From the NCBI RefSeq assembly GCF_000482245.1, contig NZ_AWNH01000047.1, positions 38,957 through 102,956 on the forward strand: a stretch of 64,000 nucleotides of DNA, read 5' to 3'. The position numbers and the translations under genes were made by a program. The notes under the pieces are model-generated. The model saw only the letters and a list, made by a program, of their open reading frames with translations, made no database searches and was not told where the DNA came from. This document shows positions 1 to 64,000 of the stretch, piece by piece. Positions within the stretch are counted from its first letter, which is position 1. Each line of letters begins with the position of its first letter. This stretch comes from Leptolyngbya sp. Heron Island J (GTDB lineage Bacteria > Cyanobacteriota > Cyanobacteriia > Phormidesmidales > Phormidesmidaceae).

Positions 1-2894
1 CCTTGCTGCTGAGGGCTTTGTGGCACCTAGGAGCCGATGCTCACTATGCCATTCCTAGCCGCATGCAAGAAGGCTACGGTATCAACCGGCGTATTGTGGA
101 AGAGTTTTATCAGGAAGGGGTGAGATTAATTCTCACCGTAGATAATGGCATTGCGGCCTATGAACCGATTGCTCGGGCGGTGGAGCTGGGGCTAACGGTG
201 ATTATTACCGACCACCACGATCTGCCAGAACAACTGCCTCCGGCCCAGGCTATCCTCAATCCAAAACTGTTGCCGACGATTTCTCCTTACTATGGTGTGG
301 CAGGTGTCGGTGTGGCGTATATTCTGGCGGTATGTCTGGCCCAGGCGCTCAATCGCACCCAGGATCTCACGGCGTCATCATTGGAGTTGTTTACCCTGGG
401 AACCATTGCTGATTTAGCTCCCCTGGTAGGGGTTAACCGTCGTTGGGTGCGGCGAGGGCTACAGTTGTTGCCAAAGTCTCGGATTCCAGGGATTCAGGCG
501 CTGATTGAGGTGGCTGGGCTAGATCAGGGTAAAAAGGCCCTCAAGCCTGAAGCGATTGGCTTTCGCCTGGGACCTCGCATCAATGCGGTGGGGCGAATCG
601 CTGATCCGCAGATTGTTATTGATATGCTCACAACTGAAGATGTGGGAATTGCTCTGCAGCGGGCCATGCAGTGTGAAGAGACTAACACCCTGCGACAGCG
701 CATGTGTGAGCTGATTGAAACCCAGGCAGTAGCTTGGTGTGAGCAACAACAGACCCAGGGTAAACTCGACCTGCAACAACAGCGGGTGCTGGTAGTGGTT
801 CAACCCGACTGGCACCACGGCGTGATTGGAATTGTTGCCTCGCGTTTAGTTGAACGCTACGGCGTGCCTGTGTTTATTGGCACCTATGAAGATAAAGAAC
901 AAAAAGAAATTCGCGGCTCAGCCCGTGGCATTCCTGAATTTAATGTGTTTGAAGCGCTACAGGCCTGTGATGATTTGTTGGGTAAATACGGTGGGCACCG
1001 GGCTGCAGGAGGATTTACCTTTGCAGCGAAAAACCTGCGCCAGGTGACTGCGCGGCTAAGTCATTTTGCTTGTCAACATCTGCAGCCAGAATATCTCAAG
1101 CCTCTGGTCACCGTCGATGTTAAAGCGAATCTGGCGGATATTACGCTCAGTCTTTACGAACAAATCGATTGTCTGCATCCCTGTGGTATCCAAAATTCTG
1201 AGCCTATGTTTTGGACGCCTTTGGTAAATGTGATTGAGCAGCAGATTGTGGGCAAAGATCGCAGACATCTCAAGCTGACTCTGGCGCACACCCATCCAGA
1301 GACACGTCAAGTAACGTCCATTAAAGCCATTGCCTGGCGTTGGGCCGAGTATCATCCACTGCCCCATCAGATCGATATTGCTTACAAAATTCGTCTGAAT
1401 GAGTGGCAAGGTAAACAATCTGTAGAGCTGGAACTGGTTGGCTTAAAGCTGGCTCAGCCAGACTTGACTGCTGGTTCAATTCCACCTTGGTCAGAAGCCG
1501 TGAGTAATGTAGTGGAGACTCCGGTGGCTGGCGATAGTGCACCTGTTAGTGGGAACCCGGTTGCGCAGCCGCTGCCACAGCCGACAGATTCGCTGACGGT
1601 TAGCCCTAAACACTCAACGGATCGATCCTTGGAACTCCCTCCGGTGAATGGCCAGAGTCCTAAAGTGGCTGAGCCTGCGCCGATCATCGAGTCCTTCGTA
1701 TCGTCATCCCAGGCGAGTGCTGTGGATAGTTTGCCAGTGGCGGCTACCCATGCTGAATTTGTTTATAGCAAACGCCGCTACATCAGTACTATTGAACACG
1801 ACAATTCCCAAGAATTGCAGATTCGTAATTGGGAGGGGCATTTGTTGGTGGTGCAGCTGGTCCAGCGCCGTGGTGTCCTGTATATGCCGAATGAGACGCC
1901 TGAAGTGGTGGATTTGTCCGACACTTACTATTTCAATTTGTTGCGGGCTGGGTTAAATGCGCTGGAGCTGAAACAAAAAACGAGCTTGTTAATCCACAAA
2001 GATGAGCTACTGGCAGAGCAAAATGCGCTTCTCCAAGAAAAGGATAGTCAAATCGCGACGCTCAACCAGCAAATTCAAATGCTAGAGGATAAGATTACTC
2101 AGCTGTCTGAGGAAAAGCAGACGGCATTTCAGCAGTTGCAAACGGAACTGCAACAGCAGCAGGCCGCGATCGCAAACCAGGAAGCCCATATTGTCCAATT
2201 ACAAACCGATCAACCCCGGCGGACAGTGCCGCCCCCCGATCCCACCGTCATCAAGCAGGAGGTACGTAAGGCCCTGGGTGATAGCGTTTGGTTTTGCATG
2301 CAGCCAGATTCCCAAAAGGAGCTTTGCTCCGCCTATCGCACGTATCACATGCTGGAGTCCGAGGGGGCAGATCCTGATATTGCCGATTATTCAGAAGCCG
2401 GAATGCGTCTGAGCGCTGCTGTGGAACGTGAAGTAATGCAGCCGTTTTTTACAGACCTCTATGATTTTGTGCGATTGGAAGGTACTACGACTATTGGTGA
2501 AGTTAGCCTGGGTCCTAACCAGCAATACACCCTAGCCATGATGCCATCCTTGCTAGCAGAGCAGTGGCGCACGCTCAAACGCGATGCCCTAACGCAGCCA
2601 CAAGCAATGCCAGAAAAGCAGCTCTATCAAACGTTTAAGCATTCAAATAGCTTAAATCGTCGTGATCGCGACCTGCTCACAGAATTTTTTGAGCAGTGGG
2701 AACATCCGATGGCGGTTTGCTTTGGTCAAAAAGGTAAACAATCGGCGGCCAGCTTAGACCAAATCAGCCGATTACAAACGATTGCGGCCCAGGGTGAAAG
2801 TTTTTTCTACGATTGGCATTACAAGTTACTGCGGCAGCTGGTCGTCGGTGGGGCTGATCGACGCGGTTTATTTCGGCAGATTTACGGAGGATAA
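1..2894 (+). CDS. recJ: Single-stranded-DNA exonuclease RecJ, 5'-truncated by window edge, with long C-terminal extension
   Basis: RecJ degrades single-stranded DNA 5' to 3' in recombination and mismatch repair. Counting from codon 3, the DHH motif is at about residues 70-72 and the DHHA1 glycine motif GGHRAAGG at about 330-337, followed by the OB-like region to about residue 480. The frame is open to the left edge and the first DxD metal motif of the family is missing, so the N-terminus lies outside the window. Bacterial RecJ normally ends near residue 570. This one continues with a Ser/Pro-rich linker (about 490-590), a Gln-rich coiled coil (about 655-740) and a further folded-looking domain to residue 963. 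Cyanobacterial RecJ proteins are often extended, but I do not know a function for this tail. It is followed by a long spacer holding DnaA boxes. The family call is firm; the tail's role is unknown. Confidence 0.93.
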   Translation, partial: LLLRALWHLGADAHYAIPSRMQEGYGINRRIVEEFYQEGVRLILTVDNGIAAYEPIARAVELGLTVIITDHHDLPEQLPPAQAILNPKLLPTISPYYGVAGVGVAYILAVCLAQALNRTQDLTASSLELFTLGTIADLAPLVGVNRRWVRRGLQLLPKSRIPGIQALIEVAGLDQGKKALKPEAIGFRLGPRINAVGRIADPQIVIDMLTTEDVGIALQRAMQCEETNTLRQRMCELIETQAVAWCEQQQTQGKLDLQQQRVLVVVQPDWHHGVIGIVASRLVERYGVPVFIGTYEDKEQKEIRGSARGIPEFNVFEALQACDDLLGKYGGHRAAGGFTFAAKNLRQVTARLSHFACQHLQPEYLKPLVTVDVKANLADITLSLYEQIDCLHPCGIQNSEPMFWTPLVNVIEQQIVGKDRRHLKLTLAHTHPETRQVTSIKAIAWRWAEYHPLPHQIDIAYKIRLNEWQGKQSVELELVGLKLAQPDLTAGSIPPWSEAVSNVVETPVAGDSAPVSGNPVAQPLPQPTDSLTVSPKHSTDRSLELPPVNGQSPKVAEPAPIIESFVSSSQASAVDSLPVAATHAEFVYSKRRYISTIEHDNSQELQIRNWEGHLLVVQLVQRRGVLYMPNETPEVVDLSDTYYFNLLRAGLNALELKQKTSLLIHKDELLAEQNALLQEKDSQIATLNQQIQMLEDKITQLSEEKQTAFQQLQTELQQQQAAIANQEAHIVQLQTDQPRRTVPPPDPTVIKQEVRKALGDSVWFCMQPDSQKELCSAYRTYHMLESEGADPDIADYSEAGMRLSAAVEREVMQPFFTDLYDFVRLEGTTTIGEVSLGPNQQYTLAMMPSLLAEQWRTLKRDALTQPQAMPEKQLYQTFKHSNSLNRRDRDLLTEFFEQWEHPMAVCFGQKGKQSAASLDQISRLQTIAAQGESFFYDWHYKLLRQLVVGGADRRGLFRQIYGG

Positions 2895-3180
2895 ACCACA
2901 ATTTCAAGTACACATCTGTCAAGACCTGTGGATAACTTACTTGCGTCTTTGGGTGCAAGATATATGGATTTTTTTTGAAATATAAAGATAGCTAAAATTT
3001 TTGCATGCCAATGCCTTGAGGACTTCTAGCTGCTTAAATTCTTTAGTTTATGTCGGATTAAAGGTCAACGATAATAGCTGACTTCGTAGAATTTCCACAA
3101 GTTTTCCACAGAGTTTCCACAGGTTTTCCACAGAGTTTTCCACAGGGGTAATAATGTGCGGAAATTGTCCGTAATTTAGT
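2895..3180. other. oriC: Candidate chromosomal replication origin (DnaA-box array next to AT-rich segment)
   Basis: Five same-orientation DnaA-box-like nonamers lie at 3091-3099 (ATTTCCACA), 3102-3110, 3124-3132 and 3136-3144 (each TTTTCCACA) and 3113-3121 (GTTTCCACA). Start-to-start spacing is 11, 11, 11 and 12 bp, about one helical turn. A sixth box, a perfect TTATCCACA on the minus strand, lies at 2927-2935. Between them, 2959-3002 is strongly AT-rich and could be an unwinding element. TTTTCCACA is the usual cyanobacterial form of the DnaA box. The arrangement fits an oriC or a DnaA-titrating locus. The flanking genes are recJ and a TPR gene, not dnaA or dnaN, so origin identity is inferred. 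Confidence 0.6.
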
Positions 3181-3546
3181 CGACGCAAAATATATCTGTA
3201 TGACCAACCATAATTAATTCATGGGGAGTGGTCATAAGCAGTGCAGGTCAACCTAACCGTTTCGAGAATGATCGATACCATGGTTGAAGATTTCAGCTAA
3301 CTAAATATTGAGTAATGTAGTTATGTTTGATCAAAGTGGGGACCCTGGACCTGTGTGTCGATGTACACATATTTATGTGTTGTCATATACAGAGAGGCTA
3401 TTCTCTGCCGGTCAATATAAGTCTGAATTTCTATTGGATGTGACGGCTATCAGTGCCAATCCGATGTCCGGTCTCTATCCTTAAAATTTGTATAACTAAG
3501 TGATACGACCCCTGCGTGCTTTTGCCGTATAAATACATAGATACTG
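3181..3546. other. Spacer between DnaA-box array and TPR gene
   Basis: About 365 bp with no convincing gene. A 53-codon ATG frame (3323-3484) is present but has no recognisable motif. The segment probably carries the promoter of the TPR gene that follows. I see no hairpin with a T-run. Confidence 0.4.
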
Positions 3547-4701
3547 ATGATGAGTGGTCAAGTTATTGATGTTGCTGATACCAGCTACCTATCCCATGAG
3601 CAGGATAACCGCTACCGGCTGGAGATCAAGATTTGCGATCGCATCATTCAACGCTATCCCTACCACTACCAGGCTTGGAACTATCGTAGTTACTTATTAG
3701 CCAGTGTCGGTCGATATGAAGCAGCCGTCGAGAGCTATCGGCACACCTTATCGCTGAAGTCTACGGAACATCGCGTATGGTGTAACTACGGTGCTGTTCT
3801 TGAAAAGCTAGAGGCATTGGACGAAGCGGCAAAGTGCTACAACCACGCCCTCAAGCAGGCTCCGTTCTATTTCAAGGCCCAGTATCGCAAAAGCAAAAAT
3901 CTGCATCGAAGGGCCTTGTATGGCGAAGCTATTGTGAGTTACGACCAAGCCATTCAGTTACGACCTGATTTTTATAAAGTTTGGTACTATCGCGGCAAAG
4001 CGATGCTGCAGCTCGATCGGACCGAGCAAGCCATTGCCAGCTTTAATAAAGCCGTTGAACTTTATGATGGCGATGGCAAAGTCTGGTTGGTCTTAGGGCG
4101 TACCCTGCTACAGGTGCACAAGTATCAAGATGCGCTCAGAGCTTTTAATTATGCGATTCAGCTTGAGCCCGACAATGCTGGCCTTTGGAGCTATCATGCG
4201 GCGACGATGAAGGCACAAGGTAATTTGGAAGATGCTTTAGCCAGCCTTGAGCATGCGGTGGCATTAGACCCCGATGAATCTCGATTTTGGCACCTGCGCG
4301 GATTGGTGCTGTTAGAACTCGATCAGCTGGAGGTGGCAGAATCCAGCTTTACTACTTCATTAAAGTTGCAAGCCTATAACTACCAGGGCTGGTTGGCTAT
4401 GGGCTGGACGTTGCAAAAGATGGGGGATTTTAGTCGGGCCATCGAAGCATACGATAAATCCCTGGCAATTGAACCCGATCAGCCGTTTGCGTTTTACAAC
4501 CAGGCTCGCTGTCATGCTCGGTTGGGGCAGGATACATGGGCCGTGGAGCATTTACGCCGGGCCATGTCATTAGATCCTAATATTTATACAGAGCGAGCCC
4601 ATGCAGACCCATTACTGCAGGCTATTTTGCATGACATGGAGAATGACGATAGTAGCGAAGATTTAGAGGAAATCGAGCTGATTACGTTGGATTCCCATTG
4701 A
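3547..4701 (+). CDS. Cytoplasmic TPR-repeat protein (384 aa)
   Basis: The protein is made almost entirely of 34-residue tetratricopeptide repeats (about nine), with typical A..YY.....L and A..S...A.....P signatures. Examples are the blocks around residues 120-155 (EAIVSYDQAIQLRPDF) and 155-190 (QAIASFNKAVEL). TPR arrays form right-handed superhelices that hold partner proteins; no enzymatic domain is visible. There is no signal peptide or membrane segment, and the C-terminus is acidic. Two ATGs occur in tandem at 3547 and 3550 and either could be the start. It stands alone between the DnaA-box spacer and a tRNA gene on the other strand, so context gives no role. Confidence 0.85.
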   Translation: MMSGQVIDVADTSYLSHEQDNRYRLEIKICDRIIQRYPYHYQAWNYRSYLLASVGRYEAAVESYRHTLSLKSTEHRVWCNYGAVLEKLEALDEAAKCYNHALKQAPFYFKAQYRKSKNLHRRALYGEAIVSYDQAIQLRPDFYKVWYYRGKAMLQLDRTEQAIASFNKAVELYDGDGKVWLVLGRTLLQVHKYQDALRAFNYAIQLEPDNAGLWSYHAATMKAQGNLEDALASLEHAVALDPDESRFWHLRGLVLLELDQLEVAESSFTTSLKLQAYNYQGWLAMGWTLQKMGDFSRAIEAYDKSLAIEPDQPFAFYNQARCHARLGQDTWAVEHLRRAMSLDPNIYTERAHADPLLQAILHDMENDDSSEDLEEIELITLDSH

Positions 4702-4761
4702 TTTGATTTGAAGAAAAGTTGTGTGGACGCTCCGTAAAACGCCTTCACAAACTTAGATATA

Positions 4762-4834
4762 TGGAGCTAAGCGGGCTCGAACCGCTGACCCCCTGCATGC
4801 CATGCAGGTGCTCTACCAGCTGAGCTATAGCCCC
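4762..4834 (-). tRNA. tRNA-Ala (anticodon GGC)
   Basis: Read on the minus strand, the 73-nt gene has a 7-bp acceptor stem (GGGGCTA with TAGCTCC), a D arm GCTC..GAGC, an anticodon stem CCTGC/GCAGG around loop ATGGCAT (anticodon GGC) and the T-arm motif GGTTCGAGCC. The discriminator base is A. The 3' CCA is not encoded and must be added after transcription. It closely resembles bacterial tRNA-Ala(GGC). Confidence 0.97.
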
Positions 4835-5380
4835 TTGGGTCTAATTAATAATCTCTTGCTAAGAGCTTACCGTCAAGGGATTTTTCTGAGGCGTTTGCGA
4901 TCGCTACGGCAAGCAAGGGTTAAACATGCTGCGATCGCGGATCAATCTGAGTTCTCAGCCGGTTCTAGAAATGCCTTGAGTTTCTATAAGCATTCAGATA
5001 GTGTAAAGCGGATTTATTCCCTGTGTCTTAGACTTTCTCCGCAACCTTGGCAAGTCCTCGCTCCAATTGGCATAGCTAATGAAAGGTGATTAGCACCATT
5101 GAGAACCCTGAAACGTTGCTACTTCAAACATTGTCCTTATTGCCCCGTCCTTATTCCTCCATCCTTTGCTATCGAATCTTGTTTGCGTGATCAAAAACAC
5201 TCCTAAAACTAATAAAGATCACAAAAATTGCATCGGAATTAATAGGTAAAGTCCCGTTTCTATAAATAGAACATCCAATGCTCCCTCGCCAAAGCCCTCA
5301 TGTTTGCCCTACTCGCTGTTAATCCATCAGGATTTTATTTATGTAACTCACTGCTCTCGGTACACATCAATCTTCTGTTG
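4835..5380. other. Non-coding spacer upstream of candidate structured RNA
   Basis: About 550 bp between tRNA-Ala and the structured segment. There are two HIP1 octamers (GCGATCGC) near 4898 and 4932. No ORF with recognisable content is present, since the long frame here runs through the antisense of the tRNA. No clear promoter could be assigned. Confidence 0.4.
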
Positions 5381-5484
5381 CACAAACTATCAGAATTAGG
5401 AGCAAGCTGGTCCTACGTACGCATGAGAGTTGTGGCTGCGTGGATCAGCCAGTGAATTTACAAGAGATTTTTGCATCATCAGTC

Positions 5485-5532
5485 CAGCCTTGCCGTCACA
5501 GTATCGGGTACCCAGTATGACGGGCTGTTTTT
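5485..5532 (+). terminator. Terminator-like hairpin with T5
   Basis: CAGC (5485-5488) pairs with GCTG (5524-5527) and CCGTCA (5493-5498) with TGACGG (5518-5523), with a 4-nt bulge. The loop contains the palindrome GGGTACCC. TTTTT follows at 5528-5532. Confidence 0.5.
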
Positions 5533-5564
5533 CAGTGTTGAATCCAGTAGAGTAGACGTCATGT

Positions 5565-5599
5565 AGCCTCTGACAAAACTGTCAGAGGCTTTTTCTTTT
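5565..5599 (+). terminator. Strong rho-independent terminator
   Basis: A perfect 11-bp stem AGCCTCTGACA/TGTCAGAGGCT encloses an AAAC loop and runs into a T-rich tract (TTTTCTTTT, 5591-5599) on the plus strand. No annotated plus-strand gene lies within 700 bp upstream except the candidate RNA, so it most likely ends that transcript. Confidence 0.85.
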
Positions 5600-6341
5600 G
5601 TTGTCAAACTGTTGGGCATTGCGGCTCCACACTATGATGTCATCTGCAAGATACTGATATGTAGCGTTGCTAATAGAGCGGTTCCTTTTTTCAACAGCAA
5701 TGGCAACCTTTGCAGTCATCGTGCCTACCCCAGCCGCATCCTGCTACCAATCGTTAGCGATTGCTTGTGCGTTGGACAAGCCACGGAATCGTACGCTGAT
5801 TGCTTAAATCCGACCACTGTAAAATAATGGCTATAACTGTCAGAACCGTTTAATCTAGAGGCTTACAGAGATCAACTACAATCGCAACAGCCTCGAAATT
5901 GATGGAAAATGTCAAGAAAAATACATGTGTTTACATTTATTCATATACTATTGTATTTAACAAGAATTGCTGATATCTATTGCATTCTAGGCTCCTTTCA
6001 GCGAGTCCAGTCTAGATGGATCTGGGGCGCTTATCGAATCATCATTTTTTTAGTAAGACAGTCAGTTGGTCTTGTTACTGTGCCTTTGTTAAATCTCTTT
6101 GTTATGCAGAATTGTACCCAAGATCATGTAGCCGTCTGTTGTGCAGAGCTTCCTGTGGCATCACCTCTACAAAATGTTGTGCCAGCTGCATGTATGACCA
6201 TTGGGGTAGTGCTATGTGTGTGGCTGGGGTTTCCCTGCAGCGGGTTTCGTCAGTCCGGAACTTGCTATCCCCTGTTAAATAATAACTCTCACTCAAGAGT
6301 GCATTAGTAGTTGTAACATCACTGTCTGTGTGCAATTGCTG
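5600..6341. other. Gene-free accessory spacer
   Basis: About 740 bp without a supportable gene. Short frames in both orientations have cysteine-rich or random composition, no ribosome-binding site and no known motif. The stretch may be decayed DNA flanking the NACHT gene. Confidence 0.4.
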
Positions 6342-8714
6342 TCATACCTTGTCGATAGGTAGGAGTATACTGAGATTGATCTCCTCACGCACTTTACGGC
6401 TGACATAGCAGTCTTCCTTGAGGCATTGTGCTAGTAGCTTATTGACATCATAGTACTCTTTTAGCGTTCGTATTTCAGAGTCTGTAAAATTCCAACAGTG
6501 GCCTATATTTCTATGCTCTAGAATAATGGTTCTGAAGTTATCAATCCATTGATTAAAGTCCTTAAGCCACCACTGTTCAGATACTTCTATTTGATTGGGA
6601 AAAGACTTTCTCAAATCTACTAGTTTTTCTTGTAGCTCAATTTCAAATGCTTTTGAAGCGCACCGATCCATACATGAGATAACACTCTTATGGCTTTTTC
6701 TGAGGTTAGAGCTTGTTATCCTTTTCCTTGTATTTGAATTGAGAACATTATACTTAATGATGCTTGCCTGAATTTCAAGACATCGATTCAATACTTTTAT
6801 AAGCTCTGAATCTAGTGAGAGATCTTGGCTTACACTTCGCTTTTTAGGCATAACGCTATTTTTGACTATTAAATTAAAATAAAAAACTTTGCCAATAGCC
6901 TGCAGACTTGATATATCTTTTTTACTTTTGATTGATACCGACTTATCATTGAGCCAGGCAAGAAATGAGCTGATTTTTTCATTTTCTTCAACGATTTTGT
7001 CGATCTCATTTTTTATTAGTTTAATTAGATAGTCTGCTTGAGGCAGCATACATGCAACTAGTAGAAAAACTTCCTGCCATCGGTAGTCATTGATATGAAC
7101 AGCTAATGAATTTAGCAGTTTGTTTTGTTCTTGAGGATCTAGAGTTTTGACAATTTTTAGGCTGACAAAATACTCATGGAAAGTGCGATGAGAGAAGGAA
7201 TAAATTCCTTTTGCTACCTCAACGATTAATCCATGTTGAGCGATCATTGATTGTAATACTGAGTTACAGTCAAGCTCAACTTCTTCTGGTGAGTCGATAG
7301 ATCTTGGCAGGTTGGAAATATAATCCCTGATTTCGTTTTCAATAGTTTCCTTTTTAAATAAGCCTTCATTTTTTTCAAAAGTTGCATAAGCTATTTTTCC
7401 AAGTAAATCTTCTTTTTTATGTTTAGAGAGCTTTCTATAGGTTTCAGGTCTTTCTACAGCTCTACTGACATCCCACTTACGTAGTAAAACATCTAGACCT
7501 TCTTGATATAACTCAGCTTGATTTTTAGGGAATTCCTCTGACTCTTCAAAAACTATGCATAGTAATGTCAGCAATAAGGGATTGGTGGCGAGTTCGCTAA
7601 TTTCTTGATCATCTTTAAGTCTATTAATAAATTTTTTGGTTTTTTGAGGTGATTTTTTGGTCGCAAACCAGTTACTGACAAATATAGAAATTTGCTCCTC
7701 AGTAAAATCACAGACTTCGACCTCTAAAAAATTCTCAAATTTATACTCACTAGCCGCTAATCGGCATGTGAGTATAAATCTATTTTGACTAAATAGCTGT
7801 GATAATTCTTTTATTTGTCTGATGACACGATTGAAATTTTCTTTTCTAACCTCATCCAATCCATCAAAAAGAAATATGACTCTTGATTCTTGTAGAAGTT
7901 TGCTAAAAATCCCTTTGTTGATATTGTGGTGATTTAACTCATTTTCGATGTGTGTTTTAAGATCGGTATCATTATCTTGGTCTTGAAAATCCTTGAGAGA
8001 AACAAAAATAGGCACATGTCCAGATAAAATTTCCGATCTATTTGTAAAGGTGGCAATATATTTTAGGAACGTTGTTTTTCCGGCTCCCGGCCTACCAAGA
8101 ATCATGAGCTTTGAACAATTTTGAAGGAGTTCAATTCCTGATATTTTTTCTTCTTCAAATAACCTCGATATATTAAATTTAGGATTGTTTTTCTGAGCGC
8201 GTTTTTTGATTTTTTCCACCAAGTCTGATAGTTCTATTCGCCTTTGAGATGGGATCTGATTTGTGATCTTAACTTCTGTAAAAATATCTTTGACCTCAAT
8301 AGGTCTACTCATATCAAGAATTTGTATTTGCCCACATCTAGCATTGATCAGATTTTGAGTGTTCTGTTGTGCTTCTTGTACTAGGTCATCTATTGCTGCG
8401 TTGAGAAGTTGAGATGCATTTTTGATTTTTGGATGTGCTTTTTGGTACATTTCCAGCACTTCAACAAAGAGGAGTTTGGCCTTCCCAGGAAAATTTCCAG
8501 AAGGAACATTGAACTTTCTATAGACCTGTGTCATTCGAGAACTATATCTGTCTCTTGAAATATTTAGTTCTTTAGCAACGACTAAATCTGTTAGCTGAAT
8601 ATTGGTAAGACGTGCTACGAATGCCTCCTTTTCAAATGAGTTTAAGCCTTTTTTATCGGCTACTGTCTCAAGGTAGGCGCGAGGGATAGAAAGCATGTTC
8701 AGGAACTTGGACAA
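6342..8714 (-). CDS. NACHT-domain NTPase (STAND family) with N-terminal HTH; putative anti-phage defence protein
   Basis: A 790-aa STAND NTPase. Residues about 20-70 form a sigma/LuxR-like helix-turn-helix as found at the N-terminus of many cyanobacterial NACHT and vWA-MoxR-associated proteins. The Walker A is GRPGAGKTT (about 207-215) and the Walker B FLFDGLDEV (about 281-289), with the NACHT small residue plus DE pattern. A winged-helix-like segment with the SHRTFHEYF motif follows the NTPase core. The C-terminal 250 residues are helical and may be the sensor. Bacterial NACHT proteins are known single-gene anti-phage systems that sense infection and trigger cell death or dormancy. The gene is clearly more AT-rich than its neighbours and sits in a gene-poor region, which suggests horizontal gain. 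No separate effector gene is adjacent. The domain call is strong; the defence role is inferred. Confidence 0.88.
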   Translation of the reverse strand: MSKFLNMLSIPRAYLETVADKKGLNSFEKEAFVARLTNIQLTDLVVAKELNISRDRYSSRMTQVYRKFNVPSGNFPGKAKLLFVEVLEMYQKAHPKIKNASQLLNAAIDDLVQEAQQNTQNLINARCGQIQILDMSRPIEVKDIFTEVKITNQIPSQRRIELSDLVEKIKKRAQKNNPKFNISRLFEEEKISGIELLQNCSKLMILGRPGAGKTTFLKYIATFTNRSEILSGHVPIFVSLKDFQDQDNDTDLKTHIENELNHHNINKGIFSKLLQESRVIFLFDGLDEVRKENFNRVIRQIKELSQLFSQNRFILTCRLAASEYKFENFLEVEVCDFTEEQISIFVSNWFATKKSPQKTKKFINRLKDDQEISELATNPLLLTLLCIVFEESEEFPKNQAELYQEGLDVLLRKWDVSRAVERPETYRKLSKHKKEDLLGKIAYATFEKNEGLFKKETIENEIRDYISNLPRSIDSPEEVELDCNSVLQSMIAQHGLIVEVAKGIYSFSHRTFHEYFVSLKIVKTLDPQEQNKLLNSLAVHINDYRWQEVFLLVACMLPQADYLIKLIKNEIDKIVEENEKISSFLAWLNDKSVSIKSKKDISSLQAIGKVFYFNLIVKNSVMPKKRSVSQDLSLDSELIKVLNRCLEIQASIIKYNVLNSNTRKRITSSNLRKSHKSVISCMDRCASKAFEIELQEKLVDLRKSFPNQIEVSEQWWLKDFNQWIDNFRTIILEHRNIGHCWNFTDSEIRTLKEYYDVNKLLAQCLKEDCYVSRKVREEINLSILLPIDKV

Positions 8715-9133
8715 CTCACATCTGTTATAACACCGTATTTAGTTGATGTAACATTGTCTCATTGTCTAGAACTAGGTTTCTTTGCCCTCTCAGTAAAGAG
8801 AGCAGAAGATATGAGAATGAGGATTAATTCTTACAACTGAAAAATTCTGATATGCATTTTGGTCTGATAATCATCATTCAATTTAGATGTGTGTAAAAGA
8901 TATTTAAGGTGTATGTAAGCCGAGATAGTCGTAAGTCAACAGGTATGTCAGCGATAAATATGCGAGTCTTGGTATTAATGAGTTCCTGATAAATCGTTGC
9001 AATATTTTGGAGTGATGAAAAAGCATGTATCTGTGTAAAGTGCTTTTTGAAATTGCTCAGATCCTGTAGAGATTTTTTTGCTAGCTAGAAGAGTTATTCC
9101 GCTACGTTTATTAACCTGCACTGGCTCAGATAT
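8715..9133. promoter_or_regulatory. Divergent spacer between NACHT gene and NfeD-like gene, with a direct repeat
   Basis: About 420 bp, AT-rich. Close to the NACHT start is a perfect tandem repeat of CATTGTCT (8752-8759 and 8760-8767), which could be an operator. No gene-sized frame is present. Promoters for both divergent genes should lie here, but I cannot assign -35/-10 elements. Confidence 0.3.
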
Positions 9134-9469
9134 ATGACTCATTTAATAGAACAGTATTGGTGTGATCGGTCTATCTGCCCACATCGAGAGTTTATAGCAC
9201 TAACCATTCGTGGCAATTTCAATGTGAAGGGCAACTTTGATGAGGAGCAAAGGCCTTGTTTATCCACTGCTGATGTTTGTTTGAGAGACATTGGTGTGGT
9301 TTACACAGAAATTACTGCCTTTAAAAAAGGTGTGGTGAGGCTAGATGACCATTGGTGGTGGTTTGCATGGTCTAACAGTGATATGACCATCGCACCAGGG
9401 CAACAAGTTCGTGTTACCGGCCTTGTTGGTTATACGCTGCTGGTTGAAGAGATTCCGTGCACGCAATAA
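9134..9469 (+). CDS. Small NfeD-like OB-fold protein (111 aa)
   Basis: The C-terminal 60 residues match the NfeD C-terminal OB-fold pattern: a glycine/charged strand, a W-containing strand (WWWFAWS), IAPGQQVRVTG, then a final strand LLVEEIP. NfeD proteins normally carry this domain after membrane helices and work with stomatin/SPFH proteins. Here no transmembrane segment and no SPFH gene are present, so it is an orphan soluble version. The N-terminal 45 residues are unassigned. An ATG start at 9134 is used; no strong ribosome-binding site is visible. The next gene, a zinc-ribbon protein, starts 43 bp downstream on the same strand, so the two may be co-transcribed. Confidence 0.6.
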   Translation: MTHLIEQYWCDRSICPHREFIALTIRGNFNVKGNFDEEQRPCLSTADVCLRDIGVVYTEITAFKKGVVRLDDHWWWFAWSNSDMTIAPGQQVRVTGLVGYTLLVEEIPCTQ

Positions 9470-9512
9470 GTCTCGTCGTGATTGAACCTTATTTCACATC
9501 AGGTGCCAGATA

Positions 9513-9647
9513 ATGAAAGAAAATACCTCGAACGATTCTTATACTTTATATACCTGCCCAAAATGTTTGAATCCATCTTTGCTCAATGTGAGTTCGAACC
9601 TTTATCAGTGTCTTGTGTGTAGTAATTCGAAGAGTTCTTCTGAATAG
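9513..9647 (+). CDS. Very small zinc-ribbon protein (44 aa)
   Basis: ATG at 9513 opens a 44-codon frame ending in TAG at 9645-9647. It contains two CxxC knuckles, CPKC (residues 15-18) and CLVC (33-36), separated by 14 residues, the standard spacing of a zinc ribbon. The rest is Ser/Asn-rich. Such mini-ribbons bind nucleic acid or protein partners; no function can be assigned. It follows the NfeD-like gene by 43 bp. The spaced cysteine pairs make it much more likely than chance to be a real gene. Confidence 0.55.
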   Translation: MKENTSNDSYTLYTCPKCLNPSLLNVSSNLYQCLVCSNSKSSSE

Positions 9648-10116
9648 CAACAGAATAGCGATGGATTTCCTGTTTTATTGCTTTTATTTATTACGTTATT
9701 CTTTTCGTTGCACTTGTTGTGATGATGAGATGTCTGTTTGATTCCACAATGCTGCTTGGAGAGAATCAAGGTGATTGCATGGTCTAATCTGCTGGCCGCT
9801 TAAATGGATCGATAGCCTCGACCTTAGTTACCTGTTTTGTAATTAGGTTTGGGGCCTACGATTGACCAAACTGGAATCTCTGTTGCCTTAGGTGTCAGGA
9901 AATCGATACTGTTTCGATGCGTGATTTCATGATCTGAACCTCAGACAATAAGCCTTGTTATCTGGGGATTGATTGGTGGCTAGAGCTAGGATGTGTGCGA
10001 TCGCATCTCTACCTATCCATCCCCTGCCCTCTGGCGTAAAAAAAAGTAGTGACTCTTGTGTCGTCGTTAGCTATCCGCGATAAAGTCGAAACACACTTTT
10101 CGTCTGACGATATACG
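9648..10116. other. Spacer before raf1
   Basis: About 470 bp without a recognisable gene. One HIP1 octamer lies near 9998. The promoter of raf1 is expected near 10030-10100 but no clear elements stand out. Confidence 0.35.
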
Positions 10117-11187
10117 ATGACCACCCCTGCTCACAATTCATCCCCAGCAGATACGGAGGCTTTACTCCTGCAATTGCGGCGTAAGCAAGGCACCTGGGTT
10201 GACTGGGCAACGGCCTGTCAAGCCTTACAAAAGGCTGGCATGTCCCCTCAACAAATTTTTGAAGGAACCGGGTTTGAGCCGATTCAGCAGAATCAGATAG
10301 TTGTAGCGGGGCAGGTGTATCAATCTATTACTGGTGGCGCTGTATCAGATTCCGTATTAAAGCACTTTACAACTCGGGGGAGTGATTCGCTCTACGAGCT
10401 GCGAATTTTGTCCAAGGACGATCGGGCTAAGGCTGTTCAGTTTATCTATGATCAAGGACTTGATTCTGAGCAGGTGCGTGATGTAGCTAAAGCGCTGAAG
10501 GAATATGGGTATCGTAGCGATCTGCCGCCTGGGTTTACGAATCATCCAGGGGATGCGGTTGCTTTCTCCTACTGGAGTTTGGCACGGCAAACATCTGACT
10601 TACAGGCCCGGTCGCGGCTGATTGCCCAAGGTTTGCGCTTTGCCCATAGTATTGGAGCTCGTGAAGCGATTGAAAAACTGCTGACCGATTTTGCGGTTGT
10701 CAAGGCTAAGCCCATACCTCGGTTACCCCTATTTCGGATAGAAACGGATACTGATGTACCCTGTGTGGTGCCGATGATCGGGCAGTGGCCAATATCGGCT
10801 GCGGATTTTCAGTCAGTGCCTAAAATGGAGCCAGAGGGCGCGTTTGGTGTGGTGCAATCCTCTGGTGAACAGGCCTGGGTGCCTGTACCGGGATGGCAAG
10901 TAGTGCTGACGGCGCAGGATGCGATCGCATTTCTTATGCCGTTCAATGCATTGCCAAATCAATCCGGCAGCACAGTTTCTGAGGCAGTTTTGGTAATTGT
11001 CGATCGACAGCAGCAAACCTGGGATGACAGTAGCTATTTTGTCGTTGATGAGGGTAGCCAGCTGACGATGTCTTGGTTTGACACTGAGCCCAGTGTGTCC
11101 CTGTTAGGTCGCCTGATCGTAATTGTTCGACCTAAAAAAGTGCTGGATGAATCCTATACCCAAGAACTTTGGCAAATTGACGAGTAG
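10117..11187 (+). CDS. raf1: Rubisco accumulation factor 1 (Raf1)
   Basis: Raf1 is a dimeric assembly chaperone that brackets and stabilises RbcL dimers before the small subunit binds. The 356-aa length and order of parts fit the family. The N-terminal alpha domain (about 20-200) includes a helix-turn-helix-like start with the GTWVDWATACQALQKAG signature. A linker follows, then a C-terminal beta domain (about 210-350) with the VPMIGQWP and WFDTEPSVSLLGR strands. The ATG start at 10117 gives a normal N-terminus. The downstream small gene and recR are on the same strand, but spacers of over 50 bp do not prove an operon. Confidence 0.93.
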   Translation: MTTPAHNSSPADTEALLLQLRRKQGTWVDWATACQALQKAGMSPQQIFEGTGFEPIQQNQIVVAGQVYQSITGGAVSDSVLKHFTTRGSDSLYELRILSKDDRAKAVQFIYDQGLDSEQVRDVAKALKEYGYRSDLPPGFTNHPGDAVAFSYWSLARQTSDLQARSRLIAQGLRFAHSIGAREAIEKLLTDFAVVKAKPIPRLPLFRIETDTDVPCVVPMIGQWPISAADFQSVPKMEPEGAFGVVQSSGEQAWVPVPGWQVVLTAQDAIAFLMPFNALPNQSGSTVSEAVLVIVDRQQQTWDDSSYFVVDEGSQLTMSWFDTEPSVSLLGRLIVIVRPKKVLDESYTQELWQIDE

Positions 11188-11298
11188 CTACGGCTGATTT
11201 GCAAATTCAACAGTCAATTAGCGGTTGCCAAAACCAGTATGGTTCAGGGAAAAAGTCATGCCAACGATCGCAGTGCCAACCTATAAGGAGTAAGAACG

Positions 11299-11562
11299 AT
11301 GGCTTTAGAACGTCGACTATCGCGGGCAATGTTTGAGGCAACTGAGCTGGTAGAACTACGACAGATCTGTTTTACCCCAGGCCGTGTGTTTGAACCCGGT
11401 AAGTACATTACTGGAGATTTACCAGATGTGGCATTTACGATGGGGCTGGTGGAAAAACTGCCCCCAGTGCGCGGTAAGAGTGAAGAAGTCGCTGATTTAG
11501 AGGACGTTACTGACACAACTCACGATATCAGTGAAAACGTTGCTGATACAACTCACGAATAG
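11299..11562 (+). CDS. Small hypothetical protein between raf1 and recR (87 aa)
   Basis: ATG at 11299 is preceded by AAGGAG (about 11285-11290), a good ribosome-binding site. The first 55 residues look folded and basic (for example LSRAMFEATELVELRQICFTP). The last 30 are acidic and contain an imperfect repeat, DVTDTTHD then NVADTTHE. No known family is recognised. The ribosome-binding site and compact N-terminal part support a real gene. It lies 55 bp before recR on the same strand. Confidence 0.6.
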   Translation: MALERRLSRAMFEATELVELRQICFTPGRVFEPGKYITGDLPDVAFTMGLVEKLPPVRGKSEEVADLEDVTDTTHDISENVADTTHE

Positions 11563-11617
11563 CGCTTGTATGGCACCAAAAACATGACAGAGGATAGAAG
11601 AAAGAGGAGTTAGTTTT

Positions 11618-12211
11618 ATCTATACACGTCCGTTAGCAAAATTAATTGAGGAACTTCAGCGCCTGCCGGGTGTGGGTCCGAAAACGGCTCAGCGGCTGGC
11701 ATTGCACATTCTCAAACGTCCTGAAACTGAAGTGAGAGCTCTGGCTCAGGCGCTTGTAGATGCTAAGCAGCAGGTGGGGCAGTGTTCCATCTGCTTTCAT
11801 CTATCGGCAGATCCGGTGTGTGATATCTGTCGCTCTATGCGTCGGGATAATCAAACTATCTGTGTGGTGGCTGATTCCCGTGATGTGATTGCCATTGAGC
11901 GTACTCGAGAGTTTAAGGGCAAGTATCATGTGCTGGGGGGCCTGATTTCACCGATGGATGGCATTGGGCCAGAGCAACTAAATATTGGTCAGCTGGTCCA
12001 TCGAGTCAACAAAGATGACATCGCAGAAGTGATTTTGGCCATTAGCCCCAGTATTGAGGGAGATACGACGACACTCTATGTGGGGCAGCTGATTAAACCA
12101 TTTACCAAAGTGACTCGTATTGCCTTTGGTCTGCCCATGGGAGGTGATTTGGAATATGCAGATGAAGTAACCCTGGCCCGAGCGTTGGAAGGACGTCAGG
12201 CTTTGGGTTAG
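11618..12211 (+). CDS. recR: Recombination mediator RecR, apparently with a non-canonical start codon
   Basis: RecR works with RecO/RecF in loading RecA on gapped DNA. The helix-hairpin-helix [14 protein letters not shown], the C4 zinc finger (C..C, 11 residues, C..C: CSICFH...VCDIC) and the Toprim motif with [11 protein letters not shown] are all present. The usual N-terminus of cyanobacterial RecR (YTRPLA.LIE.LQ.LPG) is encoded from 11621. However, between an in-frame TGA at 11585 and this segment there is no ATG, GTG or TTG. AGAGGA (11603-11608) is a good Shine-Dalgarno, with ATC (11618) at about 10 nt and GTT at 11609. I use ATC 11618, giving 197 aa, the normal family length. The only standard start, GTG 11672, would delete part of the conserved N-terminus. 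Confidence 0.9.
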
Positions 12212-12248
12212 GGGGTGTCTATTGCCCACACTGCAAACAAGACTCTAT

Positions 12249-12794
12249 CTACCGCAGCTTTTGTTTGATAAAGGCTAGAATCTTGGCGGTCTGGTTTTTG
12301 AGCATGGCTACTTCTTTTTGGAGGGTGGCCACTTGCTGCTTTAAGGCTGCGATCTCAGCGGCACTGTCGCCTCCTGCTGCAGGAGCAGCCGTGGCAGTAG
12401 TGGTGGGGCGTACTTTACGTGCCTTCACCATAGATGTCTTAATGGCTTCAATTAGTTCTTTTTGCTCAAAGGGTTTTTGAATGAACTCAAAATATTCAAA
12501 CGGACCTTGAATTTTTTCAGTTACCTCCTCTCGCCGACCAGACATGAGCACAAGGGGGATTTTCTGCAGCTCTGGAGAGGCTTGAATTTCTTGAAAGACT
12601 TCCCACCCACTCATGCGCGGCAGCAAAAAATCAAGCATGATCAGGTTGGGCTTCTGGCTGCGAATAGCATCTAATCCTTCAACCCCATCGGTGGCTTCAA
12701 TCACCTCGAAGTTACCCTGGGGCAACATATCCCGGACGCGCATGCGGATGACCCGACTATCGTCGATAACTAAAATCTTATGACTTGCTGCCAC
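12249..12794 (-). CDS. Response regulator: receiver domain plus coiled-coil tail
   Basis: Residues 1-125 form a CheY-like receiver with the acidic pair DD (11-12), phospho-acceptor D55 (in IMLDFLLPR), a Ser in the LVLMSG strand and K107 (FIQKPFE). A Thr/Ala-rich linker leads to a C-terminal heptad-repeat coiled coil (about 145-180), ending in a basic tail. There is no DNA-binding or enzymatic output domain. Output probably works through oligomerisation or protein binding, as in the PatA/CheY-like regulators of cyanobacterial phototaxis and pili. No sensor kinase gene is adjacent. It converges with recR at a 37-bp gap. Confidence 0.9.
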   Translation of the reverse strand: MAASHKILVIDDSRVIRMRVRDMLPQGNFEVIEATDGVEGLDAIRSQKPNLIMLDFLLPRMSGWEVFQEIQASPELQKIPLVLMSGRREEVTEKIQGPFEYFEFIQKPFEQKELIEAIKTSMVKARKVRPTTTATAAPAAGGDSAAEIAALKQQVATLQKEVAMLKNQTAKILAFIKQKLR

Positions 12795-13039
12795 GACTAA
12801 CTCCTAATAATAGATAGCTACAGTGTAGGTAAAAGGGGCGTTACGAATAGTTCTCTAATCTAGTAACCATATAAAGCCATGTTGCCCAGGTCGGCAACGA
12901 TGATAAGTCTGACCCTGACTAGTTTCTAAGAATCATATAGGATCAAAAAGGCGATGGGAGGCTTCTATGGGTTCACCATTGTTTCTATGCTCGTGTAATG
13001 CCGAGGATACCCAGCCTAGTTTAGAAAGCTGATTGCGTC

Positions 13040-13951
13040 ATGGAAAGTTTATCTCAAATGCGTTCCGGCAGTGCTGCTAGACCTGAGATTGTTCAGCTGC
13101 CTGATTGGCTGAGGCGACCGATTGGTCGAGCCAGTGAGCTGTCGACGGTACAAAAAATCATTAAACAACGGCAGATCCATACGATTTGTGAGGAGGGCCG
13201 ATGTCCCAATCGAAGTGAGTGCTACGCCAATAAGACGGCTTCATTCTTATTGATGGGACCTACCTGCACCCGTGCCTGTGCTTTTTGCCAGGTGGATAAG
13301 GGCCATGCGCCCATGCCTGTAGACCCGGAAGAACCGCAAAAAGTGGCCGAGTCGGTTAAATTGCTGGGGTTGAAGTATGTGGTGCTGACATCGGTGGCGC
13401 GGGACGATTTGCCGGATCATGGCGCTGGCTGGTTTGTGGCGACGATGACGGCTCTTCGTTCTGTCAGTCCAGATACTCAAATCGAGCTGCTCACCCCCGA
13501 TTTTTGGGGGGGGCCTAATCCTGTAGAAAAGCAGCGTCAGCGGCTCAGGGTGATCGTGGTGGCAAAGCCTACTTGCTTTAATCACAATGTGGAAACGGTT
13601 GAGCGTTTACAGGACCCGGTGCGGCGTGGGGCTAAGTATCGCCGTTCCCTAGAAGTATTGCGCTATGTGAAAGAGCTGGATGCGACGATTCCTACTAAGT
13701 CGGGTCTGATGCTAGGCCATGGTGAGACTGAGGATGAACTGGTGCAGGCGATGAAAGATTTACGGGCTGTGGGGTGCGATCGCATTACCCTGGGCCAATA
13801 CATGCGGCCATCCCTGGCCCATCTGCCAGTGCAGCGCTATTGGACTCCTGAAGAATTTGACCAGCTGGGGGAAATTGCCCGTGGTTTGGGATTTTCTCAA
13901 GTTCGTTCAGGGCCGTTAGTGCGTAGTTCCTACCACGCGGGTGAGGAATAA
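13040..13951 (+). CDS. lipA: Lipoyl synthase (radical SAM)
   Basis: LipA inserts two sulfurs into octanoyl-lipoyl domains of pyruvate dehydrogenase and the glycine cleavage system. Both iron-sulfur clusters are visible. The auxiliary cluster has the pattern C-x4-C-x5-C ([12 protein letters not shown]), and the radical-SAM cluster has C-x3-C-x2-C (CTRACAFC). The C-terminal serine motif PLVRSSYHA, whose Ser ligates the auxiliary cluster, is intact. The 303-aa length is normal. An ATG at 13040 is used. It converges on the DUF3122 gene with a 4-bp gap. Confidence 0.96.
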
Positions 13952-13955
13952 ACGC

Positions 13956-14456
13956 CTATTCAATTGTTTGCGCTACCAGTTCTCGCCATTCTTTCACTGC
14001 GTAGGGCGGCACAATAATTTCGCTAGCGGCTTTACCCTGCAACGGAACTGCCAAGGTCAATGGGATCGCTTTCTGCAAATCGGTCATGACATCCGTAACG
14101 TCATACTGATTGGTGTTGCTGGGTAAAGCGGGGGTAGGAGGATCAAGTTTGGGATTGGCCTGCCACCTGAAGGCTGTGCCGGTGTCGATGGTTAATGGCT
14201 TTTGGGGGGCGATATCCACAACACCGGGGAAGCCCACCAAGCGTAGATACATGCCTTCTAGTCCGTCGGGACGGTAGCGTTTGAATAAAATGGCCTGCCA
14301 GGAAAGGTCATTACGATCGCGCAGGCTTTGTTGAGATCGCACCGTTGTTTGCCCTGGACGCTCATGATACACATGTACCGAGGCTAATGCCGGAGGTGTG
14401 GCCAGAAACAAGTGCACACACAGACAAACAACAACGCCAACCAGCCGCAAAACCAT
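13956..14456 (-). CDS. Secreted DUF3122-type protein (166 aa)
   Basis: A cleavable signal peptide is visible (about 1-25, ending ALAS), followed by a small domain with the SLRD...WQAILFKR pattern that I associate with the cyanobacterial DUF3122 family. The protein is probably periplasmic or thylakoid-luminal. No function is known. It converges with lipA and is divergent from nothing close, as the next gene upstream lies on the same strand 112 bp away. Confidence 0.7.
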   Translation of the reverse strand: MVLRLVGVVVCLCVHLFLATPPALASVHVYHERPGQTTVRSQQSLRDRNDLSWQAILFKRYRPDGLEGMYLRLVGFPGVVDIAPQKPLTIDTGTAFRWQANPKLDPPTPALPSNTNQYDVTDVMTDLQKAIPLTLAVPLQGKAASEIIVPPYAVKEWRELVAQTIE

Positions 14457-14568
14457 GGAATCTACTCAGTTCATAAGGTCTCTTTTAGGATAAATCCAGA
14501 GTCCGGTGGATGCAGCCTGATCCAACGTGAAGACATTCCCCCATAAAACCTCGCCACGTTGCATGGAC

Positions 14569-16119
14569 CTAGAGTTTGCTCAACGCATCCAATACGAGAC
14601 GATAGCGAGTAGCCTCATTATTGGTCAGGTAGAGACTGCCTGCTTGTTCCAGGTCAGTGATGGCAGCCCCTCGATTGCCCATACGTGCATTGGTAATGCC
14701 ACGATAGTAAAACACATCTGGATCTAAGACATTGGCGGTAATGACAGTAGAAAAGTCTGTGTAAGCGCTCTGGTAATTGCCTGTTTCATAGTGGAGGCGA
14801 CCACGGTTGGCATATGCTTCCCACTGGGTATTGTCCAGATCGATGGCGGTGCTGTAGTCGCCCAGGGCGCTAAACCGATCGCCAAGTTCGGCAAAAGCAT
14901 CTCCCCGCGCTGTGTATAAGGGGGCGTATGCGGGGTTTAGGGCGAGGGCGGCGGTAAAGTCTGCGATCGCAGCTCGCTGTTCGCCTATTTGCAAACGGAC
15001 CTCGCCTCTCTGGTAATAGGCCCCAGCCGAATCTGGCGATAGGGCTAGCACCTGACTAAAGTCGCGAATGGCGGCAGTCGTATTGCCCAATGATGCATAG
15101 ACCTGTCCACGAAATAAATAGGCATTGGCATTACTGGGTGCTAACGCCAGCACCTGATTCAGATCGGCTATAGCGGCCTGGGGCCGATCTTGGGAAATCA
15201 GTACAAAACTGCGGTTATAGTAGGCTTCTGCATTGGTGTCATCCAACTCAATTGCCCGGTTAAAATCCCTGAGCGCTGCACTGGTTTCGCCCATAGTGTA
15301 ATAAGCTGCTCCCCGGTTGAGAAAGGCTTCTGGGTAGTTTTCTTGCAGAGTGATAGCTTGAGTAAAATCGGTAATGGCTCTGTCAGAATTGTTGAGTGCT
15401 TTGAAAACCAGTCCGCGATGAAAGTAAGCGGAGGCACTATCGGGATCACGTTGGAGCGCATCATCCAGATATTCCAACGCGATTTGTTGATTACCCTGTT
15501 CAGAGGCGATCAGCCCGCGATAAATGTAAGCGGTCGCTATGTCCGGGTCTGTCGCGATCGTGCGGTCAAAGTCTTCGATGGCACGGTCAGTGTTGCCAAG
15601 GTCATAGTAAAGAATGCCTCGATTGAGATAGGCGGCACTATAGTTAGAATCAATCTCGATAGCCCGGTTGTAGCTATTTAGGGCGGCGGATGTGTTTTCT
15701 AGCCGTGCCAAGGCGGCCCCACGAAATAGATAGCTAGGGGCATAATCCGCGTTTAGGCCAATGGCGGCATTAAATTCTGCGATCGCGGCTTCATCGTTGC
15801 CATTGCGATATTCCTCCAGACCGGCATTAAAGCGATCAAGATAATTGTCTGCTGTTTCGTCTTCTTCGGGCACGTCAGCCTCATCTGCAGGGATGTCCTC
15901 AGCAGGAGTTTCATCTAGCTCCTCGGGTAAAACAGGTTCTATAAACGCTGGCTGGGCTGCTGGCGGCGCTTCCGCTTCAGGTTCTTGAAAAATGACGCCT
16001 TCTTCATCCAATGCTTCGACTTCAGTCGTGCTAATGATTTGAGCCATGCTAGAGGCCGGAATATTGCCCAAGAAAGCTAATGTGCTCAGACATATGAGAG
16101 CAAATCGGTTCATAATCAT
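14569..16119 (-). CDS. Exported TPR-repeat protein (516 aa)
   Basis: A signal peptide (about residues 1-26, ending SSMA) is followed by an acidic, Pro/Glu/Ala-rich linker (about 30-90) and about eleven consecutive TPR units (about 90-490). The units carry the repeated AI.DF..AI.L.P....AY..RG pattern, typical of cyanobacterial periplasmic TPR scaffolds. No catalytic domain is present. Repeat-to-repeat DNA similarity is high, so the array may expand and contract. The ATG at 16119 is used; a second Met two codons later (16113) is an alternative start. Confidence 0.85.
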   Translation of the reverse strand: MIMNRFALICLSTLAFLGNIPASSMAQIISTTEVEALDEEGVIFQEPEAEAPPAAQPAFIEPVLPEELDETPAEDIPADEADVPEEDETADNYLDRFNAGLEEYRNGNDEAAIAEFNAAIGLNADYAPSYLFRGAALARLENTSAALNSYNRAIEIDSNYSAAYLNRGILYYDLGNTDRAIEDFDRTIATDPDIATAYIYRGLIASEQGNQQIALEYLDDALQRDPDSASAYFHRGLVFKALNNSDRAITDFTQAITLQENYPEAFLNRGAAYYTMGETSAALRDFNRAIELDDTNAEAYYNRSFVLISQDRPQAAIADLNQVLALAPSNANAYLFRGQVYASLGNTTAAIRDFSQVLALSPDSAGAYYQRGEVRLQIGEQRAAIADFTAALALNPAYAPLYTARGDAFAELGDRFSALGDYSTAIDLDNTQWEAYANRGRLHYETGNYQSAYTDFSTVITANVLDPDVFYYRGITNARMGNRGAAITDLEQAGSLYLTNNEATRYRLVLDALSKL

Positions 16120-16226
16120 TCCTCTTAACCCCGTATCTGCGTGCGTTTACTAAAACTTACCCAGAGTCAGGACGAGAGTTTCTAGTTGACCAATTAATGT
16201 TGATGTAAACAGGGATCTACGTTTTT

Positions 16227-17534
16227 ATGAAGCCGTCTTGGTTAGCGGATTTTGGACGACTGGCGATCGCAAATATCGCTTCAAATTTAATGGTCCCCTT
16301 GGCAGGGTTGATCGATACTGCATTTCTCGGGCACCTGGCCGATATTCGTCATCTTGCCGGAGTGGCTTTGGCGACGGTGCTCTTTAACTTTATCTACTGG
16401 AGCTTTGGCTTTTTACGCATGGGCACCACCGGGCTGATCGCCCAAGCTGTGGGTAGAGGTGATGGGGCTGAGCAATGGCGTGTAGGATTACGGGCATTGA
16501 TGGTGGCCCTAACGTTGGGACTGCTGATTTTAATCGTGCAAACGCCGCTGCGGCTGATCGGCTTTGCCATTCTTCAGGCTGATGTGGATGTACTGGATGC
16601 CGGTCTGGCTTTTTATCAGGGGCGAATTTGGGGGGCACCAGCGGTGCTGATGAACTATGTCCTGCTGGGCTGGTTTTTGGGGCAGGGGCAGGGACGGCGG
16701 GTGCTCGTACTCGCAGTAGTCGGTAATGGGGCGAATGTTTTGCTCGACTATTGGATGATAGTGCGCTTGGGGTGGGATAGCTACGGGGCTGGGTTAGCCA
16801 CAGCTTTGAGCCAGTACGCCATGCTACTGGTGGGTGGCTTGCTGCTTTCGCGGGCGCTGCCCTGGGCTCAGATTTGGCAGCAGCGGCTGAGCTTGTGGAG
16901 CCGTCGCGCAGTTGCCAGGTTATTTCGCCTCAATCGCGACATCATGGTACGAACCTGGGCCTTGCTGGTGAGTTTTGGGCTGTTTACTAATCTCAGCGGG
17001 GGGATGGGCACCGAGACTCTGGCTGTGAACACACTGCTGCTTCAGGCACTGATGTTGGTTACCTATTTTCTAGATGGGATTGCCTTTGCCACTGAGGCCT
17101 ATGCCGGACAGTTTCACGGTCAAGGGAAAGAGTCTGAGCTACGAGCCCTGGCCAGGGTTGGCAGTGGGCTTAGTGTCGGGTTGGGGATGGGAGTTGCGAT
17201 CGCATTAATCACCTTTCCCCAAGCGGTGTTTGGTTTGCTTACCGATCACCAAACAGTTTTGACTCAGCTTAACCAATACGTCTTTTGGCTGTTACCCGTA
17301 TTTAGCTTTGGAGCCATTGCCTTTATGTTAGACGGTTACTTTCTGGGGCTGACTTCTAGCATTGTTCTACGCAACTCCACTATCTTGGCCACAGGTCTAG
17401 GATTCATGCCTTTAGCTTTGATGGCCTATGTTCGAGAAAGTCCTAGTTTGCTTTGGTTAGCCATGACCTGCTTTATGGCAGTCCGAGCCTTCACTCTAGT
17501 CTGGGCTGTCCCCGCCAGTCTGAAATCCAGCTAG
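16227..17534 (+). CDS. MATE-family multidrug/cation efflux protein (DinF-like)
   Basis: A 435-aa integral membrane protein with about twelve hydrophobic segments in two related halves. The start has the DinF-type signature: membrane helix 1 with a Pro, then LIDTAFLGHL and the FNFIYWSFGFLRMGTTGLIAQAVGRGD block. MATE proteins expel organic cations or metabolites using Na+ or H+ gradients; the substrate cannot be predicted. It is divergent from the TPR gene (108-bp spacer). Confidence 0.92.
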   Translation: MKPSWLADFGRLAIANIASNLMVPLAGLIDTAFLGHLADIRHLAGVALATVLFNFIYWSFGFLRMGTTGLIAQAVGRGDGAEQWRVGLRALMVALTLGLLILIVQTPLRLIGFAILQADVDVLDAGLAFYQGRIWGAPAVLMNYVLLGWFLGQGQGRRVLVLAVVGNGANVLLDYWMIVRLGWDSYGAGLATALSQYAMLLVGGLLLSRALPWAQIWQQRLSLWSRRAVARLFRLNRDIMVRTWALLVSFGLFTNLSGGMGTETLAVNTLLLQALMLVTYFLDGIAFATEAYAGQFHGQGKESELRALARVGSGLSVGLGMGVAIALITFPQAVFGLLTDHQTVLTQLNQYVFWLLPVFSFGAIAFMLDGYFLGLTSSIVLRNSTILATGLGFMPLALMAYVRESPSLLWLAMTCFMAVRAFTLVWAVPASLKSS

Positions 17535-17586
17535 ACACTAGTGCAATCGCTACAATTAATCTGTTGTAACGTGGTTCCTTACTATA

Positions 17587-17739
17587 GCTGAGCGTTTTGA
17601 ACAAGAGCGATTGGCTCAGGAGCAGGCTCAGATTCAAATCATCACTGCTGCACAAAATCCGTTAGACACAGGAATGCCCAAAGCGCAGATTATCAGTATT
17701 CTCAACTTGACTGCCGAACAGGCACAGCAGCTAGGCTAA
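17587..17739 (+). pseudogene. 3' remnant of a Uma2 (DUF820) family gene
   Basis: Fifty codons encode the Gln/Glu-rich helical tail typical of cyanobacterial Uma2 proteins (AERFEQERLAQEQAQ, then an ILNLTAEQAQQLG end before TAA). No upstream nuclease-like domain is left, and there is no start codon in a sensible place. It sits in the short gap between the MATE gene and the VOC gene. The complete Uma2 gene at 57758-58642 ends in a related tail. Confidence 0.6.
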
Positions 17740-17743
17740 ACCC

Positions 17744-18205
17744 TCACTGAGGATCGCAGCGAATTTCCAATAAGAAGCCATCGGGGTCATAGAAATAAAT
17801 ACCGCGTCCGGTGGGTCTACTGACAGGTCCGTGGTCGATCAATATCTGATGCTGCTTAAGCATCTCAACAGCGTGATCAAAGAGCTCAGGTGCAATATCA
17901 AAAGCCATATGGTTGGCCCGAGTAAATTGCTGGGTTGGATCAGGACTAGGGGGGCCTAAATCGGGTTCACCAAAAAGATCCAGGATGGTGCCATCGGGTA
18001 GACGAAAGTTAGACACTTTACCCTGGGTAACGAGCTTAACCAGCGTTTCAGGCACTTCATTGCCCGTAAGCTCATGCAGCCCCAAAATCGAGCCATAAAA
18101 GTGTCGGGATGTCGCCATATCGTTAACGTTGAGGGCAATGTGATGGACTCCACGGAGCGTATTAGGGCTGAGTCCTGTGCTCTTTCTGTCAATTGATAAC
18201 GTCAT
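17744..18205 (-). CDS. VOC/glyoxalase superfamily protein (153 aa)
   Basis: Two beta-alpha-beta-beta-beta modules of the vicinal oxygen chelate fold are visible. Metal-ligand candidates are the His in GVHHIALNV (about 21-22), the His in ANHMAFD (about 99) and the Glu in FLLEIRC near the C-terminus. The family includes glyoxalase I, extradiol dioxygenases and resistance proteins; the exact substrate cannot be told. It is a stand-alone gene, divergent from metH, and its stop lies 5 bp from the Uma2 remnant. Confidence 0.88.
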   Translation of the reverse strand: MTLSIDRKSTGLSPNTLRGVHHIALNVNDMATSRHFYGSILGLHELTGNEVPETLVKLVTQGKVSNFRLPDGTILDLFGEPDLGPPSPDPTQQFTRANHMAFDIAPELFDHAVEMLKQHQILIDHGPVSRPTGRGIYFYDPDGFLLEIRCDPQ

Positions 18206-18398
18206 GCCACTGCACCAGATTGCATTGGTCTTACTTTAGCGAATCATTGATTGGTCGGGTTCTACGTTAGCTGCGGCTGTGTTCAGACCCAAAAACTATC
18301 GATAGCTTTCATATCCCCAAAGTATCCTGCCAATCTATGTATCAATAAGGTCGATAATAATAGATATAGTCTCCGCTTCGTTAACTGCTTTGATAGCT

Positions 18399-21300
18399 AT
18401 GAACAGTACTTTCCTCGAACGTCTGCATAGTCCTGAACGGCCCGTAATTGTCTTTGATGGGGCAATGGGTACCAATTTGCAGGTCCAGGAACTGACTGCC
18501 GATGACTTTGGTGGGTTGGAGTATGAGGGCTGTAATGAATATTTGGTGGTCACTAAACCTGAGGCTGTGGCGAAGGTCCATCGCGATTTTTTGGCAGCTG
18601 GTGCAGACGTAATTGAAACGGATACCTTTGGCGGCAGCACCTTTGTCTTAGCAGAGTACGGACTGCAGGATCAGGCCTATGAGATGAATAAGATAGCTGC
18701 AGAATTGGCCAAGCGCTGCACGGCTGAATTTTCTACACCTGAAAAGCCTCGTTTTGTGGCTGGTTCCATGGGGCCAGGGACAAAGTTACCTACTCTGGGA
18801 CACATTAGCTACGATGAATTGCTGGCAGCATTTATGGTCCAGGCAGAGGGGCTATACGACGGCGGCGTTGATCTATTTATCGTCGAGACCTGTCAGGATG
18901 TGTTGCAAATTAAGGCGGCCCTGAATGCGATTGAGGCAGTCTTTGAAAAGAGAGGCGCTCGGTTACCACTGATGGTATCGGTGACCATGGAAACCACCGG
19001 GACTATGCTGGTAGGCTCTGATATTACGGCAGTGGTCAGTATTCTAGAGCCCTACCCCATTGATATTTTGGGTCTCAACTGTGCAACAGGCCCAGATCTG
19101 ATGACCGAGCATGTGAAATATTTGTCGGAAACGTCTCCCTTTGTGGTTTCCTGTGTACCAAATGCGGGACTACCGGAGAATATTGGTGGTCATGCTCACT
19201 ATAAGCTGACGCCGATGGAGCTGCGGATGGCGTTGCATCGGTTTGTGGAAGATTTGGGTGTGCAGGTGATTGGTGGTTGCTGTGGTACGCGGCCTGAACA
19301 CATTGCCGCACTAGCGGAGATTTCGCAAGAACTGTCTCCGAAGACGCGAGAGATTAGAATATCGCCATATTTGACTGGGACAGACGCTTTCCTAACTTCA
19401 TCTGCGGCAGGGCAGAGTCCACAACAAGTTCGCCCAGCGTTAAACTATACGCCTGCAGCGGCTTCGATTTATGGGGCACAACCCTATGAGCAGGATAATT
19501 CGTTCTTGATTGTAGGCGAGCGCTTGAATGCCAGCGGTTCGCGGAAGGTGCGGGAGCTGCTGAATGAGGATGATTGGGATGGGTTAATTGCGATCGCAAA
19601 ACGCCAGGTTAAAGAAGGAGCCCACATCCTTGACGTTAACGTAGACTACGTCGGCCGCAACGGAGAAGCTGACATGCACGAGATTGTGTCTCGCCTCGTG
19701 ACCAATGTCACCTTGCCACTCATGCTCGACTCCACCGAGTGGACCAAAATGGAAGCTGGTCTCAAGGTGGCTGGAGGTAAGTGTATCCTCAACTCCACGA
19801 ACTATGAAGACGGTGATGAGAGATTTTTCAAGGTCCTGGAGTTAGCCAAAACCTATGGTGCAGGTGTCGTCATTGGCTGCATTGATGAGGACGGCATGGC
19901 TCGTACTGCCGAGAAGAAATTTCAAATTGCTCAGCGTGCCTATCGCGATGCTCTCGAATATGGGTTACCGCCCCATGAATTGTTCTTTGATACTCTGGCG
20001 CTTCCCATTTCAACGGGCATTGAAGAGGATCGAGAGAATGCTAAAGCAACTATTGAAGCGATTAACCAGATTAAGGAGAATCTGCCCGGTGCACATTTCA
20101 TGTTGGGGGTATCTAATATCTCCTTTGGTCTCAGTCCAGCTGCCCGTATCACCCTGAACTCAATGTTTTTACATGAAGCAATGCAGGTGGGCATGGATGG
20201 TGCCATTGTTTCAGCCGCCAAAATCTTACCCCTGATCAAGATTGACCCAGACCATCAGAAGATCTGTAAAGATCTGATCTATGACAGACGAGCATTTGAT
20301 GGCGATATTTGTACTTATGATCCCTTAGGAGAGCTGACAACACTCTTTGAAGGAGTCACCACTAAAGACGCCCGCTCGTCTGCATCGCTGGCAGACTTAC
20401 CGATTGAAGAACGTCTAAAGCAGCACATCATTGACGGTGAACGCATTGGGCTTGAAGATGCATTGCAGTTAGCTTTAGACAGTGACTACGAGCCCCTGAA
20501 AATCATTAATACTTTCTTGCTCGATGGCATGAAAGTTGTGGGCGAACTCTTTGGTTCTGGGCAAATGCAGCTACCGTTTGTGCTGCAATCAGCTCAAACA
20601 ATGAAGGCGGCGGTGGCATTTCTAGAGCCGCTGATGGAAAAAGAAGACGGCCAAGATGACAGCGGCAAGGGTAAGTTTCTGATTGCTACGGTCAAAGGGG
20701 ATGTGCACGATATTGGTAAAAATCTGGTGGATATTATCCTCACCAATAATGGCTATAAAGTGATTAACCTGGGTATTAAGCAGACCGTGGATGCAATTGT
20801 CACTGCCTATGAGGAGCACCAGCCCGACTGTATTGCCATGAGCGGTTTGCTGGTGAAGTCCACCGCTTTTATGAAAGAGAATTTGTCGGTATTTAATGAA
20901 AAGGGAATTTCTGTCCCTGTCATTCTAGGCGGTGCGGCTTTGACACCTAAGTTTGTCTATGGTGACTGCCAGGATACTTACCAGGGCCAGGTGATCTACG
21001 GTAAAGATGCCTTTGCTGATCTCACCTTTATGGATCGACTGATGCCAGCGAAAAAAGAAAATAACTGGCAAGATAGCACGGGTTTTATCGGAGATTATGC
21101 TCAATACAATCAGAAAGGGCGTAAAGCGATTGAGCAGGCTGAAGCTGCATTAAATGGCGGTGTTACCCCAGCAGAAAAGCAAGAGCCTGAGGTGATTGAT
21201 ACCAATCGCTCTGAAGCCGTTGATATTGATATTCCTCGCCCCACGCCGCCTTTCTGGGGGACTAAAGTGCTCAATCCTGAAGACTTTGATATGGATGAGC

Positions 21301-22064
21301 TTTACTGGTATCTCGATCTGCAGGCATTATTTGTGGGTCAGTGGCAATTTCGTAAGCCCAAAGCTCAAACTCGTGAAGAATACGATGGGTTTTTAGCCGA
21401 GAAGGTCCATCCTATCCTGGCTGAATGGAAGCAAAAGGTTAAAGAGGAAAATCTGCTGCATCCCCAGCTAATTTATGGTTACTTCCCCTGTACTGCTGAA
21501 GGTAACTCTGTACACGTTTATGATCCTGCGGTTATTGAGCAAGGACTGACGCCTCAGGATTCTGAGCCCCTGTTTACCTGGGAATTTCCGCGTCAGCGCT
21601 CCATGCGCCGTTTGTGTATTGCTGATTTCTTCTTACCCAAAGATCAGAATCAGTTTGATGTTTTTCCGATGCAGGCGGTTACGGTTGGTCAAATTTCAGC
21701 CGACTATGCTCGCCAGTTATTTGCGGAAGATAAGTACACTGACTATCTCTATTTCCATGGTTTGGCAGTGCAAACGGCTGAAGCCATGGCTGAATGGTGT
21801 CACGTGCTGATTCGTAAGGAGTTAGGCTACGCCGATCAAGATCCCGATAATATACGCGATATGCTGGCCCAGCGCTATCAAGGCAGCCGCTATAGTTTTG
21901 GCTATCCAGCTTGCCCCAATGTGGCTGACCAGGCCAAGCAGCTAGACATTTTGGGGGTCGATCGGATTGGCATGACTATGGATGAAAGCGAGCAGCTTTA
22001 TCCTGAAGAATCAACAACGGCGATCATTACATATCATCCTGTTGCTAAATATTTCAGTGCGTAA
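18399..22064 (+). CDS. metH: Cobalamin-dependent methionine synthase
   Basis: MetH transfers methyl from methyl-tetrahydrofolate through cob(I)alamin to homocysteine. All modules are present: the homocysteine domain (about 1-320) with zinc cysteines in GLNCATG and [10 protein letters not shown]; the pterin-binding domain (about 350-640); the B12 cap and B12-binding domains with DVHDIGKN (about 767-774), whose His is the lower ligand of cobalt; and the activation domain, ending with [11 protein letters not shown] (SAM binding). The protein is 1221 aa, full length. A TTG at 18390 is also in frame, but ATG 18399 fits the family. No cobalamin riboswitch is seen upstream. cobS (B12 synthesis) lies in the same window. 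Confidence 0.97.
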
Positions 22065-22230
22065 GCTGTGTCACAGCAAAAATTGTGTCCTTTTGTTCGT
22101 AGCCGCCAACAAAAAGTGGGTATGTTACAAATAAGTGCTGAGGGGTAAAAACGTAAGATTTCTACGATTGTTACTTGCTATCTAAGTAGAAATCTGTATT
22201 TTGAAGAAGTGTGTTGATTAGCTAGACGTT

Positions 22231-23325
22231 TTGCCAAACATTCCCCGACGAGAGACTGGTCCGCTGCACTCTGCGCTGCGTCAGACGCTATATACCACCT
22301 ATTGCGAACAGCAACCGTTGCGACGGCTGTCTCGTACGTTTTCACCACTCGAATTTATTCGTTTTCTCAGCTATATCAACTTCCACACGATTCGAGCCGT
22401 GATGCATGCAACGCTGCGGCGACGATTGCCTAGCTTAGCCTCTGAAATGGCTTACAATGCCATGCTCGGCCTTTTTCCTGGCATTCTGGCGATGTTGACC
22501 GCCATTGGCCTGGTTAACTCCTTAGAAAATACGTTTAACCGCCTGGCTATGAGTCTGAGTGAAATTGCGCCAGGGGCGGTTACTGAGCTCATTCAGGATT
22601 TTGCGGCTGAGGTTACCCAAGGGGGGAATCGGGGGTTATTTTCCTTGAGTTTTGGTATTTCTTTGTGGGCGTCATCTGGGGCCATCAGTGCAGCCATGCG
22701 TGCCCTTGATGAAATCCACCAGATTCCTGTTGAGGAGCGACGCCCCTTTTGGAAATCGCGGATTTTATCGATTGGTCTGACCATCGGTACGATCTTGCTG
22801 CTCATGACGGCTTCGTATCTTGTCTTTATTAGTGCAGGTGTTATTAAGCTGCTGGCTCAGCAAAGTGGCGATACCGTGGGTGTATGGGTTCTGCGCGTTT
22901 GGGAATTACTGACATGGCCGCTGGCTCTGAGTATTGTGTCGTCTGCGTTTGCTTTTGTCTATCGCTTTGGTCCTAGCCGCTGGACCCGTGGCAAACCGTT
23001 GATGCCGGGAGCAGTTCTGGCCGCGCTTTCTTGGGCTCTGCTGTCAGCCTCATTCCGCATGTATGTGGCTCAATTTGGGAACTACAACAAGGTTTACGGT
23101 GCCGTTGGTACGGTGATTGTGCTGCTGCTATGGTTATTTCTGACCTCGCTGGTGATGCTGATTGGCGATCAGCTCAATGTCATTGTTGGTGAACTGATGC
23201 TCCATAGCCCTCGTATGCCCCTTGTCCGGCGCAGGCATCACGCTCCAGCACCTCCTGGTTATCGCACCTCAAACCATTTGCCTAGCTTGGATAAGTCGAC
23301 AATTAACAAAGAACGGCATCGATGA
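22231..23325 (+). CDS. YihY/BrkB family membrane protein
   Basis: The family signature LASEMAYNAMLGLFPGILAML (residues about 70-90), the internal WASSGAISAAMRALDEIH block and the ending helix KVYGAVGTVIVLLLWLFLTS are present, with six predicted membrane segments. The protein is annotated as YihY/BrkB; the old RNase BN name is wrong and the real function is unknown. Start: after an in-frame TAG (22219) the first usable codon is TTG 22231. ATG 22402 would cut off about 57 residues that look normal for cyanobacterial homologues. Confidence 0.88.
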   Translation: MPNIPRRETGPLHSALRQTLYTTYCEQQPLRRLSRTFSPLEFIRFLSYINFHTIRAVMHATLRRRLPSLASEMAYNAMLGLFPGILAMLTAIGLVNSLENTFNRLAMSLSEIAPGAVTELIQDFAAEVTQGGNRGLFSLSFGISLWASSGAISAAMRALDEIHQIPVEERRPFWKSRILSIGLTIGTILLLMTASYLVFISAGVIKLLAQQSGDTVGVWVLRVWELLTWPLALSIVSSAFAFVYRFGPSRWTRGKPLMPGAVLAALSWALLSASFRMYVAQFGNYNKVYGAVGTVIVLLLWLFLTSLVMLIGDQLNVIVGELMLHSPRMPLVRRRHHAPAPPGYRTSNHLPSLDKSTINKERHR

Positions 23326-23332
23326 TAACGCC

Positions 23333-23376
23333 AAAACTCCGTCGGGGCATTGCATGCAATGCCCCGACGGAGTTTT
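23333..23376. terminator. Perfect 44-nt palindromic bidirectional terminator
   Basis: The sequence is a perfect palindrome: A4, a GC-rich arm ACTCCGTCGGGGCATTGCA, its exact mirror, and T4. It lies in the 56-bp gap between the convergent YihY and MOSC genes, and the A4/T4 flanks give a U-run in both directions. It therefore can end both transcripts. Confidence 0.85.
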
Positions 23377-23381
23377 GATTC

Positions 23382-24176
23382 CTATGCCAAAATCTTCACC
23401 GCATCACCCACATTCAACGTCCCTTCACTGTGGGCAATCAAATTCTGGCCAAACCAAATCGCATGCTCCCAACGGCGATAGGTGGCTAATGTCTTGAGGG
23501 GTTCTTTGCCTTGTTCACCTGTGGATTGCTCTACGCCTGGAATAGAGCAGCGAGAGCAAGCTTTAGCCACATCAAAGACAATGTCGCCGATTTGAATCTG
23601 CTGCCAGGTATCCTCGGCAAATGGCTCGCAGCCAGTGACCACTAAGTTTGGTCGAAACCGATTCATTGGCACTGGCTGTTCTAGACGATCATTTAAATCT
23701 GCTAGGGATGCTTCAGAGATGAGCAGGAACGGATAAGCATCCGCAAAACTGTTGGGTGTTTCAAATCGCCCATGGTCGCTGGGGCGATGGGTACTGTCAG
23801 GCATGTACGCTAGCTGAGCGTCAATGCCCAGAAAATTGCTCAGCCACTGAGCAGCCTGATCTCCCATGGACCAGGCGGTACATTGATCGCCCCACACCTC
23901 TACGGATAGTGGTTGGGCGGCGGGCACTGCTGGCAGTTCTAAGGAGGCGTCAGCTATACCGGCAATACTCAAATGTAAGGTCTCATCAACGGCTACCTGA
24001 ATAAGCGCCATTTTTGGGAACTTACGCTGGGTTAGAAATTTGCCGTTGCGATCACACACCATCCAGCGGCGGTCATGCTGCAAGCCTCGACTCGTTACCT
24101 GCGACTGACTCAAACTTACTCCTGCCGCTGACTTAATGGGATACGTAGTCAACCCACTCAGCTTGATCACAGACAT
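23382..24176 (-). CDS. MOSC-domain protein (YcbX type)
   Basis: The N-terminal MOSC beta-barrel (about 1-110) starts VIKLSGLTTYPIKSAAG and contains LQHDRRWMV. The C-terminal MOSC domain (about 120-262) has the MNRFRPNLVV motif and the reactive cysteine region KACSRCSIPGV. Such proteins bind molybdenum cofactor and reduce N-hydroxylated compounds with a redox partner, or mature cofactors. The 264-aa length is normal. Its end abuts the palindromic terminator. Confidence 0.9.
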   Translation of the reverse strand: MSVIKLSGLTTYPIKSAAGVSLSQSQVTSRGLQHDRRWMVCDRNGKFLTQRKFPKMALIQVAVDETLHLSIAGIADASLELPAVPAAQPLSVEVWGDQCTAWSMGDQAAQWLSNFLGIDAQLAYMPDSTHRPSDHGRFETPNSFADAYPFLLISEASLADLNDRLEQPVPMNRFRPNLVVTGCEPFAEDTWQQIQIGDIVFDVAKACSRCSIPGVEQSTGEQGKEPLKTLATYRRWEHAIWFGQNLIAHSEGTLNVGDAVKILA

Positions 24177-24329
24177 CGTAATTCTCCTAAAAGACGGTTA
24201 TCCGACCAGCGAATCCCCTGGTTCAATCGTCCTAAAATTATCTATAACTTAGGATAGGACCTCGATATAGATATCACCGCTTTGGACGGTGGGCGTTGCC
24301 TACCCTACCCCCCCTCCTCGTAAAACACC

Positions 24330-24815
24330 ATGGACAAGCTCTACCGAATGGAAGATGCTCAGCGGATCTTGCAAATTGCGATCGCGCAAGAAACCGAGTC
24401 GGGTGAACTCTCCCATGAGCAGCTGCTAGAAATTGCTGAAGAACTTAACATCAGCCCAACTGCGCTGCAGAACGCTGAGCAAGAGTGGCAAATCATGAAA
24501 GGCAAAGCCGAAGACCACCGTCTTTTCCAACACCACCGAGTACAAAAGTTACAAAGTCAGGCAGTCCGCTACGGCATTATTGTTAGCTTTTTAGTCATCA
24601 TGGACTTTTTAACACCGGGTGGTACCTTCCTCGGGCACCTTGGTTTTTCCCTGTATGTTGCCTTGTTCTGGGGATTGGTTCTATCTCTGAAAGCCTGGCG
24701 TACTTCACAAACCTCAGGGGAACGCTATGAACGCGACTTGAACAAGTGGCGACGCAAGCGCAGTATGCAAAAGACACTCAATGGAGTGGTCAATCGTTTT
24801 TTAGGTTCAACTTAA
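24330..24815 (+). CDS. 2TM-domain protein (161 aa)
   Basis: The N-terminal soluble helical part (about 1-60) has the pattern seen in short cyanobacterial proteins (DAQRILQIAIAQE...L.EIAEELNIS). It is followed by two closely spaced membrane helices (about 85-120) and a basic cytoplasmic tail, matching the 2TM domain family. Function is unknown; 2TM domains also occur fused to LytTR and kinases. A weak hairpin GTTCAACT/AGTTGAAC (24805-24830) overlaps the stop. Confidence 0.7.
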   Translation: MDKLYRMEDAQRILQIAIAQETESGELSHEQLLEIAEELNISPTALQNAEQEWQIMKGKAEDHRLFQHHRVQKLQSQAVRYGIIVSFLVIMDFLTPGGTFLGHLGFSLYVALFWGLVLSLKAWRTSQTSGERYERDLNKWRRKRSMQKTLNGVVNRFLGST

Positions 24816-25213
24816 GTATTTGAGTTGAACAACCTTTACAGACCTGGGCTAGTTCCATGGGGAACTCAACATTGCGGCTACCGCCACGGGTTTTAAGCGG
24901 ATGTGAAGTCGCAAACAGAAGTGCGGCGGCGTTTACTTCTTGCCATAACCTGTTACAACGCTTACAACTACTACCTATCAGGGTAAACCAATATGCAAAT
25001 CACCAATGCGCCTGATGCCGCGCACACCAGTGGTCAGGTCGATTTTTATGAATTTTTCTTGTAAATGTCAGTATTGCTTGCACTTAATGGTCAATCCTGC
25101 AATGATACAAGACACAAGGTTGGTTGTGTGTCCCCTTGATTTTCATTCAATAGCTGCGGGTATGATGGCTCTTAATAGTTAATATTCGCAGCCCCTAAGC
25201 TCTTGGCAGCCAT
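24816..25213. other. Spacer before ferredoxin-like gene
   Basis: About 400 bp. Only an imperfect hairpin right at the end of the upstream gene is seen; it lacks a T-run. No supportable small gene was found (a 23-codon frame at 24992 is judged noise). Confidence 0.35.
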
Positions 25214-25225
25214 GTGGCATTACGA

Positions 25226-25594
25226 ATGAGTCAATTGCCAACTCCTGAATCATCAAATCAATCAATAGCCAAGCGTCGATTTATTCAAGTTTGTCAATAT
25301 CGCAGCTGTCAACGTTTCAATGCGGCAGCCGTACTGGCTGAGTTAAAGCAGCATGCCAGTGCTGAGTTAATGGTGGCCGCCAGCTCGTGCTTAGGCCAGT
25401 GTGGTTCTGGACCGACGGTGAGAGTAGTACCGGATAATGTTTGGTATTGCCGAGTCAGCCCTAAGGACGTGGATGCAATTATTGAACAACATATCCGACA
25501 GGGAAGCCCGGTCAAACGGTTATTGCATCCCCGCTTCCATCCGGATTATGAGCGGCTGCTTGAACGTCTTAAGTCGCAGTCTACCGATTCATGA
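25226..25594 (+). CDS. Thioredoxin-like [2Fe-2S] ferredoxin domain protein
   Basis: The short beta/alpha fold carries four cysteines in the pattern C-x4-C (CQYRSC) and C-x3-C (CLGQC) about 35 residues later, as in the thioredoxin-like 2Fe-2S family (NuoE-related; used in electron transfer or Fe-S trafficking). The ATG at 25226 is chosen; GTG 25214 is in frame and would add four residues. It is followed on the same strand by an Rrf2-type regulator and cysK, so an Fe-S or cysteine context is plausible. Confidence 0.88.
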   Translation: MSQLPTPESSNQSIAKRRFIQVCQYRSCQRFNAAAVLAELKQHASAELMVAASSCLGQCGSGPTVRVVPDNVWYCRVSPKDVDAIIEQHIRQGSPVKRLLHPRFHPDYERLLERLKSQSTDS

Positions 25595-25662
25595 GATCTG
25601 TGCTTGGCCCCCATGCTTTAGAAACCCATTACAAATATCCATTCCCCAGTGGAGAACCGGAG

Positions 25663-25668
25663 TATACT
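25663..25668 (+). promoter_or_regulatory. Possible -10 element of the Rrf2-cysK unit
   Basis: TATACT lies 25 bp upstream of the preferred GTG start of the Rrf2 gene. No good -35 hexamer is seen, so an activator or weak promoter would be needed. If real, it rules out the longer reading that starts at 25649. Confidence 0.3.
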
Positions 25669-25693
25669 TAAAGGGTTGCAGCCAAGCCGTCCT

Positions 25694-26128
25694 GTGGAAC
25701 TCTCCTGCAAAAGTGAATATGCCCTTCTGGCCCTGTTAGAACTTGGCCTGCACTATGACAAAGGTGAGCCCTTACAAATTCGTCAGATTGCAGCCCAGCA
25801 AAATATTCCTGATCGTTACTTAGAACAACTGCTCGCTACTCTACGCCGTGCTGGTTTTGTCAAAAGCCAACGCGGTGCTAAAGGTGGCTATTTACTATCT
25901 CAAGCCCCCTGGAATGTCATGCTCCTGGACGTTGTGAATTGTATCGAAGGCCTAGAAAATAAGGACAATGCGAGCGATGCTGTATTGACGACGGAGCGCC
26001 AGGTTATACGAGGCTTGTGGCAACAGGTGCAGGCAGCCACCAGGGAAGTGCTATCTGCCCATACGCTGCAAGACTTGGTAGAACAGCGTAACGCCAAACA
26101 TCAGGTGGATTTGATGTATTACATTTAG
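25694..26128 (+). CDS. Rrf2-family transcription regulator
   Basis: The N-terminal winged helix has the family start VELSCKSEYALLALLELG, then LQIRQIAAQQNIPDRYLEQLLATLRRAGFVKSQ with the recognition helix and the RGAKGGYLL wing. IscR-type cluster cysteines in the C-terminal half are absent, so direct [2Fe-2S] binding is unlikely. That makes it closer to CymR (the cysteine-metabolism repressor) than to IscR. The start is set at GTG 25694 because the family begins at this Met-Glu-Leu-Ser; a GTG at 25649 would add 15 unrelated residues. cysK follows after 21 bp, so it probably controls its own operon. Confidence 0.9.
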   Translation: MELSCKSEYALLALLELGLHYDKGEPLQIRQIAAQQNIPDRYLEQLLATLRRAGFVKSQRGAKGGYLLSQAPWNVMLLDVVNCIEGLENKDNASDAVLTTERQVIRGLWQQVQAATREVLSAHTLQDLVEQRNAKHQVDLMYYI

Positions 26129-26149
26129 CGCGTCGGAAAATGGTTAGCT

Positions 26150-27115
26150 ATGCGGATCGCCCAAAATATTACTGAACTGGTGGGTCGGACACCGCTAGTT
26201 AAACTCAATCGTATCCCTCAGGCTGAGGGCTGTGTTGCCCAAATCGTGCTCAAACTTGAAGGGATGAATCCCTCGGCTTCGGTCAAGGATCGGATTGGCG
26301 TCAATATGATTGCTGCGGCTGAAGCTGCTGGCAAGATTCAGCCGGGTAAAACCACGCTGGTGGAGCCCACGTCTGGCAACACGGGCATTGCCTTAGCCAT
26401 GGTGTCTGCTGCTAAGGGATATCGGCTAATTCTGACCATGCCAGAAACGATGAGCGCCGAGCGTCGCGCTATGTTACGCGCCTATGGTGCCGAGCTAGAA
26501 CTGACCCCAGGTAATGAGGGGATGGCTGGTTGCATTCAGCGTGCCCAGCAAATCGTGGCCTCCACACCCGATGCCTATATGCTGCAGCAGTTTCGTAACC
26601 CGGCGAATCCAGACATGCATCGCTCCACTACGGCAGAAGAGATCTGGCAGGACACTGAGGGGCAAGTTGATTTTTTGGTGGCTGGTGTGGGCACAGGCGG
26701 CACAATCACCGGGGTCAGCGAAGTGCTAAAACGGCGAAAGCCAGAGTTTCAGACTGTTGCTGTGGAACCGTCTAACAGTCAGGTATTAACGGGTGGAAGT
26801 CCGGGGCCTCACAAAATTCAGGGGATTGGTGCTGGCTTTGTGCCTGATGTTCTCCAGGTCAATCTGATTGATGAAGTGATTGCTGTGGATGATGATGATG
26901 CGATCGCATATGGTCGTCGTCTTGCCAAAGAAGAAGGCATTCTGTCAGGTATATCCAGCGGTGCCGCCTTGTGCGCTGCCATGAATGTGGGTTGTCGCCC
27001 GGAAAACGCAGGCAAACTCATTGTTGTGATTCAACCTAGTTTTGGTGAGCGTTATCTCAGTACGCCGCTGTTTCAAGATCCATCCTTAACGTCAGCGCTA
27101 GCCAACGCACGCTAA
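26150..27115 (+). CDS. cysK: Cysteine synthase (O-acetylserine sulfhydrylase)
   Basis: A PLP enzyme making cysteine from O-acetylserine and sulfide. The PLP lysine is in SASVKDRIG (about residue 46), the substrate loop is PTSGNTG and the phosphate-binding loop is GTGGT. The C-terminal SGISSGAA motif is also present. The 321-aa length and overall pattern are those of CysK. It is probably co-transcribed with the Rrf2 gene. Its last 18 bp overlap the 3' end of cobS on the other strand. Confidence 0.96.
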
Positions 27116-27913
27116 CCCAACCAATACGGCCACCTCCACCCATTCCACCACGGCTCCGTAGGTATCACCAGTGTGACCACCTAACCTGTGGTTTAGCCAG
27201 CTTGCCACGAGCACTGCGCTACCGATGCCAACAGCGGCTGTTACCACCCCGTACTGCCAGGTAACCCACTTCATCCCCACACCGACAATCGTCAGTACCC
27301 CTAAACCCCCAGCGCAGGGCAGAGTATACCAAGGTGATGGGATGGCTTGTTTATGAAAGGCTCCTTTGCCCTGGGGTTTGAGATAGGCATAGTTACCAAT
27401 GGCCCACTGCTGGCCCCAGCGCCCCCAAGCTGCTGCTGCTATGAGGGCAAACCAACGTGTGTGACTGATACTGGTTAGTGCGGCTACTTTGAGCAGTAGG
27501 ATTGCGATCGCAACCATCGCACCAAAGGCCCCTGCATTACTGTCAGCCATCACCTGCAAGCGACGCTGGTCATCTTGTACTGCCAGACCATCCGCCGTAT
27601 CCATGGCTCCATCCAGATGCAACCCTCCTGTCAGCCATAACCCTGCTAGCACCACCAAAACACTGCGGAGGAACAGCGGTATCCCCAAACCCAAACCCCA
27701 ATCAATGGTCGCCTGACAGCCCCCTAAACCCGCGCCAACAATAGGAGCCACCCGTGCAATCTGCCCAAATTGCACAGGCCAATTTCGGGGCACTGGCAAA
27801 CATGTGTAAAACAACCAGGCTCCATTGAGTAAAGCCCATTGTCGTTGCCCAGTCTGAGCAACCGCCTTGATCCACTGCCCCATAGCCTTCATACAAAGCT
27901 TGTTCATAAACAT
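27098..27913 (-). CDS. cobS: Adenosylcobinamide-GDP ribazoletransferase (cobalamin synthase)
   Basis: CobS joins alpha-ribazole to adenosylcobinamide-GDP in the last steps of B12 assembly, in the membrane. The family motif [15 protein letters not shown] (about 95-110), with its Asp residues for Mg2+, is clear, together with about six hydrophobic helices and the [11 protein letters not shown] motif near the C-terminus. The 271-aa length is normal. The first residues have several Met codons, so the exact start is uncertain. The convergent 18-bp overlap with cysK is notable. Confidence 0.93.
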
Positions 27914-28127
27914 TTGAGCTACTTAACCCCGCCGAATTACATCTCTTCAAAATCCGGTGGGCAAGACTTAATGTTCAGTATTCTGGCTGAAGTCAGTACG
28001 GAAAGTTGCTGAAATAATATGAAGTCAAAAGGCAACAGCCTCAACGAGAGACGATTATTTTTTGTCTTGGGCGTTCCAAATATTCAGATTTCATCTATCT
28101 TGAAATATAGATTGTTAAAAAACTTCG

Positions 28128-28634
28128 GTGTCTAACGGGCCTAATACTGACCACACATGCCCATCTACCGACCCTGTTATGAGCTATCAACCTTCAACAA
28201 CTTCCCTCCCAGCCCCCTGCCTTGTTGATATAGGCACCGTAATCAACAAAAAAGATATGGTGCGTATTTTGCAGCATCTGGGACGTGTCCGGTATATCCA
28301 TAACCAAGAAGGAAAGCTTCTAAGAGAAGGGGAAGGCTATGTAGTCGAAGTCTTTAGCGATCCTCAACAGGCAACTCTGGTCGCCAATAGCAGCCTCTAT
28401 CTCAACGTAACAAGTTTTGACTATTTAGAGATGGGACAGCTAGACGACAATCAACCCTATTTTGATTTGATTCAGGACAACCGCTGTCTGCGTATTTTGC
28501 CATTATCTAATCCATTGACAGAGCATAATAGCTGCAGCATTAACGACGCTACTCTGGAAGCCATGCTAGCTGAAGCACTCACTGCCCGGTGGGATGCTTG
28601 CTTGGATGACGATAACAATAATTTTGCCAGCTAG
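28128..28634 (+). CDS. Hypothetical protein upstream of tgt (168 aa)
   Basis: The core (about 25-145) reads as a small mixed alpha/beta domain with a DIGTVINKKDMVRILQHLG start and a GYVVEVFSDPQQATLVANSSLYLNV strand-rich part. The C-terminus is acidic. I do not recognise a characterised family. GTG 28128 is the longest start; ATG 28179 would begin just before the conserved-looking part and is equally likely. tgt follows 65 bp downstream on the same strand. Confidence 0.65.
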   Translation: MSNGPNTDHTCPSTDPVMSYQPSTTSLPAPCLVDIGTVINKKDMVRILQHLGRVRYIHNQEGKLLREGEGYVVEVFSDPQQATLVANSSLYLNVTSFDYLEMGQLDDNQPYFDLIQDNRCLRILPLSNPLTEHNSCSINDATLEAMLAEALTARWDACLDDDNNNFAS

Positions 28635-28684
28635 CTGGGTCTGCTCGCTGAAATCTGGTACGGTTTTCCAGGACAGCACGTTAG

Positions 28685-29824
<1,140 letters not shown>

Positions 29825-29916
29825 ACAGAATATTAACAAACTTTAGCGGGGACCACAGCATGTTAAGATGTGAGTCAATTATTTAAGCAAACCGTCGCCG
29901 ACTTAGAGAGGTTTTC

Positions 29917-30054
29917 ATGGACGCGGTCCTACTGTTAGCTAAACTCCCCGAAGCTTATCAGGCATTTTCTCCATTGGTAGATATTCTGCCAATTCTGCCT
30001 GTGTTCTTTTTGCTACTAGCCTTTGTTTGGCAGGCATCTGTCGGTTTTCGCTAA
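29917..30054 (+). CDS. psbK: Photosystem II reaction centre protein K
   Basis: A 45-aa single-span membrane protein. The mature family signature [20 protein letters not shown], then [17 protein letters not shown] at the C-terminus, is unmistakable. The first eight residues are the short presequence removed on maturation. PsbK sits at the PSII periphery next to CP43 and PsbZ. The ATG at 29917 follows a purine-rich AGAGAGG stretch. A terminator lies about 130 bp downstream. Confidence 0.97.
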
Positions 30055-30187
30055 GGTCAGATGACCTTAGCAACTAGCTTTGGTAGCCAAAAATTTTGAC
30101 TGCTAAGCTCTGGTATTGATTTTTGTTGCGATCGCAGCATTTTCCTTAGGGAAATTTGCTGTATTCACTTGGTTTTTAAAACTTTTC

Positions 30188-30222
30188 AAAGAAGGGGCAG
30201 CTGAAGGGCTTGCCCCTTCTTT
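30188..30222. terminator. Terminator of psbK, possibly bidirectional
   Basis: AAAGAAGGGGCA (30188-30199) pairs with TGCCCCTTCTTT (30211-30222) across an 11-nt loop, giving a GC-rich stem with A/T flanks on both sides. It separates psbK from the convergent gene ending at 30239. Confidence 0.8.
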
Positions 30223-30238
30223 ATTCCAGACGCACACC

Positions 30239-30700
30239 TCAAAGTGTCATGTGAGTATATTTATGCTGCTTTACATTATCGTCAGCAGTTACTCGATTTG
30301 CGGCATTCAAGATTCGCTTTTTCTCAGTAGAAAAGTTGATTTCAGAAAACACCTGACCACAGGGGAGTGTGGCTTGGATGTCCTCTCTACTCTGATAAGT
30401 TCTTACAGCTGCCAAAGTGCGCTCTACAAAATCTTTGCAGAACTGTACGTCCTTCGTATCGACGGGTAAATTCGTTAATATTGGTTGCTGATCTTTTAAT
30501 AGATTCCCCAGCTGTAAGCTGTATAGAGCCTTGTACGAGGTAGGTACACCTTTAGTCAGCGCTTCAAAATAAGCAGAAGGAACAGGTTCTAAAATTTTTA
30601 CTGGCACCAAATTGCCATCTTGCTTAGTGAAGCAATGGGCTAGGCCAACAATTACGTAGTCGCTATCCGAGAGTGCCATTGGTGGAGAAGGGAGAGTCAT
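30239..30700 (-). CDS. Hypothetical protein convergent with psbK (153 aa)
   Basis: A single soluble domain with an alternating start (SDSDYVIVGLAHCF) and a run VKILEPVPSAYFEALTKG, followed by helices. No motif of a characterised family is recognised, and there is no signal peptide or membrane segment. The ATG at 30700 is used; a second Met at codon 8 is possible. Its end abuts the psbK terminator. Confidence 0.65.
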   Translation of the reverse strand: MTLPSPPMALSDSDYVIVGLAHCFTKQDGNLVPVKILEPVPSAYFEALTKGVPTSYKALYSLQLGNLLKDQQPILTNLPVDTKDVQFCKDFVERTLAAVRTYQSREDIQATLPCGQVFSEINFSTEKKRILNAANRVTADDNVKQHKYTHMTL

Positions 30701-31065
30701 AGTAGCCCGAAGCGATTTTTTGATAGCTTTAACGCCTTCAATCCTAACGTTTGCATGCTAACGGACAAGAATTTACGCGCTAATCCGTTATAAAACCCCA
30801 TGCGTTGTAACGTTTGGCAATCCTTAGGTGATTTTGAGCAGCCATGCCATCAGGGCGGATATTCCTAACCGGCGTTAGACTCTACGGACAAATACTGAAT
30901 AACTGCATGCCGAGCGGCAAACACTCCGTTATTTCCCGGTTGGGTTAGGCATAATCACCATGCAACCATTTCGTTAATGGCGTTGTTCTAGCGATTGGCA
31001 ATACCGCGATTGTAGGGTAACAGCTATCTCCGACCAGAGGCCATGAATTATAGGGAGTATCTACG
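30701..31065. other. Divergent spacer between hypothetical and TPR genes
   Basis: About 365 bp, presumably the promoter region for both divergent genes. No terminator, repeat array or small gene was found. Repeated short AACG/CGTT motifs occur but form no clear array. Confidence 0.35.
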
Positions 31066-31704
31066 ATGCTGTCATCTACATCTAAACCATCTCAAACCAG
31101 GCACTTAGGTATTTTCCCAAAAGCAAGCATTGACCAACAGCTTAAGCAAAGCCTGCATCAAGCTATTCAATATCAGGACTATCCCAGAGCCATTCTCTTA
31201 CTCAACTACTTCATTATCCAAGAGCCCAAAAACCCCGACCACTATATCAACCGGGGCTTAATTTATGCTCACTACCAAAGCTGGTCTCAGGCGATGGCCG
31301 ATTACAATCAAGCACTGCAGCTTAATCATAACGAAGGCCAGATTTATGCCAACCGAGCCAAGTGTAACGCTGCTTTAGGGCACTGGAGTGAAGCACTTGC
31401 GGACTATGATACTGCTATTGGCCTGGACCCGGACAACATCAATGCCAGAGTCCACCAAGGCATTCTTTTTAGAGCTTTGAGCTTGTATGACGATGCTATT
31501 GTCTGCTTTGGCCTAGCACTCTTTATCGGAAATTTGAGTGCAGATATCTATGCAGAAAGGGGACGTACGTATCAATTAGATGGCCAGTGGAACTGTGCAA
31601 TTAGTGACTATCAAAGAGCCTTAGAGATCCTAGCAGAATCTCCAAGTGAATCTCTTCAGTCGCAAATTCAGGTCTGGACTGCAGAATTATTGCCTAATCA
31701 ATAG
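31066..31704 (+). CDS. Small TPR-repeat protein (212 aa)
   Basis: About four TPR units (residues about 35-195) are present, with AMADYNQALQLN, ALADYDTAIGLDPDN and the final CAISDYQRALEIL motifs. No signal peptide or catalytic domain is present. It is the third TPR protein of the window. Its last 11 bp overlap the 3' end of the small gene on the opposite strand. The ATG at 31066 follows a GGGAG ribosome-binding site. Confidence 0.85.
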   Translation: MLSSTSKPSQTRHLGIFPKASIDQQLKQSLHQAIQYQDYPRAILLLNYFIIQEPKNPDHYINRGLIYAHYQSWSQAMADYNQALQLNHNEGQIYANRAKCNAALGHWSEALADYDTAIGLDPDNINARVHQGILFRALSLYDDAIVCFGLALFIGNLSADIYAERGRTYQLDGQWNCAISDYQRALEILAESPSESLQSQIQVWTAELLPNQ

Positions 31705-31927
31705 AAATAGTCTGAGGACCCTTACCATTAGTGTCGTCATCATCGTTACTCTGGTTAGAGACATCGGCACCTTGGTTTTCCAACCAGCTTTTTACTGGAT
31801 CATCATTCAAGTTGAGCTTCAAAAAACCAGACGCGAACCCGCCTAAGAAGGCGACAGGCTGCCCCAGAATTTCTTGCATAATCGGGGTGAGCTCATCAAG
31901 AAACATAGAATTAACAGACTGCCACAA
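31694..31927 (-). CDS. Small conserved-looking cyanobacterial protein (77 aa)
   Basis: The first 50 residues form a pattern I associate with short cyanobacterial proteins: a helix, then QPVAFLGGFASGFLKLNLNDDPVKSWL. The hydrophobic FLGGFASGFLKL stretch may touch membrane or a partner. The C-terminal 25 residues are acidic and disordered. Function is unknown. It lies downstream of nothing obvious; the kinase gene 71 bp away is on the same strand but ahead in transcription order only if read from 33612. Confidence 0.6.
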   Translation of the reverse strand: MWQSVNSMFLDELTPIMQEILGQPVAFLGGFASGFLKLNLNDDPVKSWLENQGADVSNQSNDDDDTNGKGPQTISID

Positions 31928-31998
31928 AATACCTTAGATATCCTAACGCGGCACCGGAAAAATCGGGAACCAATGAGGCCAAATCATGGGCAATATCT

Positions 31999-33612
31999 CT
32001 AGCGCAGTCCCCGACGCCCATTGGGATAAATAGTGGACCAGTTGGTTTTAGCGACACTGAGTTGAGCTTCAGTGAGATTAGCGCCCGTCAAATCTGCGCC
32101 GCATAAATTGACGCCTTTGAGGTTAGCGCCTGCCAAATTACTACGGCTCAAGTTGGCTCCTCTCAGATCGCTATTTTCCAGATTTGCCTGCCCCATGTAG
32201 GCGTTCGATAGCTTGGCATTTTTCAGATTACACTGACGCAAATCAGCTTTGCTGAGATTAACGTTTGTTAGATCCGTTCCTTGCAAATTGCAGTCCCTGA
32301 GCTGGGCACCGGCAAAACTGGCACCACTAAGAGACATTCGCTGTAAATTTAGTCGAGATAGTGGCTGCAGTGAGAAATCACGATGCCCTCGGCCATAGGC
32401 CCTTTGAACCGCTTCCGGGGTGATTTTTTTACCATTTCCAGAAAACGGTCCTGACTGGCTAGAACTACTGGATAGTAAGTTGCCAGCAGGGCGACGCGGC
32501 GCAATCGGCGATGGCTTAGTATTTTGACGCCGCTCTTTACGGGCACGAATAGCCGCTGCCATGCGAGCTGAGGGCGATATACCCGATTGGGAATCGTCTA
32601 ATCCTAAGACAGATGCTGTATCTTCGCTGTTAAACGAGGGTTGACTAACGGGTTCTACATCCTTAGGAGCGTTGGTGGGGATCGCCATGTTTTGGGCCAG
32701 ACTGTCTAAGTAAGGCTCCAAATCAAGATCGCGCAAAATTGCATCAGCCGAACTGTATCGATGTCGGACTGAAATTTCTAGCATTTTGCTTAATACACCG
32801 GCAAAATGATCGCTCACTTTGACGTGCTGTTGCCAAAGAATTTCTCCAGATTGTGGATCATAGGACATTTCCTTAGGTGACTTTGCCGTTAGCAAATATA
32901 GGCAGGTCACACCGATGGCATAAATGTCGCTGGCATACACTGGCCGCATAGCCATTTGTTCTGGTGGGGCATAGCCGGGAGTACCTACGGCATAGGCTGT
33001 CAGAGCTGTATGCCCTGATTCTTCGCTGGCTTTAACCGGATTGACTTTGTCTTTGACAGCACCAAAATCAATCAATACCAGTCGCTTATCGGCATCGCGT
33101 CGAATCAGATTAGCGGGCTTAATATCACGGTGAATAACCTGATTACGATGGATATACTGCATAACTGGCAGTATTTCACTCAAAAATTGCTTGGTCCCGG
33201 CTTCGCTGAATGCACCACGGGTTTTGACTTCTTTTTGCAGCGTAGAACCGTGGATGTACTCTTGAACTAAAAAGAAGTCCGTGCGGGCTTCAAAGTAATC
33301 TAGCAGACGTGGCAGCTGTGGATGGTTCCCGATTTTGCCAAGGATTTTGGCTTCACGAGCAAATAAATCGCGAGCCATCTGCATGACATGAGGAGCTTCA
33401 GCTGTCGGCTGGAGCTGCTTGATGACACAGGGTGGACAACCTGGTAGGCCTTCATCATGGGCCAGAAATGTAGTGCCAAAACCACCTTTACCTAAAGCAC
33501 CACTCACACGATAGCGATCGCGCAACAGTAGGTCTGTGCCGCAGGCAAGACACTGTCTTGCTGTGGACGGATTCTTAGGGCTAGGACACTCTGAATTAAT
33601 GCAGTAGGTCAT
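31999..33612 (-). CDS. Serine/threonine protein kinase with N-terminal zinc ribbon and pentapeptide repeats
   Basis: Residues 1-25 form a CxxxxxC...CxxC zinc-ribbon-like head. The kinase domain (about 33-305) has a glycine loop LGKGGFGTT, catalytic HRDIKPANLI, an IDFGAVKD (DFG) motif and an APE-like APPEQ. A Ser-rich linker is followed by pentapeptide repeats A(D/N)LXX (about 415-520), a right-handed beta-helix. This order is that of cyanobacterial SpkB-type kinases, in which the N-terminal cysteines matter for redox regulation. It is cytoplasmic, as no membrane helix is visible. Confidence 0.92.
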   Translation of the reverse strand: MTYCINSECPSPKNPSTARQCLACGTDLLLRDRYRVSGALGKGGFGTTFLAHDEGLPGCPPCVIKQLQPTAEAPHVMQMARDLFAREAKILGKIGNHPQLPRLLDYFEARTDFFLVQEYIHGSTLQKEVKTRGAFSEAGTKQFLSEILPVMQYIHRNQVIHRDIKPANLIRRDADKRLVLIDFGAVKDKVNPVKASEESGHTALTAYAVGTPGYAPPEQMAMRPVYASDIYAIGVTCLYLLTAKSPKEMSYDPQSGEILWQQHVKVSDHFAGVLSKMLEISVRHRYSSADAILRDLDLEPYLDSLAQNMAIPTNAPKDVEPVSQPSFNSEDTASVLGLDDSQSGISPSARMAAAIRARKERRQNTKPSPIAPRRPAGNLLSSSSSQSGPFSGNGKKITPEAVQRAYGRGHRDFSLQPLSRLNLQRMSLSGASFAGAQLRDCNLQGTDLTNVNLSKADLRQCNLKNAKLSNAYMGQANLENSDLRGANLSRSNLAGANLKGVNLCGADLTGANLTEAQLSVAKTNWSTIYPNGRRGLR

Positions 33613-34154
33613 GTAGCTTTAGCCACCCTGTTCACATCAATATGACTGGGGCTATGGTTAACTATGGCACGACATCCGACACAACTGGACAGGGAACGAC
33701 CCGCTATTACTGCTCCCTAGAGAACAGAATTGATTTGGGTTGACTCCAGTAATTTCTAATTACTTCGCATTTCGCAACCATCAGTCATGAGTAATGGAAT
33801 AAGTAAGATTCTTCTAATAGCTTAATTTTATTTCTGCTGTTTTAAAGATTTCCATAGAGTAAATCCTCTATGGAAAGTGGGGAAGCCTTAAAGCAATCTT
33901 GCCCAACGTCTCATCCCAGTAGATGCCAACGGTTTCATTTATTATCTTTATTATCTTATCCAATTGTTTTTGCCGCCAGTGGCAATTTAAGAATTGGTGC
34001 TTTTAGAATAGAGTGTCTAATCTGCTTGAAATGGTTACTATTGAGAGCATCCTCTGGGCTGACACGACGCAGTTAAACAAACAGCCGAAAGCGGAGCTTC
34101 AGCGGTAGAATAATTTGGTTCTATTGCCATCTATACTCTTTTAACCCAGGCTCC
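33613..34154. other. Divergent spacer between kinase and pheT
   Basis: About 540 bp. Apart from a perfect inverted repeat (33849-33876) nothing recognisable is present; short frames have no motif. The promoters for the kinase and pheT are expected here. Confidence 0.35.
33849..33876. repeat. Perfect 11-bp inverted repeat upstream of pheT
   Basis: TTTCCATAGAG and CTCTATGGAAA flank TAAATC. There is no adjacent T-run of terminator length. It could be a protein-binding operator or the stem of an RNA leader ahead of pheT (about 280 bp upstream). Confidence 0.5.
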
Positions 34155-36578
34155 ATGCGCATTTCTGTCAACTGGCTCAAAGAATTTGTCGATCCGAAAT
34201 TAACCCCAGAAGCCATTGGCGATGCTTTAACAATGGCAGGGTTTGAAGTTGAAGAGATTGAGGAGCGCCGTAGCTGGGCTGATGGTGTTGTCGTTGGTAA
34301 AGTCCTTGACCGACAGCCCCACCCCGATGCTGACAAGCTGAGTATTTGCACCGTCGAGATTGGTGATGCTGAGGCATCGACGATTGTCTGTGGTGCTGCC
34401 AATGTGCGGGCAGATATTTTTGTGCCTGTGGCTAAGGTGAATACCTATCTACCCCAAGTGGACCTCAAGATTAAACTGCGTAAGGTTCGCGGTGTAGCGT
34501 CCTCAGGCATGATTTGCTCGTTAGCAGAGCTAGGGTTAGCTAAGGAGTCAGAGGGTATTCACATTTTTGAAGCGCCTGATTTAAAGGTGGGTCAAGATGT
34601 ACGACCGCTGTTAGGTCTAGACGATACGGTTTTGGATTTATCCTCGACGGCAAATCGAGCGGATGCTTTGAGTATGGTGGGCATTGCCCGCGAAGTTGCT
34701 GCCATCACGGGGGCAGAACTAACACTACCGATTCAAGATGCAACGAAACCTGCTAACGCGAAAAGCCATGTTGAGATCGCACTTTCAGAGCCCAAAGCCT
34801 GCCCTATTTATATCGGCACCACATTAGAGCAAATAAAAATTGGCCCATCTCCTGCTTGGCTGAAACAGCGCCTGGAAGCCTCCGGCACGCGCTCTATCAA
34901 TAACGTTGTCGATATTACTAACTATGTATTACTGGAGTGGGGGCAACCGCTCCACGCCTTTGATCTAGATCGTCTGACCCGGGGAACCGACACCACCGTC
35001 AGCGTCCGGTTTGGCAAACCGGATGAAACCCTCACCACCCTGGATGGCCAGGAGCGCCAGCTTAAGAACCAAACCTTGGCCATTACTGCCAATGATGTGC
35101 CAGTAGCTCTTGCTGGTGTGATGGGAGGTGAAGATTCTGAGGTCCAGGAGGATACTCAAAACGTTTTTCTAGAAGCCGCATTTTTTGATGCCGCGGTCAT
35201 CCGACGTTCGGCTCGGAGTCAGGGGCTGCGGACTGAGGCCTCAGCCCGGTATGAGCGGGGAGTCAATCCCGCTGAACTAGAGCTAGCTGCCAAGCGCGCT
35301 ATTCAACTCATGGTAGAGCTGGCCGATGCCAAGCTTACCTACCAGCAGGATGAACGCACTGAGGTAGGGAAAATTACCCCTACCCGTACGGTTGGGCTAC
35401 GCCTCAAACGGGTGCAGCAGATTTTAGGCAATTACATCGCTGAGGATGGCACGGTCGCGACCCTTAGTGCGGCTGATGTCGAAGATACCTTGGTCCGGTT
35501 AGGATGCAGTTTGACAGCGGATGGTGAAGGGGCCTGGATCGTTACGGTACCGGCCTATCGCTATCGTGATCTGGAGCGCGAAATTGACCTGATTGAAGAA
35601 GTTGCTCGCCTATTCGGCTACAACCGTTTTGGTAACACCTTGCCCCAGCAAACATCTCGTGGGCGACTGTCACCAGAGGCTGCCTTGGCACGTCAGCTTA
35701 GAGCAGCTTTTCGCGGTGCTGGTCTGACTGAGGTACTACACTATTCTCTGACAAATCCGGCTCCTCAACGGGTGGTTTTGGAAAATCCCCTATTTACCGA
35801 ATATTCTGCCCTACGTTCGGACCTACTCTCCGGCTTAATCGATGGCTTTCAGTCCAACCTGGAGAACGGCAATGGCCCTCTGAATGCGTTTGAAATCGGC
35901 CACGTTTTTATCAATGAAGCGGGTCAGCTCAATGAATATGAGCGTATCGGCGGCATTCTAGGCGGTAACGCGGCTAATGGCCAATGGGGTGGAACCACGA
36001 CCCCTATGACCTGGTATGAAGCCAAAGGTGTTTTGGACGCTGTGTTTCAGCAGGTGGGACTGACGGTTGACTATCGCGCCGATAGTGAGGATGAGCGTCT
36101 CCATCCAGGGCGCACGGCTTCTTTGTGGGTGCGGGGGCGTACGCGGCTGGGTACCTTTGGTCAATTGCACCCACGCCTGCGTCAGGAGCGGGATCTGCCG
36201 GAAGAGGTTTATGTATTTGAATTGAACTGGTCAGCGATCGCAACCTGTCTAGTCAGCGACCGCTTCCGTGCTCCCAAGTTTAAGAGCTATTCCACCTATC
36301 CAGGGTCCGACCGCGATATTGCCTTTTATGCTCCTTTAGATGTATCGGTGGCCGATCTAGAAAAGTTGATTGCCCGCACGGGCGGTCAGCTATTGGAAAC
36401 CGTCACCTTATTTGATGAGTATAAGGGCCAGGGCGTTCCTGACGGTCAGCGCAGTCTGGCCTTTCGGATGCTGTATCGCGCTAGCGATCGCACCCTCACC
36501 GATCAGGATATCGACCCGTTGCAGGACAAAATCCGCGCGGCCTTAGAGAAAAAGTTTAAAGTAACCCTGCGGAGTTAG
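34155..36578 (+). CDS. pheT: Phenylalanyl-tRNA synthetase beta subunit
   Basis: PheT forms the alpha2beta2 enzyme that charges tRNA-Phe. Domains in order: the N-terminal EMAP-like tRNA-binding domain (about 40-150, with HPDADKLSICTV), the B3/B4 editing domain (about 210-390), the B5 domain (about 410-490), the core catalytic-like domain and the C-terminal ferredoxin-fold anticodon-binding domain (about 710-805). The 807-aa length is normal. pheS is not adjacent, as usual in cyanobacteria. It converges on the PBP2 gene with a 42-bp gap. Confidence 0.97.
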   Translation: MRISVNWLKEFVDPKLTPEAIGDALTMAGFEVEEIEERRSWADGVVVGKVLDRQPHPDADKLSICTVEIGDAEASTIVCGAANVRADIFVPVAKVNTYLPQVDLKIKLRKVRGVASSGMICSLAELGLAKESEGIHIFEAPDLKVGQDVRPLLGLDDTVLDLSSTANRADALSMVGIAREVAAITGAELTLPIQDATKPANAKSHVEIALSEPKACPIYIGTTLEQIKIGPSPAWLKQRLEASGTRSINNVVDITNYVLLEWGQPLHAFDLDRLTRGTDTTVSVRFGKPDETLTTLDGQERQLKNQTLAITANDVPVALAGVMGGEDSEVQEDTQNVFLEAAFFDAAVIRRSARSQGLRTEASARYERGVNPAELELAAKRAIQLMVELADAKLTYQQDERTEVGKITPTRTVGLRLKRVQQILGNYIAEDGTVATLSAADVEDTLVRLGCSLTADGEGAWIVTVPAYRYRDLEREIDLIEEVARLFGYNRFGNTLPQQTSRGRLSPEAALARQLRAAFRGAGLTEVLHYSLTNPAPQRVVLENPLFTEYSALRSDLLSGLIDGFQSNLENGNGPLNAFEIGHVFINEAGQLNEYERIGGILGGNAANGQWGGTTTPMTWYEAKGVLDAVFQQVGLTVDYRADSEDERLHPGRTASLWVRGRTRLGTFGQLHPRLRQERDLPEEVYVFELNWSAIATCLVSDRFRAPKFKSYSTYPGSDRDIAFYAPLDVSVADLEKLIARTGGQLLETVTLFDEYKGQGVPDGQRSLAFRMLYRASDRTLTDQDIDPLQDKIRAALEKKFKVTLRS

Positions 36579-36620
36579 TAAAAAATCTGGAATAACCAGA
36601 CTAATTTTCTATGTTGCAGG

Positions 36621-38435
36621 CTACGACGATGGCTCAGTGTCGTTGTCCTTTTTCTGTGGCCCATTGAAATAAGCTTCCAATACTTGTTTCGCCATGGGGG
36701 CGGCAAAGGAGCCGCCGCCGCCGCCGGAGTGCTCACCAAACGTCACGACTAAAATCTCAGGATTTTCGAAGGGAGCATAGGCTCCAAACCAGGTATGGCT
36801 TTCAAAGGGGGGAGCTTCTGCGGTACCGGTTTTACCCGCAGGTGTGGGCAGTGTCGGCACATTCAAACTGGTGGCTGTACCGCTAGTGATCACCTTGCGC
36901 AGACCATCTTGAATCACTTTGATGGTTTCAGGTCGCATTTCCAGAGATTCTTTCCACTGTTTTGATTCAGCGCCATCCTGCAGTAGATGGGGGATAACCC
37001 GATAGCCATCATTAGCTGCGATCGCAAACATGATCGCTGTTTGTAGTGGTGTTACCTGCATGTAACCCTGGCCAATGGTCATATTGATGGTATCTCCGAG
37101 ATACCATGGTTCTTCAATTACTTCCTGTTTCCAGGCCTCATCCGGCACCAAACCGGGGGACTCCTCCGTCGCCAGTTCAATCCCCGTTTTTTCTCCTAGC
37201 CCGTATCTACGCATCCACTCAATCAGCGGTTCATGCCCCATCCGCATCCCCACCTGATAGTAGAAAGTATCGCTACTCCACTGCAGCGCACCCGCAAAAC
37301 CTAAGGGGCCAAAACCGGCATTGTTCCAGTCCCAGAATAAGATGCCACCAGCGTTGATATTGGGAAAGGTAGGTAAGACGGTACTGGCAGGAAACGTTCC
37401 CGATTCAATCGCTGCAGTAGTGGTAATAATTTTGAATGTACTGGCGGGGGGGTAGGCCTGCAGGGCACGATTCAAAAACGGATTGCCACGGCTGTTGAGC
37501 TGCTCCCACTGAGCCTGGGTAATCCGCGTAGAAAAAATATTTGGATCAAATGTGGGCCGACTGACCATGGCCAGGATCGCGCCATCGTTGGGGTCCATCG
37601 CCACGATGGCACCAATAGTATCGCCTAAAGCCTTTTCGGCGGCCTTTTGCAACTCCAAATCTAAGGTAAGGCGGATATTTTGACCCGATTCCGGTGGCTT
37701 TTCTCCTAGGATGCTGAGAACATTACCGGCGCTATCTACTTCTACCTGCTGACCACCCCAGACACCGCGTAACATGGACTCAAATGATTTTTCAGAGCCC
37801 ATTTTGCCAATAATGTCTCCCAGGCGATAGCCCTGACCATCGCTGCCCATCCGGTCAAATTCTTCTTCGTTAATTTCGCCCGTATAGCCAATGACATGGG
37901 CCGCCAGATCACCATTGGGATAATTACGGATGGCCTCTGCTTCTACCCGTACACCGGGCAGCTCTGGGGCATATTCAGCTAGGGCTGTGGTCTGGGCCGG
38001 GCTGAGGCCACGTGCGATCGCAATCGATTGTGTCGACTCATATCCAGCCGATTCGATCCGTTGTTGAATTTCCTCTGCTGGAATGTCGAGCAGCTGAGCT
38101 AGCCGCTTGACCACTTGGTCACGTTGATCGACTGGCAGCGCAATTGGCCAAATCGAAACAGAGTGAGACAGTCGACTGCCAGCTAAAATTTTGCCCTTGC
38201 GATCGAATATTGTGCCCCGTGCCGGTCGTCTCGGCAGTAGTAAAATGCGGTTTTCTTCAGCCAGTTCACGGTTGCGATCGCCTTCCACTAGCTGCAAATA
38301 AAACAGCCGACTACCAATGCCGCCTAGCATCACCAGCGACAAAAAGAGCATCATGATGACCGATTGGTACTGGCGACCAACGGTTCGTCCGCCCTTTTTT
38401 TCAACCTTTGAAGAGGAGTATTGAAGAAAGGCCAT
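36621..38435 (-). CDS. mrdA: Penicillin-binding protein 2 (class B transpeptidase)
   Basis: PBP2 cross-links peptidoglycan in the elongasome with RodA/MreB. An N-terminal membrane anchor lies at about residues 25-45, followed by the PBP dimer/pedestal domain and the transpeptidase with the three active-site motifs STFK (PASTFK), SSD and KTGTAE. A glycine run occurs near the C-terminus (GGGGG). The 604-aa length fits. rodA and mreBCD are not in the window. Confidence 0.95.
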   Translation of the reverse strand: MAFLQYSSSKVEKKGGRTVGRQYQSVIMMLFLSLVMLGGIGSRLFYLQLVEGDRNRELAEENRILLLPRRPARGTIFDRKGKILAGSRLSHSVSIWPIALPVDQRDQVVKRLAQLLDIPAEEIQQRIESAGYESTQSIAIARGLSPAQTTALAEYAPELPGVRVEAEAIRNYPNGDLAAHVIGYTGEINEEEFDRMGSDGQGYRLGDIIGKMGSEKSFESMLRGVWGGQQVEVDSAGNVLSILGEKPPESGQNIRLTLDLELQKAAEKALGDTIGAIVAMDPNDGAILAMVSRPTFDPNIFSTRITQAQWEQLNSRGNPFLNRALQAYPPASTFKIITTTAAIESGTFPASTVLPTFPNINAGGILFWDWNNAGFGPLGFAGALQWSSDTFYYQVGMRMGHEPLIEWMRRYGLGEKTGIELATEESPGLVPDEAWKQEVIEEPWYLGDTINMTIGQGYMQVTPLQTAIMFAIAANDGYRVIPHLLQDGAESKQWKESLEMRPETIKVIQDGLRKVITSGTATSLNVPTLPTPAGKTGTAEAPPFESHTWFGAYAPFENPEILVVTFGEHSGGGGGSFAAPMAKQVLEAYFNGPQKKDNDTEPSS

Positions 38436-38819
38436 GATTGACGACGCTGGAAGATCCTAGGTAGATGGGCAAAATTACAAATAGAGCTTGGGTAGTTGGG
38501 TAACACCCTTACAAGCATGCTTTACCCATTTACACATGCCTAAACTCACAATTCAGAACTGAGAGGCTTTTTATTCTGGAAATCCAATATATTCCAAAAT
38601 AAAGCTTAAGCTTTGATTAGTGTAGCTTCTCCGGCTAAATTCCATGAGACTCAAACCGCTCAAGGCCCTCATTTCAGGGGACACCCAGTATTCTCTAGCG
38701 AGCTGTGGTTTGCACACAAGCCCCTATCACTATGACTGACTCCCTACGTTCAATTAATTGGGATTTTGAGCTACTGACCGTAAAATAATGTAAATGGACA
38801 ATCACGAGGATTGCATCCT
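38436..38819. promoter_or_regulatory. Divergent spacer between mrdA and potA
   Basis: About 385 bp, AT-rich in the middle (38570-38640), expected to hold the promoters of mrdA and the pot operon. A GAGG ribosome-binding site sits 12 bp before the potA ATG. No clear operator could be named. Confidence 0.35.
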
Positions 38820-39941
38820 ATGGCTCAAACCATCTCTCCGCCAGTAGCAGACGCAACAGTGGCATTGGATGTAGAACTCAAAGATGTCGTCAAAACCTTT
38901 GGGGATGAGACGGCAGTTCAGGGACTCAACTTACAGATTCGGCAAGGTGAGTTTTTTAGCATTCTGGGACCGTCAGGCTGTGGTAAAACCACCACCCTAA
39001 GAATGATTGCTGGCTTTGAGACCCTCACCTCTGGGCAGCTGACCATTCAAGGACAGTGCATGAACGGCGTTCCCGCCCATCGACGTTCAGTCAACACCGT
39101 CTTTCAAAGCTATGCATTGTTTGACCACATGAGCGTATGGGACAACGTTGCCTTTGGCCTCAAGATCAAAAAGGTTCCTAAAGCTGAGCTGCGTCAACAA
39201 GTAGGAGAAGCCCTGACCCTGGTGCAGATGGAAAGCTTTGCGAGACGATTTCCCAGCCAACTCTCTGGTGGTCAGAGACAGCGGGTGGCCTTAGCCCGGG
39301 CCTTGGTGAATCATCCGGCAGTCATGTTACTGGATGAACCTTTGGGGGCGCTGGACTTAAAGCTGCGTAAACAGATGCAGGTTGAACTTTCAAATCTGCA
39401 CAAGCGACTCGGCATCACTTTTATCATGGTGACCCACGATCAAGAAGAAGCACTATCGCTGTCTGATCGGATTGCCGTTATGAAAGACGGCTGCATTGAA
39501 CAAGTGGGTTCTCCCAACGAAATTTATGAGCACCCCTCTACTGCATTTGTCGCTGATTTTATCGGTGATACTAATCTGCTCTCAGGGCAGATTCAGCAGC
39601 AGCCCCTCACGCTGGTGACGTCCAATGGACTGCAGGTGGCCATTTCGCCCTCATCTACTGACGTGAGTAAGCTCAACGGCATTGAATCAATAGATATCAG
39701 TATTCGTCCCGAAAAAATTCATATTAGTGCCCAAGCCGGAGCCGCCAAACCTGCAACCCACGACAACTGTTATCCGGGTGAAGTTAAACATACCCTATAC
39801 ACAGGTCCCCACATTCATTGCATTATTGAATTAACTACAGGGGAACAATTGCGAGTGCTACAACCCAACCATATGGCCTATCGACCAGGCACCCCAGTAC
39901 ATGTGTCCTGGGCATCCCCTGACTGTCAGGTTCTGGTTTAA
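38820..39941 (+). CDS. potA: Spermidine/putrescine ABC transporter ATPase
   Basis: The ATPase energises polyamine uptake. Walker A GPSGCGKTT, signature LSGGQRQR, Walker B VMLLDEPL and the H-loop VTHDQEE are present in the first 230 residues. A C-terminal TOBE domain (about 280-370) follows, which in this family senses or regulates. The start is ATG 38820; a TTG three codons upstream is in frame but too close to the ribosome-binding site. It is the first gene of the potA-D-B-C block. Confidence 0.93.
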   Translation: MAQTISPPVADATVALDVELKDVVKTFGDETAVQGLNLQIRQGEFFSILGPSGCGKTTTLRMIAGFETLTSGQLTIQGQCMNGVPAHRRSVNTVFQSYALFDHMSVWDNVAFGLKIKKVPKAELRQQVGEALTLVQMESFARRFPSQLSGGQRQRVALARALVNHPAVMLLDEPLGALDLKLRKQMQVELSNLHKRLGITFIMVTHDQEEALSLSDRIAVMKDGCIEQVGSPNEIYEHPSTAFVADFIGDTNLLSGQIQQQPLTLVTSNGLQVAISPSSTDVSKLNGIESIDISIRPEKIHISAQAGAAKPATHDNCYPGEVKHTLYTGPHIHCIIELTTGEQLRVLQPNHMAYRPGTPVHVSWASPDCQVLV

Positions 39942-40105
39942 TGTGCTGCCCTTGATCAAGGTTATCTACCAGTCAGGCCACCTCTGGATTTAAGGTATAA
40001 CTCTTACCCATAAGGATCGGCATGAACAAATTCTTATTTCCTAATAGCCTAAGGTCATGGGGTGGTTCTAAAGTATTCATGGTGTCTGCTTAGAGGAGAA
40101 AGACT

Positions 40106-41254
40106 GTGCCCCGCCGACTATCCCGCAATTCATCGTTGTTTTCGCGTACGTCCCGTCGTCGTTTTCTGCAAGGCTCTGCAGCAGCCCTGGCTGGAGTGGG
40201 GCTATCCAACTGCCGTCGTACCATTGGTGAGACCACAACGGCACCGGACAATACGTCTCCTAGTGATGATCCCCAAGCATCTGGTACTCTGCACATTTAC
40301 ACGTGGGCTGACTACACAGACGATGAGCTAGCCGCACAGTTTACCGAAGCTACCGGAATAGAGGTCAAAATTGACGTCTATGATTCCAATGAAACCATGT
40401 TGGCAAAAATGCAAGCTGGTGGCGGCGATAACTACAGCGTGATCTATCCGTCAGACTATATGGTGACTGAGATGATCGGTCTAGGCATGCTCACCGAGTT
40501 AGACAAGGCGCGTCTGGTGGGCATGGACAAGATTCGCGAGAAGTGGAAGAGCCCTGTCTACGATTCTGAGAATACCCACAGCATTCCCTTCAGTTGGGGG
40601 ACTACTGGGCTGCTCTACAATTCCGAAGTTTTAACAACGCCACCCACAGATTGGGACTACTTATGGGATAACCGGGATGTGCTCTCTCGAAAAATGACTC
40701 TGCTGGATGATGTCCGAGAAACAATGGGCGCAGTCCTAAGCTCTCTAGGCTATTCCTACAATGCGACTGATCCTGCTCAGCTGGAGGAAGCCTATCAGAA
40801 GCTGTTAGATCTCAAGCCCTCTCTGGCCTCTTTTAAGTCCTTTGGCTGGCAAGATGAGTTGCTCAGTGGTGATTTACTACTGTCCATGGTTTATTCGGTG
40901 GAAGGCATCCCGGTCAGTCTCGAAAATCCTAACTTTAAGTATGTAATTCCTGAGAGTGGAGCTTCGGTGTGGACAGACACCATGGTTATTCCGACATCCG
41001 CTCCTAATGTGGACGCTGCTTACGAGTGGATCAATTTCAATCTGCAACCTCAGGTTTCCAAGGAAACAGTGGAGCGACTCTTCTTTGCCACACCCAATGG
41101 AGAAGCCATGGCTATGCTCCCCCAAGATCTGTTAGATAACAAGAATTTGTTCCCCCCTGAAGATGTCTTGGCTAAGGCTGAAGGCATTGCTCCTGTAGGT
41201 GAGGAAGCCAATGCTCTTTATGATGAGTATTGGACTAAGGTTACTAGCGCCTAG
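40106..41254 (+). CDS. potD: Polyamine-binding periplasmic protein PotD, with twin-arginine signal
   Basis: A substrate-binding protein of the spermidine/putrescine type, with HIYTWADYTDDELAAQFTEATGI at the start of the mature part and acidic/aromatic residues (W, D) of the polyamine pocket. The N-terminus has a twin-arginine motif SRRRFLQG followed by a hydrophobic stretch, suggesting folded export by Tat. A Cys follows (SNC), but the residue before it is Asn, so lipidation is unlikely or atypical. The start is GTG 40106 after AGAGGAGA. potB follows after 5 bp. Confidence 0.92.
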   Translation: MPRRLSRNSSLFSRTSRRRFLQGSAAALAGVGLSNCRRTIGETTTAPDNTSPSDDPQASGTLHIYTWADYTDDELAAQFTEATGIEVKIDVYDSNETMLAKMQAGGGDNYSVIYPSDYMVTEMIGLGMLTELDKARLVGMDKIREKWKSPVYDSENTHSIPFSWGTTGLLYNSEVLTTPPTDWDYLWDNRDVLSRKMTLLDDVRETMGAVLSSLGYSYNATDPAQLEEAYQKLLDLKPSLASFKSFGWQDELLSGDLLLSMVYSVEGIPVSLENPNFKYVIPESGASVWTDTMVIPTSAPNVDAAYEWINFNLQPQVSKETVERLFFATPNGEAMAMLPQDLLDNKNLFPPEDVLAKAEGIAPVGEEANALYDEYWTKVTSA

Positions 41255-41259
41255 GGCAG

Positions 41260-42177
41260 ATGGATAGAGGGATTAAACCAACAGCGGCCTTGCCAAAAGC
41301 CATCAGTTTAGCTGCTGTTGGGCAAAGGGTGAGGGCTATTGCTAGGCCATTGGGGCTACTGGGGCCAGCCGGTGTGTGGCTACTGATGCTGGTAGTGCTC
41401 CCCACCTTACTAATCGGGGAGTTGAGTTTGGTGCCTGGTCTAAGGCCAGGCCAAGCAATTGAGAGCTATGGCTTGCTCAACTATTTGAGAATTTTAGAGC
41501 CGACTTATTTGCAGGTTTTACGGCGCTCGGCTACGTTTGCGACCGGCACAACATTGCTATGTTTAACCCTTGGGTTTCCGGTGGCTTACTGGCTGGCGCT
41601 GATGGCCCCAAAACGCTGGCGTAACTTGCTATTGGTGTTGTTTATTCTGCCCCTGTGGACCTCTTCTCTGTTGCGTACCTATGCGTGGATTACCCTACTA
41701 AGGCCATCAGGAGTGATTAATTTGGTGTTGAGTACCGTCGGGCTCCCGACCCAGGATTTGATGAATACTCACTGGGCAGTTTACATCGGGATGACTTACA
41801 GCTTCTTGCCTTACATGGTGCTGATTCTGTATGCCTCATTGGAGAAGTTAGATTTACAGCTGCTGGAGGCTGCTGCCGATTTGGGAGCTAACCCCCGTAT
41901 TGCTTTTTGGCGGGTGACGGTGCCTCAGACTTTGCCAGGAATTGCTGCAGGGTGTCTGCTGGTCTTTGTTACTAGTCTGGGGGATTTTGTGGTGCCAACT
42001 CTGCTAGGCGGACCCACAAGTATGACTATCTCTCGGCTAATTTATAACCAGTTTTTAGGCGTCGCTCGCAACTGGGGCTTTGGATCTGCGTTGAGTATGG
42101 TGCTGATTTTGATGGTGAGTTTAGCGATCGCACTATTGCTTAGATATGGCGATCGCAACCCTGAGATTTACTCATGA
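41260..42177 (+). CDS. potB: Polyamine ABC transporter permease PotB
   Basis: Six membrane helices are predicted, with the ABC-permease EAA loop (EAAADLGANPRIAFWRVTVPQ, about 205-225) that docks to PotA. The 305-aa length is typical. It overlaps potC by 4 bp (ATGA), indicating translational coupling. The start ATG lies 5 bp after the potD stop. Confidence 0.93.
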   Translation: MDRGIKPTAALPKAISLAAVGQRVRAIARPLGLLGPAGVWLLMLVVLPTLLIGELSLVPGLRPGQAIESYGLLNYLRILEPTYLQVLRRSATFATGTTLLCLTLGFPVAYWLALMAPKRWRNLLLVLFILPLWTSSLLRTYAWITLLRPSGVINLVLSTVGLPTQDLMNTHWAVYIGMTYSFLPYMVLILYASLEKLDLQLLEAAADLGANPRIAFWRVTVPQTLPGIAAGCLLVFVTSLGDFVVPTLLGGPTSMTISRLIYNQFLGVARNWGFGSALSMVLILMVSLAIALLLRYGDRNPEIYS

Positions 42178-42983
42178 AACCTGCTGTTCCCGCGAACCAA
42201 CAATCTGGCAGACGTCTGCCCTCATGGCAGGCTATTCTGACCCTGGCCATGTACAGCTTCATGTACATCCCGATTATTATCTTGGGGGTGTACAGCTTTA
42301 ATGAATCTCGGTACGGTGCCATTTGGCGGGGGTTTAGCTTAACCTGGTACCGCAAATTGCTAGGGGATGAACGGCTGTTTTTTGCCCTGGGCGATAGCCT
42401 CAAAATTGCTCTGTGTGCGGTGGCTGTGTCTTCAGTGCTTGGTACCCTGATGGCTGTCGGTCTTGCGAAATATCGTTTTCCAGGCAAGTCTCTCTACGTC
42501 GGCGTTTCCTATCTGCCTTTGATTATTCCAGACATTGCGATCGCAGTTGCTACTCTGGTGTTTCTGGCTTCGTTGGCTATTCCATTAAGTTTATGGACTG
42601 CGATCGCAGCCCACATGGTATTCTGCCTTGCCTATATCGCCGTTGTGGTTTCTAGCCGTCTCAAAGGACTCGACCCAAATTTGGAAGAAGCTGCTTTAGA
42701 CCTAGGAGCTACCCCTACCCAAGCACTGATTAAAGTCCTGATTCCACAGCTAGCCCCAGCGATTTTGTCCGGTTGTCTGCTGGCATTTGTACTGAGTATG
42801 GATGATTTACTCATTTCCAGCTTTACGGCAGGAGGGGCTAATCCCCTACCCATTGAAATTTTTAGCCGTGTTAAAACCGGGATTAAACCTGATATTAATG
42901 CCCTGAGTGTCCTGTTAATCTTAGCTTCAGGGCTGATTGCTGCTCTTTCAGAATATTTCCGCTATAAAAGCGAGCGGCTCTAA
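42174..42983 (+). CDS. potC: Polyamine ABC transporter permease PotC
   Basis: The second permease, with six predicted helices. Its EAA loop EAALDLGATPTQALIKVLIPQ (about 165-185) matches the PotC family. It ends with a membrane helix and a short basic tail. It completes the importer with potA, potD and potB. Confidence 0.93.
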   Translation: MKPAVPANQQSGRRLPSWQAILTLAMYSFMYIPIIILGVYSFNESRYGAIWRGFSLTWYRKLLGDERLFFALGDSLKIALCAVAVSSVLGTLMAVGLAKYRFPGKSLYVGVSYLPLIIPDIAIAVATLVFLASLAIPLSLWTAIAAHMVFCLAYIAVVVSSRLKGLDPNLEEAALDLGATPTQALIKVLIPQLAPAILSGCLLAFVLSMDDLLISSFTAGGANPLPIEIFSRVKTGIKPDINALSVLLILASGLIAALSEYFRYKSERL

Positions 42984-43204
42984 ATACACAATGATGGGTC
43001 TCCAGTGACTGCTCCCAAAACTATTGAAACTATTGTCTTGTCAGAAGCAAATCAAATCACCTAAAAAGGTGGCAAAGATCACAAAAATATGACTTGAGAA
43101 TCACGGTCAAAGTCTTGCCTGGAAAGCATATTAGGGATAGACATAAAAGCTCTCTTCAACGACTTTATGACTCTTATCCTGTAGTTGTCCCTGGAGTAAG
43201 TGCC

Positions 43205-43405
43205 ATGCTAAGTAGCAATGCAAAGACTCAATCCCTTGAAAGTCTCATGCAAACAATCTTGACTCGCCGTCGGATTAGTCGAGAAACTCAGCATGTGCTC
43301 ATGGACTCCCTCCTGGGCAAAACTCAGTTAAATAGACATGAACAAGCCCAGGTACAAGCAATATTTGAGGCCATTACTCAAGGGCGACTGCGGGTCATTG
43401 ACTAA
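43205..43405 (+). CDS. Small hypothetical helical protein (66 aa)
   Basis: From ATG 43205 the frame gives a compact all-helical protein (SLESLMQTILTRRRISRETQHVLMDSLLGKTQLNRHEQAQVQAIFEAI, described by position 8-55). A TTG at 43094 would add 37 residues of unlike composition and is not preferred. The pattern of short cyanobacterial helical proteins is familiar but no function is known. It converges on the Psb35-like gene with an 8-bp gap. Confidence 0.6.
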   Translation: MLSSNAKTQSLESLMQTILTRRRISRETQHVLMDSLLGKTQLNRHEQAQVQAIFEAITQGRLRVID

Positions 43406-43413
43406 CGTTCTGC

Positions 43414-43629
43414 CTACTTACTGTCAGTGCTGTCGCCTTCACCATCTTGGCCCTCAACATCTGGAATAAAGTCGGGTCGGGCCGCATCTTCCCAGCCAGG
43501 AGGGCGTTTGGAGTTATACCAGGCCAGAGAGCCAATTCCGACTGCCGCCAAGAATCCTACAACGTAGACAAGTTGGAAGTAGTACATAGGAATGCCAGAC
43601 GCACCTGCTTCCCCGAATAAAAATGCCAT
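43414..43629 (-). CDS. Psb35-like photosystem II assembly protein (71 aa)
   Basis: A single membrane helix (about 16-38, FQLVYVVGFLAAVGIGSLAWY) is followed by the motif WYNSKRPPGWED and an acidic tail. This order fits Psb35 (Ssl2148 of Synechocystis), a small protein that stabilises the CP47 module and high-light-inducible proteins during photosystem II assembly. I identify it by pattern, without alignment. The acidic tail is longer than I would expect. The next gene downstream on the other strand gives no further clue. Confidence 0.5.
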   Translation of the reverse strand: MAFLFGEAGASGIPMYYFQLVYVVGFLAAVGIGSLAWYNSKRPPGWEDAARPDFIPDVEGQDGEGDSTDSK

Positions 43630-43697
43630 AAACAGGTTTATCCTCTGCTAGCGAATGTGTTTAAGTGGGTATACCGTATTTTTAAGTTATTTATAGT

Positions 43698-46049
43698 TTA
43701 CTCTGCTGGTGGCGCTGAATCTACTGGCGCAGGGGCGACCGGTGCTGGCGCAGGGGCGACTGGTGCAGGAGCCACCGGAGGAGCCGGGGCCGCAGGCGCA
43801 GGTGCTGCTACCGGGGGGGCAGGTTCTACTGGCGCAGGCGCTATTGGGGCCGCAGGCGCAGGCGCGGGCGCTACCGGAGCCGGGGCCGGCGCTGCTGAGG
43901 TCGGGGCCGGCGCTGGGGCCGATACCGATCGACCCCCTGATGTCGCAGGGGTTGGACGACTAGTCGGGGCAGGCTCAGTTGCCGCAGTTGGCGCTGGAGT
44001 TGGGACTGGATCAGGCGCAACAGGTTCAGACCGTTGGGGCGGTGGAGCTGGCGACTCGGACTGACTGGAAGACCGGCTGCCTGCTTTGTCTGCAACCACT
44101 TTCCCAGGTTTGATCGGCTTTGCTTCAATAGATCCCTCACGACCCGACAATCGCGGTAGCTCTGGAAATTTTTCTACTGGGAGATCATCGATAAATTGGG
44201 AAACAAACTCCTGCCATGCATGGGCCGCTGTACTGCTGGCACCTCGGGTCGGGCTACTATCGTCATTCCCAAACCAAACCCCGACTACTAACTGAGGAGT
44301 AAAGCCAATAAACCAGAGGTCCCGGTTTTTCTCAGAAGTCCCGGTTTTACCAGCTATCTGTCGACCACTGATGTAGGCATTGCTGCCGGTTCCTCCTTCA
44401 ACAACACTGCGCATCATCCAAGTCATGATGGCCGCTGAGTCCTCGTCAATGGCAGTCTCAGGTTCGTCCAAAAACTCATAGAGAACTTCGCCAGCGCGGT
44501 TGGTAATACGCTTAATGCCGTGGCTATCAATATGCTTGCCGTTTGCCGCTAGCGTGCCATAGGCACTGGTCAGTTCTAACAAGTTGACTTCAGAAGAGCC
44601 CAGGGCTAGAGAATAGGCGGGCAGTAAATCTGACTTAATGCCCATGCGTTTTGCCAGGTCAATGACTGGCTCAAAGCCAATATCTACCAGCACTTTAACG
44701 GCTACGATATTGATGGATGAGGCTAGGGCTTTTCTCAGCTCAACATTGCCACTGAAACGCTCGCCGTAGTTTTTGGGTTCATAGCCGTCAACTACATAGC
44801 GGGCATCAACATAGTCCTTGTAGGGGGACATTCCACTTGCGATCGCAGCGCTATAAACAAAGGCTTTAAATGTAGATCCGGGCTGTCGCTGAGCTTGAGT
44901 TACCCGATTAAACTGACTTTCTTCAAAATCAGTACCCCCCACCATGGCATGCACCTGGCCTGTCTTAGGATTCAGCGCCACAATTGAACCCTGCTCAAAC
45001 CGTTGCCAGGTTCCATATTCTTCCAGGACTTCTTCAAGGGTTGTTTCAGCTGCCCGCTGCCATTGGGGTTTGAGGGTGGTTTCCACCACTAACCCACCCG
45101 CTTCAATATCCTCTTGAGAAATCAGCTTAGGTAGCTGTTTCTGTACATAGATAGTGAAATACGGAAACTCACTGTACAAAAACTTGGGCTCATTAGGTGT
45201 GGTTGCCACCTCACTCCGGTAAGCAGTATTCGCCTGAGCTTGGGAAATCACACCATTGGCTAACATCCGGCTAATGACCTTATCTCGCTGTTGACGAGCC
45301 GCCTCTTCATCCACCAGGGGTGAGTAAAAACTGGGCGCTGGAGCCATACCAGCAATGAGTGCAATTTCAGATACCGTCAGCTCTTCCACCGACTTACCAA
45401 AGTAAATCCAGGCAGCATCAGCCACACCATAGGCACCTGCCCCCAGGTACACCAGATTTAAATATCGTTCAAGGATCTTTTCTTTACCCAGCTCCTTCTC
45501 CAATTTGTAAGCCAACAGGGCTTCTCGAAACTTACGCTGGAAGCTTCGATCTTGATCGAGAAAAATAATTCGAGCCACCTGCTGGGTAATCGTACTAGCA
45601 CCCTCCACTAACTGACGATTACGCAAATTAGAATTTATGGCCCGAGCAATGCCTTTGTAGTCAATGCCATTGTGCTCATAAAACCGACGATCCTCAGAAG
45701 CAATAAATCCTTGAACCAGAGTGTCAGGAATCTTGTCATATTCAAGATATTCCTGAGTTGCCGGTCCAATTTTCTGGAGTACGCTGTTATCGTCTGCCTT
45801 GATGGTGATGGTACCTGTACGCGCAAACGTCAGCGCATCAGATACATCAGGTAAGTTGGCATCTGCTTCCTGCCAAAAGCGATAGCCACGGGTAACTGGA
45901 CCAGCTATCCCCGCTCCTACCAATAGAGTCAGCCAAAATAAAAAGCTTTGATATAAAGGCTTAGGCTGTTTCTGCTTAATGACCCGAGCAGTTGCCACTG
46001 CAGCTGGTTTGCGCCGATCGCGTTTGACTCTACCAATCCAATTCGCCAC
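43698..46049 (-). CDS. Class A penicillin-binding protein with Pro/Ala-rich C-terminal tail
   Basis: A bifunctional peptidoglycan synthase. A membrane anchor lies at about 33-50, then the transglycosylase domain (about 85-270, with EDRRFYEHNGID and the GASTITQQ motif), then the transpeptidase with STFK, SSIN and KTGTSE motifs (to about 640). The last 130 residues are a Pro/Ala/Val tail built from PAP, APVAPAP-type repeats, encoded by a low-complexity GC-rich run (43700-44000). Such tails are disordered and may span the peptidoglycan. The ordering matches PBP1A-like cyanobacterial enzymes. Confidence 0.93.
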   Translation of the reverse strand: MANWIGRVKRDRRKPAAVATARVIKQKQPKPLYQSFLFWLTLLVGAGIAGPVTRGYRFWQEADANLPDVSDALTFARTGTITIKADDNSVLQKIGPATQEYLEYDKIPDTLVQGFIASEDRRFYEHNGIDYKGIARAINSNLRNRQLVEGASTITQQVARIIFLDQDRSFQRKFREALLAYKLEKELGKEKILERYLNLVYLGAGAYGVADAAWIYFGKSVEELTVSEIALIAGMAPAPSFYSPLVDEEAARQQRDKVISRMLANGVISQAQANTAYRSEVATTPNEPKFLYSEFPYFTIYVQKQLPKLISQEDIEAGGLVVETTLKPQWQRAAETTLEEVLEEYGTWQRFEQGSIVALNPKTGQVHAMVGGTDFEESQFNRVTQAQRQPGSTFKAFVYSAAIASGMSPYKDYVDARYVVDGYEPKNYGERFSGNVELRKALASSINIVAVKVLVDIGFEPVIDLAKRMGIKSDLLPAYSLALGSSEVNLLELTSAYGTLAANGKHIDSHGIKRITNRAGEVLYEFLDEPETAIDEDSAAIMTWMMRSVVEGGTGSNAYISGRQIAGKTGTSEKNRDLWFIGFTPQLVVGVWFGNDDSSPTRGASSTAAHAWQEFVSQFIDDLPVEKFPELPRLSGREGSIEAKPIKPGKVVADKAGSRSSSQSESPAPPPQRSEPVAPDPVPTPAPTAATEPAPTSRPTPATSGGRSVSAPAPAPTSAAPAPAPVAPAPAPAAPIAPAPVEPAPPVAAPAPAAPAPPVAPAPVAPAPAPVAPAPVDSAPPAE

Positions 46050-46203
46050 GTTAAAGAAACCCTTACCTAACCCATCGTTTTGGAAATGGTTAACTCGCTA
46101 GCACATATTAATTAGCTGTGCGGCAAGCCTTTGCACCTGAAATTACACAAATCTAGGTTGACACATATCTTGATGTATCTGCAAAAGGCTATCAAAAACC
46201 GGC

Positions 46204-47220
46204 CTAACTCAGCAAATAATCAGTATGGCCAAGCGCTAAACCTAAAATCAACATGCCGAGCACCAAAAATGGCTGAGCACTGGCTTGATATTTCACATCG
46301 TTTGCCAGTGGATCTCGTAAAAAGTACATGTCTTGAAAGGTGATCTGCGGAATAATCATCAAGATCAGCAGCACCGCATAAAGATTTTTATGAATAGCGA
46401 TTAGATAGGCGGCCATGCCCGCTTGAAAAATATCGATCATGAGAACACAAATCCAAGCAGCTGTGCCTACTCCAAACATTACGGGCAGCGATTTCAAACC
46501 CAAGGCCTTATCGCCTTCTACGCTCTTAAAGTCATTGACTACAGCAATGCCTAACCCAGCCATGCTATATATCAGTGTTAAAACTATGACTGTCGGATTA
46601 AGTTGACCAAATAAGGCATGACCGGCCCACCAGGGCAATGCAATATAGCTAGCCCCCAACGCATAGTTACCTAACCATCCGTTTTGCTTGAGCTTGAGCG
46701 GTGGCGCAGAGTAGATGTAAGACACTAGCGAACCACCGATGGCCAGGGCTGTCAGGATAGGAAAGTCATGATTGGCCCAGCGATCTAACCCATAAGAAAC
46801 AGCGATACCACTGAGTAAGAGCACCCAAATTTGTACCTGCACTTGTCCTAGACCAATTGCGCCCGAAGGAATCGGTCGATAGGGCTCATTGATGGCATCA
46901 AGCTCGCGATCGTAGTAGTCGTTAATGGTCTGGGTGTAGCCAGTTAGCAAGGGGCCAGCCATCAACATACAAGCTAGGGATGCCAACAGATGGTCAACGC
47001 TCCAGACAAAATGCCCCGAGGATGCTGCTCCACAAAGCACTCCCCAAATCAAAGGAATCCAGGTAATCGGCTTCATCAATTGGAGACGGATTTTCCAAAT
47101 GGACGTTTCACCATCTGAAGCGCCCTTCATACCCAATAGTTGCCGCGCCTTGGAGCCCTCTGATGTGGATGCTGGCTTGTCATCGGAACTGGATGTCACT
47201 GAAGCAGGATTGTCAGCCAT
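46204..47220 (-). CDS. chlG: Chlorophyll a synthase
   Basis: ChlG esterifies chlorophyllide a with geranylgeranyl or phytyl diphosphate in the thylakoid membrane. The UbiA-type Asp motif NDYYDRELDAINEPYRPIPSG (about 120-140) and the second Asp motif NDFKSVEGDKALGLKSLP are present, with about nine hydrophobic helices. The N-terminal 45 residues are Ser/Thr-rich and polar. The 338-aa length is typical. It lies just downstream of get3d on the same strand (51-bp gap), an arrangement seen in cyanobacteria. Confidence 0.97.
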   Translation of the reverse strand: MADNPASVTSSSDDKPASTSEGSKARQLLGMKGASDGETSIWKIRLQLMKPITWIPLIWGVLCGAASSGHFVWSVDHLLASLACMLMAGPLLTGYTQTINDYYDRELDAINEPYRPIPSGAIGLGQVQVQIWVLLLSGIAVSYGLDRWANHDFPILTALAIGGSLVSYIYSAPPLKLKQNGWLGNYALGASYIALPWWAGHALFGQLNPTVIVLTLIYSMAGLGIAVVNDFKSVEGDKALGLKSLPVMFGVGTAAWICVLMIDIFQAGMAAYLIAIHKNLYAVLLILMIIPQITFQDMYFLRDPLANDVKYQASAQPFLVLGMLILGLALGHTDYLLS

Positions 47221-47271
47221 GGCTTAAATGCTACTAGCGGTAATATTAACGACAATGGTTTAGTAAATAGC

Positions 47272-48357
47272 CTATCCAAAAGACAGGATGAGGTAGTCAG
47301 CTTGAAACTTAGCTCCTGTCACCGGACGCCCCTGAAGACCATCAGGCAGTTTTAGATTACGACGCTGGTCGCCTGCCTCAATGGTGACCTCTGGCCCATA
47401 TTGAGTTAATTGAATCTGCTTTTTGTCAAAGCTAGGCAAAAACAGACGAACCGTGTTGGTGGATAAATCAATATCTACGGGAGCTGGGACTGAGGGGACA
47501 GCTGTATAGTCGGGCAAAGCATCAATCAAGGACGACCAGTTACCCTGGGGCAGAACATGCACGGGTAATGGCTCAAACTCTTGGCTGCCAGCAGCCCGGT
47601 TGAGTAAAATGCCAGCGACTGTCATTTCTATCTGTTGGGCGGCCCCCCACAAATAGCGGGCTGTTGCGATCTCGCCCGGTTCTCCACTAGATACCAGATA
47701 GGCCCGAACCCGCATGGGATTTTTGACTGCAGCAATACCCTGGGTTACCCAGTTTGTTGTTTCCGCTACTTGGGGTTGATCAAACACATCCCCCGACATG
47801 CCGCTACTGAGTACGGCCCCAGCAATGGGCTGCACAAATGGCATCACTGCCTTAGAAAATTGCGATGTCTGAAATACTTGCTTAAACCGACGAAAATACC
47901 AGTCGATACCAGCGGGCATCCCCCACATGCGCAGACTGGCCTGATTGCCAGGGCCATCGTGGACGATGACATCATAGTCACCACAGGCATCATATTCCCG
48001 CAGGGCATTCAAAGTCAGAGCTTGATCCATGCCCGGTAGCAAACTCAGCTCCTGGCCGTACACTGCCTTAAAGAAAGGGTCGCGCAGGTATTTAGCTTCC
48101 AGTTCTTTTAATTGCTGCCAGTTTTGCTCTAGCAGTTGCGTAAACTGCAGCTGCATTGCCCATAAGTTCAGAGCTACTGCAGCCGGAGTTGCTGTCACGT
48201 CATGCCCTAGCAGCAGACTAAATGCAGGGCCTGCATCCTCACTGACTAGCAAGACACGCTGACCTTGGGCTGACAGCTTTTTAGCGGTTGCGATCGCGCA
48301 TGTTGAACGACCGCTGCCCCCTTTACCTAAAAACGTAAGAATTAACGCCATCAGCAA
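47272..48357 (-). CDS. Get3d-type ArsA-like ATPase with alpha-crystallin-like C-terminal domain
   Basis: The ATPase domain (about 1-280) begins with a deviant P-loop GKGGSGRST: the signature lysine is present, but Arg replaces the second, canonical P-loop Lys. The segment VIVHDGPGNQASLRMWGMPAG is the switch region. The last 80 residues (about 282-361) read as an alpha-crystallin-like beta domain (VRLFLPSFDKKQIQLTQYG), the hallmark of Get3d, a Get3 relative linked to photosynthetic organisms. Its client is not known for certain. ATG 48351 is an alternative start. petP, get3d and chlG lie in tandem. Confidence 0.85.
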   Translation of the reverse strand: MLMALILTFLGKGGSGRSTCAIATAKKLSAQGQRVLLVSEDAGPAFSLLLGHDVTATPAAVALNLWAMQLQFTQLLEQNWQQLKELEAKYLRDPFFKAVYGQELSLLPGMDQALTLNALREYDACGDYDVIVHDGPGNQASLRMWGMPAGIDWYFRRFKQVFQTSQFSKAVMPFVQPIAGAVLSSGMSGDVFDQPQVAETTNWVTQGIAAVKNPMRVRAYLVSSGEPGEIATARYLWGAAQQIEMTVAGILLNRAAGSQEFEPLPVHVLPQGNWSSLIDALPDYTAVPSVPAPVDIDLSTNTVRLFLPSFDKKQIQLTQYGPEVTIEAGDQRRNLKLPDGLQGRPVTGAKFQADYLILSFG

Positions 48358-48399
48358 ATACTACAGAATTAGCGTGGTTTTACCATCTGTCTCAATATA

Positions 48400-48421
48400 G
48401 GGCACCTGTATTGAGGTGCCC
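48400..48421. other. Stem-loop between petP and get3d
   Basis: A perfect 8-bp inverted repeat GGGCACCT/AGGTGCCC with a 6-nt loop. It lies in the 96-bp gap between petP and get3d (both minus strand). No U-run of terminator quality follows, so it may act as an attenuator or RNA-stability hairpin. Confidence 0.5.
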
Positions 48422-48453
48422 CATACACGTTAACCACTCAAACAAAACCTGGT

Positions 48454-48654
48454 TTAGTTGGTGAGTTTCAGCTCATCTTCAAAAAACCAGCTTGAAAATT
48501 GATCTGAAAATTCAACTACAACGCCAACACCACTGCCGTCCACCATCTTGAACTTTGTCACCGTACCTTCTTGCCCTAGACGCTTGGCAACGTTACCAGA
48601 CACCCGATCCCTGACCCGTATCACCTTTACCTTCTGTCCGATATCCAATGCCAT
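48454..48654 (-). CDS. petP: Cytochrome b6f-associated subunit PetP (DUF2862)
   Basis: The 66-aa SH3-like protein has the family pattern IGQKVKVIRVRDRV, then GTVTKFKMVDGSGVGVVVEFSD and a C-terminal WFFEDEL. PetP (Ssr2998 type) is a peripheral regulator of cytochrome b6f that influences linear electron flow. The gene is preceded by a good GGAGGAG ribosome-binding site. It is first of the petP-get3d-chlG array and divergent from hisF (160-bp spacer). I call it by pattern; DUF2862 paralogues exist. Confidence 0.72.
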   Translation of the reverse strand: MALDIGQKVKVIRVRDRVSGNVAKRLGQEGTVTKFKMVDGSGVGVVVEFSDQFSSWFFEDELKLTN

Positions 48655-48814
48655 GCTCCAATCTCCTCCTCTCTGAGTAAAATTGACGGGTATATTAAGA
48701 ATTAAAACTAACCCTCAGTTTATCAGTGTCTTGCGCTTTGTAAGCTATCCTGAGGAACTGTTGCTGAAGCTATTTCAGCCAAATTTTATAAATGATCAAT
48801 CTACGGAAGCACCT

Positions 48815-49576
48815 ATGCTGGCTAAGCGAATTTTGCCCTGTCTCGATGTCAAAGCAGGTCGAGTTGTAAAAGGTGTTAACTTCGTAGAACTAAAAGATGC
48901 AGGTGACCCCGTTGAGTTGGCACAAGCTTATAATCAGGCTGGAGCTGATGAGCTAGTCTTTTTAGACATCACAGCTACCCACGAAGACCGCAGCATAATT
49001 TTTGATGTTGTTCACCGCACTGCTGAGCAGGTTTTTATTCCACTCACCGTAGGAGGTGGCGTTAATTCAGTTGACACCATCAAACAACTTTTACGTGCTG
49101 GGGCTGATAAAGTTAGCATCAATTCTGCAGCTGTCCGCAATCCCGATTTTATCCAAGCTGCTAGTCAGCGGTTTGGTAATCAGTGCATTGTCGTTGCCAT
49201 TGATGCCAAACGTCGACCTGACGCATCAGGATGGGACGTTTTTGTGCGAGGCGGTCGGGAAAATACTGGACTAGATGCCACTACCTGGGCGCAAGACGTC
49301 GTCGCCCGAGGGGCTGGAGAATTGCTGGTAACCAGTATGGATGCCGATGGCACCAAGGCTGGTTATGACTTAGAACTAACACGCACTATTGCCGAAGCTG
49401 TCAATGTTCCAGTGATCGCCTCTGGGGGAGCTGGAACTTGCGACCATATTCACGAAGCACTTACCGATGGCAAAGCAGAAGCTGCCTTATTGGCTTCACT
49501 GTTGCACTACGGTGAGCTGACCGTCGCAGAAATCAAAACCTACTTAGCCAATCAGAAAATTAATATTAGGCCTTGA
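48815..49576 (+). CDS. hisF: Imidazole glycerol phosphate synthase cyclase subunit
   Basis: HisF closes the imidazole ring in histidine synthesis, forming AICAR, together with HisH. The TIM barrel starts [20 protein letters not shown] with catalytic Asp 11; the second Asp is in VVAIDAKR and the phosphate loops are GGGV and SGGAG. The start ATG 48815 gives 253 aa, exactly the family length; an upstream GTG frame (48683) adds 44 unrelated residues and is rejected. No other his gene is nearby. Confidence 0.97.
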
Positions 49577-49670
49577 CCCACAACTAAGTTCAGTCAAGTC
49601 TTTAAGTCTGGGCGTGTCAGGCAATCCAGTAGAGTGATTGTGAAAAAAAACTGCCAATTAAGGCACTTTT

Positions 49671-50039
49671 ATGATAGCCCTGTTACAATATGTAAAAGAT
49701 AATCGTGATTCTTTAAGGCCTAATTTTTTATCGATGACGCTTCTAATCATAGCCATCGTTACAGGTTTAGTTTTTTGGGCCCTTCGTCTCATGGATCGGG
49801 CCTTAGTCAGTCAGGAATTTTCCCTCATGCTGGCAGGTTTTTTGGTGGCCTCAGCCGCCGCTGCCATGGTGGGTGTTTACTTTCTGATGAGTGATTACAT
49901 GGTGTACATGAACCAGAGCAGGTTTCTATTTCAAGAGCAATCTACATCTGGATTTGTCATCCTTGATGATCAATTGTCATCGGAGCCATTCTCAAGTCCT
50001 GAACCGTCGAATATCAATATTGCTAGCCTACTTAAATAG
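49671..50039 (+). CDS. Small two-helix membrane protein (122 aa), unknown
   Basis: Two hydrophobic helices (about 20-40 and 50-75) lie in the N-terminal half, followed by a polar tail of about 45 residues rich in Ser, Glu and Pro. No characterised family recognised. An ATG at 49671 is used; a poly-A run and GGCAC precede it, without a strong ribosome-binding site. It stands between hisF and a peptidoglycan-binding gene on the other strand. Confidence 0.6.
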   Translation: MIALLQYVKDNRDSLRPNFLSMTLLIIAIVTGLVFWALRLMDRALVSQEFSLMLAGFLVASAAAAMVGVYFLMSDYMVYMNQSRFLFQEQSTSGFVILDDQLSSEPFSSPEPSNINIASLLK

Positions 50040-50127
50040 CTGACATCTCTGGGATTTCCCTGTCTGTGGGCAATCTGCACCGTGCTAATCAGCCTAGCTT
50101 TAATGCTTGGTTAAGCCATCACCTATA

Positions 50128-50862
50128 TCAATCAAACAGTGCCAGCCAGGTGGCTGGTCCAACAATGCCATCAACACTTAGTCCAGACTGACTTTGAAAT
50201 TGTTCCACTGCTTGCTGAGTCTGTTCTCCAAATACCCCATCAACAGGGCCTGTGTAGAGATTTAAGTCAGCAAGACGAGTCTGTAAGCGGCTGACATCTG
50301 CTCCAGAGTCATCCAATTTGAGAATGGGTAGATTCCCGGCTGTTGCAGCAATAGCATCGTCAGCGGCTGGCTCACTACTGGAGCTGGAGCTAACGTCGCT
50401 GTCTAAGGCAGGGGTGGAATTCGGCTGCTCACTGCTAGAAGACGTTTGTGGTTCCTGGGCCTGCGTCAAAGTGGTCGGTGTCGGTAAGAGTCGCTGCCAT
50501 GTTAAAGGCCCGACAACGCCATCAGCCATTAACCCGGCATCAGTTTGAAATTGACGTACCGCCTCCAGCGTCATTTGCTCATAGGCACCATCAACTTCAC
50601 CAGAGTAATACCCCATCAGGGCTAACATGGCCTGCAAACTTTTGACCGCGTCCCCCGTACTACCCAACCCTAACACCTCTTCGGCCTGGGCTATTAGCAC
50701 CTCTTCGGCCTGGGCTATTAACACCTTTGATGTCGTGTTTAATTGCTCTTTGGGTTCTAAGGATGAATGATCAGGTTTCGCTAGTCCTACTGTCGCCATC
50801 CCCCCCGAAACAGCCACTAAAAGGCAAAGATGTGAAATCCTATATGAGCCCCAACGTTTCAT
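50128..50862 (-). CDS. Exported protein with two peptidoglycan-binding domains (244 aa)
   Basis: A hydrophobic N-terminus (about 8-28) serves as signal or anchor. Two PG_binding_1 domains are visible: residues about 62-110 (GSTGDAVKSLQAMLALMGYYSGEVDG...VGPLTWQRLL) and about 180-242 (LDDSGADVSRLQTRLADLNLYTGPVDG...VGPATWLALF). A Ser/Pro linker separates them. Between the signal and the first domain a perfect 8-residue duplication (VLIAQAEE twice) is encoded by a 24-bp tandem repeat (50674-50721). It probably binds the cell wall; no hydrolase domain is present. Confidence 0.85.
   Translation of the reverse strand: MKRWGSYRISHLCLLVAVSGGMATVGLAKPDHSSLEPKEQLNTTSKVLIAQAEEVLIAQAEEVLGLGSTGDAVKSLQAMLALMGYYSGEVDGAYEQMTLEAVRQFQTDAGLMADGVVGPLTWQRLLPTPTTLTQAQEPQTSSSSEQPNSTPALDSDVSSSSSSEPAADDAIAATAGNLPILKLDDSGADVSRLQTRLADLNLYTGPVDGVFGEQTQQAVEQFQSQSGLSVDGIVGPATWLALFD
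50674..50721. repeat. 24-bp tandem duplication inside peptidoglycan-binding gene
   Basis: Two 24-bp units (50674-50697 and 50698-50721) differ at one base. The duplication is in frame, adding eight residues, and looks recent. Confidence 0.9.
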
Positions 50863-51049
50863 GTGAAAAGATCACCATAATTTTTAGCGTCAGCGTAGAC
50901 CATTTTGGTTTAACACCTAGCCAAAGCTAATCATTAAGATGGCACAGCATGTCTAATGCGTCCAGATAAATTGATATTTGTAGGTATTACGGGTTGATTT
51001 CCTAGAAGTGCCATGTCTGGTTTCAGGATCTACTCAGCCATTCTCTATC

Positions 51050-51847
51050 ATGCCAATTCTTTCAACCGCCGATAAATTTCTCGGGAGCCTGCTGGGGGCT
51101 TATATTGGGCATTGCTATGTAACTCGGCACCAGAGGCAATGGCCACTTATTAGCGAAAGTCATCTCTACCAGTCTTGGCTATCTAGTATGCAGCCGCCGA
51201 TTGTACTCGGTCCCCATTCCTCAGAAACAAGTCTGATAGCCGCATTGCCCTGGTTATTACACTGCTGCGACGATCCTACAACTCGGCATCATTGGTTGGC
51301 TCAGGCGTTAGCAACAGTGCCTTCTGCAGAGACTAATCCCACTGTCACTGTCATCGATACGCTTTATATTCTGGGGGATTGTTTAGAGTGGTTGCTTCAG
51401 TATTCCCCAGATACCCACGAGCCACATTTCTTATTGTGTGAACATCTACGACAGCGATGTATTCATTATCCATCAGCCCTTATGCCCCATCTCAATCTGC
51501 TGATTGAGAATTTAGATACAGAGGAATTCGCCACGAATGCTCAGGTCCCATGCCAAGCAAGGACATTGTGGCCAATGACGTTAGCTATCAGACGCTGTCT
51601 CAGATATCCGGAAAATCTAGCGTTAGCATTGGTCAATCACTCGACAGATATACCGACGACCACAATCATTGGTTGTCTACTCGGAGCATGGGGGGGGATA
51701 TCTGCTATACCTGTGCCATGGATAATGGCATTCACCTACGACTCTAGACAAGGTTTACGTCAAATGGCTCAGCAACTATATCGTAGCTGGGCTGGGAGCA
51801 ACGTCGTTACCGGCGGGGTCGACGAGATATTCCCGCTAGATTTATAA
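51050..51847 (+). CDS. Degenerate ADP-ribosylglycohydrolase-like protein
   Basis: The start ADKFLGSLLGAYIG matches the first helix of ADP-ribosylglycohydrolases, and the late segment LALVNHSTDIPTTTIIGCLLGAWGGISAIP matches the family's NHSGDSDTTGAIAGALAGA region. However, the first metal motif (GDxxG after the start helix) reads GHCYV and the second is altered (STDIPTT for SGDSDTT), so hydrolase activity is doubtful. It could be a non-catalytic binder. ATG 51050 is preferred over the longer frame (GTG/ATG region from 51008). Confidence 0.6.
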   Translation: MPILSTADKFLGSLLGAYIGHCYVTRHQRQWPLISESHLYQSWLSSMQPPIVLGPHSSETSLIAALPWLLHCCDDPTTRHHWLAQALATVPSAETNPTVTVIDTLYILGDCLEWLLQYSPDTHEPHFLLCEHLRQRCIHYPSALMPHLNLLIENLDTEEFATNAQVPCQARTLWPMTLAIRRCLRYPENLALALVNHSTDIPTTTIIGCLLGAWGGISAIPVPWIMAFTYDSRQGLRQMAQQLYRSWAGSNVVTGGVDEIFPLDL

Positions 51848-52307
51848 GCTCTCGGCGTTCTCTTAAAGAGAGCTGGCTATAATAGCAGCATGGGTATGCT
51901 AAGCATCTTCCAGCACTGTCTGCCAATTAAGGTCGAGGATGAGCAGGGTTGTACGCTAAGGCGAATACGTTGGCCAAAGCTTTTAACACTGTCACATCCA
52001 GCTGGGCACTGCATTATTGTTTAAAGTAAATTTTAAGCCTGAGTCTTAGGATTCAGATATGTTCTTTTAGAGTGTTTACAGGTAATTGCCAAAACATGAC
52101 CTAAAGGAATATGGCAAATCTCCTGGTTAGTTAGCCCTAATAACCTAAAGCGTTGACTTTCGATTGTTTGAGACATCTAGGGTATCTCCAGGGACGATTA
52201 CATGTCCCCCTTCACCTTTATCAGGTGTCTAGCGGTATTAGGCCAGTCGTTCAATGGTGTTTCACGCCAGTTGAGCTCAATGGCAGCCTTGGTTGTTGAG
52301 GCCTTTC
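51848..52307. other. Spacer before 7TM-HD phosphohydrolase
   Basis: About 460 bp, no recognisable gene or hairpin terminator. It probably carries the promoter of the following gene. Confidence 0.35.
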
Positions 52308-54842
52308 ATGCAGTCGGTGACATTCATGGTCAAAGCAGTTTGGCAACGTTTGCGTACATCGGTTGGCTGGTGCAAGACTCAGTTGCCGCAAGTTTCTACA
52401 TCATTACGTCAAAAATCTAATACGTCGATTCGGCAGTCTACTAAGTCGGCCAACCAATCTAAGGGGCTGTATGCCGTTTCCCGTCATACCCCCTTTAATC
52501 AGACTCAGATTGCTATTTTATTGACAGTCTTGTTGCTCACGGCAATTCTGGGGCAAAGATTTTATAATCAGCCTGCCCTCAGTGCAGGTACAGTAGCAGC
52601 TGATACCTTCATTGCTCCCTATAATGCTACGCTCCCGGACCTGGTCACGACTGCGGAAAATCGCCAGGCAGCTCGGAGCGGGTCACTCATCGTTCTACAA
52701 ATTGATCAAGAAAGGACCAACGCCATCCTGGAAGAGGCCAAGAGCATCTTAAGTCAGGGCAGCATTTTACGTCAGCAGGCGGGTAATATCCCTTATCTAC
52801 CACCTGCTCAGTTATCTAGCAGAACTCAGCGATATCTACGTCAAGCGCCAGCTCAAGATTGGGAAGACCTGTGGGCATTAGCGCAAATGCCCACGCTGAC
52901 TAGTACCGTGTTGCAACAGGGGACCAATGGTTCGCTACAGATACGTCTGAATAGCTTGGGTGCCAACCAGCGTATTGCTTTAAATGAATTATTACGTTTA
53001 CGGGAGCGAACGCCATCAATTTCAATGGCAACTGTTCGTAGTCAAATTGATGGCAACCGCCAAAAGTATGCCGATGCCAAACCTGAACTACAGCAGCTGA
53101 TTACCCGCGATGGAGTACAGCCGCTGGACTACCGCCTGTTCGATTTGAGTGATAACGATTGGAAAGCAATTCAAGCTGCTAGTCGTTTGGTGCTAGATCG
53201 AATGTTGGCTCAGGGGATTCATGAAGGGATGCCTGCTAGCTTATGGCAGCAGGCAATAGATAGCCAACTCCAGGAAACCTTAAAGCTCGATGTTCCACCT
53301 GGTATTAATCGCGATGAATTCAGCGATCAAGAAACCATAGCTAAAGATATTACTGCCAAACTGCTCAGTTCTGTTTTGCGGCCTAATTTAATTGAAGATC
53401 AAGAACAAACTCGGTTGCGTGCTGAGCAGGCGGAAAATGAAGTGAAAACGGTTACGGTATCCGTTGAGCAGGGTGATGCCATCGTCAGAAAAGGAGAGAC
53501 CATTACCCAAGGTGACTTTGTTTTGCTCGATCATTTTAATTTGACCCAGCGTCGGTTGAATTGGTTCGGTTTTACTGGCTTTGGGGCGTTGGTCAGTATG
53601 GGTGTTGGCGCATTGTTATGGATTGATCACTGGCAAAAAGGTAGTCTACGACAGCGTGATCATATATTGGTACTTTGTTTGATTGTCAGCGTAGCAGGCC
53701 TGATGGCTCTAAAGATTCCTGGTCTAGGACTCCCGGCGGTGGGTCTATTGTTGGGTAGTTTTTATGGCTATATTTTGGCGACAGTCACAATTGCCTTATT
53801 GGTGGTCTTGCTGCCAGTCGGTGGTTCGGTTTCTGTCTTGCCACTGTTTGCAGCGGCCTGTGCTGCTTTGGTCGGAGCTTGGATTGCACCGCGCTTGCGA
53901 TCGCGAGAAGAATTTGCCCTGTTAGGCGGTGTAGTCGGTCTCACCCAAGGCGTGATTCACCTGGTGCTCACCCTGATGTTTAATAGTGTATCCGCTACAG
54001 TTTGGTACACCATTATCCGTGACTCGGCTCTATTTGGTGTTTACGGCATCGCCTGGAGTATCGTTGCGTTAGGGGTGAGCCCCTATCTGGAGTCCGTCTT
54101 TGATTTAGTTACCCCCATCCGTCTGGCAGAGCTATCAAACCCTAACCGTCCCCTCTTAAAACGGTTAGCCGCTGATGCCCCCGGCACCTTTCAACACACG
54201 ATGTTTGTAGCTAATTTGGCCGAAGCTGCGGCCCGTACTCTGGGGCATAATGTTGAACTTGTTCGGGCTGGCACCTTATATCACGACATTGGCAAGATGC
54301 ATGATCCGCTAGGGTTTATTGAAAACCAAATGGGAGGGCCGAATAAACATGACTTGATCAACGATCCATGGGTTAGTTCCGATATCATCAAAAAGCATGT
54401 CACTGAGGGGGTAGTCATGGCCCGTAAGCACAGATTGCCTAAGGCAATCCAGGCCTTTATCCCAGAGCATCAGGGAGCAATGTTGATTAGCTATTTCTAT
54501 TATCAAGCCCAGGAAATTGCTAAACAAAATCCGGAAATGAAAGTTCTCGAAGAAGACTTTCGCTACGATGGCCCGATTCCCCAATCCCCAGAAACCGGCA
54601 TTGTGATGTTGGCTGACTCCTGTGAAGCTGCGTTGCGATCGCTCCATAAGGAAGCCTGCGCTGAAGAAGCCTACGCCATGGTCAATAAGATTTTACGCGC
54701 CCGTTGGAAAGACAAGCAACTGGTTGATTCTAGCCTCACACGTAAGGATATGGATGTCATCGCCAATGTCTTTGTGCAAGTGTGGCAGCAGTTCAACCAC
54801 AAGCGTATTGCCTACCCGAAGGGGGCGTTGGCGGCAAAATAA
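52308..54842 (+). CDS. 7TM receptor-type HD phosphohydrolase (PgpH-like, c-di-AMP phosphodiesterase candidate)
   Basis: Order of parts: an N-terminal membrane helix (about 70-90), an extracytoplasmic 7TMR-HDED domain (about 95-420), seven membrane helices (about 425-600) and a cytoplasmic HD domain (about 620-800) with QHTMFVANLAEAA and the HDIGKM metal motif. PgpH proteins of this layout hydrolyse c-di-AMP, a regulator of potassium and osmotic balance also found in cyanobacteria. ATG 52308 or ATG 52326 may be the start; the TTG at 52293 is less likely. The last residues are basic. Confidence 0.9.
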   Translation: MQSVTFMVKAVWQRLRTSVGWCKTQLPQVSTSLRQKSNTSIRQSTKSANQSKGLYAVSRHTPFNQTQIAILLTVLLLTAILGQRFYNQPALSAGTVAADTFIAPYNATLPDLVTTAENRQAARSGSLIVLQIDQERTNAILEEAKSILSQGSILRQQAGNIPYLPPAQLSSRTQRYLRQAPAQDWEDLWALAQMPTLTSTVLQQGTNGSLQIRLNSLGANQRIALNELLRLRERTPSISMATVRSQIDGNRQKYADAKPELQQLITRDGVQPLDYRLFDLSDNDWKAIQAASRLVLDRMLAQGIHEGMPASLWQQAIDSQLQETLKLDVPPGINRDEFSDQETIAKDITAKLLSSVLRPNLIEDQEQTRLRAEQAENEVKTVTVSVEQGDAIVRKGETITQGDFVLLDHFNLTQRRLNWFGFTGFGALVSMGVGALLWIDHWQKGSLRQRDHILVLCLIVSVAGLMALKIPGLGLPAVGLLLGSFYGYILATVTIALLVVLLPVGGSVSVLPLFAAACAALVGAWIAPRLRSREEFALLGGVVGLTQGVIHLVLTLMFNSVSATVWYTIIRDSALFGVYGIAWSIVALGVSPYLESVFDLVTPIRLAELSNPNRPLLKRLAADAPGTFQHTMFVANLAEAAARTLGHNVELVRAGTLYHDIGKMHDPLGFIENQMGGPNKHDLINDPWVSSDIIKKHVTEGVVMARKHRLPKAIQAFIPEHQGAMLISYFYYQAQEIAKQNPEMKVLEEDFRYDGPIPQSPETGIVMLADSCEAALRSLHKEACAEEAYAMVNKILRARWKDKQLVDSSLTRKDMDVIANVFVQVWQQFNHKRIAYPKGALAAK

Positions 54843-54904
54843 GAGGATAACCTTGAAGTTTGCGGCTCGAATAACATAAACAATTTTTTTGCCAGGTTTA
54901 GAGC

Positions 54905-55807
54905 TTAAAACTCAGGTTCTACCTGGATTTTGCGCTTTAGCTTTTGCCCAAGGATGCCGTATTTAGGCGCAAAAATCATAGTGAGTGCAAACAGTACGGT
55001 CATGAGCACAACGATGCTGCCACCAGTGGACACATCCAGGTGATAGCTCAGATAGGTGCCCATAACACAGGAAATAACGCTGGTAGCAACGGCAATAGCC
55101 AGCATATGATCAAATCGATCGGTGAGTAAATAAGCAGTTGCTCCTGGTGTCACTAGCATGGCCACCACTAGCACGATACCTGCTGTTTGCAGGGCAGCCA
55201 CAATGGTCAATGCCAACACTGATAGCAGCGTGTAGTACATCATCTGCGTATTCAGACCAATGGCTTTTGCATGATTAGGATCAAAACAAAACAGCAGTAA
55301 ATCCTTACGACGCAACAGAATAATGGCTAATGTAGCGATACCTGCGATCAAGGTTTGAATAATATCTGACTGTGAAATCCCCAATACATTGCCAAACAGA
55401 ATATGAAACAGGTCTATATTGCTGGGAATCTTGGTGGCTAGCACTAAGCCAAATGCAAAGAAGCCTGTAAAGATCACCCCAATGATGGCGTCTTCTTTGA
55501 GCCGAGTTTGCGATTTCACATAGCCAATAATCACGGTGGCCCCAAAGCCAAAGACAAAGGCTCCCAATGCAAAGGGTAATCCCATGGCATAGGCTACAAC
55601 CACACCGGGGACGACCGCATGGGATACGGCATCGCCCATGAGAGACCACCCTTTTAAGGTGATATAGCAGGACAGTACTGCACAGACGATGCCCACAAAT
55701 GCGCTCACCCAAATGGCCTTCACCATAAAACCGACCTGGAGTGGCTCAATTATCCATTGCCAAAGAGGGCTAAAAATGCTCCCATTGGTGGCCAATAAAC
55801 TATTCAT
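54905..55807 (-). CDS. mntB: Manganese ABC transporter permease
   Basis: About eight predicted helices of the ZnuB/MntB permease type, with the WSLMGDAVSHAVVPGVV motif in the N-terminal half and the TPGATAYLL region later. It overlaps the ATPase gene by 8 bp. The gene order binding protein, ATPase, permease matches mntCAB of Synechocystis, which imports Mn2+ for photosystem II. Confidence 0.9.
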   Translation of the reverse strand: MNSLLATNGSIFSPLWQWIIEPLQVGFMVKAIWVSAFVGIVCAVLSCYITLKGWSLMGDAVSHAVVPGVVVAYAMGLPFALGAFVFGFGATVIIGYVKSQTRLKEDAIIGVIFTGFFAFGLVLATKIPSNIDLFHILFGNVLGISQSDIIQTLIAGIATLAIILLRRKDLLLFCFDPNHAKAIGLNTQMMYYTLLSVLALTIVAALQTAGIVLVVAMLVTPGATAYLLTDRFDHMLAIAVATSVISCVMGTYLSYHLDVSTGGSIVVLMTVLFALTMIFAPKYGILGQKLKRKIQVEPEF

Positions 55808-56654
55808 AGCGCGGCTGTGTAGAGAGATTTGCTGTTGATAAACTGCTTAATGGCAAACCGCCGAAGGTCAGGGATAGATTGTCTTCGGTGAAGGTTTCAG
55901 CCGTGGTGCCTTCAGCTAGAACGGTGCGGTTGAGGAGGATGGTGTGATCGCAAAACGTAGAAATTGATGCCAAATCATGGGTAGACACCAAAATCGTGTG
56001 CTCTTCCTCCCGCAACTGCAGCAATAGGTTCACAATCCGTTTTTCCGTCTTCACATCTACCCCAGTAAATGGCTCATCTAGCAAAATCACCCGGCTATTT
56101 TGCGCCATGGCCCTTGCCAAAAAGGCTCGTTTTTTCTGGCCTCCTGACAGTTCACCAATTTGTCGATGACGAAAATTCGTCATCCCAACCCGTTCCAAAC
56201 TTTCCGCCACCTGACGACGATCCTCCCGCCCAGGAATACGCAGCATATTCATGTAGCCGTAACGACCCATCATCACCACATCTGCAACACTGACTGGGAA
56301 ATTCCAGTCCACATCATCGGCTTGGGGCACATAAGCTATCAGCTGGCGCTTTTGCGCCATTTTTACCGAAAGACCATCAATATGGACCCGTCCCTGGTTA
56401 GGGTTGAGAAACCCCATGATGGTTTTGAACAACGTGGATTTACCGCCACCATTGGGACCAACCAACCCTGTAATCGTGCCAGGTTGGATGTAACAACTAG
56501 CATTATTCAAAGCCAGCTGGGCATTGCTGTACATAACGCTGATGTTCTCGACGGTGATGCCAAAAGTATCTGATCTCATCTTGGGGTATGGGTTAGAAGG
56601 ACGGAGATTGAGAGGACAGAAATAGCGAAACAACGCAGGGTGAGCATTGCTCAC
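55800..56654 (-). CDS. mntA: Manganese ABC transporter ATPase
   Basis: Walker A GPNGGGKST, signature LSGGQKKR, Walker B VILLDEPF and the H-loop VSTHD are present. The first 25 residues do not match the family, which begins at MRSDTFGITVENISVMY, so the real start may be ATG 56579 rather than 56654. It ends by overlapping mntB. Its partner MntC lies 10 bp upstream of the longer start. Confidence 0.9.
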   Translation of the reverse strand: MSNAHPALFRYFCPLNLRPSNPYPKMRSDTFGITVENISVMYSNAQLALNNASCYIQPGTITGLVGPNGGGKSTLFKTIMGFLNPNQGRVHIDGLSVKMAQKRQLIAYVPQADDVDWNFPVSVADVVMMGRYGYMNMLRIPGREDRRQVAESLERVGMTNFRHRQIGELSGGQKKRAFLARAMAQNSRVILLDEPFTGVDVKTEKRIVNLLLQLREEEHTILVSTHDLASISTFCDHTILLNRTVLAEGTTAETFTEDNLSLTFGGLPLSSLSTANLSTQPRYE

Positions 56655-56664
56655 CCTGCAAAAA

Positions 56665-57630
56665 CTATGGTGATAACAGCCCCTCGCTAATCACCTGAAC
56701 GTCGTATTCCAAAAGATCCAAAAACGTAGGAACAGGACCATCTGCTGTAGATAACGAGTCGACATATAAATTGCCGCCAAACTTAGCTCCGGTAGCACGA
56801 GCAACCTCTCGTTGGCCTTCATCACTAACGGTGCTTTCACAAAAAACTGTGGCAATATCGTTGGCTTGAACTTTTTCGATGACCCCCTGAATCTGTTTGG
56901 GAGTAGACTGCTGCTCAGCATTGATGGGCCAGAGATAGACCTCTTCAAGCTCGTAATCACGCGCTAGGTAAGAAAACGCGCCTTCACAACTCACCAGATA
57001 GCGCTGATCGATAGGCACCTGAGCTAGATTGGCCTGTAGCTCGTCGTCAATTGCTTGCAGCTGCTCGCTATAGGCAGCGGCATTGGCGTTGTAGATAGCT
57101 TCGTTGTCAGGATCGAGCTCTACAAACGCCTGACGAATATTTTCTACATAGACCAGCGCATTTTGAGGTGACATCCAGGCATGGGGGTTCGGCTTCTCTG
57201 TATAGGGGCCTTCCGAAATAGCAATCGGTTCAATCCCTTCCGTCAAAATCACTGACGGTACATCTTGCACATTGCCCAAAAACTGCTCAAACCATCGCTC
57301 TAGGTTCATGCCGTTGTAGAGAATGAGATCAGCATCCTGAGCTTTGACTAAATCGCTGGGGGTCGGCTCGTAACCATGAATTTCAGCACCAATCCGAGTA
57401 ATAGATTCTACTTGCAGCTCGTCCCCCGCAACATTCTGGGCCATATCTGCCAGGATCGTAAACGTTGTCAGTACAACCTTTGAATCATCTAAAGCGTCAG
57501 CGGTTGAATCCTCCAGGGTGGTTGTGTTTTGTCCACAGCTAACCACGCCTAACGAGATCGCAATACTTGATGCCCAGAAAACTTTAGATGATAAAGACTT
57601 GAATGGTGTTGACCACTGTTTACTGCTCAT
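56665..57630 (-). CDS. mntC: Manganese-binding lipoprotein MntC
   Basis: A solute-binding protein of the cluster-9 metal type. After a signal peptide with a Cys at the end (VVSCGQ, a lipobox) the metal ligands are visible: His in EIHGYEPTP, His in NPHAWMS, Glu in CESTVSD and Asp in YVDSLS. The His-His-Glu-Asp set and two cysteines (VSCEGAF and VFCES) able to form the disulfide of MntC match manganese-specific proteins. Zinc is the alternative substrate, but no His-rich loop is present. It leads the mntCAB operon. Confidence 0.9.
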   Translation of the reverse strand: MSSKQWSTPFKSLSSKVFWASSIAISLGVVSCGQNTTTLEDSTADALDDSKVVLTTFTILADMAQNVAGDELQVESITRIGAEIHGYEPTPSDLVKAQDADLILYNGMNLERWFEQFLGNVQDVPSVILTEGIEPIAISEGPYTEKPNPHAWMSPQNALVYVENIRQAFVELDPDNEAIYNANAAAYSEQLQAIDDELQANLAQVPIDQRYLVSCEGAFSYLARDYELEEVYLWPINAEQQSTPKQIQGVIEKVQANDIATVFCESTVSDEGQREVARATGAKFGGNLYVDSLSTADGPVPTFLDLLEYDVQVISEGLLSP

Positions 57631-57665
57631 GCCCCTTGTTGGTGGGTAAAGCCCACCCTCCTATT

Positions 57666-57701
57666 TCATAATTGTTTCACTTTTCATAATCATCTCATAA
57701 T
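57666..57701. promoter_or_regulatory. Triple TCATAAT repeat upstream of mntC
   Basis: TCATAAT occurs at 57666-57672, 57684-57690 and 57695-57701, in the 127-bp divergent spacer of mntC and the Uma2 gene. The start-to-start spacings are 18 and 11 bp. Direct repeats in front of mntC in Synechocystis are bound by the manganese response regulator ManR; this array is a candidate equivalent, though the sequence differs from what I know. Confidence 0.35.
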
Positions 57702-57757
57702 TTTATGGCAATGTGGGGATGGGCCGCTTAAAATTTGGTTAGAACTTTTGTCGCCCT

Positions 57758-58642
57758 ATGTCTGGTCTAGAGCTCAGGTTTCAACCAGGAAATACTCTTC
57801 CACAAGTCGATCCGCCTCGTTCGCCTCGTGAGACGCTGCCAACGATGTACGACTTGCCGAGCGAATATCCAGAGGAGCCTGGTTTGCCTGACGAATTTCA
57901 CGATCTGCAGCCCCAGTTGCTGAGCCGCACACTATATTTGTCGAACTACAGCCGTGAGAATTGGTTTAGTGCATCCGATTTAAATCTGTATTACGACGTT
58001 AATCATGCCCTGTGGCACAAGCGGCCAGATTGGTTTTTGGTAGTAGGCGTACCGCGACTGTATGAAGGTAAGACCCTTCGCCGCAGCTATGTTACTTGGC
58101 AAGAGGGAGCCTCACCTTATGTAGTAGTTGAGTTTGTGTCCCCAGGCACAGAACCAGACGATCTGGGCCGCTTTTATCAGCCAAAGACATCACTATTAGC
58201 AAAGGCAAAACCTAAGGCTCTGGACGCTGCTGACGAGCAATCACCACCTGGCAAATTAGAGATGTACGAGCGTTATTTGCGAGTGCCTCATTACATTGTC
58301 TATAGTCGCCACAGTCAAAAACTAAGATATTTCCGTCTGCAAGGTGGTGTCTATGAGGAATGTTCGTTGCGGTCGGGAAATTGTGCTATCTGGCTAGCGG
58401 ATTTAGAAATTGGTTTGGGAGTTTGGCAAGGTGAGTTTGAGAATATCCCTGGGCATTGGCTCCGGTGGTGCAATCAGGATGGTACCTGGCTTCTGACAGA
58501 TACCGAACAAGAGCGTCAAGCCAAGGAACAGTCTCAGAGTCAGCTGCTTCAGGCCGCTCAAAATCTGCTAGCTACCGGCATGTCTTTGGCGCAAGTGACT
58601 GAGCTATTGGCGCTATCTGATGAACAAGTGCAGCAACTTTGA
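57758..58642 (+). CDS. Uma2 (DUF820) family endonuclease-fold protein
   Basis: A cyanobacterium-enriched family with a PD-(D/E)xK nuclease fold. The core (about 70-235) carries VVVEFVSPGTE, then KLEMYERYLRVPHYIVYSR. The C-terminal helix rich in Gln/Glu ends ELLALSDEQVQQL, as usual. These genes are found in many copies and their role is unresolved. The ATG at 57758 is used. It converges with the Amt-kinase gene at a 16-bp gap. Two remnants of related genes lie at 17587-17739 and 61432-61503. Confidence 0.85.
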   Translation: MSGLELRFQPGNTLPQVDPPRSPRETLPTMYDLPSEYPEEPGLPDEFHDLQPQLLSRTLYLSNYSRENWFSASDLNLYYDVNHALWHKRPDWFLVVGVPRLYEGKTLRRSYVTWQEGASPYVVVEFVSPGTEPDDLGRFYQPKTSLLAKAKPKALDAADEQSPPGKLEMYERYLRVPHYIVYSRHSQKLRYFRLQGGVYEECSLRSGNCAIWLADLEIGLGVWQGEFENIPGHWLRWCNQDGTWLLTDTEQERQAKEQSQSQLLQAAQNLLATGMSLAQVTELLALSDEQVQQL

Positions 58643-58658
58643 GATGCCTTAATATGTT

Positions 58659-61310
58659 TTAGCCGTGTGTGGAACGATTCAGCTGTGCAATGGTTTTGGA
58701 GTGCGATCGCAACGCAAGCGTCTTAGGTAAAACAATCTGAAATTTACTACCCTGGCCTAGGACTGAATGGCAGTGCAGCTCACCACCATGCTGCTCCACA
58801 ACGATTTGATGACTGATCGCTAAACCCATGCCTGTGCCTTCACCCACAGGTTTGGTCGTAAAGAAGGGATCAAAAATCTGCTGCTGTAAGGCTCTGGGAA
58901 TGCCTTCACCATTATCAGCAATAGTGATCACGACACTTTGTGGCTGATCCTCAGTCGTAATCGTAATGATGCCTGTCTCGTGGGTTTCCAAAGCATCAAT
59001 CGCATTATTCACTAGGTTCAAAAAAACCTGGTTCATCGCCCCTGCATAGCATTCAATCTTAGACACAGGACCATAATGCGTATTCACCACAATTTTGGGA
59101 CGTCTGGCCGTCATGTTTAAACGATGGGCCAGCATCATCAGAGTTGTATCTAATCCCCCATGGATATTGATGGTTTTCACATCTGATTCGCCAAAGCGAG
59201 CAAAGTTCTTTAGAGACTGAACAATCTCTCGAATACGTTCTGTGCCGGTTGTAATCGACCCAATTAATTTTGGAAAATCTTTTCTGATATAGGGGATGTC
59301 TGCGTTTTCCACATCCTTTTGTAGCTCAGGTGGTAGTTCCACTGCTTGCGCCTGATAGTGGCTAATTACAAGCAATAAATCTTCCACATACGTCATTGCA
59401 TGCTCAAGGTTGCCATAAATAAAACCTACGGGATTATTGATTTCATGGGCGATACCGGCCACTAACTGTCCTAAGCCCGCCATTTTCTCACTTTGCAATA
59501 GCTGAGCCTGCGCTTGCTTTAAGTCATAAAGTGCTCTTTCCAGCTGCTTTGCAGTTCTACGCGCTTCCAACTCAGATGTCATCAGAGCCGCTTCTGATTC
59601 CTGGCGCTCGGTGATATCCCTAACCATGATGGTCAAAAAGTTGGTAGCCCTTAACTGAGAATCAGTGACTAAAACCTCAATGGGAAATCGTCGGCCCTCG
59701 TTGTGTATACCAACCGCCATATAGGCTTCCCCTGTACGGCAACCCTGTTGCAAAAACTGTTGCAAGGATTGAAAAGCGGCATCTTGTGACTGAACCAAGT
59801 CTGTCTCGATTAAGGTGGTTAGAGGATGCCCAATCGCCTGTAACCATTGACAACCAAAGATTTTTTCAACAGCCGGATTTGTACTTTGCAGGATCAAGGT
59901 GTCAGGATCAACCGTCAAAATACCGTCCGCTGCCGTCATGATAATCGCATTCGTTCTGGCCGTAGACTGTTCTAGCGCATGCACTACCTGGTTATACCAA
60001 CGGCTAATTTGACCAATTTCTGTCAACGCACTGGCAGTTACTCGTCGTTGTAAATTGCCAGTTTTCGCATGGGTTTGCATCGTTTCAAACAAATTCTGAA
60101 ACTCATTACGGGCACCATGCTCTGAAACATTTAAGCCTATATACTCCTGCTTATGAGATACCCGCAGCGACACGTACCGATTAAGCTGCCATAAGATCAA
60201 TAACGTCACCGTAAACGACCAGAGGCCACAGGCCAAGACGCCTGACACTTGAGCCGCAAATTGTCCCCAACGGTCCAGCCCCGTTTCTAATCGTTCTAAA
60301 TCACTAAATAAAGCAACTGCCAGAGTGCCCCAGATTCCTGGACCAAGATGTACAGGAATGACCCCTACAGCATCGTCAATGCGTAATTTGTCTAGCAGGG
60401 CATCAACCCCTAGCATTACCAGACCCCCGATGCCCCCAATTAGCACTGCACTGCTCGAAGATACAGCATGACAGCTAGCCGTAATTGACACCAATCCAGC
60501 CAGAGAGCCATTCATCACGGCCTTAAACGGCAAATGGTTTTTCTGCACCATGAGGGACCATGTCAAAGGGGCAGTCAGTCCGGCAGCCCCTGCGAGCAAG
60601 GTATTCACCAAAATTTTGGGCACCTGATCATTGAAGGCGAGTGCACTGCCGCCATTGAAGCCAAACCAGCCAAACCACATTAGTAGTGCACCTAAAAAGG
60701 CTAGGGGCAAATCTGAACTCGGTGCTTGCTGATCAAAGTTCTGTCGAGAAAAGCGTCCAAGCCGGGGGCCAATCACCAAAACAGCAGCTAAGGCGACCCA
60801 CCCACCCAAGCTATGAACAATTGTAGAACCGGCAAAATCAATAAACCCCTTGTGGGTTAACCAACCAATTGTTTCAGCTTTATCTAAACCCCCCCAAACC
60901 CAGTGACCAAATATTGGATAGACAAAACCGGATATCAGAACGGCACTAAATAGATATCCCTTAAAGGTCATACGCTCGGCCACTGCTCCTGACACAATGG
61001 TGACAGCAGTGCTGCAAAACATTGCCTGAAACAGAAAGAAAATGATTGGCCAACTATCAGTCTGGTTAAAATCGGGCAAAAAATTACTAACCCCCAACCA
61101 GCCATGCAGGGATGTCCCAAACATCAATCCGTAGCCGAATGCCCAAAACATCAGGATGGACAGTCCAACATCCGCAATATTTTTAATGGCAACATTGATG
61201 TTGTTTTTCCGTCGAGTCGAGCCAGCTTCCACACACAAAAAGCCCGCTTGCATCAGAAACACCAGGCTAGCGCTCACAATGACCCAAAGCGCATCCAATG
61301 ACAGCGACAT
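58659..61310 (-). CDS. Ammonium-transporter-fused sensor histidine kinase (Amt-PAS-HK)
   Basis: An 883-aa fusion. Residues 1-385 are an Amt/Mep ammonium channel with the recruitment Asp (D159, DFAGST) and both pore histidines (H166, H321) of the AmtB twin-His motif. A linker (about 390-450) leads to a PAS domain (about 451-570), a coiled coil, then HisKA with phospho-His H622 (AHEINNP) and a HATPase with NLVNNAID, DNGEGIP and GTGMGLAIS boxes. Amt-kinase fusions are known from anammox bacteria, where ammonium binding is signalled to the kinase. No response regulator gene is adjacent; the RR at 12249-12794 is far away. The N-terminus appears complete at ATG 61310. Confidence 0.95.
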   Translation of the reverse strand: MSLSLDALWVIVSASLVFLMQAGFLCVEAGSTRRKNNINVAIKNIADVGLSILMFWAFGYGLMFGTSLHGWLGVSNFLPDFNQTDSWPIIFFLFQAMFCSTAVTIVSGAVAERMTFKGYLFSAVLISGFVYPIFGHWVWGGLDKAETIGWLTHKGFIDFAGSTIVHSLGGWVALAAVLVIGPRLGRFSRQNFDQQAPSSDLPLAFLGALLMWFGWFGFNGGSALAFNDQVPKILVNTLLAGAAGLTAPLTWSLMVQKNHLPFKAVMNGSLAGLVSITASCHAVSSSSAVLIGGIGGLVMLGVDALLDKLRIDDAVGVIPVHLGPGIWGTLAVALFSDLERLETGLDRWGQFAAQVSGVLACGLWSFTVTLLILWQLNRYVSLRVSHKQEYIGLNVSEHGARNEFQNLFETMQTHAKTGNLQRRVTASALTEIGQISRWYNQVVHALEQSTARTNAIIMTAADGILTVDPDTLILQSTNPAVEKIFGCQWLQAIGHPLTTLIETDLVQSQDAAFQSLQQFLQQGCRTGEAYMAVGIHNEGRRFPIEVLVTDSQLRATNFLTIMVRDITERQESEAALMTSELEARRTAKQLERALYDLKQAQAQLLQSEKMAGLGQLVAGIAHEINNPVGFIYGNLEHAMTYVEDLLLVISHYQAQAVELPPELQKDVENADIPYIRKDFPKLIGSITTGTERIREIVQSLKNFARFGESDVKTINIHGGLDTTLMMLAHRLNMTARRPKIVVNTHYGPVSKIECYAGAMNQVFLNLVNNAIDALETHETGIITITTEDQPQSVVITIADNGEGIPRALQQQIFDPFFTTKPVGEGTGMGLAISHQIVVEQHGGELHCHSVLGQGSKFQIVLPKTLALRSHSKTIAQLNRSTHG

Positions 61311-61431
61311 GTTGATGAAGAGCTAGGTATACACTTACACAATTCTCCAGAGCATCCTGTTAGTCCGGAGAGCAGATTGGCTTTTAGTACTCATGGCGGA
61401 ATTTCATTGATCCAATGGGAGATACTAACTG

Positions 61432-61503
61432 GCTACGGACAAGCCTCTGGAGAGAGTTATTCAGCTACTGGTACTGTCCGATGAGCAAGTGCAAAAGCTA
61501 TGA
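61432..61503 (+). pseudogene. 3' remnant of a second Uma2-type gene
   Basis: Twenty-three codons encode the characteristic end ATDKPLERVIQLLVLSDEQV, closed by TGA. The final residues are nearly identical to the tail of the Uma2 gene at 57758-58642. No upstream body remains. Its end overlaps the 3' end of the phosphatase-like gene on the other strand. Confidence 0.6.
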
Positions 61504-61824
61504 GAGACCGAGATAGGCCCCCACGGAATATTGCAATAGTTCCACTAGTTCTGGCTCCATAAATTGATACTTATCTGGAATATCCAGCACGTGGATAGAT
61601 TTGTGGCTCAGCAAATGAGTGAATTTATCTTTGAGCCGATCTTTGTGCTTTTGCTCCATAGCAAAAATGGTATCTGCCCATTGAATATCTTTAGCAGAAA
61701 CTGTTTTACGTGCTTTAGGGCTAGTGCCTGCCGAGCGCACAGAAATAGCTGGGTGTTTTGACCAGACTTTTTCGGCAGTAGGACTACGCCATTGGTTACG
61801 ACTACAGATGAATAAGATATTCAT
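61498..61824 (-). CDS. Low-molecular-weight tyrosine phosphatase family protein (108 aa)
   Basis: The P-loop CSRNQWRS (C-x5-R-S, residues 7-14) and the following TAE identify the LMW-PTP/COG4551 family. A later HVLDIPDKYQFMEPELVELL segment is family-typical. The family's catalytic Asp may be in the DIPDKY loop. Substrate is unknown. The gene begins two bases after the stop of the truncated frame upstream on the same strand, so the two were probably one operon. Confidence 0.8.
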   Translation of the reverse strand: MNILFICSRNQWRSPTAEKVWSKHPAISVRSAGTSPKARKTVSAKDIQWADTIFAMEQKHKDRLKDKFTHLLSHKSIHVLDIPDKYQFMEPELVELLQYSVGAYLGLS

Positions 61825-61825
61825 G

Positions 61826-62071
61826 CTATCTCAGTAAGTCGGCTAGTTTGGGTGTATCAAAATCTGTATGGGTAATGTCCTTGCACTTTGCTTGATCTCT
61901 GGCCATGACCGATAGCCAATCTGGTGATATATCCTCGCGAAGGTTCTGCCCCCGATAATTCGTGTGTGAGTTTAAGTGCATGGCCGTCATTGGTGTGCCG
62001 AGGTCAACTGCTACGGTATCTGACCTATGCCCACCATCTACACAAGCAGCAAAACCGTAAAGCAGAGTAAG
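61826..62071 (-). pseudogene. 5'-truncated gene upstream of LMW-PTP
   Basis: An 81-codon open frame with good coding character (for example VDGGHRSDTVAVDLGTP, then LREDISPDWLS and FDTPKLADLL before TAG) lies right after an in-frame TAA. The first Met is halfway in, so the frame looks like the C-terminal part of a longer gene whose front is lost. I do not recognise the family. Short spacing (1 bp) to the phosphatase gene suggests former co-transcription. Confidence 0.5.
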
Positions 62072-62307
62072 TTAATCGATTCGTAACGTAGTTAAGGCTT
62101 TCCGAAAACTACAGTTGGTTTGTGATGTACATAACTGCTAGAGATTTCTCCACCTTTATATCTTCAAAGGCTGTATCGCTCAATAACTGGTGGACATTAG
62201 CTAGCTGATTATTAGGGAACATCAAAAAGCTTCAACAGAGCTTCCTTGGTGCCCAGCCGGAGGCTAGACATCTACCAGGAGTCTCTAGCTCCAGTAGAAA
62301 ATAAAAT

Positions 62308-62667
62308 TTAAAGCAACATCTTTCCCAGACCTTTAGCAATAGGCTCATAATCCGCGTCACGCAAACTGCCCAAATACTTAGTTATACGCCGAGTATCCAC
62401 AGCTCGAATTTGATCCAACAAAACCACTGAATCTTGCTTTAGATTTCCTGTACCCGCTAATAACACAGGATAAATACTTGGATTCACTTCAACCCACTAA
62501 CCTATTTGAGTCGTCATCGGTGCAACGACTGCCAGCAAATAACGTGTCTCGCCTGGAGGTATCCCAATAATCAAAGCTGGGCGGATTCCCTGCTGCTCAT
62601 GCATTGAAGGGTTCTGGATTGGAAAGGCCACCAGAACGATATCGCCTTTGCGTAAATTACGCTTCAT
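62308..62667 (-). pseudogene. MazF/PemK-type toxin with in-frame TAG
   Basis: The frame from ATG (62667-62665) encodes the MazF/PemK start KRNLRKGDIVLVAFPIQNPS and GIRPALIIG, and after the stop continues in the same frame to SVVLLDQIRAVDTRRITKYLGSL, the family's end. The only interruption in 118 sense codons is a TAG at 62497-62499 (codon 57). Toxins of this family are ribosome-independent mRNA endonucleases. The 11-bp overlap with the antitoxin gene is a classic toxin-antitoxin layout. Probably inactivated; readthrough or sequencing error is possible. Confidence 0.8.
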
Positions 62668-62986
62668 CTTCAGTCACAATCATCATGCCTTGTCCTGGCA
62701 CATATTGAACTGGCAAGCCTTCAGGTATGCCTTCTGACCCCCAATCATATGCTGGCATCGGCTCAGTTAGCTCTGCATCTAACCATTGCTGAGAAGCTAT
62801 ATCTAGTTCTTGGGAAATGCTCTGCTCTTGCATTTCTTGTGCGGAGAGTTCAGTTGTAGGCACTGTATCAGCTACAGCCTGAACCACCAAAACGATCTCT
62901 AGACTTTTATTCTGTAGGTCGATGGGAATGTCAAGATGTAGAATTCCATCCTCACCCACATAAGATTTAAGGGTCAGCGTTTGCAT
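62657..62986 (-). CDS. Putative antitoxin of MazF/PemK pair (109 aa)
   Basis: The first 40 residues (QTLTLKSYVGEDGILHLDIPID) read as a small beta-rich domain. The middle is Gln/Glu-rich and helical, and the C-terminus acidic, fitting an antitoxin that wraps a toxin. It overlaps the toxin frame by 11 bp. I recognise no characterised DNA-binding domain, so the assignment rests on gene order. With the toxin broken, it may be an orphan. Confidence 0.65.
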   Translation of the reverse strand: MQTLTLKSYVGEDGILHLDIPIDLQNKSLEIVLVVQAVADTVPTTELSAQEMQEQSISQELDIASQQWLDAELTEPMPAYDWGSEGIPEGLPVQYVPGQGMMIVTEDEA

Positions 62987-63159
62987 ACCATTCCCAGCAA
63001 CAAGACAAAATCAGCACTCTTCCATAGTAACCAGTCACTACAGAATTAGGCCTTAAGCCCATTGCACTAGCTAAGCATAATGTCTATCAAATGATTATCA
63101 GCTGCTCGGATCAGGTAACACATTTAGCAAAAGATTGACCCGCACCACACTAACGCTGC

Positions 63160-63399
63160 CTAAAACACCTCTTTAGAAGTAGTCCTAACATCTTCAATGG
63201 TTTCAACTCCACGAGAGCTGAGCAGCTCATCTATAGATGAATTAGTAGCAAAATAATCATAACCATCATTAAAAAACACCGTTGCCACGGGAACCGGCTG
63301 TGCTCCCGTAGGACCAATCCCCGTCATATATTCCGCAATCACAATGATATCTGGCCCTGCCCCATCACTATTTACATCTTCAAATGCCACCGCGTCCAC
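63160..63399 (-). pseudogene. N-terminally truncated ORF next to IS element
   Basis: Seventy-nine codons from a GTG with a TAA shortly upstream in frame. The sequence FEDVNSDGAGPDIIVIAEYMTG resembles an FG-GAP-like Asp-rich motif near the C-terminus of a larger secreted protein, followed by a short helical end. The body is missing, and a transposase gene ends 26 bp upstream, so insertion is the likely cause of truncation. Confidence 0.5.
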
Positions 63400-63424
63400 A
63401 TCCCCTTAAAGGGTGACAACGTAG

Positions 63425-64000
63425 CTATAAAGTCTGTTCCATAAGGGATAGAGCGAGAAATCCACGTTGAAAATAGAGCCGTTTATGAGGCTTGAGTGCA
63501 ATTAATCTGAAGGCCCATTCAGACCATATTTCCATGGCAACTATCCACCGATGTCCATACAGACCCAAACTAAAATCACTTTGATGGGGAATCTTAGTTG
63601 AGTAGTTTTTGATACATCCAGCATACTCATCTATCCGTAATTCTTGCATCCGTTGACCGTGCATCGTGGCAAGACTATAGGCCAGCACAATCAACACCAC
63701 CAAGGCTAGAAAACGTCGGTCGTTCACCTTGGTATCTTCCAGGTGATAACCTCCGGTTTTGCAATCTTTGAAAAATTGTTCAATCCCCCACCGACATCGG
63801 TAAACCGCTAAAGTTTGTTTGAGAGTTGGGAGATTTGTCAGGATATACCAGGGGGCTTTCGGTCCCGTCTTGCGGTACTTACGTTTCCAATAAACAGCCA
63901 GATTAAAGGGACCTAATCCATCTCCTTTGTTCCCTCTAATGCCAACATAAAATTTAGACATCCCAGGCTTAAATCCTTGGTCTTTGAGAACTTGGTATTC
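63425..64000 (-). mobile_element. IS4-family transposase, C-terminal part (5' end beyond window)
   Basis: The last Glu-containing motif of IS4 DDE transposases, Y-x2-R-x3-E-x6-K (YRCRWGIEQFFKDCK), is present, followed by a helical end. The frame stays open past the first ATG (63961) to the right edge (EYQVLKDQGFKPG), so the N-terminus is outside the window. No terminal inverted repeat could be recognised at the 63400-63425 end. The element lies next to a truncated ORF, which it probably disrupted. Confidence 0.85.

Follow-up and report, generated by a model that had tools for sequence, protein, structure and literature searches.

DnaA is the protein that starts chromosome copying, and a cluster of its recognition boxes directly 3' of recJ in Leptolyngbya sp. 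Heron Island J raises the question of whether this place serves as an origin of replication or as a locus that holds or regulates DnaA. The cluster lies in a stretch of 64,000 nucleotides (contig NZ_AWNH01000047.1, positions 38,957 to 102,956; hereafter the window, whose own numbering is used here) from a draft genome of 119 contigs. It comprises six DnaA boxes within 218 bp. Five point in the same direction and span 3091-3144, at spacings of 11, 11, 11 and 12 bp; the sixth is a perfect box in inverted orientation, 155 bp from the array, and the DNA between them is AT-rich (75% AT at 2961-3015). The initial annotation had described the phased array, the distant reverse box and the AT-rich tract, and had placed them outside the dnaA/dnaN context; all of this was borne out, and dnaA and dnaN are on contig C13. 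The features are as follows:

3..2894, plus strand: recJ (TIGR00644, 388.6 bits), start upstream of the window
2925..2938, minus strand: conserved DnaA box in inverted orientation, with the core TTATCCACA (2927-2935) within CCTGTGGATAACTT; 98% mean pairwise identity in eight genomes of the genus
2978..3034, no strand: AT-rich conserved block, located between the inverted box and the array; 79% mean pairwise identity versus 39-52% in the spacers
3091..3099, plus strand: DnaA box 1, ATTTCCACA, motif match
3102..3110, plus strand: DnaA box 2, TTTTCCACA, 175 bp from the inverted box
3113..3121, plus strand: DnaA box 3, GTTTCCACA, motif match
3124..3132, plus strand: DnaA box 4, TTTTCCACA, motif match
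3136..3144, plus strand: DnaA box 5, TTTTCCACA, motif match
3547..4701, plus strand: TPR-repeat protein gene (Pfam TPR matches), 403 bp past the array

The recJ score is below the TIGR00644 cut-off (396.9) because the window cuts the frame; the complete frame in the genome encodes 1100 aa.

In the genome search, a single full DnaA gene was located, adjacent to a single DnaN gene on C13. The intergenic stretch between them contains nine boxes with at most one mismatch and carries ATTTCCACA-GGCC-CTACTACTACTATTG, that is, a box followed by DnaA-trio repeats, an arrangement described in part of PMC8287927 as a pattern of bacterial origins. GC skew changes sign at this place (−0.118 on the left, +0.037 on the right) and keeps its sign around the recJ array (+0.061 and +0.024). 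In Leptolyngbya sp. PCC 7375 (G004), of the same genus, the skew passes from −0.076 to +0.122 across adjoining 4-kb bins that meet at 4.316 Mb, next to dnaA (4.314-4.315 Mb) with its box cluster. Around the recJ array, 183 kb from the change, the skew has positive values on either side. The same was observed in Adonisia turfae (G005), where the sign changes at dnaA (−0.076 to +0.045), whereas the recJ array has negative values on both sides (−0.049 and −0.035); in stretches farther from dnaA the skew of this genome is mixed in sign. For PCC 7375, the cumulative skew calculated over 40 sampled stretches (20 kb each) had an irregular course, with a minimum near 5.5 Mb, and by itself did not identify oriC; the sharp change was seen in 20 additional stretches sampled around dnaA. 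According to PMC7198777, an irregular skew is usual for cyanobacteria. The neighbours of the recJ element are recJ and the TPR-repeat gene, with neither dnaA nor dnaN beside it, a setting different from the usual cyanobacterial oriC neighbourhood. Given a separate dnaN-dnaA oriC on C13 and a skew sign change there and not at the array, we rejected the reading of the recJ array as the main origin, which on these sequence data is very unlikely. The initial annotation had called the array either the origin or a DnaA reservoir and had proposed GC skew as one of its checks. This check turned out against an origin at the array in the three genomes, each with its sign change beside dnaA, and only the second half of that proposal, a reservoir or regulator, still stands, as yet unproven.

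The array is a rare object in its genome. The 8.06 Mb genome contains 12 same-direction TTTCCACA pairs with 1-30 bases between the two boxes, all at one of four loci (the recJ array, the stretch between dnaN and dnaA on C13, C5:22364-22415 and C63:24082-24121), and the reversed pattern, used as a control in the same scan, gave no pairs. At the observed genome-wide density of boxes, the chance expectation for five boxes in 60 bp is approximately 3e-11 runs. These results confirmed that the recJ array is real and far above chance. Other kinds of feature were also considered for this region. An RNA feature at the array was discarded, given that the only Rfam match in 2700-5000 is a tRNA-Ala at 4762-4834; a terminator or promoter was likewise set aside, with a single terminator match (shuffle mean 0.6) and a single promoter match (shuffle mean 2.7) in 2800-3700. 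Farther along the window, on the minus strand (6342-8714), a lower-GC stretch holds an open frame of 790 aa with GRPGAGKTT and LFDGLDE motifs, which we take to resemble those of NACHT/STAND NTPases.

Conservation of the element was surveyed in 31 genomes (the window genome, G000, and 30 relatives), with the family genomes G015, G023, G024, G027 and G029 left out; the 3' end of recJ was located in 25 of them. The element follows recJ in nine of these 25, namely all eight genomes of the genus and Leptolyngbya SIO4C1 (G011), and no cluster was detected after recJ in the other 16, some of which have short downstream sequence. The script missed the end of recJ in six of the 31 genomes, and one of these, G035, carries the element. 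A scan of 84,980 species genomes with the exact pattern of inverted box plus array returned 49 stretches: nine are recJ-linked, including that of Phormidesmis LEGE 11477 (L179), 27 contain a match to dnaN or dnaA within the stretch fetched, and 13 have neither. Altogether, 11 recJ elements are available (the eight of the genus, G011, G035 and LEGE 11477). In 10 of the 11, a forward box is placed 174-175 bp from the inverted box; the exception is G003, with boxes at 185, 197 and 217. Among the genomes of the genus, the inverted box has a mean pairwise identity of 98%, the AT-rich block of 79% and the array of 75.5%, and the spacers have 39-52%. LEGE 11477 and G035 have an identical array and a common conserved middle block of their own type; the middle block was rejected as a shared motif, as its genus version was found, in the DNA examined, at recJ elements only. 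From these comparisons, three genera share the layout of the cluster, and the conservation of the boxes in relatives is strong, the opposite of what the initial annotation had named among the grounds for giving up the idea. The distance from the element to oriC varies, being 183 kb in PCC 7375, approximately 294 kb in G035 and 2.76 Mb on the A. turfae scaffold.

The fixed distance to the inverted box, together with the conserved AT-rich block in between, suggests a bent or looped complex. By analogy with datA of E. coli, and with a confidence that we would put at about even, we propose that the element is a non-origin DnaA-box cluster on which a looped DnaA complex holds back or times DnaA at oriC. 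What can be read directly from the DNA is the set of boxes, the 174-175 bp distance, the conservation footprint, a separate dnaN-dnaA oriC and the unchanged skew sign at the array. The proposed sequence of events would be that DnaA binds the element and bridges the inverted box and the array to form the looped complex; the AT-rich block (2978..3034), a possible bending or unwinding site, would perhaps be bent by HU; and the complex would lower or time free ATP-DnaA, so that DnaA at oriC would be held back or timed. In the experiments excerpted from PMC4674748, domain IV of Cyanothece DnaA bound two boxes with a 2-nt gap, and one box was not clearly bound; the same 2-nt gap separates most of the boxes in the window.

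Characterized systems share features with the element and differ from it in each case. Like datA, the element is an intergenic DnaA-box locus downstream of a transcribed gene, with boxes on either side of a central site and a conserved spacing (here 174-175 bp in 10 of the 11 elements, with the AT block kept in the genus). Unlike datA, it consists of a phased array of five boxes plus one distant inverted box, and its distance to oriC is not fixed, which weakens the analogy; besides, datA stimulates DnaA-ATP hydrolysis, whereas the recJ element is known from its sequence. To our knowledge, cyanobacteria have no IHF system. The IHF on which datA depends has been reported from a small number of phyla, proteobacteria among them (PMC10380432), and the interactions of DnaA on the boxes that flank the IHF bend of datA are described as spacing-dependent in parts of PMC10380432 and PMC4585315. 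The DnaA-box clusters of B. subtilis are similar in that several of them are found outside oriC, which is beside dnaA/dnaN, but there the resemblance does not include an individual layout conserved across genera, as seen for the recJ element. DARS1 and DARS2 of E. coli, with their head-to-head boxes I and II, are likewise non-coding loci distant from oriC with DnaA boxes in opposite orientations; the recJ element has five boxes head-to-tail and a single opposite box 155 bp off. Finally, the cyanobacterial dnaN-dnaA oriC shares with the element the TTTTCCACA boxes, the intergenic location and an AT-rich stretch, but at the recJ element no dnaA/dnaN neighbour, skew change or DnaA-trio repeats were found.

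Another explanation is that DnaA on the array acts as a transcriptional regulator of the TPR-repeat gene, which is the downstream neighbour in nine of the 11 elements (the genus and SIO4C1). The boxes are oriented towards this gene. Between the end of the array and the start of the gene there are 403 bp in the window and approximately 250 bp in G011, distances that resemble those of the arrays found upstream of DUF2811 genes (see below). In G035 and LEGE 11477, however, the element is retained between recJ and a convergent lipoprotein-like gene, without the TPR gene, so that a gene start downstream of the boxes, as expected for a DnaA-controlled promoter, is present in nine elements and missing in these two. 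Since the element is between convergent genes in two genomes, promoter control is not its general role. Additionally, G019 and G026 have TPR homologues after recJ without boxes, approximately 200 bp of poorly conserved DNA divides the array from the conserved stretch beside the TPR gene, and promoter-like matches in 2800-3700 are fewer than the shuffle mean. We consider this explanation unlikely for the element as such; promoter control may be a later addition in the genus. In the genus and SIO4C1, the gene starts 250-540 bp downstream, as at DUF2811 genes, and the element may have a role in transcription there. The conserved non-coding DNA directly upstream of the TPR gene is a second such stretch in the genus (approximately 3338-3546 in the window) and is probably the promoter or leader of this gene, apart from the DnaA element.

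The element could also be a passive reservoir of DnaA, with no special loop or catalytic role. It holds five or six of the boxes of the genome in a cooperative layout, and in B. subtilis the removal of six DnaA-box clusters advanced initiation (PMC5295017); according to the same review, the effect was strong only when all six were gone, and single clusters had no significant role, which also speaks against the datA-like reading of a single element. A pure sink, however, needs neither a fixed distance to an inverted box nor a conserved AT block, and five boxes are few among the 193 TTWTCCACA sites of the genome, which makes simple titration by number less likely, although arrays may outbind single boxes by far. 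We therefore give this explanation little credence and retain the datA-like looped complex as the preferred one.

A use of the element as a second or conditional origin is still less probable. Its phased boxes are next to an AT-rich stretch, several origins are used in some cyanobacteria (PMC7198777), and the skew profile of PCC 7375 is irregular overall; against this, the skew keeps its sign at the array in all three genomes compared (the window genome, PCC 7375 and A. turfae). A strict pattern of box plus DnaA trio matched oriC in all six genus genomes tested and in 7 of 16 in the family, and with this same pattern, which catches 7 of 16 family oriCs, no trio-flanked box was found in any of the 11 recJ elements. 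A reading of the boxes as a short tandem repeat, or as the binding site of a protein other than DnaA, is hardly credible: the copies are short and near-identical and the DnaA site is predicted from its motif, but the spacing mixes 11, 12 and 20 bp with no single period and the box positions are common across the genus, for which mixed spacing and cross-genus conservation a repeat artefact was rejected. Moreover, the motif corresponds to TTTTCCACA, the DnaA box of cyanobacteria (PMC4674748), also present at the oriC of this genome.

The cluster on C63 is located between sfsA and a DUF2811 (PF10929) gene, a layout retained in G001-G005. The window genome has four DUF2811 loci (the examined set as a whole is covered by loci L282-L360):

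C63:23558-23728, DUF2811
C14:174255-174425, DUF2811
C50:5306-5476, DUF2811
C17:46280-46450, DUF2811

Class-wide, DnaA-box arrays were detected upstream of 77 of the 79 DUF2811 genes examined, 75 of them with at least two boxes, in a scan that covered up to 900 bases upstream and used a pattern that also admits TTTTCCCCA-like variants. Boxes were present at 28 of 30 loci of the family (98 boxes upstream versus 9 downstream; one of the two loci without boxes had only 400 bases upstream), at all 29 loci of the class, chosen as those with the highest scores in a sample of 195 genomes (105 versus 5), and at all 20 further loci, hand-picked, which include the other three of the window genome. For comparison, a background of 0.077 boxes per 900 bases was measured in PCC 7375, where 4 of 880 windows of that size contain at least two boxes. 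The boxes run mostly in the direction of the gene, often 11, 12 or 20-23 bp apart, and the arrays are mostly placed approximately 200-620 bp upstream of the start of the domain. From these data, the DUF2811 genes are candidate DnaA targets.

DUF2811 is a small protein present in 191 of the 195 sampled genomes of the cyanobacterial class. It is absent from two of the three genomes without a DnaA match versus 2 of the 192 with one (Fisher p 0.0009, with genomes taken as independent of relatedness; the comparison involves G061, G159, G165, G166 and G171); G165 has no DnaA match and keeps DUF2811. No mention of DUF2811 was found in the literature searched, its profile gave a best E of 1.2 against solved structures, and its structure model has a mean pLDDT of 59. 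At one locus of G003 (L253, G003:C86:500-6000; 1514-3298), two units of array plus DUF2811 gene are in tandem, approximately 1 kb apart, which suggests that array and gene duplicate as a unit. The cluster on C5 (C5:22363-22458; 9364-9459 in L013) has boxes spaced 12, 11 and 21 bp, followed after 43 bp by one in inverted orientation, and is located between two pentapeptide-repeat-like genes. It resembles the DUF2811-linked array of G003; no DUF2811 gene was detected within the 19 kb read, and it is possibly an orphaned copy.

Regulatory DnaA-box loci outside the origin have been worked out in E. coli and B. subtilis. Our search of the literature, with subscription journals mostly outside its reach, found no description of such loci in cyanobacteria. 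Non-origin DnaA clusters are thus a known kind of locus, from which the recJ element differs in layout and lineage. As a tentative extension, which we hold with less confidence than the role proposed for the recJ element, cyanobacteria might possess a network of DnaA arrays outside oriC, formed by the looped, datA-like hub at recJ in this clade and by a class-wide module in which DnaA would govern DUF2811; this small protein may in turn act on replication or the cell cycle. The role of DnaA in cyanobacteria is partly unexplained, and an element of fixed geometry together with class-wide candidate targets makes the question directly testable. If it exists, this network would explain why DnaA is kept in lineages that no longer need it to replicate.
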